NCBI GenBank assembly: GCA_900120395.1
Contig: LT635553.1
Coordinates: 850,254 to 914,253 of the forward strand
Direction: 5' to 3'
Length of the DNA stretch: 64,000 bases
DNA from: Porphyromonadaceae bacterium FC4
GTDB taxonomy: Bacteria; Bacteroidota; Bacteroidia; Bacteroidales; Porphyromonadaceae
The translations under genes and the position numbers were made by a program. Positions 1-64,000 of the stretch are shown one piece after another. The notes below the pieces were generated by a model. It did no database searches. It saw only the letters and a list, made by a program, of their open reading frames with translations, and was not told the DNA's origin. Within the stretch, counting starts at the first letter, position 1; every line of letters starts with the position of its first letter.

Positions 1-624
1 TTCGGCACTAAAGGCTTCACTCTTTGGCGTGAGGAACTCACCTTGTATCCGAAAGCTACTCTCAGGAGTGAAGTCGTTGATCTCTCGCTCTCGCTCCACT
101 ATAATACGAACAGCGACCGACTGTACTCGTCCCGCAGAGAGACTCGGACGGATCTTTCGCCAAAGGATAGGTGAAAGCTCAAAGCCCACAATTCGATCCA
201 GTACTCTACGCGCCTGTTGGGCATCGACCATTTGTAGATCTATGCTACGTGGGTTTTGTAGTGCATCTTGTATGGCAGACTTCGTAATCTCGTGAAATAC
301 GATTCTATTTTTCTCTGTTTGGTCCAGTCCAAGCTCTTCGGCCAGGTGCCATGCAATAGCCTCACCTTCTCGGTCCTCATCGGAGGCCAGCCATACTTTA
401 TCTGCTTTCTTCGCGGCTTTCCTAAGGTTGTCTACGACTTTCTCTTTGTCCTCAGACACTTCGTACTGGGGGGCAAAGTTGTTGTCCATATCTATGCCCA
501 TACCCTTTGTCTTGAGATCCCGAATGTGTCCAAAGCTAGAGAGTACCTCGTAGTCTTTGCCCAAAAAACCACCTATGGTTTTGGACTTAGCAGGTGACTC
601 TACTATGAGTAGGTTTTTTGCCAT
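1..624 (-). CDS. topA: DNA topoisomerase I, N-terminal part (cut by window edge)
   Basis: The minus-strand frame opens at ATG 624 with MAKNLLIVESPAKSKTI and stays open to base 1, giving 208 codons. Type IA topoisomerase I relaxes negative supercoils by cutting one strand. The TOPRIM domain is visible: VESPAKSKT at the N terminus and DEDREGEAIAWHLAEE near residue 90 hold the acidic metal-binding residues. Later come the conserved stretches IVFHEITKSAI and GRVQSVAVRIIVERE. The active-site tyrosine and C-terminal zinc ribbons lie outside the window. A TAnnTTTG box sits about 60 nt upstream. The next gene upstream (727-2106) has the same strand but a gap of about 100 bp. Identification is firm; only the end is unknown. 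Confidence 0.96.
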   Translation of the reverse strand, partial: MAKNLLIVESPAKSKTIGGFLGKDYEVLSSFGHIRDLKTKGMGIDMDNNFAPQYEVSEDKEKVVDNLRKAAKKADKVWLASDEDREGEAIAWHLAEELGLDQTEKNRIVFHEITKSAIQDALQNPRSIDLQMVDAQQARRVLDRIVGFELSPILWRKIRPSLSAGRVQSVAVRIIVEREREINDFTPESSFRIQGEFLTPKSEAFSAE

Positions 625-684
625 ATGTTTGTTTTCGACGTTGTTCTTACTTTAATGGTGTGCGACACACCTTATTTCTGTGTG

Positions 685-692
685 CAAAAGTA
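685..692 (-). promoter_or_regulatory. topA: Possible topA -7 box
   Basis: On the minus strand the sequence TACTTTTG fits TAnnTTTG, about 60 nt before the topA ATG. No clear TTTG -33 box is seen at the right spacing, so this is a weak call. Confidence 0.4.
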
Positions 693-726
693 ACCAAACT
701 TTCTTATACGCATGGTTTGGAAAGTC

Positions 727-2106
727 TCACAGCAGCTCAATATGGGTTTCGTTGTCGGCTAGCAGACAGAGGAAGTTGCGTCCGAGGATAGGGCTGATTT
801 TATAGGCCGGCATCCCTTGTCGTAGGAGTTCCATGATTATCTTTATCACGTCTGCAGGGCTGTGTAGTCCTAGAGGAAGACTCTCATGAAGCCCCGTTGA
901 AAAGCCAATGTTGGTATATCCACATATCTGTTCTGCATGAATGATCATACGCGCCATGTCCTGAACGCTCAGGGCATTGCCATCATCGTCTCTTCCCGGA
1001 AGTGTGAGCATGACGACGCCCTGTGCATCGGTGATCGCTTTCATTATCTCGTCGGAGAGCGCCTTTTCGGTCACCTTGGCGAAGCCTTTGCAGACTGCTT
1101 CTGTAGCCACTATCGGCTGTGTGCTTATCTCCAGTACTTCTTGGATTAGGTCTTCGTTGCACCCCGTGACATCTATCGTCATTCCCAGCTCATTCATGGT
1201 CTTGATGAGCTCCTTTTCCTCCCGGGTGAGCGGACCTTTCTGCATCGCTTCGTGCCCTGAAGAACTGTGGCGGAGCGTCGCATACTTTATCTGTTGCCTT
1301 GCGAGTTCATGCAGTTGCTCTTTACTCTTGATGCCGCCCTCTGCTCGCATCCCGAGTACGGCGGCTTTGGTTCCCGTCAGATGGTACCCAAAGACTTCGT
1401 CCAGGTCAAAAGCAATCTCTATAGGTTCACCCTCTTGGCAGAGGTAGTCCTTGATCTCGTTTATTCTTTTGGTCAAATGTGTGCCGAAGTTCGGAGCATC
1501 CTCGTCTACCACTACCGGTATGCAGAGGTAGTCAACACCTCCATCGACAAGAGTCGGCACAAGCGGTCGTCCGAGGGGATCGGTCAGTCGTCGAGCCGGT
1601 ATACAGCCGTCCAGCACGATCTCATTGTCGTGTATGATACGTGCTTCGTGGTAGTAGCGGGCAAGGTCGACCAGTTCACCGGTGTTACTCTCCGTCAGGC
1701 TCTCCACTGATTGGAGCCGTATTATGGGGTAGTCAGGGTACAGGCTCTCTGCTCCTTCTCCCTTAGTTCTGCAGTCAGCTTGGCACAGTGACTCATCCAT
1801 CTTCATGCCGATGGTGAGGGTTGGTAGTCCAAATCGAAGGGATACGGTACATAGTGCCGTCTCGTATGATTGCTGCTCTCGTTCATCCCCACTGCTGATA
1901 ATAACGATGCCATCACACCGATGTAGGGTGTCCAGTAGTCGGACTTCATCAGGGTCATATGGGAGAAGGACCGCAGTTCCCCCTGTTTGCCGGATAAGCT
2001 TCACGACTCTTTCGTGTGCGATGTCGGATTTCGGGCTTATCGTGACCCCTATTAGTGGACGATCTTCTTGAGCGTATGCGGTATTTGTGAGTAAGCGCTT
2101 GGTCAT
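727..2106 (-). CDS. Degenerate fusion of class-I amidotransferase-like (C26) and M19 dipeptidase-like domains
   Basis: 459 aa. Residues 15-110 read like a gamma-glutamyl-GABA hydrolase (C26) domain: RPLIGVTISPKSD, then VKLIRQTGGTAVLLPYDPDE and LHRCDGIVIISSGD. The nucleophile motif normally written GICRG reads TIGMKMD, so the catalytic Cys is missing. The C-terminal half follows membrane dipeptidase M19: AEGGIKSKEQLHELARQ, LTREEKELIKTMNELGMTID and the terminal LRQGMPAYKISPILGRNFL. Zinc-ligand positions look substituted: DxHxD reads DGGVD, the SH of DLSHxS reads TG, and ASHSN reads ATEAV; one ligand Glu (AEGG) may remain. Bacteroidetes carry full-length C26-M19 fusions near 590 aa, so this copy is shortened as well. 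The frame is intact, which suggests a retained non-enzymatic role or early decay. No signal peptide is obvious. The domain assignment is by eye. Confidence 0.6.
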   Translation of the reverse strand: MTKRLLTNTAYAQEDRPLIGVTISPKSDIAHERVVKLIRQTGGTAVLLPYDPDEVRLLDTLHRCDGIVIISSGDEREQQSYETALCTVSLRFGLPTLTIGMKMDESLCQADCRTKGEGAESLYPDYPIIRLQSVESLTESNTGELVDLARYYHEARIIHDNEIVLDGCIPARRLTDPLGRPLVPTLVDGGVDYLCIPVVVDEDAPNFGTHLTKRINEIKDYLCQEGEPIEIAFDLDEVFGYHLTGTKAAVLGMRAEGGIKSKEQLHELARQQIKYATLRHSSSGHEAMQKGPLTREEKELIKTMNELGMTIDVTGCNEDLIQEVLEISTQPIVATEAVCKGFAKVTEKALSDEIMKAITDAQGVVMLTLPGRDDDGNALSVQDMARMIIHAEQICGYTNIGFSTGLHESLPLGLHSPADVIKIIMELLRQGMPAYKISPILGRNFLCLLADNETHIELL

Positions 2107-2123
2107 GTCATATATAAAATATG

Positions 2124-2156
2124 AGAGAGAGGGTTTTTAGTATGCCCCCTCTCTCT
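2124..2156 (-). terminator. Hairpin between gyrB and the C26-M19-like gene
   Basis: AGAGAGAGGG (2124-2133) pairs with CCCTCTCTCT (2147-2156). There is no clean T-tract on the minus side, so it may be an attenuator or processing site and not a full terminator. Confidence 0.4.
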
Positions 2157-2203
2157 GTTGTTAACTTATTCGGTATGCCAATCCGGTGAGTCTAGCTATC
2201 ATG

Positions 2204-4180
<1,977 letters not shown>

Positions 4181-4223
4181 TTAGGTGTTTGATGATATTT
4201 ATGCTCCCTCCTCAGGGTGAAGA

Positions 4224-4254
4224 CAAAGTTACCAAAAAAAAGTACCTTAATCAA
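4224..4254 (-). promoter_or_regulatory. gyrB: gyrB promoter (sigma-ABfr type)
   Basis: On the minus strand TTG is followed after exactly 20 nt by TAACTTTG (4224-4231), a good match to the Bacteroidetes -33/-7 consensus, 53 nt before the gyrB ATG. Confidence 0.75.
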
Positions 4255-4400
4255 CGAGCACGACCGTACCGAAGGTTGGCCATTGGTGCCGGGTGATGAT
4301 GCTAAAAAGGTCATTGGCGCTATATGATGATCGCCAAAAATGAATGCGGATCTGTCGAGGAGGGATGTCTCTTTTTTTGTTCGGAAGCGGGTCAAAAAGT

Positions 4401-4487
4401 TTCACGGATAGAAGCGATCTGTTTCCAGTAGGAAAGAAAATGATTTGACGGATAGTAGCGAACGGTTTCCAGTAGGAAACTTTTTGC
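4401..4487 (+). repeat. Two-unit dispersed repeat, copy A
   Basis: Two units about 43 bp apart. Each has CACGGATAG or GACGGATAG, a short variable segment and the hairpin core TTTCCAGTAGGAAA; the second ends GGAAACTTTTT. The same dimer occurs five more times in this window. Confidence 0.9.
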
Positions 4488-4571
4488 CATCAGGCGACAC
4501 CCACGATAATGTATGTATGTGACGGTAACTGCGCTTTTGACGGTTTTTTAAGAGGCGTTAGCTCTGAAAGC

Positions 4572-4601
4572 TTGTCTATTTAGAAAATAGTTGTAAATTT
4601 G
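4572..4601 (+). promoter_or_regulatory. Promoter-like site upstream of the susC-like locus
   Basis: TTG, then 19 nt, then TAAATTTG (4594-4601). It fits the Bacteroidetes consensus but lies 445 nt before the ATG, so it would give a long 5' leader or a small RNA. Confidence 0.5.
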
Positions 4602-5045
4602 GGGGAAGACGTAAATGATTAGTCCTCCTGTGAAAGAGGCTATATTTATATTTTGAATAGGAATGAATAAAGATGATGTTTTGATTGCCACTTGGTGCGG
4701 AGTGATGTATTACTCCAGAGTTAAGACGCTAGAGTTTTGTCGGCGTTCCATCAAGCGTGTCAAGGAACATCTTTTGTAGAGCTTAGCTCCGTTTCTCTTA
4801 TTTGTATCCTCCCGTTGCCGTTTCCTCTCATCAATTCTTGGTAAGAGGGTGACTCAAAAAAGGATGTTACGAACCTTTCCCCCATTCCCCTGAAGTAACT
4901 CGGGGTGGGAGACTGTGTGTGAATGCAGGCAGGTCTGCTCCTTACTCTGCCAAATTTCTACAATTTTGGTGGTGTGTCTTGTGGCAGTGTCTCAGTTTTC
5001 TGAATAGGCAGTATTTTTCATAATCCCATATTTAGCAATAAACCA

Positions 5046-8000
5046 ATGGCGAATAACAATTCGATAAGTGCCCCTAAAATCCGCTCAAAGTATTGGGTGA
5101 AGGCGGGGTTGCTTCTGCTTTTGCTGATGCCTCTCGGGGGCTTCGCTCAGGTACGGAGCAAGACGGTCTCCATATCATTCAAGGATAAGCCTCTCACTAC
5201 TATCCTTGACTACATCTCCGATCACACGGATCACCGTGTGACGTACGAGGATGAGGTCAAAGCCTACAACGGCGTCGTGACGGTCTCTTTTGACAGAGCC
5301 ACCCCTGTGCAAGCAGTACAGGAGATCCTAAAAGGGAGCCCTTTCACATATGATGTAAAAGGTAAGAGCATCCATGTACTGAAGCTCAAGAGCAATCAGA
5401 GTGCCCAACATCTTGTACAAGGGACAGTCTATGACGCAGATGGTCTGCCGATCCCCGGTGCTACGGTACGTGTGCCGGACGAAAACGTGGGGTCGCTGTC
5501 GGACTTGGATGGCAAGTTTTCGATCAAAGTAGCCAAGCAGACCGGTAAAATAGTAGTCTCCTATGTAGGCTATGAAACCTATACGGGAAACTATTCCGCA
5601 GGTAAAGATCAAAAAATAACGCTCAAGGAGAGTGTCAATGTCCTGGGTGAAGTGGCAGTGATCGCCTATGGTACCAGAAATACACGCGAGCTGACCGGTG
5701 CAGTGGGGTCCATCAAGTCCGAAAAGCTCCAAGACATGCCGGCTCCATCCATAGAGACCCTCCTGCAAGGACAGCTGTCGGGTGTGGAAGTCAGTAACCT
5801 CTCCGGGACCCCCGGTGGTGGGGGATCGCAGGTGACGATTCGTGGCTTTAGCTCGCTCAATCAGCAAGGGATTAACGATGGCTCACCACTCTATGTGATC
5901 GATGGCGTACCGGTGACGGCAAGTACAGGTATAGCCACAGGTGGTATCAACCCGCTCTCTTCGCTGGACCCGACCACGATTGAGTCGGTGGAGGTGCTAA
6001 AGGATGCTGCCTCGGCATCACTCTACGGCTCTCGCGCCGCCAATGGTGTGATCCTGATCACCACCAAGAAAGGCAAGAGTGGCAAGGCTGAGGTCAATGT
6101 AAGTGTTACCAACTCCATCTCGTGGCTGCCGGAGACTCCGACGCAAATGATGGGTAATGGTGAGCGAATCTACCACCTCCTGGCTGCAAAAAGCTATGTG
6201 GAGGGACACTACGACTGGATGACCGAATCTCTGGTAACTCCAAAAAGTCATAAAGACAGCTACGGGTGGGGCAGTAGCTATGACGGGATGTACGACTACC
6301 TCTGGAGAAATGGAGCCAGACTGAGTGAGTTTGAACAGTTGCCGGCGATTGCACAGGATTCTCTGAATACTTTTTACAACAATAGATCCAACTGGTGGGA
6401 CTACATATTTAGACTGGGACGGGTGACCGATGCCGATATCAATGCCACCGGAGGAACAGACAATGCTCGGTACATGATTGGTGGAGGACTATATGATGAG
6501 ACGGGAATCATGATAGGCTCAAGCTTCAAACGCTTTAGCTTTGTGACCAACCTTGATCTCAATCTTACCTCGAAGCTCAGTATGTATACTAATCTGGCAC
6601 TGGGCTACACAAGCAAGAATGCCGGTGCCGATATGGGAAAGGTACAGGGACTGACTGTCGACCCCAAGCTTTCGTCCACGATGCTTCCCGGCCGAGGTAC
6701 CGAAATTGAAGCGGAGACGCTGAGGCGACTAAGAGACATAGACCAGAAGAACTCGAACTATAATATCCGCCTCAACGTAGGGATGAAGTATGATATCCTG
6801 AAAGGACTGACCCTCAACTCCTCTGCAGCGGTCAACCATTTCCAGACGAAGGTCAATGTCTTTACTCCGGACTATCTCAACTACGATAAGCTCTCCTCTG
6901 TTAGTGTCAACAGAGTGGGGATGTCCATGCTTCAGACGGAGCACATCCTCAACTACAAGAATACGTTTGCCAGAGACCATGCCGTGGAGGTAATGGGGGG
7001 TGTGACCTACAACTATGATGTGCTTGACCTGGTCAACGGCGAAGGTCGTGGAGGTCCTACCAATCAGATCCACCAGATAGGTGAGGGCTGGCCCTCAATC
7101 CAAACAGATGAGTATGGGACTACTCGGGCGTTACAGAAGATTCAGACGAACTTTGAAGAGCAGGCCATGCTCAGCTTCTTGGCTCGGGTCAACTACAACT
7201 ACCGACAGAAATACCTACTTGATCTCTCCGTACGACGTGATGGATCCTCCGTCTTTGGAAGCAATGTCCGTTGGGGCAACTTCCCGGCGGCAGGACTAGG
7301 TTGGGTATTCTCCAAGGAGGGGTTTGCCCACGACTGGTGGTGGCTTAGCTTCGGTAAAATGAGAGCATCCTGGGGTAGGTCAGGACAGAAGTTCCAAGAG
7401 GCGTACTTAGCTCATGGCTTGATGTCTGAGTCCAATACGTTCTTTGGCAAGGGGGGACTGATTCCTGCACTTATGGCAAATGATGACCTAACTTGGGAAA
7501 AGAGTGATCAGCTGGACTTGGGATTGGATCTGGAGCTATTCAACTACAGAGTAAAGCTGACTTTGGACTACTACAACAAGTACTCCTACGCATTACTGAT
7601 GCAGACCCCTATGCCCGGTGATGTCTACTTTGCCGATAAGATGTGGAACAACTCCTCTGCTATTTCCAACGAAGGTATTGAGCTTTCGGTACAGGCAGAT
7701 GTGATCCGTACGGAAGACTTTAGGTGGCAGATGATGTTCAACATCTCGCGCAACTGGAACCTCTTTAGAGAGTCCTATGATGGAGTGGATATGGATCGGA
7801 TGATCCTTGGCAGACCGCTCTACGGAGTCTATGCGTATAAGGATGAGGGATATGTGCAGAGAGAGGCGGATATTCCCTATTACTACGATTCCAGAGGTGT
7901 GAAAAAACCACTGCTCATCGGTGGTGAAAACAACCCACTACAAGTTGGTGCACGCAAGCTAAAAGACCAAAACATGGATGGAAAAATAGACGATCAAGAC

Positions 8001-8531
8001 CTCTACTATGCTGGTAGCACTTTGCCCAAGGCGTATGGAGGCTTTAGCAATCAGCTGACCTGGAAGGGCTTCTCTCTGTTTTTGCACATGAACTACTCCA
8101 TTGGTCGCAAGGTAGTGAACCAGGTGAAGGCATCGGCACTGGCATTTAGTGGATCGTTTGGTCCCATAATGGAGGACTATACGCATAAAACCTTCTGGCA
8201 AAAAGAAGGCGATGTGACCGACTATCCCTCCCTGAAGTTCGCATCATCCGGCTATCGTGGTCAGTTTGACGGTATGGCAGACTCTGCCATTGAGAATGTC
8301 AGCTTCGTCCGTCTAAAGCAAGCAACTCTATCGTACACCCTTCCGAAAGAGTGGCTGAGCAATATTGGGGTGAAAGGAATGCGGGTTCACCTCACCGGTG
8401 AGAACCTCTTTATGCTCTCCAACTACTCCGGACTGGACCCCGAGGTGATTGATCCGTCATCCGGAAAGGATGATGGACGTACATACCCATTGAGTCGTAA
8501 GGTATCTCTGGGTTTGAACTTAAACTTTTGA
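5046..8531 (+). CDS. SusC/RagA-like TonB-dependent outer-membrane transporter
   Basis: 1161 aa. An N-terminal signal peptide (LLLLLLMPLGGFAQ) is followed by an STN domain (about 45-95), as found in transporters that talk to an anti-sigma factor, then a carboxypeptidase-regulatory-like domain (about 105-200; GTVYDADGLPIPGATVRVP). Next come the plug (about 210-345; SGVEVSNLSGTPGGGGSQV, GSPLYVIDGVP, DAASASLYGSRAANGVILIT) and a long beta-barrel ending in an aromatic residue (NLNF). It imports a large substrate across the outer membrane with the SusD partner starting 7 nt downstream. The substrate is not visible. Nearby M16 peptidase and thioredoxin genes and the absence of glycoside hydrolases favour peptide uptake as in RagAB (inference). 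No sigma/anti-sigma pair lies next to it despite the STN domain. Confidence 0.92.
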   Translation: MANNNSISAPKIRSKYWVKAGLLLLLLMPLGGFAQVRSKTVSISFKDKPLTTILDYISDHTDHRVTYEDEVKAYNGVVTVSFDRATPVQAVQEILKGSPFTYDVKGKSIHVLKLKSNQSAQHLVQGTVYDADGLPIPGATVRVPDENVGSLSDLDGKFSIKVAKQTGKIVVSYVGYETYTGNYSAGKDQKITLKESVNVLGEVAVIAYGTRNTRELTGAVGSIKSEKLQDMPAPSIETLLQGQLSGVEVSNLSGTPGGGGSQVTIRGFSSLNQQGINDGSPLYVIDGVPVTASTGIATGGINPLSSLDPTTIESVEVLKDAASASLYGSRAANGVILITTKKGKSGKAEVNVSVTNSISWLPETPTQMMGNGERIYHLLAAKSYVEGHYDWMTESLVTPKSHKDSYGWGSSYDGMYDYLWRNGARLSEFEQLPAIAQDSLNTFYNNRSNWWDYIFRLGRVTDADINATGGTDNARYMIGGGLYDETGIMIGSSFKRFSFVTNLDLNLTSKLSMYTNLALGYTSKNAGADMGKVQGLTVDPKLSSTMLPGRGTEIEAETLRRLRDIDQKNSNYNIRLNVGMKYDILKGLTLNSSAAVNHFQTKVNVFTPDYLNYDKLSSVSVNRVGMSMLQTEHILNYKNTFARDHAVEVMGGVTYNYDVLDLVNGEGRGGPTNQIHQIGEGWPSIQTDEYGTTRALQKIQTNFEEQAMLSFLARVNYNYRQKYLLDLSVRRDGSSVFGSNVRWGNFPAAGLGWVFSKEGFAHDWWWLSFGKMRASWGRSGQKFQEAYLAHGLMSESNTFFGKGGLIPALMANDDLTWEKSDQLDLGLDLELFNYRVKLTLDYYNKYSYALLMQTPMPGDVYFADKMWNNSSAISNEGIELSVQADVIRTEDFRWQMMFNISRNWNLFRESYDGVDMDRMILGRPLYGVYAYKDEGYVQREADIPYYYDSRGVKKPLLIGGENNPLQVGARKLKDQNMDGKIDDQDLYYAGSTLPKAYGGFSNQLTWKGFSLFLHMNYSIGRKVVNQVKASALAFSGSFGPIMEDYTHKTFWQKEGDVTDYPSLKFASSGYRGQFDGMADSAIENVSFVRLKQATLSYTLPKEWLSNIGVKGMRVHLTGENLFMLSNYSGLDPEVIDPSSGKDDGRTYPLSRKVSLGLNLNF

Positions 8532-8538
8532 CCAAGGA

Positions 8539-10110
8539 ATGAAGATGAAAAGAATAATGACTACTACAGCCATACGTTTACTCGCCGCTAGCGTGATAAT
8601 CTCATTCGTTAGCTCGTGTAACCTTTTGGACTTACGCCCGGAAAATGCACTGACCCAGACCAACGCTTTTGCAACCGAGACTGAGCTAAACGCTACTACC
8701 GTCTCTATCCTTTTTCTAACCAGCCAAGCCATGGCAGCTCCCTCTGTATTTCAGACAGCCGGAGAGGTTGTGGATGAGACGTACGACAAGGATCAGCAAC
8801 GGCAGTGGAACCCCAAGACGATCATTGGTCTGCAACAAAGCTGGAAGGGTTTTTATGACGTGATATATGAGTCTAATCTCTTACTGGACAATATTCATCA
8901 GACGTCCAATCTATCTGAGCAACAAATTGCATACCATCGGGGACAGGCTCTTTTTGCAAAAGGGTTTGCTTACCTCAATGTCGCAATGCGCTTTGGCGAT
9001 GCTGTCGTGACCACAGACTCCAAAGTGACTCAGCCCTACGGCATCAGTCCTGTGCTAAAGGTCTTGGACGAGGCGATACAAGCCGGAACAGAAGCGTATG
9101 AGATACTGCCGGCTTTTGAAGATCTAAAGCTCCCGGATGCCAGTAGCCCACTCAATAAACAGTATGCTTCCAAAGGTGCTGCAGCTGCTCTCCTTGCTCA
9201 CGCATACGCCTGGAGAGGTAGTGTGATCGAGCTCTATAATCTACAAGGTGATGCCAAAGAGGCTTATCATGCATCGATCCGCTATGCCACATCGGTAATA
9301 GATGGAAAGTCGGGAAGCTATAGCTTACTCTCATCCCCTCAGGAGCTGGTAGACTACCTCTCCAATGCTGATCAGATCAGCCCGGAGGATATATATGTCC
9401 TTGCATTTGATAAAATGAGGAGTGAGTACTCAAGTTCGCCAAGCGTGGCACGCTTTTTTGTGAGTTGGCCAATTGATGAGACCAAAAAGCCGGAGGACAT
9501 CATCTACGGAACAGATCTTCGTCTCTATCGGACCACCGCGCTAGACTTGTTCCCAGACGAGGGTGACCAACGCCGAGAGTCGTTCTTTTACCAATTGGAT
9601 GAAGACCATACGGTGAACGATACCAGCTATGCCATCATGAATAAGTACAATAATGCACTTTACAATGTTGATGAATTCTCGGAGCTAGGTAAGGTATATC
9701 GTACCCTCAATGCTCACTATACCTACTGGCGCTTGGCGGATATCATCCTCTTACGTGCGGAGTGTCAAGCCAAACTAGGCAACGATGGAGAAGCGATCCA
9801 AGACCTTAATACGATACGCAATAGAGCCGGTGCGGCTCTCTATCCTGCAGCTCAGGACACCAAGGGCGTGCGGTATGCGGTCTTCAAGGAGCGTGAGCGT
9901 GAGCTTCTCTTTGAGAGCGACCACAGGTACTTTGATGTGGTGCGCAATAACTATATGTCTACCGAGTTTGTCGGAAAGCTCCGGGCACTTACCCCCGAAG
10001 AGATCAAAGGAGGTGCCCTGGTACTACCGGTCTCCTCCGGTGCCTACGGAGAGGGACACCGCAATACACTTATACGTCAAAAAGACTATTGGATCCAGTA
10101 TGAAAACTAA
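8539..10110 (+). CDS. SusD/RagB-like surface lipoprotein
   Basis: 523 aa. The lipoprotein signal has Cys27 as lipid anchor (VIISFVSSCNLL). SusD-type features include LRPENALTQTNAF, the TPR-like helical region with AKGFAYLNVAMRFGD, and the C-terminal ERERELLFESDHRYFDVVR, which is a hallmark of the family. SusD proteins cap the SusC barrel and bind the substrate. The start is 7 nt after the susC stop, and an alternative ATG lies 6 nt further in. The 3' end overlaps the next gene by 11 nt, so the pair is translationally coupled to it. Confidence 0.92.
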   Translation: MKMKRIMTTTAIRLLAASVIISFVSSCNLLDLRPENALTQTNAFATETELNATTVSILFLTSQAMAAPSVFQTAGEVVDETYDKDQQRQWNPKTIIGLQQSWKGFYDVIYESNLLLDNIHQTSNLSEQQIAYHRGQALFAKGFAYLNVAMRFGDAVVTTDSKVTQPYGISPVLKVLDEAIQAGTEAYEILPAFEDLKLPDASSPLNKQYASKGAAAALLAHAYAWRGSVIELYNLQGDAKEAYHASIRYATSVIDGKSGSYSLLSSPQELVDYLSNADQISPEDIYVLAFDKMRSEYSSSPSVARFFVSWPIDETKKPEDIIYGTDLRLYRTTALDLFPDEGDQRRESFFYQLDEDHTVNDTSYAIMNKYNNALYNVDEFSELGKVYRTLNAHYTYWRLADIILLRAECQAKLGNDGEAIQDLNTIRNRAGAALYPAAQDTKGVRYAVFKERERELLFESDHRYFDVVRNNYMSTEFVGKLRALTPEEIKGGALVLPVSSGAYGEGHRNTLIRQKDYWIQYEN

Positions 10111-10750
10111 AATATCTTCTGCTATAATTGTGAATACCAGAGCACTTAGCCTCCTTCTACTCATGGTCTTGGGCACTACTGCTTGTACCAAGTACAACTA
10201 CGTAGATGCTCCGTCACCGATAGCCCACCACGATAAAACCATGTGGGAGTATATGTCAACTGACCCCTACAATTGGAGTCTGACTCAGGAACTGATTGAG
10301 CATGCTGGTCTACGAGACCTTTTTGAGGGCAAGAGTACATATGGAACCAATATCACGTTCTTTGGGATCACCAACCATAGTATACGACGCTATCTATACG
10401 AAAATAGCTTAGAGCAGGTGAGTGATCTACCCGTAGAACAGTGCAAGGAGTGGATTCTGACCTCTGTATACCCCAAGGCTGCCAAGCTGGAAGTGTGGAA
10501 GGAGGGTGCCAAGTTGCCTGATGAAGTGGTCGGAAAAGGGGGAGAGGTCTGCACCATGCTGTCCGGGAAGAAACTTTGGATCTACGTCTACCGTGAGCCC
10601 TATAATGGAGTGATAGGCATGGGACCCAAAAAGATTAACTTGGTCAGTATGGATCGTTTTGCAAGTACGCAAGTGGCTTCGCACGACATCAGTACCAATA
10701 CTGGCATCGTACATGCGTTGTCCTATCAATTTACCCTAAATGATTTCTAA
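10100..10750 (+). CDS. Fasciclin-like lipoprotein
   Basis: 216 aa from ATG 10100, which overlaps the susD stop by 11 nt. Lipobox at Cys29 (LMVLGTTAC). The body resembles one fasciclin (FAS1) domain: WEYMSTDPYNWSLTQELIEH, then the NITFFGITNHSIRRYL step and WILTSVYP. Such lipoproteins often accompany SusCD pairs in Bacteroidetes and are thought to be surface exposed. A longer in-frame opening from 9785 runs inside susD and is rejected because the lipoprotein signal only appears at 10100. The fasciclin call is by motif, so moderate certainty. Confidence 0.7.
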   Translation: MKTKISSAIIVNTRALSLLLLMVLGTTACTKYNYVDAPSPIAHHDKTMWEYMSTDPYNWSLTQELIEHAGLRDLFEGKSTYGTNITFFGITNHSIRRYLYENSLEQVSDLPVEQCKEWILTSVYPKAAKLEVWKEGAKLPDEVVGKGGEVCTMLSGKKLWIYVYREPYNGVIGMGPKKINLVSMDRFASTQVASHDISTNTGIVHALSYQFTLNDF

Positions 10751-11243
10751 GATAGCTATGAATCGAACAGTACACCATAGTCCGGTATATTTACTATTGT
10801 TGCTTGGGACACTTTTGTGTCTTGTGGCTTCATGTCAGCGAATTCCCGTCGGGTATCTCCAAACAGAGAATGCAGAGTTTGTTCCTAATCCCATGCGGGT
10901 ATATTATACCCCGGATCCGTTTACCCCGCGTGCTACCAATGGTGCTCCGTGGGTTTCTAATCGGATTCAAGGCGTCTCAGGTACCAACCCCGTCAACTAC
11001 AGCTTTGCCAGTGTCACGGCTAGTGAGGGTGGGGATGCGAGCGCTTTCCTAAAGATTGTTGATCAGGGAGAGCTGGATGTGAATGGAGGCGTGGTACGTC
11101 TATCGCAGAAAGGAACAAAGCTCTTGCCGCTTGGCAGCTATACTATTTCTCTGAAAGTATACAACGAAGGTCAATCCGCTTTGCTCAAAGACATTCTTAC
11201 TATAGTTGTTGCCAATGAGGAGGCGGATGCGCCTCTTCCTTGA
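10740..11243 (+). CDS. Small lipoprotein of the SusCD locus, family not recognised
   Basis: 167 aa with a clear lipoprotein signal (LLLLLGTLLCLVASC, Cys32). The mature part has alternating hydrophobic stretches and the ending SYTISLKVYNEGQSALLKDILTIVV without its first residues, which suggests one Ig-like beta-sandwich domain (inference). It overlaps the preceding gene by 11 nt. A second in-frame ATG at 10758 gives a shorter, more usual signal peptide and may be the real start. Probably another surface component of the uptake complex. Confidence 0.7.
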   Translation: MISKIAMNRTVHHSPVYLLLLLGTLLCLVASCQRIPVGYLQTENAEFVPNPMRVYYTPDPFTPRATNGAPWVSNRIQGVSGTNPVNYSFASVTASEGGDASAFLKIVDQGELDVNGGVVRLSQKGTKLLPLGSYTISLKVYNEGQSALLKDILTIVVANEEADAPLP

Positions 11244-11373
11244 CTCGGTTTGTAGCCGGTTAGAGTGGTGGCTTTTTGCTCTGTTGATAAATTATTTGAG
11301 CATAGCCACACTCTTAGAAAGCTAGGAGCTAAAACTCCTGAATACAATAATTGTAAAGAGACAAAAGAATCAC

Positions 11374-12684
11374 ATGAAAATCCGAATACTATCCATTACT
11401 TTTCTGCTCCTCTGCATGAGCCTGCTTACCCAGGCCCAGGAGCAGGAGGGTATCCGGTTTTTTACCGGTACTTTTGACGAAGCACTGGCTCAAGCTAAGG
11501 CAGAGGATAAGGTGCTTTTTGTAGACTTTTATGCGACATGGTGTGGTCCGTGTAAGAGGATTGCTCGAGAAGTCTTTCCACAAAAAGAGGTGGGAGACTA
11601 CTTCAATTCTCGTTTTATCAGCATCCAGTTGGATGCAGAGGCAGAGCCAAATGTGGAAGTTGCGAAGAGATACAATGTTGCCGCTTACCCGACTTTGGCG
11701 TTCATCAAAAATGATGGAAAGGCAATCTCGATCATAACCGGTGGAGTAGACGTAAAGTCGCTTTTGGAAGAGGCAAAAATAGCCATGGGGGAGGTGATCG
11801 GCTTTGCGACCCTCTATGAGATGTACAAAAAGGATAACGACGACCTTGAGTTGCAGCAAACCCTGCTTACCCAAGCCCCGTCCTTCCTCGCAGCCCAAGA
11901 AGGCATGGATGCCGAGCGGTGGATGGTACGCTTGCGAAAACTCTATCGCGAATACATCACCAAGAAGATGGGACCAAGTCTGATCAATAAGCAAGACTAC
12001 ATGATCATCAATAATCTCGGAGGAGACGACCGCGACCTCCAGGCTCAGGTCCTTGACTATATGGTCAAAGAGCTGCCACAGTGGCTTGAGAATGTTGGCG
12101 ATCCAGTGGCGTACTACATCATCGAGCACAATGACGACCGTATGGAAGAGCTGGCAAAGAATGGTGATCCTGCATACAAAGAGCTGCTTGAGAAAATTAA
12201 AGGCGAGTACAAAGACGCCTACGCAGTAGTCCCCTCGTCAGAGGTTAGTCCTTATGAAAAATCCAAAATGTACTATGATGGCCTTTTTGCACTCTATCGC
12301 AATCAAGATGCCGACCAGTACATAGCTCTACAGCAGCAATACTTTGATGCACTGGGCAGTGCCCTTACCCCTAACGACTATGGCCAGGCTGCACAAAACT
12401 TGTACTATGCGATAGGCGATAAGCTCCAGCCCAAGCACCACAGAGTGGCGATCAGCTGGCTTACAGAGGCACTAAAGGGAGATAACCCCATAGCCGACCG
12501 GATCAACTTTTTGGTCATGATCGGTGACTCGCACAAGCGTTTGGGTGAGTATGATGAGGCACAGAAGTACTACAACCAAGGCTTTGCTGAGTCGTACCAG
12601 TTGGAGGATGCCGAGATGCTCCAGCAGATGATTCAGGCGACGATCATACGGAAAACCTCCGAGCTCGAACTCCTCAGAGACTGA
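11374..12684 (+). CDS. Periplasmic thioredoxin-domain protein with C-terminal helical region
   Basis: 436 aa with a signal peptide (residues 1-21, ending LLTQAQ). The thioredoxin fold spans about 25-140 with active site WCGPC (Cys57, Cys60) and the cis-proline step AAYPTLAFIKNDG. The remaining 290 residues look alpha-helical; the stretch near 390-425 (HKRLGEYDEAQKYYNQGFAE) resembles a TPR. It is expected to reduce or isomerise disulfides of envelope proteins. It starts 130 bp after the small lipoprotein and ends 4 nt before the M16 peptidase, with which it is surely co-transcribed. The client proteins are unknown. Confidence 0.85.
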   Translation: MKIRILSITFLLLCMSLLTQAQEQEGIRFFTGTFDEALAQAKAEDKVLFVDFYATWCGPCKRIAREVFPQKEVGDYFNSRFISIQLDAEAEPNVEVAKRYNVAAYPTLAFIKNDGKAISIITGGVDVKSLLEEAKIAMGEVIGFATLYEMYKKDNDDLELQQTLLTQAPSFLAAQEGMDAERWMVRLRKLYREYITKKMGPSLINKQDYMIINNLGGDDRDLQAQVLDYMVKELPQWLENVGDPVAYYIIEHNDDRMEELAKNGDPAYKELLEKIKGEYKDAYAVVPSSEVSPYEKSKMYYDGLFALYRNQDADQYIALQQQYFDALGSALTPNDYGQAAQNLYYAIGDKLQPKHHRVAISWLTEALKGDNPIADRINFLVMIGDSHKRLGEYDEAQKYYNQGFAESYQLEDAEMLQQMIQATIIRKTSELELLRD

Positions 12685-12688
12685 TGCC

Positions 12689-15514
12689 ATGAAGAAGACG
12701 ATTCTACTACTCACGTTTCTTTTTACCTGCTCCATGGGCCTTCGGGCACAGGACAGCACGGTCAAGACCGGACGCCTCGATAATGGGTTTTCGTACTATA
12801 TCTATGAGACCAAGGATTTTGGGCGTGAGGTGAACTGTTATCTCCTCCAGAACGTAGGTGCCATAGTCGAGGCGGATGACGAGCAGGGCATGGCGCACTT
12901 TTTGGAGCACATCGCCTTCAACACCACTAAGCATTACCCTAGTGGGGTGATGTCTTTCTTGACGACCAATGGCATCCAGTTCAACGCACTTACCGGCGTT
13001 AGCGAGACCAAGTACTACCTATACAGCATCCCCTCCGATGACCGCTCCAAGCTGGACGAGGCTCTGCAGCTGATTCAGGACTGGTGTGGCGGTATCGATA
13101 TCAATCGCAAGAGTGTTGAAAAAGAGAAAGGTATTGTTACCGAGGAGTGGAGGCAGCGTCAGGGGTTGCAAAAAAGGATCCAAGATGAGATTGCCCCTGT
13201 GATCTACAACTACTCTCCTTATGCTTATCGAAATGTGATAGGTACACCGGAGGGTATACAGAGTATTACGCCAAAGAAGCTCCAAGCTTTTTACGACAGA
13301 TGGTACCGCCCGGATCTGCAGTGTATTATCTTGATAGGAGACTATCCTGCTGAGGAGCTGGAGCAGATCGTGAAAGAACGATTCTCGGGTCTTTCTATAC
13401 CGCATGGTGCTCCCAAGCGTACAGATCCTCTCATCGAAAACCATGACGAGGTGCTGTACAAAGCTTTTGAGGATGCGGAGAACACCAGCTACTCATTCGG
13501 CATCTATCAAAGGGTATTTACCCCCTCTGACCCCTCCAGGAGAAACAGTATACAGGATAATCTATTCTCGATGATCTTCAACAAGCTTATTGCTCAGCGG
13601 ATCGGCATGATCCTGAACGATGGGTCGGAGGAGTTCATCGCCGCGGTGAGTACCTATGCTCCCCTTGTCCGTCAGTATGCACAAAATGCTTGGGATGTAG
13701 TCCCCTACTCGGGCAGGGAAAGAGAGGCACTGCACCAGGCTCTAGCCATTCGAGAAGCAGTACGCAGGGAGGGCTTTACGGAGCACGAGTTTGAGGGAGC
13801 GCAAGAGGCAATTTACAAAGATTTGCAAGAGCTGCTCTCCTCAGAAAAGCTGGGCACTCCTGACAATATCATGGAGGTGTTTAGGCAAAACTACCTGTAT
13901 GGGCAGCCGCTCACTTCATTTCGTCAGCAGCTCACCAGTACCGTGGAGACCCTTATCGAGCTCTCAGCAGAGGATCTCAACAACTGGGTAAAGAGCTGGA
14001 TGACCGACCAAAACCTTTCTTTCGTCACCTATGCTGGAAGCAATGCCCCTTCGCCTCTGGGGCTCAGTGATTTTACGACCCTTCTCTCTGAGGTGAAAGA
14101 GGAGCCAACCTTCCGCTTTGCGACTCCGGAAAAGATAGATCAGTTGATCCCTGCCGGCTCACTGACACCCGGGAAAGTTATTCGTGAGAAAGAGCTTCCG
14201 GAGCTGCAGGCCAAGGAGTGGTATCTCTCCAATGGTGCCCGAATGCTCTATATGCCCCTGCCGGATCTCAAGGGCGAGGTGTTCTTTGCCGGTACCGCGA
14301 TGGGCGGACACTCCATTATTGAGGCGAAAGATATTCCCTCGTACGACATGATGCAGAGTCTGCTTTTGCAGTCAGGTGTCGGTGGGTACTCGCGCAACAG
14401 TTTGGCTCAGTGGCTTGCGGGCAAGTCGTTTGATCTGAACCTCAACATCACTGAGTACACCGATGGTATAGGAGGGACTACGACCACTCAGTCGCTACCG
14501 GACATGATGGCATATACCCATCTGATTATCGGTCGCCATCTCTTTACGGAGGAGGCTTTTCAGAAGCAGATGGAGCGGCAGACGTACCTTCGCTCGAATC
14601 GCTCCAAGACCGGCCTGGAGGCTGTCAACGACTCTATCCGCTGGCTTCTCTATCCCGAGTCCCCCCTCAATCCCGTCAAGGATGAGCAGTACTACCGGGC
14701 AATTAGCCTGAAACGTGTGAGAGAACTATTTGACGAGAAGTTTGGCAACCTGGGACACTTTACCTTTTGTATCGCAGGAGATATCCCTGAGGAAGAGGCT
14801 CGGAGATTGACCGAGCTCTACATAGCGTCACTACCCGGAAGGCAGGGGACCGAACCACGGCAGTATCGTGACCGGGATCTTTCTTCGCAGGAGCGAGAGA
14901 TCCGAGCTGAGTTTACGGGTGATATACCCGGAGATATTGGTCAGGTAGAGCAGTCCTATATCAGTACAGCAGAGCTGTCTGCCCGAGAGCAAAAGACACT
15001 CAAGATCATAGAGGGGCTCCTCAGGTCTTTCCTCTTTGACGAACTGCGTGAGAAAGAAAACCTCACCTACGGTATTGCAGCGCAAGCCGGCTACCAAGCT
15101 TTCCCCAATCCTTCCACTACGATCAACATCCATATAGAGACAAGTCGGGAAAAAGTAGACTTGGTTGATCGAAAGGTCGACGAGATTTTGCACCGGCTGA
15201 GCAATGGTAGCCTTGATGAAGCTGACTTCAAAAGGGCCATGCTACCCCTGGCGATGGAGGAAAAAATGACCGCCGGCACCGACGAGGACTCCGAAAGCAC
15301 GAACCATCCGCTCCTCAAGATAGCGTTGCTCAACGTGTATATGGAGACCGGCAAACTCCCTACGGCAGAAAAGAAGGAGGAGGCAGAGGTGCATTTTGAC
15401 GATATAAAAGTAGAAGAAGTATCTCAGCTGCTGAAGAAGATCATGTCAACGGCTAAGAAACGCCACATTATGGTGCGATCGACACCTCCCGACTTTGAGC
15501 ACATACATCACTAA
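12689..15514 (+). CDS. M16 family zinc peptidase (pitrilysin type), exported
   Basis: 941 aa with a signal peptide (LLLTFLFTCSMGLRAQ). The inverted zinc motif HxxEH is intact as H70-F-L-E73-H74, and the downstream acidic ligand is expected in EKEKGIVTEEWRQ near residue 150. Two M16 halves follow: an active N-terminal one and a C-terminal one around 500-900 (YLSNGARMLYMPL, EKENLTYGIAAQAGY) that normally closes over the substrate. M16 enzymes degrade peptides held in an enclosed chamber. Its place as the last gene of the SusCD operon fits trimming of imported oligopeptides in the periplasm (inference). A good terminator follows. Confidence 0.9.
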   Translation: MKKTILLLTFLFTCSMGLRAQDSTVKTGRLDNGFSYYIYETKDFGREVNCYLLQNVGAIVEADDEQGMAHFLEHIAFNTTKHYPSGVMSFLTTNGIQFNALTGVSETKYYLYSIPSDDRSKLDEALQLIQDWCGGIDINRKSVEKEKGIVTEEWRQRQGLQKRIQDEIAPVIYNYSPYAYRNVIGTPEGIQSITPKKLQAFYDRWYRPDLQCIILIGDYPAEELEQIVKERFSGLSIPHGAPKRTDPLIENHDEVLYKAFEDAENTSYSFGIYQRVFTPSDPSRRNSIQDNLFSMIFNKLIAQRIGMILNDGSEEFIAAVSTYAPLVRQYAQNAWDVVPYSGREREALHQALAIREAVRREGFTEHEFEGAQEAIYKDLQELLSSEKLGTPDNIMEVFRQNYLYGQPLTSFRQQLTSTVETLIELSAEDLNNWVKSWMTDQNLSFVTYAGSNAPSPLGLSDFTTLLSEVKEEPTFRFATPEKIDQLIPAGSLTPGKVIREKELPELQAKEWYLSNGARMLYMPLPDLKGEVFFAGTAMGGHSIIEAKDIPSYDMMQSLLLQSGVGGYSRNSLAQWLAGKSFDLNLNITEYTDGIGGTTTTQSLPDMMAYTHLIIGRHLFTEEAFQKQMERQTYLRSNRSKTGLEAVNDSIRWLLYPESPLNPVKDEQYYRAISLKRVRELFDEKFGNLGHFTFCIAGDIPEEEARRLTELYIASLPGRQGTEPRQYRDRDLSSQEREIRAEFTGDIPGDIGQVEQSYISTAELSAREQKTLKIIEGLLRSFLFDELREKENLTYGIAAQAGYQAFPNPSTTINIHIETSREKVDLVDRKVDEILHRLSNGSLDEADFKRAMLPLAMEEKMTAGTDEDSESTNHPLLKIALLNVYMETGKLPTAEKKEEAEVHFDDIKVEEVSQLLKKIMSTAKKRHIMVRSTPPDFEHIHH

Positions 15515-15573
15515 TGGTGACTACGAAATCGAACAGTAGAAAGTAGCTCCGAAATATAGTGTGAGCTGATTGA

Positions 15574-15613
15574 TGAGCCTCTTTATCATTCGATAAAGGG
15601 GCTCATGCTTTTG
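15574..15613 (+). terminator. Terminator of the SusCD-M16 operon
   Basis: ATGAGCCTCTTTATC pairs with GATAAAGGGGCTCAT around a short loop, followed by GCTTTT; about 60 nt after the M16 stop. Confidence 0.8.
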
Positions 15614-15686
15614 TCGTCTGCCGTGGTACGCAGCTGAGAGCTCGCTTTGAAGTACAAATTTTCATTCAACGGGAGCAGAAAAAAAA

Positions 15687-15770
15687 TGACGGATAGTAGC
15701 GAAAAGTTTCCAGTAGGAAAGAAAATGATTTGACGGATAGAAGCGAAATGTTTCCAGTAGGAAACTTTTT
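15687..15770 (+). repeat. Two-unit dispersed repeat, copy B
   Basis: Two GACGGATAG units each leading to GTTTCCAGTAGGAAA, the second ending GGAAACTTTTT, then GCCCTCAGG as in copy A (GCCATCAGG). Confidence 0.9.
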
Positions 15771-15938
15771 CGCCCTCAGGGGCCCGTCTGTTTGGTTGGT
15801 ATATCTGTCTGTTTTTCAGGGGTATGAGTGCCTTGTCAGCTTGGTCCTATTTCGGCTCTTTTTATTTAGGTCTCACTGCTCTCATGACGGGATGTTGATT
15901 GAGTGTTAGGACCCCGATAGATGTCGAGGGTTACCGTA

Positions 15939-15956
15939 TAAATTTGGGTAAATTTG
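15939..15956 (+). promoter_or_regulatory. rlmD: Two tandem -7 boxes upstream of rlmD
   Basis: TAAATTTG occurs twice, 10 bp apart (15939-15946 and 15949-15956), 62-72 nt before the rlmD ATG. No good -33 box was seen. Confidence 0.45.
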
Positions 15957-16017
15957 TAGGCTAATTGGCATAAACTGGCCAGATGGAGAGATATTCCATA
16001 AGCACTCTATAGACAAG

Positions 16018-17442
16018 ATGACCAAAAGACAAGCGAATAAGAAGATAGTCCCCGGCATCCGGATGGAACGCATGGCGGCAGAGGGTAAGTGCATCGGACA
16101 CTTGCCTGATGAGCGTGTTATTTTTGTCCCCTTTACCGCCCCCGGAGACTTGGTGGATGTGCAGCTGCACCGCCGACGCAAAAGATATGCAGAAGGAGTG
16201 GTCGATCGGCTGGTCGAGCCTTCGCCTCACCGAGTGGAGCCGAGGTGTGCTCACTTTGGCACGTGCGGGGGATGCAAGTGGCAGCATGTGCCATACCGTA
16301 TGCAGCTTGATGCCAAAGAGCAACAAGTCTATGACCAGCTGGAGCGAATCGGCGGACTGGAGATTGCCGAAAAGCGACCCATCCTCGGGGCGGACAAGGT
16401 CTACGAGTACCGGAATAAGCTGGAGTTTACTTTTTCACAGTTCAGGTGGATCACTAGGGAAGAGTTGCGAAGCGGAGAGGAGATAAGCGACAAGCGCGGT
16501 CTTGGATTTCACCTGCCCGGGAAGTTTGATAAGGTCTTGGATCTCTCGGAGTGCTACCTGATGGGCGACCTCAATAACCGACTACGCGACTTTGTGAAGG
16601 AGTACTGCATGACTCATGAGGGCTTTGACTTCTATGACCTGCAGGCTCATCACGGTCTGATGAGGATGATCATGCTGCGCATTAGCTCATGCGGAGAGGT
16701 GATGGTGGTGCTGATGTTTGGTGAGGAAAATCCGGACAAGCAGGATGAAATACTTACAGCTGTCCGGGCAAACTTTCCGGAGATCACCTCGCTCATGTAT
16801 GTCGTCAATACCAAGCTGAATGATAGTCTTGCGGACCTGGAGGTGCGGCACTTTTCCGGACGGGAGTATATATGGGAAGAAATGGAGGACTTGAGGTTTA
16901 GGGTAGGACCGCAGTCGTTTTATCAAACCAACTCCGAGCAGGCGTACAAGCTCTACAAGACCGTCCGCACACTCGCTGATCTGCAGCCCACTGACTTGGT
17001 GTATGACCTGTATACCGGTACCGGGACTATAGCCTCCTTCTTGTCCAAAAGCGCACGCCATGTGATCGGGATTGAGTATATTGAGGAGGCGGTAAGAGAT
17101 GCCCGTAAGAATGCGGAGCTCAACGGACTGACGAATATGGAGTTTTTTGCCGGCGATATGAAAGATGTCCTGACGGACGACTTTATGGCCAAGCATGGCA
17201 GGCCGGATGTGATCGTGACCGATCCCCCCAGAGCAGGTATGCACCCCTCTGTGATAGAGGTGATACTCAGGGCTGCGCCTAAGCGTATCGTCTACGTCAG
17301 CTGCAACCCTGCGAGCCAGGCTCGCGACCTCCAAGCACTGAAGGAGGACTACGACGTGTCGGTGGGGCAGCCGGTGGACATGTTTCCACAGACACATCAT
17401 GTAGAAAATGTGGTGCTGCTAGAGCGCAAAGAAAATAAGTAA
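16018..17442 (+). CDS. rlmD: 23S rRNA uracil-C5 methyltransferase, RumA family
   Basis: 474 aa. A TRAM-like domain at the N terminus (GKCIGHLPDERVIFVPFTAP) is followed by a 4Fe-4S cluster motif with Cys77, Cys83 and Cys86 (RCAHFGTCGGCKW). The SAM site is VYDLYTGTGTIASFL, the substrate motif TDPPRAGMH, and the catalytic cysteine lies in YVSCNPASQARDL. The family methylates 23S rRNA U1939 or U747. In Bacteroidetes the exact target of RumA paralogues is less certain, so the gene symbol is the best family match. Leads a run of plus-strand housekeeping genes. Confidence 0.88.
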   Translation: MTKRQANKKIVPGIRMERMAAEGKCIGHLPDERVIFVPFTAPGDLVDVQLHRRRKRYAEGVVDRLVEPSPHRVEPRCAHFGTCGGCKWQHVPYRMQLDAKEQQVYDQLERIGGLEIAEKRPILGADKVYEYRNKLEFTFSQFRWITREELRSGEEISDKRGLGFHLPGKFDKVLDLSECYLMGDLNNRLRDFVKEYCMTHEGFDFYDLQAHHGLMRMIMLRISSCGEVMVVLMFGEENPDKQDEILTAVRANFPEITSLMYVVNTKLNDSLADLEVRHFSGREYIWEEMEDLRFRVGPQSFYQTNSEQAYKLYKTVRTLADLQPTDLVYDLYTGTGTIASFLSKSARHVIGIEYIEEAVRDARKNAELNGLTNMEFFAGDMKDVLTDDFMAKHGRPDVIVTDPPRAGMHPSVIEVILRAAPKRIVYVSCNPASQARDLQALKEDYDVSVGQPVDMFPQTHHVENVVLLERKENK

Positions 17443-17480
17443 CTTGGCATAATCCTTGCAGGTTACTTCGTGGAGAACTA

Positions 17481-17882
17481 GTGGATTTTAGAACAATAAC
17501 AATACAGAACAATAACTTGGAGCAAACACGTGAGACTAAAGTCCTGATCGATAGCATCATCGAGGGAATACAAGATAAAAAGGGGCATGGGATAACAGTG
17601 CTCGACATGCACGACCTGCATGAGCGTGTGTGTGACTATATGATCATAGCAGAGGGAAATACCAATACGCAACTGCGCTCCCTGGAGGGTGCGGTGTGGG
17701 ATAAAACCTTTGAGAAGGTGGGGGAAAAGCCTCTCCGGACACATGTCGGAGGAGGGGAGTGGATAGGAATGGACTATGGGAACGTAATAGTCCACCTCTT
17801 TCTGCCAAAAATGAGAGAATACTACCGACTGGAACAACTATGGGCTGATGCAGAAGTGATGCATATCCCCGATCTTGACTGA
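17481..17882 (+). CDS. rsfS: Ribosome silencing factor
   Basis: 133 aa from GTG 17481; an in-frame TTG at 17517 would give about 121 aa, closer to the family length, so the start is open. Family signatures are KKGHGITVLDMHDL, VCDYMIIAEGNTNTQLRSL, WIGMDYGNVIVHLFLP and YYRLEQLWADAE. RsfS binds ribosomal protein uL14 and blocks subunit joining under starvation. It lies 38 nt after rlmD and 3 nt before ftsH, matching the common Bacteroidetes order rsfS-ftsH. Confidence 0.9.
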   Translation: MDFRTITIQNNNLEQTRETKVLIDSIIEGIQDKKGHGITVLDMHDLHERVCDYMIIAEGNTNTQLRSLEGAVWDKTFEKVGEKPLRTHVGGGEWIGMDYGNVIVHLFLPKMREYYRLEQLWADAEVMHIPDLD

Positions 17883-17885
17883 CAA

Positions 17886-19967
17886 ATGGCTACGAAAAAT
17901 AAGCAACAACCAAATAAAATGCCCAAGCCCAATGGGCCGGGATTGCCTCAAGGGGGATTTAAGCCCAATATGAGCTGGCTCTTTATAGGGCTATTGGTGG
18001 TATTGGGCAGTATCTTTCTTTTCTCCAACGATCAGCGTGTGCAAACGCTTGACTGGTCGCGCTTCCAGCAACTGCTTGAGGAGGATGCTTTCAAAGAAGT
18101 GACCGTATATTCGTCAAAAGGCACCATAGAGGCACTGCTGAAGAAGGACAAAGAAAACTTGCTGGAGCAATATGGGATCCGCAGCTCCAACAACCCCAAA
18201 AAGCAACAGCCATCTCTGCTGTCTTCGGTGGTGATCCAAACGGAGATGCCGGGTGCGGTGGCATTCAACGACCTATACCAAAAGCTACAAGACGGCGACA
18301 AGCCTATCTCGACCAAGGTGACTTATGTCCACGAGAAGGTCAATTTCTTCAATGTCTTGATGAGCTTCTTGCCGTTTTTGCTGCTGATCTTTTTCTGGAT
18401 ATGGATGACCCGGCGGATGACCAGTGGACCCAATGTAGGTGGAGGGGGCATCTTTAATGTAGGCAAGTCGAAAGCTCAGCTCTTTGATGCTGAAAATAGG
18501 GTGAAAGTGACCTTCAAGGATGTAGCCGGTCTAAGTGAGGCAAAACAAGAGGTAGAGGAGATTGTGCACTTCCTTCGCGAGCCCAAAAAGTACACTCAGC
18601 TGGGGGGTAAAATACCTAAAGGGGCTCTACTCGTAGGTCCTCCGGGTACCGGTAAGACCTTGCTTGCAAAGGCGGTGGCAGGAGAGGCTAGTGTTCCTTT
18701 CTTCTCCCTGTCGGGCTCCGACTTTGTAGAGATGTTCGTAGGGGTAGGGGCGTCCCGTGTCCGAGACCTCTTCAAGAACGCCAAGGAAAAAGCACCTTGT
18801 ATCATCTTCATTGATGAGATTGACGCTATTGGGCGGGCACGTAGCAAAAATAGCGGCTTCGGAGGAAATGATGAGCGAGAGAACACCCTCAATCAGCTCC
18901 TTACTGAGATGGACGGGTTTGATACGAATAGTGGCGTCATCATCCTTGCAGCCACAAACCGTGCAGATGTCTTGGACAAAGCATTGCTCCGTGCTGGGCG
19001 CTTTGACAGACAGATCCATGTCGACCTGCCTGATCTCAATGAGCGTCGAGATATATTCCTCGTACATATGCGTCCCCTAAAGATGGATGACACGGTTGAT
19101 GTGGATATCCTCGCACGACAGACACCGGGCTTCTCGGGAGCGGATATCGCCAATGTCTGCAACGAGGCTGCACTTATCGCTGCTCGTCACTCAAAGGATG
19201 CGATCGGGCGAGAGGACTTTATGAACGCTATCGACCGTATTGTCGGTGGACTGGAGAAGAAAACAAAGATCACGACCAAGTCGGAGAAAAAGTCCATTGC
19301 TATCCACGAAGCAGGCCATGCTACCATCAGCTGGATGCTTGAGCACGCCAATCCTCTCGTGAAAGTGACCATCGTACCACGGGGTAGGGCGCTGGGTGCA
19401 GCCTGGTATCTCCCGGAGGAGCGTCAGATCACTACCACAGAGCAACTCCTCGATGAGATGTGTGCAACCCTCGGGGGACGTGCTGCGGAGGAGCTGGTCC
19501 TTGGGAGCATATCTACCGGAGCAGCTAATGACCTAATGAAGGTCACTAGAATGGCTCAAGCAATGGTGACTTACTTTGGTATGAGTAAAAAGATCCCCAA
19601 TATCAACTATGAGGACAACCAAGGTGAGTACAACTTCAAAAAACCATACAGTGAGAAAACAGCTCAACTGATCGATGAGGAGATTCTAGAGATCATCAAC
19701 ACCCAGTATGAGCGTGCCAAACAAATCCTAAGAGACCACAAAGAAGGTCATCTGGAAGTAGCAAAGCTCCTGTATACCAAGGAGGTCATCTTGGCAGAGG
19801 ACGTTGAGCAGATACTTGGCAAGCGTCCGTGGGTATCAAGAGCAGATGAGTTGCTCAAGGATGCCGAGGAGGATAAGCAGAAATCAGAAACGAACGGCGA
19901 GTCCCTCCCCTCAGAGCAAAGTGATAAAAACAGCAGTGACGAGAACGTAGAAGAGAACCATGGTTAA
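17886..19967 (+). CDS. ftsH: ATP-dependent zinc metalloprotease FtsH
   Basis: 693 aa membrane protease. TM1 (about 29-47) and TM2 (about 157-176, [14 protein letters not shown]) flank a periplasmic domain. The AAA+ module has Walker A GPPGTGKT, Walker [14 protein letters not shown] and the arginine-finger region [20 protein letters not shown]. The zinc site is HEAGH, with a third ligand expected near [13 protein letters not shown]. The C-terminal tail is polar and acidic. FtsH degrades misfolded or short-lived membrane and cytosolic proteins. Its last 8 nt overlap purM. Confidence 0.96.
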
Positions 19968-21135
19968 CAGCAATGAACTATATCAGATGAGAGGTGTCTC
20001 TGCTGATAAGGAAGACGTACACAGTGCAATACGCAATATAGACAAAGGCTTGTACCCCCAAGCGTTTTGCAAGATCCTACCCGATGTCCTCGGAGGCGAT
20101 CCACAGTATTGCAACATCATGCATGCCGATGGCGCAGGGACGAAAAGCTCTCTTGCGTACGCCTACTGGAAAAAGACCGGCGACCTCTCCGTCTGGAAAG
20201 GTATCGCACAGGATGCTATCGTCATGAACCTTGATGACCTACTCTGCGTGGGTGCTACGGATGGAATACTTCTGTCCAGTACTATTGGCAGAAACAAGCG
20301 ACTCATCCCGGGAGAGGTCATCAGTGCGATCATCAATGGAACCGACGAGATCCTTTCCAGCCTGCGAGATCTGGGCGTTGGGGTCTATCCTACCGGTGGC
20401 GAAACTGCCGACGTGGGCGATCTTGTCCGCACTGTGATTGTAGACAGTACGGTCACTTGCCGCATGAAACGTACAGAGGTCATTGACAATGCCCGCATTG
20501 CTGATGGTGACGTTATCGTGGGGCTCTCCTCTACCGGACAGGCGACCTACGAAAGCACCTATAACGGCGGCATGGGGAGTAATGGTCTTACCTCCGCACG
20601 ACACGATGTCTTTGCTCATGAGTTGGCTGTGGACTATCCCGAAACCTACGATACCAAGCTGCCCGATGAAGTGGTCTATGTGGGTGATAAACGGCTGACC
20701 GATCCGGTCCCGGGTCATGATATTGACTACGGTAGGCTGGTACTCTCTCCTACAAGGACCTATGCCCCGGTTGTAGTCAAAGTCCTGGATCAGCTCAGAG
20801 ATCATATCCACGGGATGATCCACTGTACCGGCGGGGCACAGACCAAGGTCCTCCATTTTGTACAAGGAAAGCGGGTGGTAAAGGATAACCTCTTCCCCAT
20901 CCCTGTACTCTTTCAAACCATATTAGACTCTGGAAAAACTCCTGTGCGTGAGATGTACAAGGTCTTCAATATGGGACACCGCATGGAGATCTATCTCCCT
21001 AAGGAGTACGCTCAGGATGTCATAGACATTGCTCAGAGTTTCAATATAGATGCTCAGATTGTCGGACGTGTAGAGGACGCTCCATCCAATCAGTTGATCA
21101 TTGACTCTCCACTCGGGTATTTTGAGTATGAGTGA
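19960..21135 (+). CDS. purM: Phosphoribosylformylglycinamidine cyclo-ligase (AIR synthase)
   Basis: 391 aa, the longer Bacteroidetes form. PurM features are [20 protein letters not shown], the ATP-binding [29 protein letters not shown] and [20 protein letters not shown]. It makes aminoimidazole ribonucleotide in purine synthesis. Its start overlaps ftsH by 8 nt and its end overlaps prfA by 8 nt, so all three are translationally coupled. Confidence 0.9.
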
Positions 21136-22216
21136 AACCTTCGACATATTAGAGCGGACAGCCGGATTAGAAGAGCGCTACCAAGAGGTAATGCTGCTCA
21201 TGTCGGATCCGGAGGTTATCGCCGATCGAAAACGGTTTGAAAAACTCAGTCGCGAATACAAAGATTTAGAGCAGATAGTCGCTAAAGCAGCCAAGTACAA
21301 AGACCTTAGAGATAATCTTCAGAATAATCAACTGCTGATTACCGAAGAGGATGATCCTGAGCTGGTCTCTATGGCGAAGACTGAATCGGAAGAGATCGAG
21401 CAGCAAATGCCGATCCTGGAGGAGCAGATAAAGGTACTCCTGGTTCCCAAAGATCCCGATGATGCAAAGAATGCCATCGTTGAGATACGAGCAGGTACGG
21501 GAGGAGACGAGGCGGCTCTTTTCGCCGGTGACTTGTACAAGATGTATACAAGGTACTGCCTAGAGCAGGGCTGGAAAATATCGACTACCTCCATGAGCGA
21601 AGGTACACTGGGGGGATTCAAGGAGATCGTATTCATGGTCGAAGGAAACAACGTGTACGGCACCCTAAAGTATGAGAGCGGTGTGCATCGTGTGCAGCGT
21701 ATTCCCACCACAGAGACGCAAGGGCGCATTCATACTTCTGCCGCAACCGTAGCGGTACTCCCGGAAGCAGACGAAGAGGAGGTCGTGCTCAATGACGCAG
21801 ACATTCGTGTTGATACCTATTGCTCTTCCGGAGCCGGCGGACAGTCTGTAAATACCACTTACTCTGCCGTACGACTCACCCACATTCCTACCGGTATCGT
21901 GGTCCAATGCCAGGACGAGCGCTCCCAGATCAAAAATAAAGAACGGGCCATGAACGAGCTACGTACCCGTATCTACAATGTCCAACACCAGAAGTATCTG
22001 GATGAGATAGCATCTCAGCGTAAGACCCTCGTAAGTACCGGGGATCGGTCAGCTAAGATACGGACCTACAATTTTCCACAAGGTCGTGTAACCGACCATC
22101 GGATCAATCTGACCGTATACCAGCTCGACGATATCCTAAATGGCGACATACAGCCTTTCATAGACGCCCTTACTGTAGCCGAAAATGCCAGCCGCATTGC
22201 AAGTGCTGAGCTTTAG
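21128..22216 (+). CDS. prfA: Peptide chain release factor 1
   Basis: 362 aa from ATG 21128 ([21 protein letters not shown]); a longer opening at 21101 lies inside purM and is not needed. The GGQ motif is in [19 protein letters not shown], and the RF1-type codon-recognition segment is [15 protein letters not shown], with PTT where many bacteria have PAT. RF1 terminates translation at UAA and UAG. Last gene of the ftsH-purM-prfA overlap cluster. Confidence 0.95.
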
Positions 22217-22380
22217 TCTATAGAAGTGTTTCTTCGTAAGTGCTTGCATGGTTAAAAATCAAGATAGACTCGTAAGTCGGTAAAAGGGACTCCGCAAGCC
22301 TACCATATGCCTTCTCAAGTCCGACACTCTTTTTCAAACGGCAGGCGTTGGATTATTTGCACTTCGGATCCGGACAAAAA

Positions 22381-22469
22381 ATTTGACGGATAGAAGCGGA
22401 AAGTTTCCAGTAGGAAACAAAACGATTTGACGGATAGTAGCCAAACGTTTCCAGTAGGAAACTTTTTTT
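22381..22469 (+). repeat. Two-unit dispersed repeat, copy C
   Basis: Both units keep the full GTTTCCAGTAGGAAAC hairpin and TTTGACGGATAG; the second is followed by seven T residues, so it could also act as a weak terminator after prfA. Confidence 0.9.
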
Positions 22470-22485
22470 GTCCTCAGTGGTACGA

Positions 22486-22960
22486 CTCTGCCGACCCCGG
22501 AGGGGTCGTTTTTTCGTAGCCCGGGTGTCGAGGTGCGAAGCACCGAAGACCCCGGGAAAAGGCAACCGAAGCCCAACTCCCGACCCCGCTAGGGGTCGCC
22601 ACAGGGTAGAGGCGTTTGGCGACCCCTGGCGGGGTCGTTTTGTTATGGGAGTGGAGACTTTCTTCCCCGGGGTCTTCGGTGCTTTGCACCTCGACCGCCG
22701 GGCTAGGCAGGAGGCACCCCTGCGGGGTGCTGCCCCCCAATCGCCTACCCAATATGCCGACCCCTGTGGGTCCGATTCTGCCGACCCCGGAGGGGTCGTT
22801 CCTTCATAGCCGGTGGTCGAGGAGGGGCGGATGCCCCGACGATGACCTCCGGAAAAGACGAAACATTCTATCAATCCCCGACCCCGACAGGGGTCGCCAA
22901 AGGGTCGAACCGATTGGCGCCCCCCTACCGGGGTTGTACCGCAAAAGAAGCTGTGCCCTC
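22486..22960. repeat. Cluster of CGACCCC/GGGGTCG hairpin cassettes
   Basis: A cassette at 22486-22563 (CTGCCGACCCCGGAGGGG, then TCGTT and a CCCGGG-bounded hairpin) recurs as a direct, diverged copy at 22776-22860. Segment 22518-22559 also pairs with 22663-22704 as a 42-bp inverted repeat with about 38 identities. Further CGACCCC...GGGGTCG hairpins lie near 22578, 22619 and 22880. Confidence 0.75.
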
Positions 22961-23005
22961 GTCATTCCGAGGACACAGCTCCCTACATATTTATATCAAG
23001 TACGC

Positions 23006-23518
23006 TTAATGCACTACAAAGGTGGCGAGCTCGAACGCCTCCGGCGTCTTGGTATTCGGGCTCTCTCCGATGAAGATCGAGAGCGGGTCACAAAAGAGGA
23101 CCGGCAGCCCCTCAAAGCTCCAGCGCTCGGTGCTGTAGTCGTAATCCCACCGGTAGACCTGATAGATCTCCACGATGCAGTTCTTGAACGACACAGCCAC
23201 GTAGTTGATCTCCTTCACATCTCCCTTGGCGGCATCGATATCCCTCGGCTTGAAGCCCATGCGGCCCAGCTTCCAGTCTCCCTGAGCCATCACGTACACC
23301 TCCCGGGGCTCCAGAGCATAGTAGCCTTTGCATGATTGGTTGACCTTCACGATCAGCACATTTTCATACACTAGATGCTGGTCCGGTGCTTGGGTGCTAG
23401 GTGGCAGGTTCACTGCTTGGGGTTCAGGGTGCATTAGCGTCTTGGGCCCGATCTGGGTAACTGGAGGTTGTGAGCCTCCGTGAAGGGTAATACTACCATG
23501 TAGTGTTGTTGTTTTCAT
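23006..23518 (-). CDS. Hypothetical protein downstream of the LRR gene
   Basis: 170 aa, not recognised. It has no signal peptide; the first 50 residues are low-complexity and rich in Pro, Gln, Thr and His, and the rest is a mixed segment with many aromatic residues (EIYQVYRWDYDYSTERWSFEG). It lies 79 bp downstream of the 3' half of the broken LRR gene on the same strand, so it may have been its operon partner and lost its original promoter when the cfxA element inserted. Codon use looks normal for the window. Function unknown. Confidence 0.55.
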   Translation of the reverse strand: MKTTTLHGSITLHGGSQPPVTQIGPKTLMHPEPQAVNLPPSTQAPDQHLVYENVLIVKVNQSCKGYYALEPREVYVMAQGDWKLGRMGFKPRDIDAAKGDVKEINYVAVSFKNCIVEIYQVYRWDYDYSTERWSFEGLPVLFCDPLSIFIGESPNTKTPEAFELATFVVH

Positions 23519-23597
23519 AAGTAAATAAAAAATTAAATAAGGTGCTTACTCTATTATGGCTTTTCAGCTTCCGCCTTAGTTATTTTCATGCCGAAGA

Positions 23598-24440
23598 TTA
23601 CTCCTCAGCTTCTACAATTCTGTTCTTCGGGAACCACCGGCGATACTTTTCTGCATACCCTTTGGGTACGGTGATCACACAGCTAGGATCCACTACAGGA
23701 GCATTCACATCCTTCAGAGTGGGCGGCAGTGTGATTGATGTAAGACTACCACAGCTACTGAAAGCATAACTGCCTATTGAGATCACGCCTTCCGGGATCA
23801 CCACGGAAGTGAGACCACTACAACCGTGGAAAGCAGATCTGCCTATTGAGGTCACGCTCTTCGGGATCACCACGGAAGTGAGACTACTACAACCATTGAA
23901 AGCACCCACGACTATTGTCGTGATCCCCTCCAGAATTACCACAGAAGTGAGACTACTGCAATCTTGGAAAGCAAAGTTGCCTATTGAGCGAACGCTCTCC
24001 GGGATCACTACGGAAGTGAGACCACTACAATTCCAGAAAGCATGTATGCCTATTGAGGTAACCCCCACCGGGATCACCACGGAAGTGAGACTACTGCAAT
24101 TTTGGAAAGCATAGGAGCCTATTGAGGTGACGCCCACCGGGATCACCACCGAAGTGAGACTACTGCAACCATTGAAGGCGCCGCTTCCTATTGAGGTGAC
24201 GCCCACCGGGATCACCACCGAAGTGAGACTACTGCAACCATTGAAGGCGCCGCTTCCTATTGAGGTGACGCCCTCCGGGATCACCACTGAAGTGAGACGA
24301 CTGCAGTCTTCGAAAGCATAGTTGCCTATTGACCTAACGGTCTTGGGGATGTTCACGGAAGTGAGGCTAATACACTTTATAAAAGCCTCGTTGCCGATTG
24401 AGGTGACCCCTTGAGGAATCTCTACGGAGGAGAGACGATG
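23598..24440 (-). pseudogene. 3' half of a BspA-like LRR lipoprotein gene, cut off by the cfxA element
   Basis: 280 codons with about ten 23-residue repeats of the form SLTSVVIPxGVTSIGxxAFxxC (Treponema-type LRR) and a natural tail (VITVPKGYAEKYRRWFP). The frame continues upstream past the first GTG (24356) as CHRLSSVEIPQGVTSIG without its last residues shown, then meets the element end at 24441. No start codon, signal peptide or ribosome site precedes it. Joined to 34506-35084 it gives one continuous 473-aa protein, so this is the distal part of a broken gene and not a separate one. LRR surface proteins of this kind mediate adhesion in oral Bacteroidetes (family knowledge). Confidence 0.9.
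23740..24440 (-). repeat. 69-bp tandem repeats encoding LRR units
   Basis: About ten in-frame 69-bp units, several nearly identical at DNA level (for example the adjacent ones between 24120 and 24270). Such arrays expand and contract easily. Confidence 0.85.
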
Positions 24441-24444
24441 ACAA

Positions 24445-24834
24445 CCTTTGTATTTACAACCGATTATTACTCAATATTTTATAGATAATAAGTCAGAAAT
24501 ATGGTTGTTATTTTTAATTGCACATTCTAAAAGGTGAAGACTTAACGCTTTTATTGATTATTAACTCAAAAAGGACATCAACTTGGGTCGTTTCTTCTCT
24601 TTTCCTTGCTATTCGTTTCCGATATTCCACTTTTGTTTTGGTCTATCTCATATGTACTGCAAAGGTATTGATTTTTGTTTGATATTGCTCCTTGCTTGCT
24701 CCTTGTCGTAGATTAATTTTCACACAGGAATTTTTGTTCTCTTTCTATAGGGGCTTGAAACAATCCATTTATTGGAAACAATTAAAGACGGAGCTGGTTT
24801 GCCCCAGTGCTTTTTAAGAAACAGGGCAATTATT
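24445..24834. other. Left end of the element, non-coding and AT-rich
   Basis: No gene seen. Contains the left inverted repeat (24447-24461) and a minus-strand TACCTTTG (24660-24667) with no clear -33 box, which would point outward towards the severed LRR fragment. Confidence 0.5.
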
Positions 24835-25056
24835 TTATCTCCACAAAGGCTCTTGTTCCCAATTATGAGGAAAGCCTAATAAACGAGTTCTTACTGATGG
24901 GTATTTCGATAAAAGCTGCTTGAAATCTGCAACAAAAGTGTTGCCCATAGAAATGGAGTTAAGCCAATACACCACATAGCAGAGTTGCGGATAAAGTGTT
25001 TGTTCACGGAACGAGAAATCCGTAATCCATGTGTTTGGCATACGCATAGGCATCAT
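24835..25056 (-). pseudogene. C-terminal remnant of an Abi-family abortive infection protein
   Basis: 73 aa. The sequence MPNTWITDFSFREQTLYPQ, then VYWLNSISMGNTF, KQLLSKYPSVRTRLLGFP and the ending EQEPLWR match the conserved C terminus of the Abi_2 (AbiD/AbiF-like) family, which closes with a GFPxxWxxxPLW motif. The N-terminal two thirds are absent and no continuation is seen upstream (25057-25140). It is therefore a relic of a phage-defence gene once carried by the element. Assignment is by motif memory. Confidence 0.6.
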
Positions 25057-25136
25057 TGGCTTGACAGGAAAGACCCGATTTGACAGTCTTGAATGATGGG
25101 CGCAGCAATTACGAAGTACGGGTCTGGGTACGGATT

Positions 25137-25177
25137 AAAAGGCTAAGTGATTATTTCCAGTCATTTAGCCTTTTTAA
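25137..25177. terminator. Hairpin upstream of cfxA
   Basis: AAAAGGCTAA pairs with TTAGCCTTTT and is followed by TTTTTAATT; it can work in both directions and would insulate cfxA. Confidence 0.65.
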
Positions 25178-25255
25178 TTATCTAATTTTTCCCCACATTT
25201 TCCCCACAGCTGTCTATTTATATATTTTAGAAACATATTTTTCCGTAAAGTTATG

Positions 25256-25263
25256 TACCTTTG
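25256..25263 (+). promoter_or_regulatory. cfxA: cfxA -7 box
   Basis: TACCTTTG, 48 nt before the cfxA ATG. The -33 position is AT-rich with no clean TTTG. Confidence 0.6.
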
Positions 25264-25310
25264 TCGGCAAATAAAGATATTCTCGTCAAACAAATATAAA
25301 TAATATAAAC

Positions 25311-26276
25311 ATGGAAAAAAACAGAAAAAAACAAATCGTAGTTTTGAGTATAGCTTTAGTTTGCATTTTCATCTTGGTATTTTCATTGTTCCATAAATCA
25401 GCGACAAAAGATAGCGCAAATCCTCCTTTAACAAATGTTTTGACTGATAGCATTTCTCAAATTGTCTCAGCTTGTCCTGGCGAAATTGGTGTGGCGGTTA
25501 TTGTTAATAACAGAGATACGGTTAAGGTCAATAATAAGAGTGTTTATCCTATGATGAGTGTGTTTAAGGTTCATCAGGCATTAGCTCTTTGTAATGACTT
25601 TGACAATAAAGGAATTTCACTTGATACCTTAGTAAATATAAATAGGGATAAACTTGACCCAAAGACTTGGAGTCCTATGCTGAAAGATTATTCAGGGCCA
25701 GTCATATCATTGACAGTGAGAGATTTGCTGCGTTATACTCTTACTCAGAGTGACAACAATGCAAGCAACCTTATGTTTAAGGATATGGTTAATGTCGCTC
25801 AAACAGATAGTTTTATAGCCACACTCATTCCTCGTTCAAGTTTTCAGATAGCTTATACGGAAGAGGAAATGTCGGCTGACCATAACAAGGCTTACTCTAA
25901 CTATACATCTCCTCTTGGTGCTGCAATGTTGATGAATCGTTTGTTTACTGAAGGTCTTATCGATGATGAGAAACAAAGTTTCATTAAGAATACGTTAAAA
26001 GAATGCAAAACAGGTGTAGATAGGATAGCAGCTCCACTTCTTGATAAAGAAGGGGTTGTTATAGCGCATAAGACAGGTTCAGGTTATGTTAATGAAAATG
26101 GTGTTCTTGCAGCTCACAATGATGTTGCCTATATATGTCTGCCTAATAATATCAGTTATACCTTAGCGGTATTTGTTAAGGATTTCAAGGGAAATGAATC
26201 ACAAGCGTCACAATATGTTGCGCATATATCAGCTGTAGTATATTCTTTATTAATGCAAACTTCAGTAAAATCTTAA
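25311..26276 (+). CDS. cfxA: Class A beta-lactamase, CfxA family
   Basis: 321 aa. An N-terminal hydrophobic segment (residues 8-26) acts as export signal. The class A catalytic motifs are complete: S83-V-F-K86 (SxxK), S147-D-N149 (SDN) and K254-T-G256 (KTG), with an omega-loop Glu in YTEEEMSAD. CfxA enzymes hydrolyse penicillins and many cephalosporins including cefoxitin to a degree, and are common in Bacteroides, Prevotella and Capnocytophaga. The gene is clearly more AT-rich than its surroundings, indicating separate origin. It has its own -7 box and terminator, and stands opposite to the rest of the element. The allele number was not assigned. Confidence 0.97.
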   Translation: MEKNRKKQIVVLSIALVCIFILVFSLFHKSATKDSANPPLTNVLTDSISQIVSACPGEIGVAVIVNNRDTVKVNNKSVYPMMSVFKVHQALALCNDFDNKGISLDTLVNINRDKLDPKTWSPMLKDYSGPVISLTVRDLLRYTLTQSDNNASNLMFKDMVNVAQTDSFIATLIPRSSFQIAYTEEEMSADHNKAYSNYTSPLGAAMLMNRLFTEGLIDDEKQSFIKNTLKECKTGVDRIAAPLLDKEGVVIAHKTGSGYVNENGVLAAHNDVAYICLPNNISYTLAVFVKDFKGNESQASQYVAHISAVVYSLLMQTSVKS

Positions 26277-26307
26277 ACTGCACTTGCTTTGATAATTAAT
26301 GATAAAC

Positions 26308-26349
26308 AATCTAAAAGCACTCTAATCGTTATCGGAGTGCTTTTAGATT
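26308..26349. terminator. Terminator between cfxA and mobA
   Basis: AATCTAAAAGCACTC pairs with GAGTGCTTTTAGATT; it serves the convergent cfxA and relaxase genes. Confidence 0.8.
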
Positions 26350-26368
26350 ACTAATCAAATTGCTTCTA

Positions 26369-27772
26369 TTATAATTTGAATCCTCTACTTTTTCTTTCTT
26401 CCTGTTGCGGCACTCTTGCTCCATATCTAAGCCTGTGCCATTGCTCCCTGAACCAGTCGGCAATCGGCTTCCTGTTTATTGTCAGGTTCAGCCTGCTTTC
26501 ATCGTCAGGGTCATTTTCCACCCTTAAAATATCATCCTTTATATCAAAGTTCCGCCTGTGTTGCTCGGAATAGATTTTACCGCTACATTTCAGGGCTTCT
26601 TTTTTGACTATAAGACTTTCAGTCATTTCTTTAGAGAATCCCAGCATGGCACAAAACTTTTCCATGCGCAGCATTTCCCTGAACATCGGAAACCACCTGA
26701 AAGCCTTGTCTATGATTCTGGCGAGCCGTGACAGTTCTTTTTCTTTCATGTCAAGTTCCTGCCTGTGCATTTCTCTGAGATTGTGGATTTGCGTATCATG
26801 CTGTTTCTGCATCTGCTGTACTTGGCTCTGCAATTTTTCAATATTGGTGTTCCGTTTTGAAACCTCGTCTTGCAGTTTTTCGTTGGCACGTTCCAGTTCT
26901 TTCAGTTTTCCACTCCCGAAAAGAGAAGCAACTCCACTAGTTATGGCTGTCGCTGCCGTGGTGGCTGTCTTCTTTAACTTGTCAGTGCGTATTTCTGATT
27001 TCACCTGTTTCAGTTCCTGCTCGGCAAGATTTATCTGTTCTTCTTTGTGCCGTTTGGCTGCATCCATGCGTTGCAGTTCAGCTTTCTGCTTCTCAATGAT
27101 AAAGTCGTTCCGTTCCAGATGCTCCTTACCAGTGACAGCCTTTGACTGCCCGCGTTCCATCAGCAGGATGTCGGATGCAAGGGTCTGCATCTGCATCATG
27201 TCATCGTCATTGAGCTTTCGGCTCTTTCCTGTTTCGTGGTTCATCCAGTCGAAAACGATATGGGCATGATAGTTCGGCTTGAACCATCTGTCCCCGACTT
27301 TGAAGCTTTCCCTGTCTTCCGCTTCCGGCTGACCGTTCAGCCAATGCCCTTCATCCTTGTGCAGGAAGATTTGCAGCGGTGTGATTCCCCAGCGTCTTTG
27401 ACACTCCTCACCGAATTTACGCACGTCTGCCAGTGTGGTGTCCGACCTGACAAGCAGCACTCCTTCACGTATGGGGGAGCATCCCGCAATCTTGACTATT
27501 TTACCGTTCTTGCCTTTGCGTTCACGCTCCTTTTCCTGCATGGCACGTCCGGTCTTTTCCTTTACCATCTGTCTGATATTGTCATAATGCATCCGCAAAT
27601 CCGGACTGCCGAAGTCGGGATTTATCCACTGTTCGTTATCGGTGGATAGTTCAGGAACGACATAGATTCTGGACTCTCCGATGTGGCGCATGTATTCGGC
27701 AGTCCTCCTGTTGTGAGCCTCGCTCGATGCGATGTTGCAGGGCTTGATATGTATGCTTGATTTTGTTGCCAT
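26369..27772 (-). CDS. mobA: MOBV-type relaxase (Mob/Pre family)
   Basis: 467 aa. Relaxase core in the first 210 residues: the N-terminal motif IHIKPCNIASSEAHNRR, and the histidine-rich metal motif split as FLHKDEGHW and PNYHAHIVFDW, typical of Pre/Mob enzymes of mobilizable plasmids and transposons. Residues 230-360 are a long coiled coil (KQKAELQRMDAAKRHKEEQ, ELERANEKLQDEVSKRN). It nicks one strand at oriT and pilots it to the recipient. The candidate oriT lies directly upstream. Similar in role to MobA of Tn4555. Confidence 0.9.
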   Translation of the reverse strand: MATKSSIHIKPCNIASSEAHNRRTAEYMRHIGESRIYVVPELSTDNEQWINPDFGSPDLRMHYDNIRQMVKEKTGRAMQEKERERKGKNGKIVKIAGCSPIREGVLLVRSDTTLADVRKFGEECQRRWGITPLQIFLHKDEGHWLNGQPEAEDRESFKVGDRWFKPNYHAHIVFDWMNHETGKSRKLNDDDMMQMQTLASDILLMERGQSKAVTGKEHLERNDFIIEKQKAELQRMDAAKRHKEEQINLAEQELKQVKSEIRTDKLKKTATTAATAITSGVASLFGSGKLKELERANEKLQDEVSKRNTNIEKLQSQVQQMQKQHDTQIHNLREMHRQELDMKEKELSRLARIIDKAFRWFPMFREMLRMEKFCAMLGFSKEMTESLIVKKEALKCSGKIYSEQHRRNFDIKDDILRVENDPDDESRLNLTINRKPIADWFREQWHRLRYGARVPQQEERKSRGFKL

Positions 27773-27859
27773 AGATACTTGTTTTTTGGTTTGTACTTTA
27801 TTGTTTGCTTTTCCGCTGTCCGTAAACGCATGGGGTTCTTAGGGGTGCAACCCATAAGC

Positions 27860-28020
27860 GGAGATTGCAAAGAGAGGGTCACTCTTTGCTCTGGGTTCTC
27901 AGGGGAGAAACGCCCTGAGTGGGTCATTAGGGTAAAACCCTAATCCCCTCGGGAGAGCCCACAACTACGTAAGCGGAGCGTGTAGTTATAGTGGGCTATA
28001 TCAATGGCAAGCCATTGTCT
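27860..28020. promoter_or_regulatory. oriT: Candidate oriT, cluster of five inverted repeats
   Basis: Directly upstream of the relaxase: GCAAAGAG/CTCTTTGC (27867-27889), CAGGG/CCCTG (27900-27917), ATTAGGG/CCCTAAT (27926-27944), the interrupted AGCCCAC-ACTAC with GTAGT-GTGGGCT (27956-27997), and CAATGGC-AA-GCCATTG (28002-28017). Hairpin density and position fit a relaxase recognition site; the nick site is not identified. Confidence 0.6.
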
Positions 28021-28054
28021 GCAAACTCCAGCCTACGGCTTCCGCTCTCCTCCG

Positions 28055-29170
28055 TCAGGGAGGTTTTTCATCATCGTTGCCGATTGGAGATGCACCGACC
28101 AGCACAAGGTCTAAATCGTCTATCAGTTTTTGCAGGACGGGATTCTTCTCTATCATCCGCTGGAGGATTCTCTCAGCCTCGACCAAGTGGTTGGCTGTAC
28201 TCATCACCTTGCCCTCCCGTATCTGAAAGATAATCCAATCGGCTATGTCGATATGGGCTTCTTTTTGTTTCGGGGTGGCATTCCTTTCGATGATGTCCGA
28301 AACCACCACCTTACAAAAGTACATGCTCTCGGCTCGCTGTTTCCACTCGGCATAAGCATCGGCATCGGGAAAGAGAAGCACGGTTCGCCCTGACAGTACA
28401 CGGAGTTTCTCTTCTCTCATCTGACTCTTACCACCCGTAGCCAGCCATACATAATCGGGGAAGATAGCAGAACCGATAACGGCACTCTTCTCGGATTCCA
28501 CCAAGACCACCACCTTGTCGGGATGCGTTTTCAACAAGTGTTCCCCGAAAAGGCATTGGGATAGTTGCCAATCCTCTGCCAACACACGCTGCTTTTTCAA
28601 TATGCTGTGTATCCAGTTCACTGCCGATGTCTGTCCTCCCTTGATACGGTGTCCGTCTTCGGGATTGTACTGCATCACCTTTCCCGTGCGTACCTTGCCC
28701 GTCCTGTCTATCTGCCAAAAGATAACAGAGCCGTCACGGGTAGCCCCCAAACGGTATTCCTCCAACAACCGCTTCAACACCTCTTTCGCCTTGTCGCCAT
28801 AGTAGGAAGTAAGGAGTGTGAAGAGGAAACGGAAGAAATTGCTACGCTCGCTTTGCGACTTCTCCACATAGTGAGGGGGAATATAGCCGATGGCTGTCGG
28901 CTTACTTTGCTGCTTCACTTTCTTCTGCTCTGCTCTTTGCCTGTCAAAAGAGAAATCATTGGTAGTTCTGTGTTCAGGATGCTCTTGAAAATACTCTTTC
29001 GGAGTGTAGTGATACCCACAACCGCTTTCGTGGTTACATCTGCCGACCGATGGATGCAACGGCACATTATTTTCGTCCACGTAATAGACGAAAGAATGCC
29101 TGTCTCCGCATTTGGGGCAGGTATGCCGTGTTGCCGTTCCTTTATACTTCTGTAATGAATAATTGCCCAT
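28055..29170 (-). CDS. Primase-like protein with zinc ribbon and TOPRIM domain
   Basis: 371 aa. An N-terminal zinc ribbon (CPKCGDRHSFVYY with CNHESGCGYH) is followed by a spacer rich in Lys and Gln. The TOPRIM-like core begins at VVLVESEKSAVIGSAIFPDY and continues with VLLFPDADAY, which supplies the acidic residues. Such proteins are common in Bacteroides mobilizable elements and probably prime replication of the transferred strand. It lies 3 nt after the ATPase gene, in the same operon. Confidence 0.75.
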   Translation of the reverse strand: MGNYSLQKYKGTATRHTCPKCGDRHSFVYYVDENNVPLHPSVGRCNHESGCGYHYTPKEYFQEHPEHRTTNDFSFDRQRAEQKKVKQQSKPTAIGYIPPHYVEKSQSERSNFFRFLFTLLTSYYGDKAKEVLKRLLEEYRLGATRDGSVIFWQIDRTGKVRTGKVMQYNPEDGHRIKGGQTSAVNWIHSILKKQRVLAEDWQLSQCLFGEHLLKTHPDKVVVLVESEKSAVIGSAIFPDYVWLATGGKSQMREEKLRVLSGRTVLLFPDADAYAEWKQRAESMYFCKVVVSDIIERNATPKQKEAHIDIADWIIFQIREGKVMSTANHLVEAERILQRMIEKNPVLQKLIDDLDLVLVGASPIGNDDEKPP

Positions 29171-29173
29171 AGC

Positions 29174-30280
29174 TTAGTCCGTTTTTGATGGTTGATTGTC
29201 GGCTGTCCCATCCTGTCCCATTGTCCCACACTCTAAGGGTTGGGACAGTGGGACACTTGGGACACCTGCGTTTTTACTCTCTTTGCTGCGCTGGATGATA
29301 CGGTTTACGGTGGACTTGCCACAATTCACCTGTGAGGCTATCTCCCTGACGGACTTGCCCGATTGGGAGAGTTGCAGAATTTGGCAATCCCTTTGGCTTG
29401 ATTCATTGTCGCCCAATTTTTTCAAGTGTTCCTTTTCCGTGGAATAGCCCCTGAACACGAACTGCAAGAAAGCATCCACCTTGTCAATCTCGTAAACGAT
29501 TACATTATCCGCATCATGAGAGAACGTGCCATAGCGCACTTTAAGCTGCTTCACATAGCGAAGCCCTCCGTCTTGGGCACTTTTTCCAATGGTGAACACG
29601 CTGTCAAAGAAATTGTAGAGCCGTTTGCTTCCGGCAAGGTCGTTGGATGTGATGGGACAATCCAAAGAGCGTTTGGGCGTATGTGCTAGGACAAGGATAG
29701 AGAGCGCATATCTCTTTTTGAGATTGTTCAGCTGAATCATCAGCCGTCCTGCGGCATCGCCTTTCTCCATGGCGCAACACAGGTAGGTAAGATTGTCAAT
29801 GATGAAAATCTTGCAGTCGGTCTGCACAGCCATCTGTTCAATGCCGCCTATGATAGCTTCCTCAAAGTTGGCATCCAAAAGCTGGTTGCAGTCAATAGAC
29901 ACCCGATAGAGTTTGTCGGGAAAGGTGTAGAGCTCTCCATGCTCGTTGGTATAGCGGAGCTGGAACTGCTTTTCGGACAGTTCAAAGTCCAGATACAGCA
30001 CATTGTCGGTTCGGGCGATGCGGTCGGCTATCTGCACGGCAAGGATGGACTTGCCCACGTTGGAATCGGCAAACAAGCAGGAGAGTTCCCCCTCGTACCA
30101 AAAGCTGTCCCACAGCGCACGGGGCGTAGGCAATAACGATGCTTCAAGAATGGTTTGGTTTGCCGTCTTGATATTCATCATGCCTACACTGTCGGGCATA
30201 CCGTTATGCGCTTGGGATGCTTTTGTGAGGTCGCCACGTATCAGGTTGATATAGTTCTTATCCTCTTCCATATCATTCAC
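29174..30280 (-). CDS. RecA/RepA-like ATPase (helicase family) with C-terminal HTH
   Basis: 368 aa. Walker A is FADSNVGKSILAVQIADRI and Walker B KIFIIDNLTYLCC; the RepA-type follow-up LSILVLAHTPKRS is present. This is the fold of hexameric plasmid helicases and KaiC-like ATPases. The C terminus carries an HTH that looks like a resolvase-type domain (SGKSVREIASQVNCGKSTV), so the protein may also bind DNA at an origin. It overlaps the preceding excisionase-like gene by 4 nt. Role in element replication or mobilization is inferred. Confidence 0.75.
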   Translation of the reverse strand: MNDMEEDKNYINLIRGDLTKASQAHNGMPDSVGMMNIKTANQTILEASLLPTPRALWDSFWYEGELSCLFADSNVGKSILAVQIADRIARTDNVLYLDFELSEKQFQLRYTNEHGELYTFPDKLYRVSIDCNQLLDANFEEAIIGGIEQMAVQTDCKIFIIDNLTYLCCAMEKGDAAGRLMIQLNNLKKRYALSILVLAHTPKRSLDCPITSNDLAGSKRLYNFFDSVFTIGKSAQDGGLRYVKQLKVRYGTFSHDADNVIVYEIDKVDAFLQFVFRGYSTEKEHLKKLGDNESSQRDCQILQLSQSGKSVREIASQVNCGKSTVNRIIQRSKESKNAGVPSVPLSQPLECGTMGQDGTADNQPSKTD

Positions 30281-30651
30281 CAGTTACGTGGGTTGGGCTT
30301 GCGACGGTGGGAAGAGGATAAGGACTTGTTCAGTTCCTCGTCTGACAACGGTATGGGATTCTTTCGGGCGGTTTCCAGCCACTTGTCCAGTTCGTCACGG
30401 TAAAGGCAATAGCGTTTGCCGGGCTTGGTGGCAGGGATTGTCCCTTCTGACAGTTTCATGTAGAGCGTACCCTTAGGGATACCTAAATACTCTGCTGCCT
30501 CGTCCACAGACATGGGCACGTGGGTGTCCACCGTTTTGGCATTGTTCACACTGCGCTGCTCGGCGAGCAGGCTTTTCAGGCTCATCACTTCGTCTCGAAG
30601 CTGAGCGACAACCTCGGGGAGGTCGTTGAAGGTAAGAATTGATTTTTCCAT
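30277..30651 (-). CDS. Excisionase-like winged-HTH protein
   Basis: 124 aa from ATG 30651 (MEKSILTFNDLPEVVAQLRD). An earlier ATG at 30720 is rejected because it falls inside a 48-bp operator/promoter module. A short coiled coil leads into an HTH_17/Xis-type domain: MSVDEAAEYLGIPKGTLYM, then GTIPATKPGKRY and YRDELDKWLE. Such proteins regulate excision or act as small repressors. First gene of the ATPase-primase-relaxase operon. Confidence 0.75.
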   Translation of the reverse strand: MEKSILTFNDLPEVVAQLRDEVMSLKSLLAEQRSVNNAKTVDTHVPMSVDEAAEYLGIPKGTLYMKLSEGTIPATKPGKRYCLYRDELDKWLETARKNPIPLSDEELNKSLSSSHRRKPNPRNW

Positions 30652-30683
30652 TCGCGTACTCGTCTCTTTTGTAAGACTTGGCG

Positions 30684-30731
30684 CAAAGGACTGAAATGAT
30701 ATATCCGTGAATATCTCCACGACACGTCATT
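30684..30731 (-). promoter_or_regulatory. 48-bp operator/promoter module, copy 1
   Basis: Aligns without gaps to 33133-33180 with about 38 of 48 identities. On the minus strand it runs from AATGACGTGTCGTGGAG through TATTCACGGATAT to TCCTTTG, the latter a near -7 box. CGTG and CACG form a short inverted repeat. Confidence 0.7.
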
Positions 30732-30850
30732 GCAAAATAATTCCCGAATAATTAAGCCCAGCCATAAATGACGGGTAAAATTACTCGGGAAACGATGTAA
30801 AACAGGCGGTTATGAGTTACCGGATGGTTGTCGTTGGTGTCGTGATTATC

Positions 30851-31708
30851 CTAATTCCGCACATAATCCTCGGGATAGTGGAAATCAAGTTTGCCGTTTT
30901 CGGGTTCATCAATGGGAATTTCCGTCTTTAACGGCTCTACCTTGAAATTCTTGATGGTTGATAAGTCTGTATCAGCAAACGATTTCGGGAAAAGGGCTTT
31001 GATGAACTTGGCACGGTTATCCCCATTGTAGTATCTCTTGTACAGGAAACGCTCAGAGATATTCCATACGAAGTGACGGAGTGGAATGTTGTTGATGTCT
31101 TTGGTAAACGGTCTTTGTATGGGCTTCGGGGTATAAGTGTTAAGATTCATCCATTTGTCCACCTCAGTACAGATGTGGTTCACGGTTTCTTGGTCGGCAA
31201 TGCGAGGCAGGTAATAATGGCAATACTCCATGACCATGCGGATGCGCTCTTCCTTTTCCCGTTGCTCTCTGCTTGCGTAATTGGCACGGTTCTTTTCGTG
31301 AAGATCCGGGGCGATAGTAAGCTCTATCGGTTGTGTTTGGATAAGTGTCTCTTCTTTTGTCGGGGATGATTCGGGTACAGGCTCAGGGACTGATGTAGGT
31401 CCAGGCACAGATGTGGCTTCTTCAAGTGTATTTTGTGACAGTTCTTCCTGCACCTCTATGGCTTCGGCAATCGTTTCTTTCTTGCCGAACTTGATTTTGT
31501 AGATTTCGTATGTATCAAAGATAAGTGTCTGAAAGGAGAGATAGAGCAACCATCCCAACAGGTTACAGCATACGAATACTATCCACCTGACAAAGTTGTC
31601 TTGGTTGAAGCTGTCCGCTATTACCAGCGTGGCAATGGAAGATATTAGGACGATGGCGAAGCCGACAAAGCCCAAGATGATGTATTTGTCCTTGATTGAT
31701 GATTCCAT
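30851..31708 (-). CDS. Membrane protein of the element, function unknown
   Basis: 285 aa from ATG 31708 (MESSIKDKYIILGFVGF). The longer ORF start at 31771 is less likely because a -7 box (31748-31755) lies between. Two transmembrane helices (about 9-29 and 42-64) are followed by a Pro/Glu/Thr-rich linker (VPGPTSVPEPVPESSPTKEE) and a cytosolic domain of about 150 residues rich in charged and aromatic residues (RIRMVMEYCHYYLPRIADQ). It stands alone between the integrase and the excisionase-like gene, with its own promoter. Not recognised; a coupling or entry role in transfer is only a guess. Confidence 0.65.
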   Translation of the reverse strand: MESSIKDKYIILGFVGFAIVLISSIATLVIADSFNQDNFVRWIVFVCCNLLGWLLYLSFQTLIFDTYEIYKIKFGKKETIAEAIEVQEELSQNTLEEATSVPGPTSVPEPVPESSPTKEETLIQTQPIELTIAPDLHEKNRANYASREQREKEERIRMVMEYCHYYLPRIADQETVNHICTEVDKWMNLNTYTPKPIQRPFTKDINNIPLRHFVWNISERFLYKRYYNGDNRAKFIKALFPKSFADTDLSTIKNFKVEPLKTEIPIDEPENGKLDFHYPEDYVRN

Positions 31709-31747
31709 ATTTCGTTGAGAGATTGAATGTTCCTGTATTATTTTGTG

Positions 31748-31755
31748 CAAAGTTA
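31748..31755 (-). promoter_or_regulatory. -7 box of the membrane protein gene
   Basis: TAACTTTG on the minus strand, 40 nt before ATG 31708 and inside the longer ORF; it decides for the shorter start. Confidence 0.55.
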
Positions 31756-31892
31756 ATGCTATTTTTCCCAATTACTGCCCGTTATTTGCGGTTAGAACGG
31801 TCTTTTTCAATGTATTTCACGAAATGTCATCATATCATACTCTGTTTCATACTCTGAGGGGCTTATAAATGGTGGCATCAAGCCAAAAACAT

Positions 31893-31932
31893 AGAGGGGC
31901 GATTATAGCCTTGTAGCCATAACCGCCCCTCT
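31893..31932 (-). terminator. Terminator after the integrase gene
   Basis: AGAGGGGCG pairs with CGCCCCTCT and the interior is also partly paired; on the minus strand it is followed by ATGTTTTTGG. Confidence 0.75.
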
Positions 31933-31955
31933 GAATACCTGTCAATGTGAGACAT

Positions 31956-33074
31956 TTATGCCTCCTTGCGCTTCAAGGTTATCTTGTCCACCACCTGACA
32001 CATCTGCTGCGCTGCTATCTTGGAATAGATTTGTGTGGTGGTAATGTTCTTATGTCCGAGATAGGCTTGGATGACAGCCATGTCCGTTCCCATTTCCACG
32101 TGCAGGCTTCCGAAGCTGTGGCGGGTACAGTGAAAGGTGATTTTCTTGGTTATCCCTGCTGCCGTGAGCCACCGTTGGAGTGGTCCTTGCAGCATCTTGT
32201 CCTTGAAATCCTCAAAGATAAGTCCCTCGCCCCGTTCTCCCAGCAGTCCATAGGCTTCATCACTGATGGGGTTATGCACTATTTCTTTGCTTTTCTGCAT
32301 ACGGGTGGTAACGAACATCCTGCCGTTGGTGTATGGTTGTATCTGCTGCCACGTGAGCTGTCTGATGTCGCTCTTTCTCAGTCCCGTAAGACAGGCGAAA
32401 AGAAAAGCTTTTTTCAAGACCTCCTCCTCACAGGGTGTTTCGGCAAGCCGTATCAGTTCCTCTTGGCTCAAATGCTCCCTGATGGTGGGAATGCACTCGA
32501 TGCGGTCTAAGAAGCCGTTTGGGTTCTCCTTTATCTTCCTGTCACGGTAAGCGGTGTGCAGCACGGCACGGAAAGTTGACCAATAGCCTGCTGCGGAGTT
32601 GATGTGCAGCTTTTGGTTGGTGTGGATGGATTGGGGTGCATCAAGCAGGTATTCCATGAACTTGCGGCACAAATCCACATCCACCTCCTCAAAGGTGCAT
32701 TTGCCGTTCACGAACCGCTGGAAATGCTTGTATACGTGCTGCCACTTGATATTCTTGCGGTCAGCCAGTCCTTTGAAATAGGCAAGGAAATCGCCCTTCA
32801 TCTTGGTCTTGTCAAAAAAGCCGTTGTTTTCATTGAAAATGGCTTCGTAGCGCTGGTTGCGCAGGATGACCGCTTTCTTCATCATGCGTGCGTTGAAGTC
32901 CCGTTCCTGCTGGTTTGCAGGTTTGGCGAAGATGTAAATTCCTAAGGCTTCACGTGTAATCACTCTCATGGTGACATTGTCACGGTAGCCGGGATAGTAG
33001 TCAAGGCATAGTGAATACTGTGTCCCGTTCTTAATCTTGCGCTTACGCAAGGTAACTGTTTTGCATTTACTCAT
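31956..33074 (-). CDS. int: Tyrosine recombinase (integrase) of the element
   Basis: 372 aa. An N-terminal arm-binding type domain and SAM-like core-binding region precede the catalytic domain, which has the first Arg in LTGLRKSDIRQLTW, the H-x-x-R box in FHCTRHSFGSLHVEMG, the later His in AYLGHKNITTTQ and the nucleophile Tyr in QIYSKIA. It catalyses integration and excision. Related to the integrases of Bacteroides mobilizable and conjugative transposons. Preceded by copy 2 of the 48-bp operator module. Confidence 0.92.
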   Translation of the reverse strand: MSKCKTVTLRKRKIKNGTQYSLCLDYYPGYRDNVTMRVITREALGIYIFAKPANQQERDFNARMMKKAVILRNQRYEAIFNENNGFFDKTKMKGDFLAYFKGLADRKNIKWQHVYKHFQRFVNGKCTFEEVDVDLCRKFMEYLLDAPQSIHTNQKLHINSAAGYWSTFRAVLHTAYRDRKIKENPNGFLDRIECIPTIREHLSQEELIRLAETPCEEEVLKKAFLFACLTGLRKSDIRQLTWQQIQPYTNGRMFVTTRMQKSKEIVHNPISDEAYGLLGERGEGLIFEDFKDKMLQGPLQRWLTAAGITKKITFHCTRHSFGSLHVEMGTDMAVIQAYLGHKNITTTQIYSKIAAQQMCQVVDKITLKRKEA

Positions 33075-33132
33075 AATAATTATGTTTTAATTGGTTGTAT
33101 ACATTTTGGAGTTGTATCCATGTTTCCGATGG

Positions 33133-33180
33133 CAAAGGAACAACGTGAAATATCCGTGAATACCTCCACGATACATCATT
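33133..33180 (-). promoter_or_regulatory. int: 48-bp operator/promoter module, copy 2
   Basis: Same module as at 30684-30731, about 60-105 nt before the integrase ATG. On the minus strand TCGTGGAGGTATTCACGG is followed by ATATTTCA and, further on, TTCCTTTG. Confidence 0.7.
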
Positions 33181-33215
33181 TTGAAATAATTTTCGATAAT
33201 CCCGATTTTTCACGG

Positions 33216-34151
33216 TTATTTGTTCCTTTCAGCCATGACACGCTCCACATCTGAGCGCAAAAGCAGGTTTTTCACACCCACCTTTATCTTTTCGATGTGC
33301 TTCACCTTGACGATATGGCAGATGTTGGCTGACGAAAGACCATAGATTTGCTGCACCTGCTCAACGGTATAGTAGCGTTCATCGTTCACAAGGTCAGTTC
33401 TGCGGAGTTCGTTCAAATGTGATTTGGAGTAATAGGTACGCCCGTACTCTCTTTTAGTGGGTATCTTATGGCGATAGGTGTAGGCACGGAGTGCGGTCGG
33501 CTTCATGCCGAACAGTTCCTCCACCTCCTCGGTCAGTAGCCAGTCGGTAATTTCGCTAATATCAACTGCCACACCGAAAAACTCGTCAATATGCTTCTTG
33601 CTGTAATAGTTCTTTCCTGCGATACGGCAGATGGGGATATGGTTACGCTTGGCGGAAGTGTAAAGCCATGACTGCTTTACCTTAAAAAGGGACATCACCT
33701 CCTCGCCCGAATAGAAGTCCAACACTTCTTCGCTTTCCTTTTCCCTTTTTTCTCTTTTGGCAGGTAAGGAAGATGAAGATGATTTCCTTGGTGTGGAGGT
33801 GTTGCCGGGCAGGATGCGGTGATAGGGATTGCCCTCCAACATCTGCTCGATGTCGGCTCTGCGGATGAATGCCATGCGGTTGCTGATGCGTGAGGCTTTC
33901 AGCTTGCCGATGGCTACAAGTTTGTAAATGTACTGTCGGGAACAGCCCATGAGGATGGCTGCTTTGGAAAAGGTGAGATACTCCTGATGCTGTATCTCCA
34001 TCAAGGGTTGGGCGACTTTGAAGAGGTTGTTCTTCTGCATCACTCTGGCTCGTTTGGCTTCTGCCTGACAAGCCTCACTGCAATATCTTTGCATACCGCT
34101 TCGGGTTACAAAGGACTTGCCGCAAAAACTGCATTTTCTGGTTGCTTTCAT
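33216..34151 (-). CDS. Zinc-finger protein with four winged-HTH (HTH_17-type) domains
   Basis: 311 aa. The first 30 residues form a C4 finger (CSFCGKSF and YCSEACQ). Four excisionase-like HTH units follow at about 55-105 (FSKAAILMGCSRQYIYKLV), 147-195 (VMSLFKVKQSWLYTSAKR), 205-250 (EEVEELFGMKPTALRAYTY) and 258-308 (VEQVQQIYGLSSANICHIV). Each has the strand pair typical of MerR/Xis winged helices. This equals the place of the targeting protein TnpA in Tn4555, and it may direct integrase to target sites (inference). Two modules of three 10-bp steps lie upstream between the gene and the element end. Confidence 0.75.
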   Translation of the reverse strand: MKATRKCSFCGKSFVTRSGMQRYCSEACQAEAKRARVMQKNNLFKVAQPLMEIQHQEYLTFSKAAILMGCSRQYIYKLVAIGKLKASRISNRMAFIRRADIEQMLEGNPYHRILPGNTSTPRKSSSSSLPAKREKREKESEEVLDFYSGEEVMSLFKVKQSWLYTSAKRNHIPICRIAGKNYYSKKHIDEFFGVAVDISEITDWLLTEEVEELFGMKPTALRAYTYRHKIPTKREYGRTYYSKSHLNELRRTDLVNDERYYTVEQVQQIYGLSSANICHIVKVKHIEKIKVGVKNLLLRSDVERVMAERNK

Positions 34152-34202
34152 ACCGTTTTATCGTTTAATGGTTCATTTCTTCAATCCTATATCTCTGAAA
34201 TG

Positions 34203-34232
34203 GTAAACGGATGTGAACGGAAGTCAACCATT
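34203..34232. repeat. 10-bp step repeat, module 1
   Basis: GTAAACGGAT, GTGAACGGAA and GTCAACCATT follow directly in register, then GTCGC. A CACAGTGTGAC segment lies 25 nt further on. Probably a multi-site protein-binding array. Confidence 0.65.
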
Positions 34233-34291
34233 GTCGCTTTTCTACACAGTGTGACTGTTTCCGCATATCGGGGCGGTTATTGTCGCTTGTC

Positions 34292-34321
34292 GTAAACGGT
34301 TGTAAACCCTTGTCAACTGTC
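34292..34321. repeat. 10-bp step repeat, module 2
   Basis: GTAAACGGTT, GTAAACCCTT and GTCAACTGTC in register, followed by CACGGTGTGAC as in module 1. Lies about 190 bp from the element's right end. Confidence 0.65.
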
Positions 34322-34495
34322 TGCACGGTGTGACAAAAAACAAGCCCCGCAAATTCTCCACGTCAGAAATACGTCTCAAAAATATGTGGAAATTTGGGAA
34401 GCGACAAATGGCAACCGAAAAGTGTTAAATTTTAGAATATGCTGGTAATTAAAGATTTACACTCGGATATTTCTGATTAGTTTTGGTTGTTCTAT

Positions 34496-34509
34496 GGTTA
34501 TAAATACAA
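34496..34509. repeat. Right terminal inverted repeat and junction
   Basis: GGTTATAAATACAA mirrors the left end, which reads GGTTGTAAATACAA on the minus strand (24448-24461). The final ACAA (34506-34509) is the 4-bp sequence also present at 24441-24444. Confidence 0.75.
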
Positions 34510-35084
34510 GAGTAGAAAGCATAATTGCCTATTGAGGTGACGCTCTCCGGGATCACCACGGAAGTGAGATTATAGCAACCGGAAAAAGCACTATTCGGAA
34601 TCGCCTTAAGTGAGGTAAAGTGCTGCAGTTCATCAAAGCTTTTGATGTTGACACTGTTTTGGAACAGAGTACCCAGATCGGTCACACGGGAAGCCTCGGC
34701 ATAGGGGATCTCGCCATCTTTGCCGTTCACTCCGTCTTTGCCGTTCACTCCGTCTTTGCCATTGAGTCCGTCCTTACCGTCACGGATGGTCACTGAGGCG
34801 CTCTTGGCAAAAGCGAGGATGTAGCCAACCTGCTTACCGCCCTCCATCAGAGGGGTGACGGAGGTGACGTAGTCGTTGTTTTGTAGCGCGGTCACCACGC
34901 CCTGGAGGGAGGTGAGCTGCTGATTGAAGCGGTTGCAGAGCTCCTCGAGCTTCTTGACCCGTGTCTCAATGCCGTCGACGCGCTTATTGAGCGGCCCATC
35001 GTCGTAGGGGCGGGTACAGCTGCTGTAGATACCGCAGAGCAGTAGAGCTACGATCAAAAGTTGTCTTTTCATGTTGTCAAGCAT
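34506..35084 (-). pseudogene. 5' half of the BspA-like LRR lipoprotein gene
   Basis: 193 codons up to the junction. A lipoprotein signal (MKRQLLIVALLLCGIYSSC; a second ATG at 35072 is the likelier start) precedes a coiled-coil stretch (RVDGIETRVKKLEELCNRF) and a collagen-like run of GKDG units, as in the DUF4988-type N terminus of Bacteroidales surface proteins. One or two LRR units follow, ending GNYAFYSC. After the junction the frame reads 18 codons of element DNA (IYNHRTTKTNQKYPSVNL) to a stop at 34449. With 23598-24440 it reconstructs a 473-aa surface protein. The truncated product could still be made and lipidated. Confidence 0.9.
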
Positions 35085-35162
35085 GTTTTTAGAAAGTTGT
35101 TATAAAATAAGGTTTGTCCAAATAATCCAAGGTGATTGTCCTCATGCGTCCAAACAGAGCAA

Positions 35163-35208
35163 GCCCGTCCCGGCAGAGCATGGCAAACCATGCTCTGCCG
35201 AGACGGGC
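35163..35208. repeat. Long hairpin upstream of the LRR gene
   Basis: A 21-nt arm (35163-35183, GCCCGTCCCGGCAGAGCATGG minus its last base reads as shown in part: GCCCGTCC then CGGCAGAGCA) pairs with 35188-35208 around the loop CAAA with one mismatch. No T-tract, so not an ordinary terminator; about 80 bp upstream of the LRR start. Confidence 0.7.
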
Positions 35209-35506
35209 GTATACCGACCGATCGGTGCTTCGGACGTCAGCGTCCTACAGAATTCAATTTTGCGGGGGGGGGTAAAGTTCTATATACCAGGCAGATAGAT
35301 GTCGTAGACCTGCCGATCGAGTCGGCGTGGGCAACTCGATCTTCGCCTCCGGGAGGTGGGGCGGACGTGGGGCTTGTGGCTTTTACTCCGGGTATCTGCA
35401 GTAGCATTTTCACGAGCAGGCGATCCGGACTTGGAGGATCGCCCTTGTCTCGCCCCAAATATACTTAATTATCTAAAAACCAACCAGTCGGAATGGGTCT
35501 GATCAG

Positions 35507-35896
35507 GGCTCACGCATTTGAAGTTTAGAGGTAGTCGGGGGTGATGATGTCGGTGGGGGCTTTGGTGGCATTGATCTTTTACAGAGCCGCTAAGGCTCTT
35601 TTCTTCTTTTTCTCCAACCTCTTGACGTATACTAAAAGTTTCCTACTGGAAACAGATCGCTACTATCCGTCAAATCGTTTTCTTTCCTACTGGAAACATT
35701 TCGCTACTATCCGTCAAATTTTCCACCCCTCCCCGAGCGGCAAAAATAGGGGGACTTGATGCCTTGTCGTCTTCCTTAGTTCGTTCCCCATGCGGTACTT
35801 GATGTCGTAATTGATGATAAAGTCCGGCTCCTTCTCCGTAAAGTCATAATGCTCAGCCTCCACCGACTTCCTCTAAACTTCAAATACGTGAGCCCT
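35507..35896. mobile_element. Degraded IS or MITE with inverted ends
   Basis: Starts with AGGGCTCACGCATTTGAAG and ends with the inverted counterpart; the inverted ends span about 35 bp with two or three mismatches (key run TTTGAAGTTTAGAGG). Inside, on the minus strand, a short frame next to the right end reads VEAEHYDFTEKEPDFIINYD and goes on IKYRMGNELRK; near the left end a frame ends INATKAPTDIITPDYL. These look like the two ends of a deleted protein gene. Copy D of the dispersed repeat sits between them. Confidence 0.5.
35634..35720 (-). repeat. Two-unit dispersed repeat, copy D
   Basis: Minus-strand orientation; both units have TTTGACGGATAGTAGCGA, then GTTTCCAGTAGGAAA. Located inside the IS/MITE remnant. 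Confidence 0.9.
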
Positions 35897-35911
35897 ACGG
35901 GTCTGATTGGT

Positions 35912-36028
35912 ACGACTCCAACGTTCGTTGGAGTCGTGTTTTTGATGGGCTCGTATTCCCCGGGTCAGAGCTCCGGAGGAGCTCTGACCCGGGGCTATTG
36001 ACGTACGACCCCGACATATGTCGGGGTC
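35912..36028. repeat. Three successive hairpins
   Basis: ACGACTCCAA/TTGGAGTCGT followed by GTTTTT (35912-35943), a 17-bp stem CCCCGGGTCAGAGCTCC with loop GGA (35958-35994), and the perfect palindrome at 36007-36028 (GACCCCGACAT and its complement). The order short hairpin with T-tract, then CCCGGG-bounded hairpin, repeats the cassette at 22.5-22.9 kb. Confidence 0.7.
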
Positions 36029-36176
36029 ATTCACTTCTCAGCATGCGCCTCCATCGGTATAGATTAAGATGAGGGTAGAATATTATTGACCTATAGGTCA
36101 AGACATGATCGTTGAGTTTGATTACCTAATGCGTCAGCCCTGCTCTTTTAGGTCACGTCGTTTGGTATAAGTATAT

Positions 36177-36220
36177 AAAGTTAAAGGTGACTCAGAAGCT
36201 TCTGAATCACCTTTAACTTT
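36177..36220 (-). terminator. Terminator of the HEIGH metalloprotease gene
   Basis: A near-perfect 44-bp palindrome: AAAGTTAAAGGTGA pairs with TCACCTTTAACTTT and the interior CAGAAGCTTCTG pairs too. 35 nt after the stop codon. Confidence 0.85.
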
Positions 36221-36254
36221 AGAATAATATCCAATCTAAATTAGAGAGGAGCAA

Positions 36255-38861
36255 TTATTTATTGTCTAGTGCTTCGGCAAACCGACGTTCCCAGCTCATG
36301 TAGAATGCTTTTGTTGTTTTGTCACTAGTCGAGCGAGCACGTCGTTTGTACAGTTCCCTCAGCTCCTGAACTTTTAGGGTCATTAGGGGAGAGACCTCAT
36401 AGGTGTCAGGTACGTTGGGCATCATGTTAGCGCGGAAGAAGCTTACGTCGTCCTTGAGTCCTGTGCATGAGCAGGCGTTAGAAGGATCACTCTTTTGCAT
36501 TTCCTCCTTTACGCTCTCGATAAGTGCCAGTGTTTTTTTGGAGCCTAGGGTCTGTGGCGCAACGTAGTAGGACATGAGCACACCGAGTGCTGCATCCTCG
36601 ACCGCCATCGCTGACTCATCAAGGTTTTTGCCGGCATAGGTATTGCGGAATAGAGTCTTTGTCGCATCATCGATGAACTCCTCAAGGCGATAACCGGTGC
36701 TTTCTTTGGCTCTATTTCCCTCGATGATACCAAGCAGACGGAATGGCTCAAAGATTCCTGATATTACGGCAGAAGGCATTCGCTTTTCAAACATGCCGCC
36801 AAAGACGTTGCCTGACATGTCGTACTTTTGACGTGTCTCGTTGGTGACAAGCCAGTTGTAATGATCATAAAGCTGATCAACAACCCAGTTGAGCGCCTCT
36901 TGTTGCTGCTTTTTGGGGATGTAAGTGACCGGCATCTTGCCGTCTCCTTGTCTGTTTTCGTAGTACTCACGTCCGCCAATGTGTGGGATTACATGACCCA
37001 AATGTCGGAGGAATTGGTTGTTAATCTCGAGGTATGCCTCTAACAGATCGTTGGTGTTTCTACCTGGTTGGTAGAGCCACTTCTCGTAGTTTGCCATGAT
37101 GATCTTGAGGTTGCTGATAGCATAGTTACCTGCACCGATATGGTCATCACTTAGATCCTCTGTTTGATCTGTAGGATCCAGTAGGTTCATTTGCTGTGCA
37201 CCAAAGCGATACATCGGATCATCTACCTTCGCCATAATCCACTTGTCAAGAGTCGGTCTCTCTTCCATGTAAGTCTTTGCGTTGGGAATGAGTCGATAGC
37301 CCCAGTCTATGGCATAGATATCATAGACTCCAAGCACAGGAGGGGTCAGACGAACTCCACGCTCTAGGTCTCCCGGCTGAGCAACAAAGTTATTTCGTGC
37401 ATAGTCCATGATAGAAGGGGTCGTCCCATATTTTTGCGTAAATGCGGGATCGCGTAACTTTTCCAGAGGGTATGAGTAGCTAGCTCCCATGTTATGCATG
37501 AGACCTAGTGTGTGCCCAATCTCGTGCGCAGCTACATAGCGCATCGACTCAGCCATAAGGGAGTCCGGGAAAACGTGGGTGCGTACACGAGGATCTACAG
37601 CTCCGGTCTGGGTAAAGCGCCAGTGATGTAGCAGTGAAACCACGTTATGGTACCAGATGACATCAGCATTGAGAATCTCACCGCTCCGTGGATCCACGTA
37701 GCTTGGTCCCATCGCATTTTTTATCTGTGTTGCAGCGTACTTCACACACGAGAAGCGCAGGTCGTCGGGGTCGAAGTCGGGCATTTCTTCGTGAGAAGGG
37801 TAGGGGCGTGCTACCACAGCGTTTTTGAATCCGGCTGCTTCAAAGGCGGTGTTCCAGTCCAGCACACCTTGGAGCACTGCTCCCATCCATTTTTTAGGAA
37901 ATGCTGTGTCGACATAGAAGGTGATAGGCTCCTTTGGCTCTACCAGTTCGCCACGGAAGTAGGCTGCAGAGTCCTTGGGTTCGAGGCGCCAACGGTGGAT
38001 GATTTCGTACGAGTCAACCTTGTCAATGCTTGAGCTAAAACGGCTGCGTCTGGATGAGAAATATCCGACTCTGTTGTCCTGCAAGCGTGATCTCATAGGT
38101 GTGTCCGGAAGCAGCACGATGGAGCGGTGTGTTTCAACCGTGTAGGGAGTGTCCTCTTTGCGGTATGCGATCACTGACTTTACCTCCACATTGCGTGGAA
38201 AGCTGCGGGCGCTACGGATGTAGGAACCACCACTAACGGTGCTGCCTGCAGGTTTTCCGCCTGTTGGAGAGATGAAGGACTCACCGCCTGTAAAGAAGTC
38301 TGTGACGTCGATGACAACGTTTGAGCCATTTTTCGCAACGATCTTGAAAGTGCTCATGATAGGGTCCCCAAAGTTCTTTTTGAACGCCGGACTAATGGGG
38401 TCTTGATCGTCTACATAGGCCTGGGTCTGAGGCATGAGCATGAGTATACGATCATTCTCCTGGGCTAATCGGACAAGGAAAGGGTCTGTCATCATTTCTC
38501 CGGCAACATTGGTGCTGGAGTTAGTCGTTTTTGATACACGGTTAGAGATCAAGAGTGGCTTCCCAATTATCGAGTCGGGGATCTCAAAGTAGAGCTCTTC
38601 TTCTTTGGCAATAGTGATGAAGAGACCGGAGTCTAGCTTAGCTTCTTCGATGAGATCAGCATACTTTTTCTCTTCTTTGGATTTGGGATTGTCTTTTTCT
38701 TTCTCTGCTTCTTCCTTCGCTTTTTGGCGTTTGGACTTGAACCAATCCTTGACAGGAATACAAGACACTTGACTCTCCTTAGAGACGTCCTGAGCATGTG
38801 TGACCGTGCTCGGATATAGTATCAGTAACGCAAGAAGCGCAAAAAGCCCTTTATTTTTCAT
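36255..38861 (-). CDS. Exported zinc metalloprotease with HEIGHTLGLMH motif (DUF5117/DUF5118-type)
   Basis: 868 aa with a signal peptide (FALLALLILYPSTVTHAQ). After a Lys/Glu-rich segment, a DUF5118-like start is followed by the DUF5117 region (KEEELYFEIPDSIIGKPLL, SNRVSKTTNSS). The zinc motif HEIGHTLGLMHN near residue 440 is of the metzincin form HExxHxxGxxH, followed by SIMDYARNN as a candidate Met-turn. The C-terminal third is a conserved domain of unknown role. Such proteases are common in Bacteroidetes envelopes; the substrate is unknown. Preceded by a TACCTTTG box and followed by a strong terminator, so monocistronic. Confidence 0.88.
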   Translation of the reverse strand: MKNKGLFALLALLILYPSTVTHAQDVSKESQVSCIPVKDWFKSKRQKAKEEAEKEKDNPKSKEEKKYADLIEEAKLDSGLFITIAKEEELYFEIPDSIIGKPLLISNRVSKTTNSSTNVAGEMMTDPFLVRLAQENDRILMLMPQTQAYVDDQDPISPAFKKNFGDPIMSTFKIVAKNGSNVVIDVTDFFTGGESFISPTGGKPAGSTVSGGSYIRSARSFPRNVEVKSVIAYRKEDTPYTVETHRSIVLLPDTPMRSRLQDNRVGYFSSRRSRFSSSIDKVDSYEIIHRWRLEPKDSAAYFRGELVEPKEPITFYVDTAFPKKWMGAVLQGVLDWNTAFEAAGFKNAVVARPYPSHEEMPDFDPDDLRFSCVKYAATQIKNAMGPSYVDPRSGEILNADVIWYHNVVSLLHHWRFTQTGAVDPRVRTHVFPDSLMAESMRYVAAHEIGHTLGLMHNMGASYSYPLEKLRDPAFTQKYGTTPSIMDYARNNFVAQPGDLERGVRLTPPVLGVYDIYAIDWGYRLIPNAKTYMEERPTLDKWIMAKVDDPMYRFGAQQMNLLDPTDQTEDLSDDHIGAGNYAISNLKIIMANYEKWLYQPGRNTNDLLEAYLEINNQFLRHLGHVIPHIGGREYYENRQGDGKMPVTYIPKKQQQEALNWVVDQLYDHYNWLVTNETRQKYDMSGNVFGGMFEKRMPSAVISGIFEPFRLLGIIEGNRAKESTGYRLEEFIDDATKTLFRNTYAGKNLDESAMAVEDAALGVLMSYYVAPQTLGSKKTLALIESVKEEMQKSDPSNACSCTGLKDDVSFFRANMMPNVPDTYEVSPLMTLKVQELRELYKRRARSTSDKTTKAFYMSWERRFAEALDNK

Positions 38862-38923
38862 GAGCCTGTTATGTTAGTTATACTGTTGAATAAAAATAAG
38901 ATGCTGTTGATTGGTAATCAGCG

Positions 38924-38931
38924 CAAAGGTA
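38924..38931 (-). promoter_or_regulatory. -7 box of the metalloprotease gene
   Basis: TACCTTTG on the minus strand, 63 nt before the ATG. No -33 box recognised. Confidence 0.55.
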
Positions 38932-38947
38932 CAGAAAAGGTCGGACA

Positions 38948-40762
38948 TTAGATAGGATTACCTTTGGGTAGAGTTGTTTTAGATCTTAGGACATCCTCGA
39001 CAAGATCTTGGACCATTTCTTTTAGCTCGTTTAGAAATGCAACCGGACTGTATTCGTTTCGTTCGATTTGTCGGAGCTTATACTCCCACTCGCCGGTGAG
39101 TTGTACGCTTTTGAGGAGGTCGTTTTGGATGGTGTGGATCAGTGTGATCCCTAGGTCGGTAGGTACTAGGTTTTTGCGTTGCTTGACGACGTAGCCACGC
39201 TGTAGTAGTGTCTGTATGATGCTGGCACGTGTCGATGGACGACCGATCCCTTTTTGCTTCATCACTTCTCTGAGGTCCTCGTCGTCTACGAGCTTTCCAG
39301 CCGTTTCCATGGCATTGAGAAGCGTACCTTCGGTGTAGAGCTTTGGTGGCTGGGTCTGCTTTTCTAGCAACTCAGGGGTATGTGGACCATGCTCATGCAG
39401 TATAAATGGGGGAAGGAGTGTCTTGCCGTTAGCAGTCTCGGATGCTTCGTCTTTGTCGTCTTTTGCGTCGTTTTGATAAACAAACTTCCATCCATCTTTG
39501 AGAATGACACGTCCGGTAGCTTTGAACTTATGCCCCAAGATATCTGCCATGACTGTTGTCTGCTCATACTCCATGTCCGGGTAGAAGGCTGCGATAAACC
39601 GACTGATAATAAGGTCGTAGATCAGCCCCTCTGAGACAGACAGACTGTGGGGAAGCTCTCCTGTGGGGATGATTGCATGGTGGTCGGTTATTTTGGAGTT
39701 GTCAAAGACCTTCTTGCTCTTTCGGATCTTCTTATGAGCAAGGGGGGTAATAAGATCCGGAACACGAGCGTAGAGCTTGTTCATGATATCGGGGATCTTG
39801 GAGTAGAGGTCGTCAGGCAGATAGGTGGTATCTACGCGGGGATAGGTCACCAGCTTGCGCTCATAGAGGTTTTGCAAAGTTTTGAGCGTGTCATCAGCTG
39901 AGTAGCCAAACTTTTTATTGACCTCGACCTGCAGGCTGGTGAGATCGAAGAGACGTGGTGGTCCTTCTTTCCCTTTTTTCTTATCGATCTTGGTGACCTT
40001 TAGCTCTGCATCGCGAATCTTTTCTAGGACTGCATTGGCTTCCTTGACGTCATTGTATCGCCCCTTTGTCGATGTAAAAGTGACCCCTCTATACAGGGTC
40101 TTTATCTCCCAGTAGGGCTGTGGATGGAAGTTTTGGATCTCCTCATATCGATCTACAATAAGTGCCAGAGTCGGTGTCTGGACACGGCCGATAGAGAGTA
40201 TTTTCCCATATTGTCCGGGGTGATACTTGACGGTGTAGAGCCGTGTCGCATTGATTCCCAGCAGCCAGTCTCCTACGGCTCGTGTCATTCCGGCATAGTA
40301 GAGGCTGTCGTACTTCTCCGCCGGTGCCAGGTTGTTAAATGCTTCCTTGATGGCTTCGTTGGTCATTGAGGAGAGCCACAGACGCTTGACCGGTGCAGGA
40401 TTATTAGCCAGCTGCATGACCCACCGTTGAATGAGCTCACCTTCCTGTCCGGCATCGCCGCAGTTGATGACCACATCTGCACGTTGCATAAGACTGCGAA
40501 TAACCTCAAACTGAGCACGGATACCATCATCGTCTTTCAGCTTGATACCGAAGCGTGGAGGTATCATTGGTAGATGTACCAGCGTCCATTTTCTCCATGC
40601 GGGGGTATAGTCTTTTGGCTCTTTGAGTTCACATAGATGCCCATAGGTCCAAGTCACACAGTATCCTGCCCCCTCCATGTAACCTTCACGGGTATGTGTT
40701 GCCCCGATCACGGCTGCAATTTGTCGGGCAACGGAGGGCTTCTCTGCTATGCACAGCTTCAT
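38948..40762 (-). CDS. topB: DNA topoisomerase III
   Basis: 604 aa. TOPRIM domain at the N terminus (MKLCIAEKPSVARQIAAVIG and CGDAGQEGELIQRWV). The type IA core includes SIGRVQTPTLALIVDRYEE; the catalytic Tyr is expected in VTYPRVDTTYLPDDL. The decatenase-type end lacks C-terminal zinc fingers, as usual for TopB, and RPSTRASIIQTLLQRGYV is a conserved type IA stretch. It resolves replication and recombination intermediates. Distinct from the TopA fragment at the left edge. Similar proteins also occur on conjugative elements, but this one is surrounded by core genes. Confidence 0.93.
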   Translation of the reverse strand: MKLCIAEKPSVARQIAAVIGATHTREGYMEGAGYCVTWTYGHLCELKEPKDYTPAWRKWTLVHLPMIPPRFGIKLKDDDGIRAQFEVIRSLMQRADVVINCGDAGQEGELIQRWVMQLANNPAPVKRLWLSSMTNEAIKEAFNNLAPAEKYDSLYYAGMTRAVGDWLLGINATRLYTVKYHPGQYGKILSIGRVQTPTLALIVDRYEEIQNFHPQPYWEIKTLYRGVTFTSTKGRYNDVKEANAVLEKIRDAELKVTKIDKKKGKEGPPRLFDLTSLQVEVNKKFGYSADDTLKTLQNLYERKLVTYPRVDTTYLPDDLYSKIPDIMNKLYARVPDLITPLAHKKIRKSKKVFDNSKITDHHAIIPTGELPHSLSVSEGLIYDLIISRFIAAFYPDMEYEQTTVMADILGHKFKATGRVILKDGWKFVYQNDAKDDKDEASETANGKTLLPPFILHEHGPHTPELLEKQTQPPKLYTEGTLLNAMETAGKLVDDEDLREVMKQKGIGRPSTRASIIQTLLQRGYVVKQRKNLVPTDLGITLIHTIQNDLLKSVQLTGEWEYKLRQIERNEYSPVAFLNELKEMVQDLVEDVLRSKTTLPKGNPI

Positions 40763-40796
40763 CCGAATATTTCTTTACTTTACATAAACAGAAGGA

Positions 40797-40824
40797 GGTC
40801 ACTACCACCACAGTAATAGTGACC
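40797..40824. terminator. Hairpin between phosphohexomutase and topB genes
   Basis: GGTCACTA pairs with TAGTGACC; a modest T-tract follows on the plus side and a weaker one on the minus side. Confidence 0.45.
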
Positions 40825-40854
40825 CCTTTTCTATCATTGTTAATGACATTGGTT

Positions 40855-42606
40855 TCAAATACCTATTTGCTTTCGGAGTTCCTCGATACGTTCGGTACAG
40901 CCGGATTTTGCTTCTGCTAATTCTTGTTCATTAGTGGGGTTGGCATGTACTTCCAGGTAGAATTTGATCTTTGGCTCTGTTCCGGATGGGCGTATGGATA
41001 GTTTTGTACCATCTTCGGCCCGGTATTGCAGGACATTGCTAGTCGTTGGCATCTCCAGCGTGAAAACCTCATCATCATCTACCAGGTAGCCCTTGAGATT
41101 GGAGTAGTCAAGTATTTCCACGACATGTGAGCCGGCTAAGTCTTTGAGTGGATTGGATCTGAAGTTGCTCATCATCTCTTCGATTTCCATAGCTCCTGTA
41201 CGTCCGGGGCGTACTACAGATATGTTTTTCTCGAGTGAGTAGCCATAGTCTAGGTAGATCTTATCCAGTAGCTGGTAGAGTGTAAGCCCCTGCTCTTTTG
41301 CCCACACGGCTATTTCAGCAAGTATGAGACACGCTGAGGCTGAGTCCTTGTCGCGCACGAAGCTATCCCACAGATACCCGTAGCTTTCTTCACCGCCACC
41401 TAGATACTCTTTCTTGTCTTCATTCTTGCGAATGACGTCAGCAATCCACTTGAAGCCTGTGTAGGTATCGTACAGCTGGACATGGTTCTTCTCTGCAATG
41501 GTGCTGATGAGGTCTGTTGTCACAATGGTCTTGACAAGGTACTGGTCGTCGGTGAGAGTGCCGGCCTTCCGCCTTTGCTCAATGGCATAATACGCATAGA
41601 GCAGGCAGGTCTGGTTCCCGTTGATCAATACCCAATTACCATCGTTGTCCTTGACTGCAGAGCCTATACGGTCAGCATCCGGGTCACTGGCGAGGACGAG
41701 TTCTGCATCTACCTCTTTAGCACGTTTTAGTGCGAGCTCTAGGGCTGCAGGTTCTTCCGGATTAGGGGATACAACGGTAGGAAAGTTCCCACTCACTACA
41801 TCTTGTTCCGGTACGGTAAACAAGTTGGTGAAGCCGGCCTCCTCAAAAAGCTTGGGGATGATCTGTCCTCCTGTACCATGTATGGGCGTATATACGATGG
41901 GGAAATCGTGGTGCTTTTTGATTAGATCAGCAGATAGACGGGTCTTCAGGATAGCATCAATAAACTTCTCGTCCATCTCTTGCCCAAGCTGAGTGATCAG
42001 ATGATCCGGTCCATTGAGCTTTACCTCCTTCATGGAGCGTATCTTGTTTACTTCGCTGATGACGTTCTTGTCATGTGGCGCAATCATCTGTGCTCCATCA
42101 TTCCAGTACGCCTTGTACCCATTGTATTCTTTGGGGTTGTGTGAGGCTGTGATCATTACCCCGCTCTGACATCCCAGTGTGCGTATCGCATACGATACCA
42201 TGGGAGTAGGTCTTAGGGCAGAGTAGAGGTATACATGGATACCGTTTGCAGCGAAGACATCTGCTGTTATTTTTGCAAATTCAGAGCTGTTGTTTCTACA
42301 GTCATAGCCGATCGCAACCTTCAGAGTGGATTCTGTCCCAAACTCTTTCTTGATATAGTTGGCAAGACCTTGAGTTGCAGTGGCGACGTTGTACTTGTTC
42401 ATCCGGTTAGTTCCCGGTCCCATGATGCCGCGCATACCTCCTGTGCCAAACTCTAGATCTTTGTAAAAAGCATCAACGAGAGGGGCAGTGTCTTCGGCAT
42501 CGAGCATTGCCTGTACTTCCCTCTGAGTCTCTTTGTCATAGTCATCTGTCAGCCATGCTTCTGCACGCTTACGGATATTTTGGAGTAGTTCTTCTGATAT
42601 TGCCAT
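40855..42606 (-). CDS. Phosphohexomutase (phosphoglucomutase/phosphomannomutase)
   Basis: 583 aa, the long Bacteroidetes form. The phosphoserine loop is GVMITASHNPKEYNGYKAYW, the metal loop DPDADRIGSAV, the sugar-binding loop GGGEESYGYLW and the phosphate-binding C-terminal motif SIRPSGTEPKIKFYL. It interconverts hexose 1- and 6-phosphates via a bisphosphate intermediate, for glycogen, LPS or capsule precursors. The sugar preference cannot be read from sequence. A good promoter (42657-42687) lies just upstream. Confidence 0.92.
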   Translation of the reverse strand: MAISEELLQNIRKRAEAWLTDDYDKETQREVQAMLDAEDTAPLVDAFYKDLEFGTGGMRGIMGPGTNRMNKYNVATATQGLANYIKKEFGTESTLKVAIGYDCRNNSSEFAKITADVFAANGIHVYLYSALRPTPMVSYAIRTLGCQSGVMITASHNPKEYNGYKAYWNDGAQMIAPHDKNVISEVNKIRSMKEVKLNGPDHLITQLGQEMDEKFIDAILKTRLSADLIKKHHDFPIVYTPIHGTGGQIIPKLFEEAGFTNLFTVPEQDVVSGNFPTVVSPNPEEPAALELALKRAKEVDAELVLASDPDADRIGSAVKDNDGNWVLINGNQTCLLYAYYAIEQRRKAGTLTDDQYLVKTIVTTDLISTIAEKNHVQLYDTYTGFKWIADVIRKNEDKKEYLGGGEESYGYLWDSFVRDKDSASACLILAEIAVWAKEQGLTLYQLLDKIYLDYGYSLEKNISVVRPGRTGAMEIEEMMSNFRSNPLKDLAGSHVVEILDYSNLKGYLVDDDEVFTLEMPTTSNVLQYRAEDGTKLSIRPSGTEPKIKFYLEVHANPTNEQELAEAKSGCTERIEELRKQIGI

Positions 42607-42656
42607 ATGCCTTATGCTTGTGTTATTCCTGATTCGTGGTATCTATTCGTCTATCA

Positions 42657-42687
42657 CAAAGGTAGTAAAAACCACCCTTACCCCCAA
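42657..42687 (-). promoter_or_regulatory. Phosphohexomutase promoter
   Basis: On the minus strand TTG, 20 nt, then TACCTTTG (42657-42664); 51 nt before the ATG. Confidence 0.7.
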
Positions 42688-42736
42688 GTACTTTTTGGAG
42701 AGTCTTGGTCCAAAAATGCCGGGGTGTATTCCCGAT

Positions 42737-43462
42737 TCAATGTTCGAGTTGAGTGCGGAGGATTTGTTCGACGTCTGAGCAGAGTTCGTTTATGCCCTCC
42801 GCTGTTTTAGGATAGGGTTCTATATCCACTTCCGGGCAAAAGGTGAGGGAGAGTGGGTATGGAGTGGGCCAGATGGCATATCTGCTGAGTGCTTCATAGC
42901 CTCCCTCTATCACAGCAGGTAGTACAGCTGTCTTGGTATCTATGGCGACTCTGAAAGCTCCACGTTTCAGTCGCTTCATGGAGCCGTCTGTAGTCCGTGA
43001 CCCTTCAGGAAACATGATGACACTGTACCCTTTTTGTATGGCATTTTCAGTCGCGTAAACTACGTCCATAGCCCCCTTGGTACTTGTCAGGTCAACAAAA
43101 ATAAAACCACACTTTTCACACGCCCATCCTACCACCGGTATATTTCGCAAGGACCCTTTCATGACCCACTTGAAAGGTTGTCCAAAATAACCGTAGATCA
43201 AAAAAATATCCAGTGCACTTGTGTGGTTGGGGGTCACCACATAGTGCTGCCCCGGCTTGATGTTGTTTTTCCCGCTTACCTTTACCGGGCACAAAAGGAG
43301 TAGCAAAGAGATTCGGCTCCAGATCATGCCGGGGTATAACGAGCCAAAGCGCTCCGCACCCAAAAAACAAGCCCCGGCAGCGGTCACTGCACAAAGAACC
43401 GTGACAACCACGAAGATCGGTGTTACAAGGAGGATGTACAGCTTGTAGAGAAATCTTTTCAT
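42737..43462 (-). CDS. plsC: 1-acyl-sn-glycerol-3-phosphate acyltransferase
   Basis: 241 aa. N-terminal transmembrane helix (YILLVTPIFVVVTVLCAVTA). The acyltransferase motifs are NHTSALDIFL (HxxxxD) and FPEGSRTTDGSMKRLKRG. It makes phosphatidic acid at the inner membrane. It lies 21 nt downstream of the acyl-CoA synthetase gene, a sensible lipid pair. Confidence 0.9.
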   Translation of the reverse strand: MKRFLYKLYILLVTPIFVVVTVLCAVTAAGACFLGAERFGSLYPGMIWSRISLLLLLCPVKVSGKNNIKPGQHYVVTPNHTSALDIFLIYGYFGQPFKWVMKGSLRNIPVVGWACEKCGFIFVDLTSTKGAMDVVYATENAIQKGYSVIMFPEGSRTTDGSMKRLKRGAFRVAIDTKTAVLPAVIEGGYEALSRYAIWPTPYPLSLTFCPEVDIEPYPKTAEGINELCSDVEQILRTQLEH

Positions 43463-43483
43463 TGATGAGGTAACGGTCTGTTT

Positions 43484-45154
43484 TTACTTCACCAAGAAAC
43501 GTTTGATGCTTTGTTTGGGAGTCTTCTCAAATTCTTCATCGCGCACCTCGATATCCTGTATGCGCTCGTATGCAGGGAGCATCTCGTTGAGCTGTGCACG
43601 GATTTCTCTCATGTGATCAGCCAGTGCTTCCGGTGATGTTAGCCCATGGGCTTTGAGGTAGTCCTCATCTGTCCGAACAACGGCGACTAGCCTTGTTCCG
43701 TCACGCTGTACCACGATCGACTCAGAGATACCGGGGAGCATGTTTAGCCGCTCTTCGATCTCTTCCGGGTATATGTTTTGCCCATTTGAGCCCAGTAGCA
43801 TGGTCTTGTGTCTACCTTTGATATAGAGGTTGTTCTTCTTGTCCATTGTCCCCAGGTCTCCGGTACGAAGCCAGCCGTCTGCCGTGAAAAGTTGCTCGGT
43901 AGCTTCGGCGAGCTTATAGTACCCCTTACATACGTTCTCTCCCCGGACTTGTATTTCGCCGACCATTTGCCCATCTACCTCGGTGACGTCGGCGATCCGT
44001 ACCTCGGATATACCCTTCATTGGCTTACCGCACGAAGTGGGTACGTAGCGTTTGGGCTTCTCATAGCTGATGAGAGGACCGCACTCCGTCATGCCGTAGC
44101 CGACCACGTAGGGAAAGCCTGTTTTGGTTAGAAACTTTCCGACCTCATCATTGAGCGGTGCTCCTCCGATGATGAACTGGTCTAGCTTGCCTCCCATAGC
44201 TTCTAGCAGACTGTCTCCAATTTTCTTGTAGATCAGACGGTTTACTCCTGGTGTCTTTAGAGCCATCTTGGTCGCTGGCTTGTTGATCTTAGGCGTGATT
44301 ACATTTTTGTAGATCTTCTCAATCACCAAGGGCACAGAGAGGATGAGCTTGGGGCTGACGTCCTTGAATGCCTTCAACAAGATTTTTGGTGTCGGTGAGT
44401 ACCCTAGGATAAACGAGTGAGCTCCGCAAGCCAGAGGAAGTAGGAAGTTGAATGTACAGCTATAGGCATGCGCATTTGGCAAGAAGCAAAGGACTCTGTC
44501 TCCCTTTTCGTTTAGTATCTCTTGTTGTATCGCAAAGATGATGTTGGCGACGATATTGTTAGAGGTGAGTATTACTCCTTTGCTGCGCCCTGTAGTTCCC
44601 GATGTGTAGTTTATCAAGATGACATCGTTGTTATCCATCTTAGCGTAGACTACATCCTCCTTCCTATACCCGTTCGGATAGCGCTCTTCGAAAAGTCGCT
44701 CCACATCCAGATATCTAGCCGACTCTAGCGAGGTCAGATCCGGATAAGACTTGAGGGTATCGTAGTCTATGGTGGCTAGTACATTCGGCATTTCGCTCAG
44801 GAGTAAGTGCTTGACGTGCGAGCTATCTGCAAACACAGCCACAGAGTCACTGTGAGAGATGATGTTGCGGATATCCTCTCCATGGAAGTCCGGGAGAATT
44901 GGGACGATGACCGCTCCATAGGTGACTACTCCCATCCAAGCCATACACCACTCGGCAGAGTCTTTTCCTACAATAGACACATGATCTCCAGGCTTCACAC
45001 CCAGCTGATCAAGCAGCAAGTGTACCTTGGCCACACCGCGAGCAAACTCAGCGTAGCTATAGGTAACTCCGGAACTATAGTTTGTCATAGCCGGGAGGGA
45101 CCAATTGTCCCTGAAAGAAGCTTGGTATATTTCGTTATATGTCTTGGGCATCAT
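43484..45154 (-). CDS. AMP-forming long-chain acyl-CoA synthetase
   Basis: 556 aa. The ANL family P-loop is LINYTSGTTGRSKGVILTS, the adenine motif GYGMTECGPLISYE, and the hinge WLRTGDLGTMDKKNNLYIKG; the catalytic Lys is expected near the end in TPKQSIKRFLVK. It activates fatty acids to acyl-CoA (or acyl-AMP for ACP loading). The plsC gene follows. A well-spaced promoter lies 70 nt upstream. Confidence 0.9.
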   Translation of the reverse strand: MMPKTYNEIYQASFRDNWSLPAMTNYSSGVTYSYAEFARGVAKVHLLLDQLGVKPGDHVSIVGKDSAEWCMAWMGVVTYGAVIVPILPDFHGEDIRNIISHSDSVAVFADSSHVKHLLLSEMPNVLATIDYDTLKSYPDLTSLESARYLDVERLFEERYPNGYRKEDVVYAKMDNNDVILINYTSGTTGRSKGVILTSNNIVANIIFAIQQEILNEKGDRVLCFLPNAHAYSCTFNFLLPLACGAHSFILGYSPTPKILLKAFKDVSPKLILSVPLVIEKIYKNVITPKINKPATKMALKTPGVNRLIYKKIGDSLLEAMGGKLDQFIIGGAPLNDEVGKFLTKTGFPYVVGYGMTECGPLISYEKPKRYVPTSCGKPMKGISEVRIADVTEVDGQMVGEIQVRGENVCKGYYKLAEATEQLFTADGWLRTGDLGTMDKKNNLYIKGRHKTMLLGSNGQNIYPEEIEERLNMLPGISESIVVQRDGTRLVAVVRTDEDYLKAHGLTSPEALADHMREIRAQLNEMLPAYERIQDIEVRDEEFEKTPKQSIKRFLVK

Positions 45155-45222
45155 GGCGTTTGTTCTTTTCGGAAGTTATTAGGAATCTGTCTGTTTGGTT
45201 TCACACTTGGTGCTACTCTGAG

Positions 45223-45255
45223 CAAAAGTAATCATTTTCTTTTAGATTCTCCAAA
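45223..45255 (-). promoter_or_regulatory. Acyl-CoA synthetase promoter
   Basis: On the minus strand TTTG, 21 nt, then TACTTTTG (45223-45230), fitting the sigma-ABfr consensus. Confidence 0.7.
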
Positions 45256-45441
45256 CCCATTGGACAATCTCATTAGGCTCCTGGTATGAAGTTGTTGCCC
45301 CTTCTTGCTCAAAGATAAAGCGCTGATCGTCAGAAGCTGTACCCCGCATGCAGGAAGACGGTTTCGGAGCCCTAAAAGGGACTTTTTATGCATTTGATAA
45401 TCAGATAGATGACGATCGTATAAAAGCATCTGCCCCAAAGC

Positions 45442-45529
45442 AAAAAGTTTCCTACTGGAAACCCTTCTCTTCTATCCGTCAAATCGTTCCCTTTCCTACT
45501 GGAAACATTTCGCTCCTATCCGTGAAATT
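45442..45529 (-). repeat. Two-unit dispersed repeat, copy E
   Basis: Minus orientation. Units CACGGATAGGAGCGAAAT and GACGGATAGAAGAGAAGG, each before GTTTCCAGTAGGAAA; ends GGAAACTTTTTG. Confidence 0.9.
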
Positions 45530-45562
45530 TTTTCGCCCGACTTTGGTCGTCACACTGTTTTA

Positions 45563-45606
45563 CTAAAAAGCCTACACAGCTGATTGGTAATCAACGGTGT
45601 AGGCTT
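45563..45606 (-). terminator. Terminator of the purF-carAB operon
   Basis: AAGCCTACAC pairs with GTGTAGGCTT; on the minus strand it ends GGCTTTTTAG. Confidence 0.8.
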
Positions 45607-45676
45607 GGTGTGATCGTCCGCCCTTCTGTGTTATTTATTGCAGCTGAAGGGGTGTGCAGCTATGCACGATCTTGGA

Positions 45677-48600
45677 CTAGAACTCCTGCCAGGGGTGGAG
45701 CTGCATCTTGTCAAGATCAATAGAGCAAAATGCGTCAATAAAGGCAGCAGCCAGCCGTGCATTGGTGACCAGAGGAGTGTTAGTGTCAATGGCAGCTCTT
45801 CGGAGCTTGTACCCGTTTGTCAACTCTCCTGCAGTAAGGTTCTTGTTGATATTGATGACGAGATCCACAGTATGGTTGTGAACCAGGTCAAGTGCCTGAG
45901 GCTGTCCCTCCTCGCTTGGCCAGTAGCAGAGTGTGTTTTCGACTCCGTTCTCGGTGAGGAAGCGAGAGGTGCCCTGAGTGGCATATATACGGTATCCTTT
46001 TTTGATCAGCTGCCGGGCAGGCTCAAGTAGGGTGACCTTTTGTTTGGCACCTCCGGTAGACATGAGTACCCCTTTCTCCGGTATGCGCTGACCCACCGAT
46101 AGCATTGCTTGGAGGATGGCTTCCTTTGAGTTTTCGGCAATACAGCCTACCTCTCCCGTTGAGGTCATGTCTACCCCGAGTACAGGGTCTGCCTTTTGTA
46201 GGCGGGAGAACGAGAACTGTGAGGCCTTTACGCCCACATAGTCTAGGTCAAAGACACTCTTGTGGGGCGGGGTGTAGGGCTTGCCCAGCATGATCTTGGT
46301 GGCAAGGTCAATGAGGTTGACCTTGAGGACTTTGCTCACGAAGGGGAAAGAGCGTGATGCTCGGAGGTTGCACTCGATGACCAGGATCTCATTTCCTTTC
46401 GCCATGTACTGGATGTTGAACGGCCCGGTGATATTGAGTCGCTTGGCTATCTGTCGGGTGATTTTTTTGATGCGACGAATGGTCTCAATGTAGAGTTTTT
46501 GGGCAGGGAACTGTATCGTGGCATCTCCGGAGTGCACTCCGGCAAACTCGATGTGTTCGCTGATGGCATAAGCAACCAGCTCACCATGGTCAGCTACAGC
46601 GTCTAGCTCAATCTCTTTTGCTTCTTCGATGAAGGAGGAGATCACCACGGGGTGTTTTTGTGAGACGTTGGCCGCTAACTTCAGGAAGCGGTGTAGCTCC
46701 TCCTCGTTTGAGCAGACATTCATGGCAGCACCACTGAGGACGTATGACGGACGTACCAGTACCGGATAGCCCACCTCATCTACAAACGAGGTGACATCAT
46801 CCATCGTGGTTAGCTCTCGCCATGCGGGTTGGTTGATACCCAGCTCATCAAGCATTGCCGAGAACTTGTGTCGGTCCTCACAGTGGTCGATGTTGCCGGC
46901 CTGAGTACCTAGGATGGGAATACCCACTTGATCCAGCTTGATGGCAAGGTTATTGGGGATTTGCCCACCGGTCGCAAGGATGGTGCCAAAGGGTTGCTCC
47001 AGATCCATGATGTCTTGGACCCGCTCGAAGGTGAGCTCGTCGAAGTAGAGACGGTCGGAGAGATCGTAGTCTGTGGATACGGTCTCGGGGTTGTAGTTGA
47101 TCATGACCGATCTGTAGCCTTCTTTCCGTATCGTCTGCAGTGCGCTGACACCACACCAGTCAAACTCCACCGAGCTACCGATACGGTACGCTCCCGATCC
47201 TAGGACGACTACACTCTTGCCATCATGCTCGAATGTAACATCGTGCTTTGTACCGTCATAGGTTAGATAGAGGTAGTTGGTCTGAGCGGGGTACTCTGCT
47301 GCGAGTGTGTCTATCTGACGCACAACAGGAGTGATACCCATCTTTTTCCTAGTCTGGCGTACCTCAGCCTGAGGAGCATCGAGATCGTCTACGGTGTGCT
47401 TGAGCACAGCACGAGCTATCTGGAAGTCTGAGAACCCTTGCACTTTGGCCCTGCGCATGAGTTCGGGGCTGATTTCATTGATCTTTGTGAGAGCCTCTAG
47501 TTCTTCTGCCGTGTCCACAATGTTGCGAAGCTTGTGCAAGAAAAACTTGTCGATCTTAGTAAGTTCGTGGATTTGATCCACAGAGTAGCCTGCACGGAAT
47601 GCTTTGCTGATCACAAAAATACGGTTGTCGGTAGGCTCGCGCAGGGCTGTGTCAATGTCGGGGATGACGAGCTCTTTATTTTCAACAAAGCCATGCATGC
47701 CTTGCCCAATCATTCGGAGCCCTTTTTGGATCGCTTCCTCGATGGTACGACCGATGGACATGATCTCACCCACGGACTTCATGCTGGAGCCAATCTCGCG
47801 AGATACTCCCTGGAACTTGCTAAGGTCCCAGCGGGGAATCTTGCAGACAACGTAGTCGAGAGCCGGCTCGAATAGAGCTGACGTGGTCTGCGTAACGCTA
47901 TTCTTGAGCTCATGCAGTCCGTAGCCCATGCCCAGCTTTGCCGCAACAAAAGCCAGAGGATAACCGGTGGCCTTGGAGGCAAGTGCTGAGGAGCGACTGA
48001 GACGTGCATTTACTTCAATAACACGGTAGTCCTCACTCTCTGTGTCCAGAGCATACTGGACGTTGCACTCGCCTACGATACCAATGTGCCGAACAATACG
48101 GATCGCTATGTCTCGTAGCTTTTGGAACTCTGAGTTGGTAAGTGTCTGTGACGGTGCTACAACAATACTCTCACCGGTATGGATGCCCAGTGGGTCAAAG
48201 TTTTCCATGTTGCAGACGGTGATGCAGTTGTCATAGGCATCCCGTACCACTTCATACTCGATCTCCTTCCAGCCTTTTAGACTCTTTTCTACCAATACTT
48301 GGGGCGAGAAAGAGAACGCTTTCTCACAAAGTGCGTTGAGCTCCTCTTCGTTGTCGCAAAAGCCACTACCCATGCCTCCAAGTGCGTAAGCCGCCCTAAT
48401 GATCACCGGATAGCCCAGCTGTGCAGCCGCACGACGAGCGTGCTCGATGTCTTCGCAAGCTTCACTGGATATGGTATGGACCCCGATCTCATGCATCCGT
48501 TGGTTGAAGAGCTCACGGTCTTCCGTATCCTTGATGGCTTGCACCGGAGTGCCAAGTACATCAATCCCGTACTCTTCGAAAATACCCTTTTCGTACAGGG

Positions 48601-48898
48601 CTACACCACAGTTGAGAGCCGTCTGACCGCCAAAGGCAAGCATAATGCCATCAGGTCTCTCTTTTTTGATGATCCGCTCAATGAAGTAGGGGGTGACGGG
48701 TAAGAAGTATACGGTGTCTGCTACGCCCTCGGACGTCTGTACGGTGGCGATGTTGGGGTTGACAAGTACGGTATAGATCCCCTCTTCTTTCAGCGCTTTG
48801 AGTGCTTGAGAGCCGGAGTAGTCAAACTCTCCCGCTTCACCAATCTTGAGAGCGCCGGACCCTAATAGGAGTACTTTTTTGTATTTCTTGATTTTCAT
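45677..48898 (-). CDS. carB: Carbamoyl-phosphate synthase large subunit
   Basis: 1073 aa, full length. Two homologous ATP-grasp halves are visible: the first starts KVLLLGSGALKIGEAGEFDY with NARLSRSSALASKATGYPLA, the second KSVVVLGSGAYRIGSSVEFD with ECNLRASRSFPFVSKVL. The C-terminal MGS-like regulatory domain (from about 940) ends the protein. It makes carbamoyl phosphate for pyrimidines and arginine with CarA, whose gene it overlaps by 4 nt. Confidence 0.96.
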   Translation of the reverse strand: MKIKKYKKVLLLGSGALKIGEAGEFDYSGSQALKALKEEGIYTVLVNPNIATVQTSEGVADTVYFLPVTPYFIERIIKKERPDGIMLAFGGQTALNCGVALYEKGIFEEYGIDVLGTPVQAIKDTEDRELFNQRMHEIGVHTISSEACEDIEHARRAAAQLGYPVIIRAAYALGGMGSGFCDNEEELNALCEKAFSFSPQVLVEKSLKGWKEIEYEVVRDAYDNCITVCNMENFDPLGIHTGESIVVAPSQTLTNSEFQKLRDIAIRIVRHIGIVGECNVQYALDTESEDYRVIEVNARLSRSSALASKATGYPLAFVAAKLGMGYGLHELKNSVTQTTSALFEPALDYVVCKIPRWDLSKFQGVSREIGSSMKSVGEIMSIGRTIEEAIQKGLRMIGQGMHGFVENKELVIPDIDTALREPTDNRIFVISKAFRAGYSVDQIHELTKIDKFFLHKLRNIVDTAEELEALTKINEISPELMRRAKVQGFSDFQIARAVLKHTVDDLDAPQAEVRQTRKKMGITPVVRQIDTLAAEYPAQTNYLYLTYDGTKHDVTFEHDGKSVVVLGSGAYRIGSSVEFDWCGVSALQTIRKEGYRSVMINYNPETVSTDYDLSDRLYFDELTFERVQDIMDLEQPFGTILATGGQIPNNLAIKLDQVGIPILGTQAGNIDHCEDRHKFSAMLDELGINQPAWRELTTMDDVTSFVDEVGYPVLVRPSYVLSGAAMNVCSNEEELHRFLKLAANVSQKHPVVISSFIEEAKEIELDAVADHGELVAYAISEHIEFAGVHSGDATIQFPAQKLYIETIRRIKKITRQIAKRLNITGPFNIQYMAKGNEILVIECNLRASRSFPFVSKVLKVNLIDLATKIMLGKPYTPPHKSVFDLDYVGVKASQFSFSRLQKADPVLGVDMTSTGEVGCIAENSKEAILQAMLSVGQRIPEKGVLMSTGGAKQKVTLLEPARQLIKKGYRIYATQGTSRFLTENGVENTLCYWPSEEGQPQALDLVHNHTVDLVININKNLTAGELTNGYKLRRAAIDTNTPLVTNARLAAAFIDAFCSIDLDKMQLHPWQEF

Positions 48899-49977
48899 GA
48901 GTTTAGGAGCTTGGTATAGTCGTCAAAAAAGAATTCTGTATCCATAGGACCGCCGTGACACTCCGGATGGAACTGTACGGAAAAGTACTTGCCGGACTCG
49001 TGGATGATTCCTTCGTTGGATCCGTCATTTAGGTTTTCGAAGTAGGGACGCCAACCTGAGGGTAGGGTGGTACTATCAACAGCAAAACCGTGGTTTTGGC
49101 TGGTGATGAAGCAGCGGTCGGTGCCACATAAGCGTACAGGCTGGTTGCTTGAGCGGTGCCCAAACTTCATCTTTTCTACTTTGGCACCTATAGATAGTGC
49201 CATGATTTGATTGCCCATGCATATACCTCCTATGGGCTTGTCTCCGGAGTCGATGACCTGTTTTACTCGTTCGATGAGTGGTGTGCAGTGCATGGGATTC
49301 CCGGGACCATTGCTGATGAACAGTCCGTCATACTCAAGACTTGTGAAGTCGTAGTCCCATGGCACAATAGTGAGGTCTACGTCTCGCTGGAGGAGCATGC
49401 GGATGATATTTTCCTTAGCGCCACAGTCTACAAGGACTACACGCTTGGCACCCTCTTTGGGGAAGTGGATTACTTCAGGCGTGGAGACTTTAGCTACTAA
49501 GTTTACTTCATCAGTCTGGAAGAAGTCAATGTCTTGATCATCGACAAGGAGCTTTCCGACCATTGGCCCATGATCTCTGATTTGTTTGGTGAGCTCACGA
49601 GTATCGATACCCGTGAGGCCTACCACCCCGTGGCGCTTTAGTCCTTCGCTGAGAGACTCTACTGCATTCCAGTGAGAGTAGGCGTCCGTGTAGTCATGTA
49701 CGATGAGTGCACGAGGATGTAGATCAGGACTTTCTAGATAAAGAGGAAGTCCTGTCTTGGGATCTACTTCTTCGGAAGGCAGACCATAGTTACCTATAAT
49801 GGGGTAGGTGCATACAAGTATCTGGCCCTCGTATGATGAGTCTGAAAGCGACTCAGGATATCCGGTCATGCTTGTGTTGAACACTACTTCACCACTGACG
49901 CTCTTGTCAGTAGCACCGAAGAGGTCCCCCTCATAAGTACTCCCGTTCTCTAAAATGAGCTTACCTTTCTTTTTCAT
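48895..49977 (-). CDS. carA: Carbamoyl-phosphate synthase small subunit
   Basis: 360 aa. CarA N-terminal domain (LILENGSTYEGDLFG, GEVVFNTSMTGYPESLSDSS) and a class I glutamine amidotransferase domain with the catalytic Cys in GGICMGNQIMALSIG, and the His/Glu pair in QFHPECHGGP. It feeds ammonia from glutamine to CarB. Between the purF-like gene (21 nt gap) and carB (4 nt overlap). Confidence 0.96.
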   Translation of the reverse strand: MKKKGKLILENGSTYEGDLFGATDKSVSGEVVFNTSMTGYPESLSDSSYEGQILVCTYPIIGNYGLPSEEVDPKTGLPLYLESPDLHPRALIVHDYTDAYSHWNAVESLSEGLKRHGVVGLTGIDTRELTKQIRDHGPMVGKLLVDDQDIDFFQTDEVNLVAKVSTPEVIHFPKEGAKRVVLVDCGAKENIIRMLLQRDVDLTIVPWDYDFTSLEYDGLFISNGPGNPMHCTPLIERVKQVIDSGDKPIGGICMGNQIMALSIGAKVEKMKFGHRSSNQPVRLCGTDRCFITSQNHGFAVDSTTLPSGWRPYFENLNDGSNEGIIHESGKYFSVQFHPECHGGPMDTEFFFDDYTKLLNS

Positions 49978-49998
49978 GGGTCTTCTATTATGGTTGTA

Positions 49999-51894
49999 TT
50001 AGTGTATCTCTTTGGGCCTATAGTCCTGCTCGATATAGTCAATCAGAGCTTGATTCACGAGTCGCATACCACCCCGAGTAGGGAAGTCGCCGGTGAAGTA
50101 CCAATCCCCAAGGTGGTTAGGAATGGCATTGTGTAAGCCCTCAATGCTCTGGAAAACCAGTTCAATGGGACAGTCGACACCTTCCGGCTTCATGAGCTCT
50201 ACCATCTTTGTGTTGAGTTCATCTACAGTGAAGGGAGCGTATATCTCCTTGACGAGGTTTGTTTTGTAGCACTCATCGGTTTGCATAATTGCCTTTGCCC
50301 GGCTGTAGAGGTCTTGTATCCGATCTTCCATGCCTCTATCGATGTGTAAAGCGATCGCTGCACGGAATGCCACAAACTCCTCCATGCGGTTCATGTTGAT
50401 GCCGTAGTAGTCCGGGTAGCGGATCTGTGGACATGAGGAGACGATTACTATCTTTTTGGGGCGCAGGCGACTAAGTATGCTAATGATGCTCTCCTTGAGC
50501 GTTGTCCCACGGACTATGCTGTCGTCGATGACGATCAAGTTGTCAACTCCCGGCTCTATTGTCCCATATGTGATGTCGTATACGTGCTGAGCTAGGTCTC
50601 GCCGAGTGTCATTCTCCGATATGAAGGTGCGAAGCTTAATGTCCTTGATAGCTACTTTCTCAAACCGTACTCTACGGCTAAGAATGCCACGAAGCTCATC
50701 TTCTGTGAGATCTTTGTGACTTTGAAGCTGCTTGATCTTGATGTTGTTTAGGTGGTCCTCGAGGCCATCAATCATCCCAAAATAGGCTACTTCAGCAGTA
50801 TTGGGTATGAATGAGAAGACGGAGTGATCTAGGTCGTCACCTACTGCCTTTAGAATGTTTGGTACCAGTTGTCTACCCAGACACTTGCGCTCTTGGTATA
50901 TATCTCTATCGCTTCCACGAGAGAAGTATATGCGCTCGAATGAGCAAGCTCTTTGCTCTTGTGGTTCTCGGATTTGGCTGATGCGGACCTCTTCGCCGGA
51001 ACGATTTAGAGACAGAGCTTGTCCGGGCTCTAGTACCGAGACACGGTCCGATGTTACGTTCATTACAGTCTGGATGACCGGACGCTCGGAGGCAACAACT
51101 ACCACCTCGTCATCGTAGTAGTAAAAAGCTGGGCGGATCCCCCAGGGGTCACGTGTGACAAACATTTCGCCACTGCCTGTTACCCCGCAGATCACATACC
51201 CTCCGTCCCATAGAGGGGCACAGTCTCGTAGCGGAGCGGTGATATCAATCCTCGACTCTATGTCATTTGTGATATCCATGCCGGTAAGTCCGTTTGCTTT
51301 GCTTTCTCTGTATTTGTGCTCTACTTCACGATCTAAACGATGACCCAACTGTTCGAGCAGGACAAGCATATCCGAGCGATCACGAGGGTGCTGCCCTTTG
51401 GATGCGATATCATCGAACACTTCATCCATATTGGTGAGATTAAAGTTTCCGCAGATTGCCAGACTCTTTGCACGCCAGTTGTCTCTGCGCATCAAGGGAT
51501 GTACGTACTTCAACCCCACATTTTTTGTTGTGCTGTACCGTAGGTGCCCCATATAGATCTCACCGGCAAAGGGCATATACTGCTCCAGGTATTCATCGGT
51601 GAGATCATTTGTAGCAGAGAAGGCTTCTATCGTTTTGTTGACGGCTGCAAAGTCTTCAGTAATGGCAGATGTGCCTAGGGCGCGCTCTCTAAAAAAGTAC
51701 TCCTTCCCAACGGGGGCATTCATCTTGAGCGCAACGAGTCCTGCGCCTTCCTGCCCACGGTTGTGCTGCTTTTCTAGCAGTAGGTATAGTTTATTGAGTC
51801 CGTACTTCCAAGTCCCGTATTTTTCCTGATAGTATGATAGAGGCTTTCTAAGCCGAATCATGGCTACTCCACATTCGTGTTTGAGTTGTTCCAT
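49999..51894 (-). CDS. Amidophosphoribosyltransferase-like protein, long Bacteroidetes form
   Basis: 631 aa from ATG 51894 (MEQLKHECGVAMIRL). The 15-residue longer opening at 51939 is rejected because a terminator hairpin lies inside it, while GAAGGA precedes ATG 51894. An N-terminal Ntn glutaminase domain (Cys8 as nucleophile after processing; HNRGQEGAGL, MGHLRYSTT) is followed by a phosphoribosyltransferase domain with the PRPP loop VIDDSIVRGTTLKESI. PurF makes phosphoribosylamine, the first purine step. It is longer than typical PurF (about 480-500 aa), with an insertion in the glutaminase part. Bacteroidetes often have a standard PurF as well, so this may be the second paralogue. Co-transcribed with carAB. 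Confidence 0.85.
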   Translation of the reverse strand: MEQLKHECGVAMIRLRKPLSYYQEKYGTWKYGLNKLYLLLEKQHNRGQEGAGLVALKMNAPVGKEYFFRERALGTSAITEDFAAVNKTIEAFSATNDLTDEYLEQYMPFAGEIYMGHLRYSTTKNVGLKYVHPLMRRDNWRAKSLAICGNFNLTNMDEVFDDIASKGQHPRDRSDMLVLLEQLGHRLDREVEHKYRESKANGLTGMDITNDIESRIDITAPLRDCAPLWDGGYVICGVTGSGEMFVTRDPWGIRPAFYYYDDEVVVVASERPVIQTVMNVTSDRVSVLEPGQALSLNRSGEEVRISQIREPQEQRACSFERIYFSRGSDRDIYQERKCLGRQLVPNILKAVGDDLDHSVFSFIPNTAEVAYFGMIDGLEDHLNNIKIKQLQSHKDLTEDELRGILSRRVRFEKVAIKDIKLRTFISENDTRRDLAQHVYDITYGTIEPGVDNLIVIDDSIVRGTTLKESIISILSRLRPKKIVIVSSCPQIRYPDYYGINMNRMEEFVAFRAAIALHIDRGMEDRIQDLYSRAKAIMQTDECYKTNLVKEIYAPFTVDELNTKMVELMKPEGVDCPIELVFQSIEGLHNAIPNHLGDWYFTGDFPTRGGMRLVNQALIDYIEQDYRPKEIH

Positions 51895-51924
51895 TTCCTT
51901 CAGAGTCGATGTGTTGTGTTCAAA

Positions 51925-51955
51925 AAAGCCAAGTGACATCAGTGTACTTGGCTTT
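51925..51955 (-). terminator. Terminator/attenuator ahead of the purF-like gene
   Basis: AAAGCCAAGT pairs with ACTTGGCTTT; on the minus strand it ends in GGCTTTTTTG. It closes the upstream coaE/DUF5606 operon, only 30 nt before the purF-like ATG. Confidence 0.75.
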
Positions 51956-51966
51956 ATGAGAGCTGT

Positions 51967-52383
51967 TTACTTGTTACTATCGCTTTCATCTTCTACAAAG
52001 AGTACCATGCCTTGTTGACGCAGCAGTATATACCACTTCACAAGCTTTCGAATATCGCTGTCATGGACACGCTCTTCGTCATAGGTTGGGAGCACCTTGT
52101 TCATAAAAGTTCTAAGTGTTTCATGATCCTTTATTATCTCTTTTTCCTCCGGTATGGTATCACCATAAGCTTCATGTATGTTCTGAAAAACCTGTCCAAG
52201 TGGTAGGTCACCTTCTTCCGTATACATTGCTATCTCTGCGAGCGAAGATACCTTGTCTCGACCAAAGATGGGCATTCGACGCCCATTGCTAATGTCCTCT
52301 ACGGTATAGGGCATCTTGTCAAAGTTTACGATGCGGTATAGACCAGGCTTGCCGGATATGGATATGATTTCTCTAAGCTTCAT
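51967..52383 (-). CDS. DUF5606-like small protein
   Basis: 138 aa. It begins MKLREIISISGKPGLYRIVN, the start of a conserved Bacteroidetes family (DUF5606 from memory), and has an acidic tail. No signal or membrane segment. It overlaps the coaE stop by 4 nt. Function unknown; the N-terminal part may form a small SH3-like barrel (guess). Confidence 0.75.
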   Translation of the reverse strand: MKLREIISISGKPGLYRIVNFDKMPYTVEDISNGRRMPIFGRDKVSSLAEIAMYTEEGDLPLGQVFQNIHEAYGDTIPEEKEIIKDHETLRTFMNKVLPTYDEERVHDSDIRKLVKWYILLRQQGMVLFVEDESDSNK

Positions 52384-52979
52384 AGATTTCTTATTATTAC
52401 GTTGTGTATATGTTCGATCTGAGTGATTACCGAGTTGTTATCGTTGTTGAGAAGTTGATAGTCTGATTGTGTTTCTTGAAGAATTCTTTCGTTGCTTTGA
52501 AGGTTTTCAATACGTTCAAAGTCTGTTTCATTCAGTTCAGGGTCCCGTAGTTTTACCCTTTTCTTTCGTTGGTTGACGTCACAGAGGACTGCTATGATTG
52601 AGTCACATGACCGATACAATCCGGAGGTGAATAGTATTGCTGATTCGACTACGACAACAGGGGTGTCCTGCTGTTCTATCCAATCGCGTAGGTGTGAAAA
52701 AAGTGCCGTGTGCACGATCTTCTCTACCTGATCCCTCTCCGAGTTTAGGAGCTGTCTGAGCGTATTCTTATCTAGGTTTCCCTCTTTTGATACGGGGTCA
52801 ATGCCAAGTGTCTCTACCATCTGTTGTCTGATGTCTTGCCTGTAGTAAAGTCGCTTGGCCTCGAAGTCACAGTCATAAGAGGGAATGTTCCACAGTACCT
52901 CCAGGCACTTGCGTACAACACTCTTCCCGGAGCCTATTGCTCCGCACAAACCTATTACATGTACACTAGAGTTTTGCAC
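52380..52979 (-). CDS. coaE: Dephospho-CoA kinase
   Basis: 199 aa. P-loop in GLCGAIGSGKSVVRKCLE; the substrate Asp in YDCDFEAKRLYY; the lid and adenine regions ESAILFTSGLYRSCD and RKKRVKLRDPELNE. It performs the last step of coenzyme A synthesis. It overlaps ybbR by 14 nt and the DUF5606-like gene by 4 nt, so the three are coupled. Confidence 0.9.
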   Translation of the reverse strand: MQNSSVHVIGLCGAIGSGKSVVRKCLEVLWNIPSYDCDFEAKRLYYRQDIRQQMVETLGIDPVSKEGNLDKNTLRQLLNSERDQVEKIVHTALFSHLRDWIEQQDTPVVVVESAILFTSGLYRSCDSIIAVLCDVNQRKKRVKLRDPELNETDFERIENLQSNERILQETQSDYQLLNNDNNSVITQIEHIHNVIIRNL

Positions 52980-54042
52980 CGGTGTTTTTCTCCTCGAGTA
53001 TATAGTTGACGCGATCCGGATCCAGCTGTATGAGCTCTACATCCTCAGGGAAGTCCCTTATCTTTACCGGTAGTGACTTCTGATCCTCTAGTGCTACTTT
53101 GCTCGCATCCACGTACAGTCGGATGTCCGGAAGTGTGCTTTCTTGAGCAGATGTTTTGTTGATGAGGTAGGTCACTCTTACCTGTGCAGGGAGTAAGTGT
53201 AGAGTGTAGCCTGGCTTTAGTCCTTCGATGGCTATGTTGTTGGAGACAAAAGTACGGCTCGTCAACTCTTCTGTTGTCAACGTTACGATTACACTATCCG
53301 GTTGTACGTATGCTCCGGCGGGCGGAATCAATGCTATCGCTGTCCGAATCCTGCCGGGGTCACCTATGCGTACAGCAATAGTGTCTGTGCGTACGATCAG
53401 ATCGTGAGATGATTGCAGCGAGTCCAACAGACTCTGTGCTGCATACAGTGTCACTCTTTCCGGTGCCAGTCCTACTTCATCCACCAGTCTCAGATTGGGC
53501 TTTTTGCCAAAGTTTACCTGACTGGTGAAGATCACATCAGCTTCAGCACTTCCTAGGGGTTCGTACGGTATCATTACCGTGTTTGGGCTCAGGTTGATGT
53601 TGCGAAGTGTATCATTCAGGATGGTCTTCGCTGTTGGGAGGATGTCAGAGAGGATCTGGCTTCTGAATTGCTTTTCAGACAACACCCATGTTCCTCCCTC
53701 CGTGTCCAGAGTGGCCGGATCTACATGAGGGGTATAAGCCGGGACTGAACGAAACAGGTTCTTAATCGTGTAGTTCAGCAAACCAAACCCACTGCTGTGA
53801 AGCTCCACGGTGATGTTTTCGGGGATGGTCGTACTATCAGTGACTACATATCCGGCAGGAAACTCAGGCCACTCAACTTGTACATTGATCTCCTTCGTAT
53901 AGCCTTGAGGACTTGCCAGTGCCATCAAAAACCATAGGAGTAAGGATATGAGCATGCATACCACCAAGTTCACCCAGCGCTTACGACGTAGGATGTAGGC
54001 AGTGAGCTTACCCTCCCTCAGTATGCGTATCAGCCCTCTCAA
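52966..54042 (-). CDS. YbbR-like domain protein
   Basis: 358 aa. One N-terminal transmembrane helix (about 25-46, LVVCMLISLLLWFLMALA) and an extracytoplasmic part with YbbR-type beta repeats (EINVQVEWPEFPAGYVV, EITVELHSSGFGLLNY-like). In Firmicutes YbbR/CdaR regulates a diadenylate cyclase; no such gene is adjacent here, so the role is open. Overlaps coaE by 14 nt. Confidence 0.8.
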   Translation of the reverse strand: MRGLIRILREGKLTAYILRRKRWVNLVVCMLISLLLWFLMALASPQGYTKEINVQVEWPEFPAGYVVTDSTTIPENITVELHSSGFGLLNYTIKNLFRSVPAYTPHVDPATLDTEGGTWVLSEKQFRSQILSDILPTAKTILNDTLRNINLSPNTVMIPYEPLGSAEADVIFTSQVNFGKKPNLRLVDEVGLAPERVTLYAAQSLLDSLQSSHDLIVRTDTIAVRIGDPGRIRTAIALIPPAGAYVQPDSVIVTLTTEELTSRTFVSNNIAIEGLKPGYTLHLLPAQVRVTYLINKTSAQESTLPDIRLYVDASKVALEDQKSLPVKIRDFPEDVELIQLDPDRVNYILEEKNTGAKL

Positions 54043-54075
54043 TACTCAGTAGCTACGAAGTGCCGTAGGCTCTTT

Positions 54076-54393
54076 TTACTTTGTTTTGTCGTTTTCAGGG
54101 ATGGCGTAGATGTTGTTATAGTCTACTTTCATTTTTACACCGTCCCAGATCTCTACAGTCACTTGGCTTGTTGTTGTGTTGATTTCACGAATGATGCCGT
54201 AGATGCCCCCGCTGGTGATGACTTTATCGCCAGGCTTCATAGCTTCACGAGCCTTCTGGATCTCTTTTTGTCGCTTGGATTGAGGACGGATCATGAAGAA
54301 GTAAAATATGGCGATCAGGAGTACGATCATGATGATGTTCATCCATGCGGCTCCCGGGTTTGCAGCCTGTAAAAGAATTGAGTTAAGCGTCAT
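54076..54393 (-). CDS. yajC: Preprotein translocase subunit YajC
   Basis: 105 aa. A single transmembrane helix (about 17-36, MNIIMIVLLIAIFYFFMIRP), then QSKRQKEIQKAREAMKPGDKV and TSGGIYGIIREINT, characteristic of YajC. It joins SecDF at the Sec translocon. Between nusB and ybbR, the usual Bacteroidetes order. Confidence 0.93.
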   Translation of the reverse strand: MTLNSILLQAANPGAAWMNIIMIVLLIAIFYFFMIRPQSKRQKEIQKAREAMKPGDKVITSGGIYGIIREINTTTSQVTVEIWDGVKMKVDYNNIYAIPENDKTK

Positions 54394-54471
54394 AGGATTT
54401 TATTTGTTTTGTTGATTTATATAGGTTCTAATGTATTATGCCCGTGTGTGTTGGAGATGCGATACCGATTT

Positions 54472-55392
54472 TCAGTCGCCCAATATCCTTCCTTCTTCCT
54501 TTAGATCAGTGAAGAGGTTGTGCAGGATACCGTTCGTGTACTTGCTACTATTATTCGAGCTGTACACGTGTGCGAGGTTGAGGTATTCGTTGATGATAAT
54601 CGTCGTGGGGATTTGTGGGTAGTAGAGAGCTTCTGCCAGTGCCATTCGGAGTATTATGGAGTCGATTCGGCTTACTCTGTCGGCATCCCATTCTTTCAGG
54701 TACCTCGTGAGGTCCTCCTTGAGTTCAGCACTGTTGTGAATAACCTTTGTCAGTAGATCCGGTCCAAAAGTTTTGTTGTCATCATTGCTGTATTTTGGGC
54801 GTAGGTTCTTCATGTACTGTAGCTTATCGTCCATCCCATTGAACACTTTCGTGGCAAAAGTAAAGACGATACCTATATCATCGTTTAGGTAGATGCTCAG
54901 GTCCCCCAGCCTATCTTCGAATGCTTCACTCTGTTGATATGCACTCTTGTAGAGTCCCCTCCACCACTCTTTGACGTCATCATAGCTTGCCCAATCCACT
55001 TCTTGTGGGTTCTCCGAAGTGAGGAGATCAGTGATGATGTCTCCATGGTATTCGTCCAGTGCAATGCTTGTGTATGCCAGATCTTCGTAGAGTGTTATGA
55101 ATTCTTCATCAGAGCGGATCAGTGCTACGAGAGGATTGTCAACGAGATGCTTCAGGAGAGCTATTTTCTCCTCTTGTTTGCCAAACTTTTCCTCCTCGAT
55201 TGCCAGCCTGTTTTCTGCTGCATCACTTAGTGCCAAAGGCAGACCACAGAGCGTGATGTACAGCCTGTACGAAGCTTCAAGGGCGTCCTCCAGTATTTGT
55301 AGGGCACGGTCTTCAGTCATGCGCCCCTCAAAAGCATAGTAGTTGTACAGTACCTGAAGTACCTTGATGCGTATTAATAGTCTATTGATCAT
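54472..55392 (-). CDS. nusB: Transcription antitermination protein NusB, long form
   Basis: 306 aa. The NusB fold is in the C-terminal half (DRVSRIDSIILRMALAEALY, TIIINEYLNLAHVYSSNNSS, KYTNGILHNLF). The N-terminal 160 residues are an extra helical region typical of Bacteroidetes. NusB with NusE (S10) binds boxA RNA in rRNA operons. A TATCTTTG box lies 53 nt upstream. Confidence 0.93.
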   Translation of the reverse strand: MINRLLIRIKVLQVLYNYYAFEGRMTEDRALQILEDALEASYRLYITLCGLPLALSDAAENRLAIEEEKFGKQEEKIALLKHLVDNPLVALIRSDEEFITLYEDLAYTSIALDEYHGDIITDLLTSENPQEVDWASYDDVKEWWRGLYKSAYQQSEAFEDRLGDLSIYLNDDIGIVFTFATKVFNGMDDKLQYMKNLRPKYSNDDNKTFGPDLLTKVIHNSAELKEDLTRYLKEWDADRVSRIDSIILRMALAEALYYPQIPTTIIINEYLNLAHVYSSNNSSKYTNGILHNLFTDLKEEGRILGD

Positions 55393-55444
55393 ATATACTC
55401 ACACTCGAGTGTCCTATATTTATTGGAGGGTGATTTACCACAGA

Positions 55445-55452
55445 CAAAGATA
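55445..55452 (-). promoter_or_regulatory. nusB: nusB -7 box
   Basis: TATCTTTG on the minus strand, 53 nt before the ATG. Confidence 0.5.
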
Positions 55453-55531
55453 CCATTTTCTATCCACCCTTACACTTCCTTTCCCGATTAATATCAACGA
55501 CAGATTAAGTTCACTTTGCGTAGACCCTACA

Positions 55532-55618
55532 AGTTTCACGGATAGAAGCAAAAGGTTTCCAGTAGGAAAGAAAATGATTTGACGGATAGTAGCCAAACGT
55601 TTCCTACTGGAAACTTTT
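55532..55618 (+). repeat. Two-unit dispersed repeat, copy F
   Basis: Units as in copy A, but the second hairpin has its loop flipped (GTTTCCTACTGGAAAC). The stem is kept, which points to selection for structure. Confidence 0.9.
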
Positions 55619-55663
55619 CACCATCAAGCTAAGCTGTTTTACGTCTTCTGACCTCAGTTCTAA

Positions 55664-55705
55664 GAGAGGGAGATCGATGATTATCCAGCTTTTCTAATGA
55701 CCTGA
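55664..55705 (+). pseudogene. Remnant of a cas1 3' end
   Basis: The frame reads [13 protein letters not shown] and stop. The live Cas1 ends LRGDLDDYPVFLIQS. Only about the last 13 codons remain, after an in-frame stop at 55661. It is followed 4 nt later by the broken cas2, in the natural cas1-cas2 order, on the plus strand. Confidence 0.7.
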
Positions 55706-55709
55706 TTTT

Positions 55710-55922
55710 ATGTATACCCTCATTACTTACAATGTTAGCACGAGCGATGCGGTCGGTAGGAGAAGGCTTCGCCAAGTAGCAAAGACCTGCCAAGACTATG
55801 GGCAAAGGGTGCAAAACTCGGTCTTTGACCTCGGAAAGGACTATAAGTCTCACATAGAGAGCTTCGGAAGAGAGGCAAGTTATGAGGCTGAGGGGGAATT
55901 GATTATCTGGTCGCAGTGCTGA
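55710..55922 (+). pseudogene. cas2 with internal deletion
   Basis: 70 aa. The first 40 residues ([20 protein letters not shown], then [20 protein letters not shown]) match the live Cas2 (MYLLVTYDVNTASPDGAKRL) at about two thirds identity. The frame then jumps to [17 protein letters not shown], equivalent to the Cas2 tail LGTNYQSKIITIGKT. About 30 middle residues are missing, removing part of the ferredoxin-like fold. Divergence shows that it is not a recent copy of the live gene. Confidence 0.8.
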
Positions 55923-56091
55923 TGGTACTCCTGCGAGTGGAAATTGATCAATAATTAGCGAAACACTCGCACACACTTAATATATAGTTATGAGAATTTG
56001 AGTGGTAATAGTACCCAATGCTAAGGATAATTCGGGTACCTTCACTAAAGTAGGTTCCAAAAGGTCGGCACCCAGCCGCCTTTTGCAATCT

Positions 56092-56117
56092 GCAGTCGCA
56101 CCCCACGTGGGGTGCGA
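56092..56117. repeat. Rearranged CRISPR repeat fragment
   Basis: A palindrome beginning GTCGCACCCCAC and ending GTGGGGTGCGAC, equal to the stem half of the array repeat with the opposite orientation of the 5' end. It lacks the ATTGAAAC tail. May be left from the relic locus. Confidence 0.6.
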
Positions 56118-56152
56118 CTCAGGGTTGGCAGCGTGGAGTCCCCGGTGACGGT

Positions 56153-58261
56153 GTTTCAATTCACGTACCCTGTGCGGGGTGCGACGCTCTCGTGCCGGTA
56201 GAGACATAACCTCCTGCTCGTTTCAATTCACGCACCCCATGCGGGGTGCGACCTTTGCCTTCACGGTGTCCGGTGAGGAATGGGAGTTTCAATTCACGCA
56301 CCCCGTGCGGGGTGCGACGCCATGTTCAGTAACAGATATTTTCCAACCATTGTTGTTTCAATTCACGCACCCCGTGCGGGGTGCGACGGTTGGTTGCGTT
56401 GGTGTGTGTCTGTCTTCTGACGTTTCAATTCACGCACCCCATGTGGGGTGCGACGGCTTTCTTGACCAGCTCCTTTCCCGTGCCATAAGTTTCAATTCAC
56501 GCACCCCATGTGGGGTGCGACGTGGATGGTCAGAGCGGGCGGAGCAAATACAACGTTTCAATTCACGCACCCCATGTGGGGTGCGACGTGAGCGATCACC
56601 CCATTCATCATCCATTCAAACCGTTTCAATTCACGCACCCCATGTGGGGTGCGACTTTAGTGGAGTCCGGAACACCTGATTAAATTTGAGTTTCAATTCA
56701 CGCACCCCATGTGGGGTGCGACTAATTCCGTGGAGGATGTAGGAGGAGTGCTCTTCGTTTCAATTCACGCACCCCATGTGGGGTGCGACAGATGTCGAAT
56801 CAGTCAGGTAGGTTTTTGCGCCGTTTCAATTCACGCACCCCATGTGGGGTGCGACACAACACCACCGTCACCATCTCCTTTGACAACCTGTTTCAATTCA
56901 CGCACCCCATGTGGGGTGCGACCTGAGGATCCACTGGGGCAGGTGTACAGCTACGGGTTTCAATTCACGCACCCCATGTGGGGTGCGACTCGATAAAGCC
57001 TGCGTCCCAGTAGGTATTGAGTACGTTTCAATTCACGCACCCCATGTGGGGTGCGACCCTTCCACTCTGCCGAGATTTTACCACCAGTGATGTTTCAATT
57101 CACGCACCCCATGTGGGGTGCGACCAGTTATTGGCTCGGCACAGTTGCAGGACAATAAGTTTCAATTCACGCACCCCATGTGGGGTGCGACCTCATCTGG
57201 CGTTAACCTTATCCGATCCATAAACTGTTTCAATTCACGCACCCCATGTGGGGTGCGACGGATTATTCAATTTCTTGTTTATCATCTTTTTGGTTTCAAT
57301 TCACGCACCCCATGTGGGGTGCGACTGATGGCTACCTCAGAGGTCTCGGTGCTTTGCCCGTTTCAATTCACGCACCCCATGTGGGGTGCGACTATATCGT
57401 GATCATATCCATTGCATGTTAAGCGTGTTTCAATTCACGCACCCCATGTGGGGTGCGACATCCTAGCCCATGCATCAAGGATTACCCTTTGCGGTTTCAA
57501 TTCACGCACCCCATGTGGGGTGCGACGTCCTTAACCAGGGCGGCAGAGAGATCCATGCTGTTTCAATTCACGCACCCCATGTGGGGTGCGACTTCTGGGC
57601 TTGCTCCGCTTTGGTGGTATTGGTTGCGTTTCAATTCACGCACCCCATGTGGGGTGCGACGTCGTTACAAGATAACTCACAGCATAGGACACATGTTTCA
57701 ATTCACGCACCCCATGTGGGGTGCGACAGTACCTGTGCGATTAGCGTCAAGCTCATTATTAGTTTCAATTCACGCACCCCATGTGGGGTGCGACCTTTAC
57801 ATCTGCAAAACCAACAACTCAATACGATGTTTCAATTCACGCACCCCATGTGGGGTGCGACTCAGAAACCGTCTATTCGTGATAAGTGGGATATGAGTTT
57901 CAATTCACGCACCCCATGTGGGGTGCGACTCTAATACATCATCATCATAAGTAAGGGTAATGTTTCAATTCACGCACCCCATGTGGGGTGCGACGCCACC
58001 GTCCAGCTCGGACAGCCACTCGTTCCTGTTTCAATTCACGCACCCCATGTGGGGTGCGACGCTTTGGCGGCTTCCAACGCCTTGTTTGTTGCTTGTTTCA
58101 ATTCACGCACCCCATGTGGGGTGCGACACCCCGTCATTGATGTTTGCAGGAGTGAGACCCTGTTTCAATTCACGCACCCCATGTGGGGTGCGACCACCGC
58201 CTCAGCGTATGGTAGAGGATGTCGGCGGGTTTCAATTCACGCACCCCATGTGGGGTGCGAC
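56153..58261 (-). CRISPR. Type I-C CRISPR array, 32 repeats and 31 spacers
   Basis: Repeats are 33 bp with start-to-start spacing of 65-69 bp (spacers 32-36 bp). On the plus strand each starts GTTTCAATTCACGCACC and ends GGGGTGCGAC; read on the minus strand it ends ATTGAAAC, the usual type I-C crRNA handle, so transcription is leftward from the cas2 side. 28 repeats are identical; the four at the left end (56153, 56220, 56286, 56355) differ in the loop (TGCGG in place of TGTGG, with extra changes in the first), which marks the old, leader-distal end. No spacer was recognised by eye as matching this window. Confidence 0.97.
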
Positions 58262-58463
58262 AGCGATGCCCAAAGGTACGCATAAATAGAGGACTAGACA
58301 ATGACTGTTTGCGAACGGAGGATTGACGGTGGGCGTTTCGGTGTATTGGCGGTGACTGCGAGACGGTAAGTCTTTGGGGCCCAACGCATGCGAATAACCC
58401 ACCTTTTCACTGATCGCTTGGCATTCGCAGAGGAGTAGAAGCAAGGGAGAACGAGGCTGAGTG
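58262..58463 (-). promoter_or_regulatory. CRISPR leader with sigma-ABfr promoter
   Basis: Between cas2 and the first repeat. On the minus strand TTG, 20 nt, then TACCTTTG (58271-58278), so transcription should begin at about the first repeat. No ORF seen. Confidence 0.7.
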
Positions 58464-58754
58464 CTATATGAGCAGCACGCCCTCGGGGTCTACGCCTTTT
58501 GTCTTACCGATGGTGATGATCTTAGACTGGTAGTTAGTGCCGAGGTGGTAGATGCGCAGGGAGTCGCTCGATAAGTTGATCGTGTCCGTGAGCGCAGCCT
58601 CCAGCTCCACTCTTTGGGCGGGAGAGACGAGGCACTCGAAGACCGAATTTTGGACACGCTGGCCGTAGTTTTGGCATATCTTCGCCACTTGGCGAAGGCG
58701 CTTAGCCCCGTCGGGCGAGGCGGTATTCACGTCGTAGGTGACAAGTAGGTACAT
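58464..58754 (-). CDS. cas2: CRISPR-associated endonuclease Cas2
   Basis: 96 aa from ATG 58754 (MYLLVTYDVNTASPDGAKRL); longer openings lie inside cas1 and are rejected. The N-terminal beta strand with YDV gives the conserved Asp, and QNSVFECLVSPAQRVELE is typical. Cas2 dimers bridge Cas1 in the spacer integration complex. Its start overlaps the cas1 stop by one base (TGATG). Confidence 0.95.
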   Translation of the reverse strand: MYLLVTYDVNTASPDGAKRLRQVAKICQNYGQRVQNSVFECLVSPAQRVELEAALTDTINLSSDSLRIYHLGTNYQSKIITIGKTKGVDPEGVLLI

Positions 58755-59785
58755 CAGCTTTGGATTAGGAAGACAGGATAGTCGTCGAGGTCTCCTCGGA
58801 GGCATCGAGCTAAGAGCAACGCCTGAGCATAGGGAAGCAGTCCTATGGGTATGCGCTCCTGGAGGAAGGGGTGCATGATCTCCTCTCGCTTGCGCCGTTG
58901 CCAAGCGGCTAGGAGCTCTTTGCGGGGTTCGTCTCTAAGGATGTATCCGTTTTCGCCCTGAGCGATGAAGTCAGAGGGAGCGACCTGTCGCTTGTTGATG
59001 ACGGTCAGGACGAAGCGATCCACGAGGTAGGCGCGAAGCTCCTCCATAAGGTCTAGGGCAAGGCTCGCTCTGCCCGGTCTGTCCGTATGGAGGAAGCCCA
59101 CGTATGGATCCAGACCTACGGTCTCCAGTGCAGCTGTAACCTCGTGAGCGAGGATGGTGTAGAAGAACGAAAGCAGTGCATTGGTCTCATCGCGAGGCGG
59201 TCGTCGCGACCGTCCCCCGAAGGTGAACTCCGGTCGCCGTATGAGGTAGTGAAAGAGGGCAAAGTATTGCTGCGCCGCTAAGCCCTCTACGCCCATAACG
59301 GTTATACGGTCTCGCTTGTAGGCTAAGCTCTTTTGCAAAGTCTTGAGCTGGCTCAGTGCCTCCTGAAAGCTCTCCTCCACACTCTCCGTCGGGTGGTAGT
59401 CTCTCAGGTAGCGACCCAGCACCGATCGCTGGTTTGCTATCTTGGCTGAGATAAATAGTGCGGCGAAGTGCGCTGCGGCTGGTTCGTCGTCAGCAATGCG
59501 GTACTGCGTGTGTCTCAAGAGGACATTGCCCCTCGTGGGACCCTCTAGCGAACCTATATAGCGACCTGTGGGGGTGAGGAATGTGAGCTTGACCCCCTCC
59601 TGTACGCAGAGCTGCATCAGCCCTGGCGAAGCACCCATATAGGAGAATGTGATGATTCCCTCGAGGTTGTGTATCGGTATGCGGAAGGTTTCCTCGCCAT
59701 CTATACGCGCCACGACATTGGTACCGTCCTTGAGGAGATAGACGTTGGGCGTAAGGATATAGAGGGTGTTGAGTAGCTTTCTCAT
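58754..59785 (-). CDS. cas1: CRISPR-associated endonuclease Cas1, type I-C
   Basis: 343 aa from ATG 59785 (MRKLLNTLYILTPNVYLL); the longer frame to 59854 runs into cas4. Conserved metal-site region: LLSFFYTILAHEVTAALE, YVGFLHTDRPGRASLALDL and MEELRAYLVD hold the expected Glu, His and Asp. Cas1 integrates new spacers. The ATGA overlap with cas4 shows coupling of the adaptation genes. Confidence 0.96.
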   Translation of the reverse strand: MRKLLNTLYILTPNVYLLKDGTNVVARIDGEETFRIPIHNLEGIITFSYMGASPGLMQLCVQEGVKLTFLTPTGRYIGSLEGPTRGNVLLRHTQYRIADDEPAAAHFAALFISAKIANQRSVLGRYLRDYHPTESVEESFQEALSQLKTLQKSLAYKRDRITVMGVEGLAAQQYFALFHYLIRRPEFTFGGRSRRPPRDETNALLSFFYTILAHEVTAALETVGLDPYVGFLHTDRPGRASLALDLMEELRAYLVDRFVLTVINKRQVAPSDFIAQGENGYILRDEPRKELLAAWQRRKREEIMHPFLQERIPIGLLPYAQALLLARCLRGDLDDYPVFLIQS

Positions 59786-60459
59786 AAGGTGAGTATGTCG
59801 AGATGCTTTAGGTAGCTCTTTGCCGATCGATGAGATGCGATGCGAGGCATGCACTCATCGAGGAGAGAGCAGGAGCGGCACTGACGGGTGTAGTGCGCTG
59901 GTATAGGCGTGCGCTGCGCAAAGGCCTCGTGCATCGTACGGGCCACCTCGTAGCACGCCGCCCGCAGGGGCTCGTCCATCTCAACCTGTAGGCGATGCCG
60001 TGTCTCTCCATAGTAGAGTGCTCCGTAGGGAATAGAGACTTGGTACATCTCCTCAAGAGCTATGACCTGAGCGCAGAGCTGCAGCTTGTCAGCGAGGTGA
60101 GTCTTAGGCTTGCCACGCTTGTATTCGACAGGAGTCGCCTGCCACGCCCCTGGGTACTTAGGGTGTCGGAAAGGACTCAGGCTATGATCCCGTAGCGGGG
60201 TAAGCTCGACCGCATCGGACAGCCCGTATAACCCCAAAGTGTAGGAGACGAGCGGCACCCGTCTCATCGTGATCGTATCTCCCACGCGAGCACTCAACTC
60301 AGGCTGATCTACACGCTTGTGAAGGATCTGCCCTAGTGCAGTGAGGTGGTTGTCGTGCCATAGCTGCTCTAGGGTGATCAGTTGCCACTGACGTGGACAG
60401 AAGCAGTAGTGCTGTATCTCAGAGATTGTCAGCAGCTCCTCGTCACTGTAGTGTCTCAT
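59782..60459 (-). CDS. cas4: CRISPR-associated exonuclease Cas4
   Basis: 225 aa. The iron-sulfur cysteines are CFCPRQW near the N terminus and CRSCSLLDEC at the C terminus. The RecB-type nuclease motif is TPVEYKRGKPK, with upstream Asp in LYGLSDAVEL. Cas4 trims prespacers and selects the PAM (TTC in type I-C). Separated from cas7 by a hairpin, and overlapping cas1 by 4 nt. Confidence 0.95.
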   Translation of the reverse strand: MRHYSDEELLTISEIQHYCFCPRQWQLITLEQLWHDNHLTALGQILHKRVDQPELSARVGDTITMRRVPLVSYTLGLYGLSDAVELTPLRDHSLSPFRHPKYPGAWQATPVEYKRGKPKTHLADKLQLCAQVIALEEMYQVSIPYGALYYGETRHRLQVEMDEPLRAACYEVARTMHEAFAQRTPIPAHYTRQCRSCSLLDECMPRIASHRSAKSYLKHLDILTL

Positions 60460-60482
60460 GAGGAAGAAGGTCGTTTTAGAGA

Positions 60483-60521
60483 AAGCCCCTCCGTAGTGGC
60501 CTGCCTACGTGAGGGGCTTTT
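60483..60521 (-). terminator. Hairpin between cas7 and cas4
   Basis: AAGCCCCTC pairs with GAGGGGCTT, with TAG/CTA extending the stem. The minus side lacks a long T-tract, so it may reduce rather than stop transcription into cas4-cas1-cas2. Confidence 0.55.
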
Positions 60522-60534
60522 GTGTGAAAGGGGG

Positions 60535-61413
60535 CTAGACGAGCTCGATGACCTCGACACCCTGGAGACCGTTGCGATCGATCTGGACGGTGTAGTCGGA
60601 GAAGTCGCGTGCGGGGCCGGTGATCTCCTCGCGCCGTGCTACGGAGACACGCTCGAAGAGCTTGTGTGCAGGCGCATTGCCCAGGGGCGAGTCGTGCTTG
60701 AAGACGATCAACTTCTGCACGCTCATGAGTCCACGGGCTGCCGAGTGGTCTAGGTCAAACATATTCTGGAGTGCCTCCCAAAAGAGCTGCAAGTCATCCT
60801 CCGTAAAGCCTGTGTCCTCGGCAAAGTGTGGCGTCACGAAGCCATACATCTTATATAGCCCGTAGGATACGGTGGCTTTGCGGCCCATGGTCTGATCCTT
60901 ATTTGCAGCAACGACTGGGACAATCGTATGCTCGTGTGGAAAGATCGGGTCAATAGATCGTCCGAATGTGAGCTGTATAGGGCCTCGGACTTGCCCAGCA
61001 TTGGCCTCCTTAAAAGACATAACAGCACCAAAAGCTCGTATGTCATAGAACTCTCGAAGCATTGCCTCCCGCTTGAGGTCAATGATCTTCTTATCATTCT
61101 TCTTAGCGTCCTTCTTGAGCTTCTCTATTTCATCTGATGTCATTGTTGAGATCTTGTCTTTGAGGATGGGACCTTCCTTGACATAGATCTCATAAGACTG
61201 AGGTCTATCCGTGATGTGTAAGTAGTCGATGTAGTTGCGCACCTTGCGCTTGATGCATACATCGGTGACGAGTCCCTCACCGGTCTCGGAGTCTACACGG
61301 GGCAGGTTATCACTATCGGGATCTCCATTGGGGTTGCCATCCTTGACGTCAAAGAGCAGGATGAAGTCATAGCGATTCTGTACGATCTGTGGGTTATTCG
61401 GTTGCATATTCAT
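60535..61413 (-). CDS. cas7c: Type I-C Cascade backbone subunit Cas7 (Csd2)
   Basis: 292 aa. The Csd2 start RYDFILLFDVKDGNPNGDPD is diagnostic, followed by TDVCIKRKVRNYI. Several copies wrap the crRNA in the Cascade complex. It lies 11 nt after cas8c. Confidence 0.96.
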   Translation of the reverse strand: MNMQPNNPQIVQNRYDFILLFDVKDGNPNGDPDSDNLPRVDSETGEGLVTDVCIKRKVRNYIDYLHITDRPQSYEIYVKEGPILKDKISTMTSDEIEKLKKDAKKNDKKIIDLKREAMLREFYDIRAFGAVMSFKEANAGQVRGPIQLTFGRSIDPIFPHEHTIVPVVAANKDQTMGRKATVSYGLYKMYGFVTPHFAEDTGFTEDDLQLFWEALQNMFDLDHSAARGLMSVQKLIVFKHDSPLGNAPAHKLFERVSVARREEITGPARDFSDYTVQIDRNGLQGVEVIELV

Positions 61414-61424
61414 GGCTCTATTGG

Positions 61425-61832
61425 TTATTGTTCTATTTCTTCAGTTGGGTTGTCTGCGTCCTCTTTCTTATTATAGGAGTAGACTTTCTGATGATAGTAG
61501 CCTACGGCAAAGAGGCTCTGCTCATCTAGCGAGAAGGTAGCGGGGAATGCTTTTCCCTTTGTGGTAATAAGCTCGGTAATCTCATTGAGGAGCTTATCAA
61601 AGAAGACCGCCAGTCCAGGCTTCTCTTTGTATAGCTTGCTCAGGTGATGATTGTACAGTCTAAATAGTGGCCCCATTACAGTATTGGGTCGTGTGGAGGC
61701 ACTGTCGTAAAAGCGGTCTCGGATGGTCGCATTGACTCCCTTGCCTAGAGCTGCGCGCTGAACCTGCTCAAAGACGGCAAAGAGGCGTCCGGCGAGGTAG
61801 GCGATGTTGTCGTTTTGCTTGTCTAAAGCCAT
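61425..61832 (-). CDS. cas11c: Possible internally initiated small subunit Cas11c
   Basis: 135 aa, in frame with the 3' end of cas8c, from ATG 61832: MALDKQNDNIAYLAGRLFAV. Upstream is the purine-rich AAAGAATTAG. In studied type I-C systems a separate small subunit is translated from inside cas8c, at a corresponding GRLFAV-type helix. Start choice is inferred. Confidence 0.5.
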   Translation of the reverse strand: MALDKQNDNIAYLAGRLFAVFEQVQRAALGKGVNATIRDRFYDSASTRPNTVMGPLFRLYNHHLSKLYKEKPGLAVFFDKLLNEITELITTKGKAFPATFSLDEQSLFAVGYYHQKVYSYNKKEDADNPTEEIEQ

Positions 61833-63320
61833 ATCTAATTCTTTTAGTTGTTTGTATATTCTTGCTTTGCGGTTGATGCAGCCCTTGAGGATGGCTACAC
61901 ATAGATCAAATCTTTTCTTGTATTCTTTCTTTTCCTTATTGGGCTTTTGTCGGAGTATTTGAGGAATCTTACTAATGCATGCTTGCTGTAGTGTGAGCGG
62001 GTAGGGGGTGCCATTCAGGATACTCTCGACGATGCTCTGTATCAAGTTGAGCTGAAACTTTTTAGAGCTGGGCGCCGTGGAGACCGTGGAAACCGTGGAC
62101 ACTATATTGTATAGAGAGTGTAGAGGAGGGTTCTCCTCGTCCACATTGCCATCCCAGCTGATGATATTCATATCGACGAGATGCTGGTAGACCCTGTCGA
62201 AAATCTCCGACACAGTCCCTTGCTGCCAATACTTGATAGCACCACGCCCTCCTCCTGTAGCACCGATAATGTAAAATTGTCGCTCATCCTCCCAATGCTG
62301 CCCTTTGCCACGGTTGCCACGGATAGCTTTGAACTGTTCGAGCAATTTGTGGGTTTCCTGCGTGGGGTTAGGAGCTTTCTCTTTGCTCCGATTTCTTCTC
62401 TTCGGTTTGTCATCTTCTATGGTGGACTCCTCCTCGTCTTGCTTATCCTTATGGTCTACGAATGTTACGTCTCGGAAGGTGTTATTGATGCTCTCATTCA
62501 AGACATCTGAGTTCCAAAACACATAGCGAATGCTCCCAAGATCATAGTGTGTATTGGGATTGTCGCATAAACTATTGAAGGCCGTAGCATAAGCAAAAGC
62601 TGCATATTTAGATATAGGCGCATTGTCCAAATCTTTTACACCTCTTCCGTACGAGCAGAAAGCTGGTTGGTTGAAAGAGACCAAAGGGGTTCCATCACCT
62701 CTTTTGGAGTCTGGCAACTGAATTGGCGTATGCTTCTCTACTAGAGGCCCCTCCATTCCTGTAATCAGACAAAGTCCTGTAATCTTGCCTAACGAGAGTT
62801 GCTCTTCTGCCCACAAAAGAGCGTCATTATCGGAAGCTATAATACCAGTAGAGCCTTTTAATTGGAATGATATCCAGTCGGTTTCATTGACATCTTTGAA
62901 AGACTCTAAGACCTCAGGACTTTTATACAGCCCTTTTGAGTAGAATTGCTGTACGGCTTTGAACGATTTGTTCTCTGGATAGAGCTCTGCAAATGAGTTA
63001 ACTATCTTCACAAATAGGTTGAGAGCATTTTGGGATCGCTTGGTCTTCGAGCCTTTATCTATCCCAAGAATATACATTTTCTTATCCCATAAGTGGTTGG
63101 CTTCAACGCCACTTGTCCTGCCCACACCTGGGATTACTAGATACTCTTTCCCATTACTGTTTTTGTCACTAGTATCTTTGAGGGGCTTTAATCTCACGAA
63201 AGAACCATCTTCCTTGATGATGATAGCCCAAGCGATGACTTTATACTCCAATCCAGGAGGAGCAATAAGCTGCAGTTTGTTCATCGCTTCGTAGTAGTTG
63301 TATAGTGCTTGTAGGATCAT
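61425..63320 (-). CDS. cas8c: Type I-C large subunit Cas8c (Csd1)
   Basis: 631 aa. The N-terminal part (MILQALYNYYEAMNKLQLIA, then PPGLEYKVIAWAI) and the order in the operon define Csd1. It recognises the PAM and supports target opening. The middle has a Lys/Arg-rich disordered insert (about 300-330, KPKRRNRSKEKAPNPTQE). The last 135 residues correspond to the small subunit Cas11c, which can be made from an internal start. Overlaps cas5c by 4 nt. Confidence 0.95.
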   Translation of the reverse strand: MILQALYNYYEAMNKLQLIAPPGLEYKVIAWAIIIKEDGSFVRLKPLKDTSDKNSNGKEYLVIPGVGRTSGVEANHLWDKKMYILGIDKGSKTKRSQNALNLFVKIVNSFAELYPENKSFKAVQQFYSKGLYKSPEVLESFKDVNETDWISFQLKGSTGIIASDNDALLWAEEQLSLGKITGLCLITGMEGPLVEKHTPIQLPDSKRGDGTPLVSFNQPAFCSYGRGVKDLDNAPISKYAAFAYATAFNSLCDNPNTHYDLGSIRYVFWNSDVLNESINNTFRDVTFVDHKDKQDEEESTIEDDKPKRRNRSKEKAPNPTQETHKLLEQFKAIRGNRGKGQHWEDERQFYIIGATGGGRGAIKYWQQGTVSEIFDRVYQHLVDMNIISWDGNVDEENPPLHSLYNIVSTVSTVSTAPSSKKFQLNLIQSIVESILNGTPYPLTLQQACISKIPQILRQKPNKEKKEYKKRFDLCVAILKGCINRKARIYKQLKELDMALDKQNDNIAYLAGRLFAVFEQVQRAALGKGVNATIRDRFYDSASTRPNTVMGPLFRLYNHHLSKLYKEKPGLAVFFDKLLNEITELITTKGKAFPATFSLDEQSLFAVGYYHQKVYSYNKKEDADNPTEEIEQ

Positions 63321-64000
63321 CTCAGTATCTCATTACTATCCATTGGGGGGACGAGGATGACGCCCTCGGTCATCTCCGCATGATAAAACATAGCTGGGGG
63401 ATTCTTCCTATCCCGCTCGAAGTCCATGTCGTAGAGCATGATGCTTAGGTCGCGACTCTCAGGGATAGGTCTGGGCTCTAGGACTGTCTCACCATGCTCT
63501 AGGTCTACATACTCAAAGGAGCAGGTGAACTCACGACACCCTAGGTAAGGCATCGTGAAGCATTGCCCAGCTTTGGCTCTACGCTCGAAGATCTCTTGGT
63601 ACTTTCTGGGGTTCTCCGCCTTACGCTCGGCTTCGCTGTACTCCTCGTTGTAATGCTTCTGACAACTAGCTGAGCGGTTCCTCACGGGGATGTAGACCAT
63701 CTTAGCATAGATCCGATAGTCTACGTCACACAAGATGTAGGAGGCGCGTTGCTGTCGCTTATCAGACACATCAAATCCATTTGTGCCGTAAGAGCTATCC
63801 TTTATCTTCTTCTCATTGTAACTTGTGATTGCTTCCACCTCATTTCGCTTGATGGTAAACCGCTTGATTGGGGCTAGCACCTCTATCTTCGTGATCTCCC
63901 AGCGTATGGCGGGCTTCCAGTAGATCGCCTGAAAGATGGCTCGCGCTGCACTGGGCGTGATCACGTCATAGCTGACACGCTCCACCTTCATCTCGGGACG
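63317..64000 (-). CDS. cas5c: Type I-C crRNA endonuclease Cas5c, 5' end beyond window
   Basis: At least 228 codons. The ATG at 63991 is internal: the frame continues to the window edge as RPEMKVERVSYDVITPSAAR, and Cas5c proteins have about 20 residues before this point. AIFQAIYWKPAIRWEITKIEV is typical. In type I-C, Cas5c replaces Cas6 and cuts the repeat RNA, then stays on the crRNA handle. Expected upstream neighbour, outside the window, is cas3. Confidence 0.93.
   Translation of the reverse strand, partial: RPEMKVERVSYDVITPSAARAIFQAIYWKPAIRWEITKIEVLAPIKRFTIKRNEVEAITSYNEKKIKDSSYGTNGFDVSDKRQQRASYILCDVDYRIYAKMVYIPVRNRSASCQKHYNEEYSEAERKAENPRKYQEIFERRAKAGQCFTMPYLGCREFTCSFEYVDLEHGETVLEPRPIPESRDLSIMLYDMDFERDRKNPPAMFYHAEMTEGVILVPPMDSNEILR

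Follow-up and report, generated by a model that had tools for sequence, protein, structure and literature searches.

Two tandem arrays of 10-bp steps at the right end of a Tn4555 copy are probably binding sites for the element's own TnpA, a reading to which we give a probability of roughly 0.75. Sequence comparison suggests that each step is read by HTH1, the first of four HTH domains, of one TnpA molecule, with about four molecules per array forming a filament beside putative arm-type integrase sites. The most interesting new point is that the head of TnpA and its array are exchanged together between otherwise near-identical elements. From this comparison TnpA gains a concrete candidate DNA site and a named reading domain, distinct from those in which target choice may reside.

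The window, i.e. the whole stretch of 64,000 nucleotides that was analysed, carries a full Tn4555 copy with cfxA that is 99.9% identical over 10 kb to CP103138 (circular, 10,057 bp) and to the plasmid copy NZ_CP103154. Near-identical sequence and the gene set tnpA, int, tnpC, xis, a mobilization gene and cfxA identify it as this cfxA integrative mobilizable element; the order tnpA-int-tnpC-xis is that of Tn4555, and the genes are annotated TnpA and TnpC in matching copies. The mapped left end is GTATTTACAACC (24450..24461, + strand) and the right end, an imperfect inverted repeat of it, is GGTTATAAATAC (34496..34507, + strand). Identical 6-7 bp flank both sides of three Tn4555 copies (L009, L018 and L022), which is consistent with Tn916-like coupling sequences, and the flanks of other copies differ. 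By its spread Tn4555 carries the cfxA beta-lactamase into Bacteroidia of the mouth and gut.

The gene next to the arrays, tnpA (33216..34151, - strand), encodes 311 aa, and PLSDB has its counterpart as TnpA of Tn4555 in a sequence that matches this region at 100% identity. The zinc finger and four HTH units that had been read from the sequence alone are both present: a CxxC..CxxxC finger is visible in residues 1-35 (34047..34151, - strand) and Pfam finds four HTH_17 stretches, corresponding to four winged HTH domains. HTH1, the putative step reader, occupies residues 56-106 (33834..33986, - strand), and HTH2, HTH3 and HTH4, which do not covary with the steps, lie within residues 145-305 (33237..33719, - strand). 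HTH1 is Xis-like: the excisionase model TIGR01764 scores above its cut-off at residues 58-105, and there is a weak sequence match to Pukovnik Xis (4J2N) over residues 62-105 (E=0.2). A predicted model of TnpA, of modest confidence (pLDDT 71, pTM 0.29), gave Foldseek matches to Pukovnik Xis (1.2 A, TM 0.8), BldC on DNA and RdfS, all at the level of single domains with the aligned HTH unspecified; UFL1-type HTH repeats, which ranked top for the whole model, were dismissed as unrelated. The same protein from the same element is the TnpA of Tribble 1999 as cited in a review (PMC5704250), and by that review's account deletion of tnpA renders Tn4555 insertion essentially random, with target preference lost. 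Neither step arrays nor HTH1 specificity is described in the later Tn4555 literature that was searched, and a prior report in the original papers is possible.

The arrays are upstream of the tnpA start, the gene being read from the minus strand. Array 1 (34203..34242, + strand) consists of GTAAACGGAT, GTGAACGGAA, GTCAACCATT and a degenerate fourth step, GTCGCTTTTC, and is followed by box 1, TACACAGTGTGAC (34243..34255, + strand). Array 2 (34282..34321, + strand) begins with a degenerate step, GTCGCTTGTC, continues with GTAAACGGTT, GTAAACCCTT and GTCAACTGTC, and is followed by box 2, TGCACGGTGTGAC (34322..34334, + strand). The strong steps start at 34203, 34213 and 34223 in array 1 and at 34292, 34302 and 34312 in array 2, both in exact 10-bp register, so the two sets of three steps described in the sequence-only reading are where it put them, as are the GTGTGAC segments behind both. 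Its 89-bp spacing holds between the strong triplets but not for the full repeat, which is 53 bp long, has four steps followed by a CACRGTGTGAC box (34203-34255 and 34282-34334) and recurs at 79 bp, shifted by one step. The fourth step of array 1 is GTCAAC in the relatives at 70% identity. Chance does not account for the arrays, since GTVAAC triples at 10-bp spacing occur twice in the window and never in 200 first-order Markov shuffles; pairs at this spacing number four against a shuffle mean of 0.08. When the step matrix was run over the 64 kb, lag 10 was the sole short lag with several pairs, and all four pairs are in these arrays. A search of Rfam gave no match for the region, the step matrix found no array at the Tn4555 left end, and no tandem steps were found in the flanks of insertion targets.

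About 40 related elements were compared. Loss of the steps in relatives had been named beforehand as grounds for abandoning the proposal; instead, they are kept in TnpA relatives down to 58% identity, and conservation across 18 sequences is 96% in the G, T, A, A and C columns of the six strong steps versus 77% in the other columns (Mann-Whitney P=8e-7). Relatives at 24-36% identity adjoin related integrases, upstream of them and many at the mnmE 3' end. Almost every one of them carries 4-5 steps in the equivalent position, directly ahead of the tnpA-like gene, but the step sequences are different (GTACCA, GTAAAA, GTCTCA, GTGCAA and more). The steps are weak in L132, L133 and L173, and L181 was left out of step scoring, its contig ending at the array place. 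In 393 Bacteroidales genomes most tandem triples adjoin TnpA relatives, the other matches being contig ends, simple 10-bp repeats (some matches were dismissed as microsatellites) and one orphan array. A reversed control pattern gave a similarly low background in most of these genomes, with 16 matches in a single genome, G197. The orphan, a four-step array in genome G333 (L127:7738-7787), lies at the mnmE 3' end and adjoins a methylase-type defence island; neither TnpA nor an integrase was found in G333, and the array is probably a remnant or the product of an assembly gap. As a counterexample of an array without TnpA it is undecisive, the integrase being missing too. More generally, many Bacteroidia islands that encode a zinc-finger HTH protein and an integrase are inserted at the mnmE 3' end (L132, L173, L174, L178, L179, L206, L211 and L222), and the SGI1 elements of Gammaproteobacteria insert at the same gene, trmE (PMC8409611).

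Natural swaps among these elements separate the parts of TnpA. L131, L136 and L137 share integrases at 96-98% identity, arm domains at 100%, Xis at 94-98% and HTH2-4 at 92-100%; their HTH1 domains are only 30-36% identical and their steps are GTCAAC, GTAAAA and GTACCA, respectively. Likewise, L186, L189 and L191 have integrases 96-97% identical, HTH1 28-42% identical and steps GTWCCA, GTAAAA and TTCAAC. Between L131 and L137 the edge of the array (8577|8578) is the exact point at which DNA similarity ends, and it returns at TnpA residue 133, just before HTH2. The reverse case is given by the pairs L131/L191 and L136/L189, in which the integrases are 71-74% and box plus core 37-43% alike, yet HTH1 is 65-74% and the steps are 75-78% alike. 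In a partial Mantel test of 21 elements, with P values that are approximate as the elements are related, HTH1 was correlated with the steps when Int and HTH2+4 were controlled for (r=0.59, P=0.0005), and Int or HTH2+4 given HTH1 was not (r=0.02-0.04, P=0.26-0.38). In addition L178, a single case whose contig ends within int, has a 51% identical integrase beside mnmE with neither a tnpA gene nor a step array. On the strength of these swaps, the Mantel test and L178, the steps are assigned, by sequence covariation, to the TnpA N-terminal unit, which agrees with the original view that the arrays go with the neighbouring multi-HTH protein and not with the integrase. Because zinc finger and linker are exchanged along with HTH1, it may be the entire N-terminal unit that reads the steps. 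In the swap series some ten types of HTH1 pair with some ten step sequences; this natural mutagenesis set could yield a recognition code for Xis-like domains.

The mechanism that we infer, which comprises binding, oligomerisation, stoichiometry, bending, repression and a targeting role, would begin with the Xis-like HTH1 of one TnpA molecule reading each 10-bp step. About four molecules would follow one another head to tail along a single face of the DNA, each taking up one helical turn, and the short nucleoprotein filament so formed would occupy the transposon end beside the candidate arm-type sites, as with directionality factors of the Xis class; Tn4555 would have two such arrays in tandem. 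The filament would bend the transposon end beside these sites. HTH2-4 would not read steps; they probably contact other DNA (box or target) or partners, and could supply the known targeting role of TnpA. Position and analogy make a part in assembly of the recombination complex plausible: the arrays lie 170-300 bp from the mapped right end (~34507) and beside repeats that follow Int, the presumed arm sites.

The filament would probably also repress tnpA, because the arrays are directly upstream of the gene. That the arrays are operators for TnpA self-repression only, with no part in recombination, is nevertheless improbable. In those relatives that were examined the arrays precede tnpA by 25-180 bp, weak promoter-like matches overlap the steps (a promoter scan gave no excess over shuffles), and related weak steps with a box stand ahead of int and xis, all of which would suit operators; against this, the arrays also have tnpA on one side and the att end on the other, next to the putative arm sites, and proteins of the Xis class often do both jobs, as Apl does (PMC7498355). 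Self-repression and a recombination filament are in any case not mutually exclusive. The leader sequences form a 70-bp direct repeat of 79% identity ahead of both int and xis, each copy with weak steps and a CTCCACGA box. The copy upstream of int (33132..33200, + strand) has its box as CTCCACGATA and repeats the copy upstream of xis (30683..30752, + strand). This shared leader suggests that int and xis are under common control of the same protein.

The sequence-only reading had pictured one repeat protein on the array with one HTH per turn, and this part of it did not stand. That a single TnpA molecule spans the whole array does suit the numbers in Tn4555, where TnpA has four HTHs and each array four steps, but it is contradicted by relatives with a single HTH (117-119 aa; L206, L211, L218, L220 and L222), which carry 4-5 steps. 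Relatives with two HTHs (194-197 aa; L205 and L210) or three (246-254 aa; L130 and L173) also have 4-5, so step number is independent of HTH number. Furthermore, the step sequence is followed by HTH1 alone, and steps are alike within one array, although still variable, whereas a single protein has four dissimilar HTHs. One HTH per step is thus very unlikely, and one TnpA copy per step through HTH1 would be the simplest fit to the sequences.

The arm sites of an integrase can be short direct repeats that lie next to one another, as in lambda P', and the integrase of Tn4555 (31956..33074, - strand) has an N-terminal arm-binding domain (PF17293); with the arrays within 300 bp of the element end, the steps might themselves be taken for arm-type sites. 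This is highly improbable: steps do not follow the arm-binding domain of Int as arm sites should, entirely different steps stand beside arm domains that are 100% identical, Int explains nothing beyond HTH1 in the partial Mantel test, the Int of L178, which lacks TnpA, has no steps, and the step matrix found no array at the left end. Repeats of the GGTACAAA type track Int better. In Tn4555 the direct repeat ACGTCAGAAAT / ACGTCTCAAAAAT (34360..34383, + strand), the counterpart of GGTACAAAT / GGTACAAAAAT in mnmE-inserted relatives, is read as the probable pair of arm-type sites because such repeats follow integrase rather than TnpA. Binding of the steps by the separate Xis of the element (30277..30720, - strand; HTH_17, TIGR01764) is hardly credible. 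This protein does have an HTH_17 domain, and Xis sites are usually one turn apart, but L131, L136 and L137 have completely different steps beside Xis proteins of 94-98% identity.

The preferred reading, of TnpA copies bound one per step through HTH1, has several parallels. TnpA is like the Xis class in its excisionase-like winged HTH (by TIGR01764, HTH_17 and the domain-level fold matches) and in direct-repeat candidate operators one helix turn apart, the step arrays; with 311 aa and four HTHs it departs from the small single-domain form of that class, to which its relatives of 117-119 aa conform, zinc finger aside. Operators of recombination directionality factors (RDFs) are direct repeats one turn apart, presumably with one monomer on each (PMC7498355). 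Apl of phage 186, an HTH protein that is both RDF and repressor, has five direct repeats at att and seven between promoters (PMC7498355), and resembles TnpA in having such operators one helix turn apart; however, Apl is a small RDF, whereas TnpA has a zinc finger and three further HTHs and its element encodes a separate Xis. RdfS of ICEMlSym R7A binds attP as a tetramer over a 40-bp site, on the upstream side of a putative integrase arm site (PMC11963761); the 10 bp per molecule over 40 bp and the domain-level fold match are points of likeness, but RdfS sites have no consensus motif, unlike the TnpA steps, which show a strong pattern that changes when the domain does. The X1-X1.5-X2 filament of lambda Xis has cooperative protomers on adjacent sites beside an integrase arm site (PMC7145599), as supposed for TnpA, although with three protomers of a small protein that has neither fused extra HTHs nor a swapped specificity cassette. 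Weak specificity is a noted trait of the known Xis-type proteins (PMC7498355, PMC11963761).

As a tentative extension, zinc finger and HTH1 with the four-step array might constitute an exchangeable specificity cassette in these Bacteroidia islands, swapped as a unit among elements that share integrase, Xis, HTH2-4 and the mnmE target. Separate addresses would keep related elements stacked at one site from cross-reacting, with HTH2-4 handling target or integrase; we think this possible but doubtful. Two genomes contain co-resident elements with different step types, L185 and L186 in G166, 24 kb apart, and L188 and L189 in G259, 44 kb apart, as would be expected if the arrays prevent cross-reaction.

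The insertion targets of Tn4555 were also inspected. The box (GTCACAC on the other strand) was considered as a link to the target, GTNACRC being present at right-flank position 29-30 in 6 of 17 insertions into leucine-rich-repeat (LRR) genes and in none of 27 others, but was dismissed as a target signal because LRR coding sequence explains it. The literature searched contains no link between Tn4555 and BspA. Judged by translation, 17 of 44 Tn4555-type insertions (TnpA at least 88% identical; flanks L005-L066) are in BspA-like LRR genes, mostly in the same repeat phase and orientation, and a Pfam LRR_5 match was obtained in all ten LRR flanks tested. The Tn4555 copy in the window likewise interrupts a BspA-like LRR gene (34449-35084).
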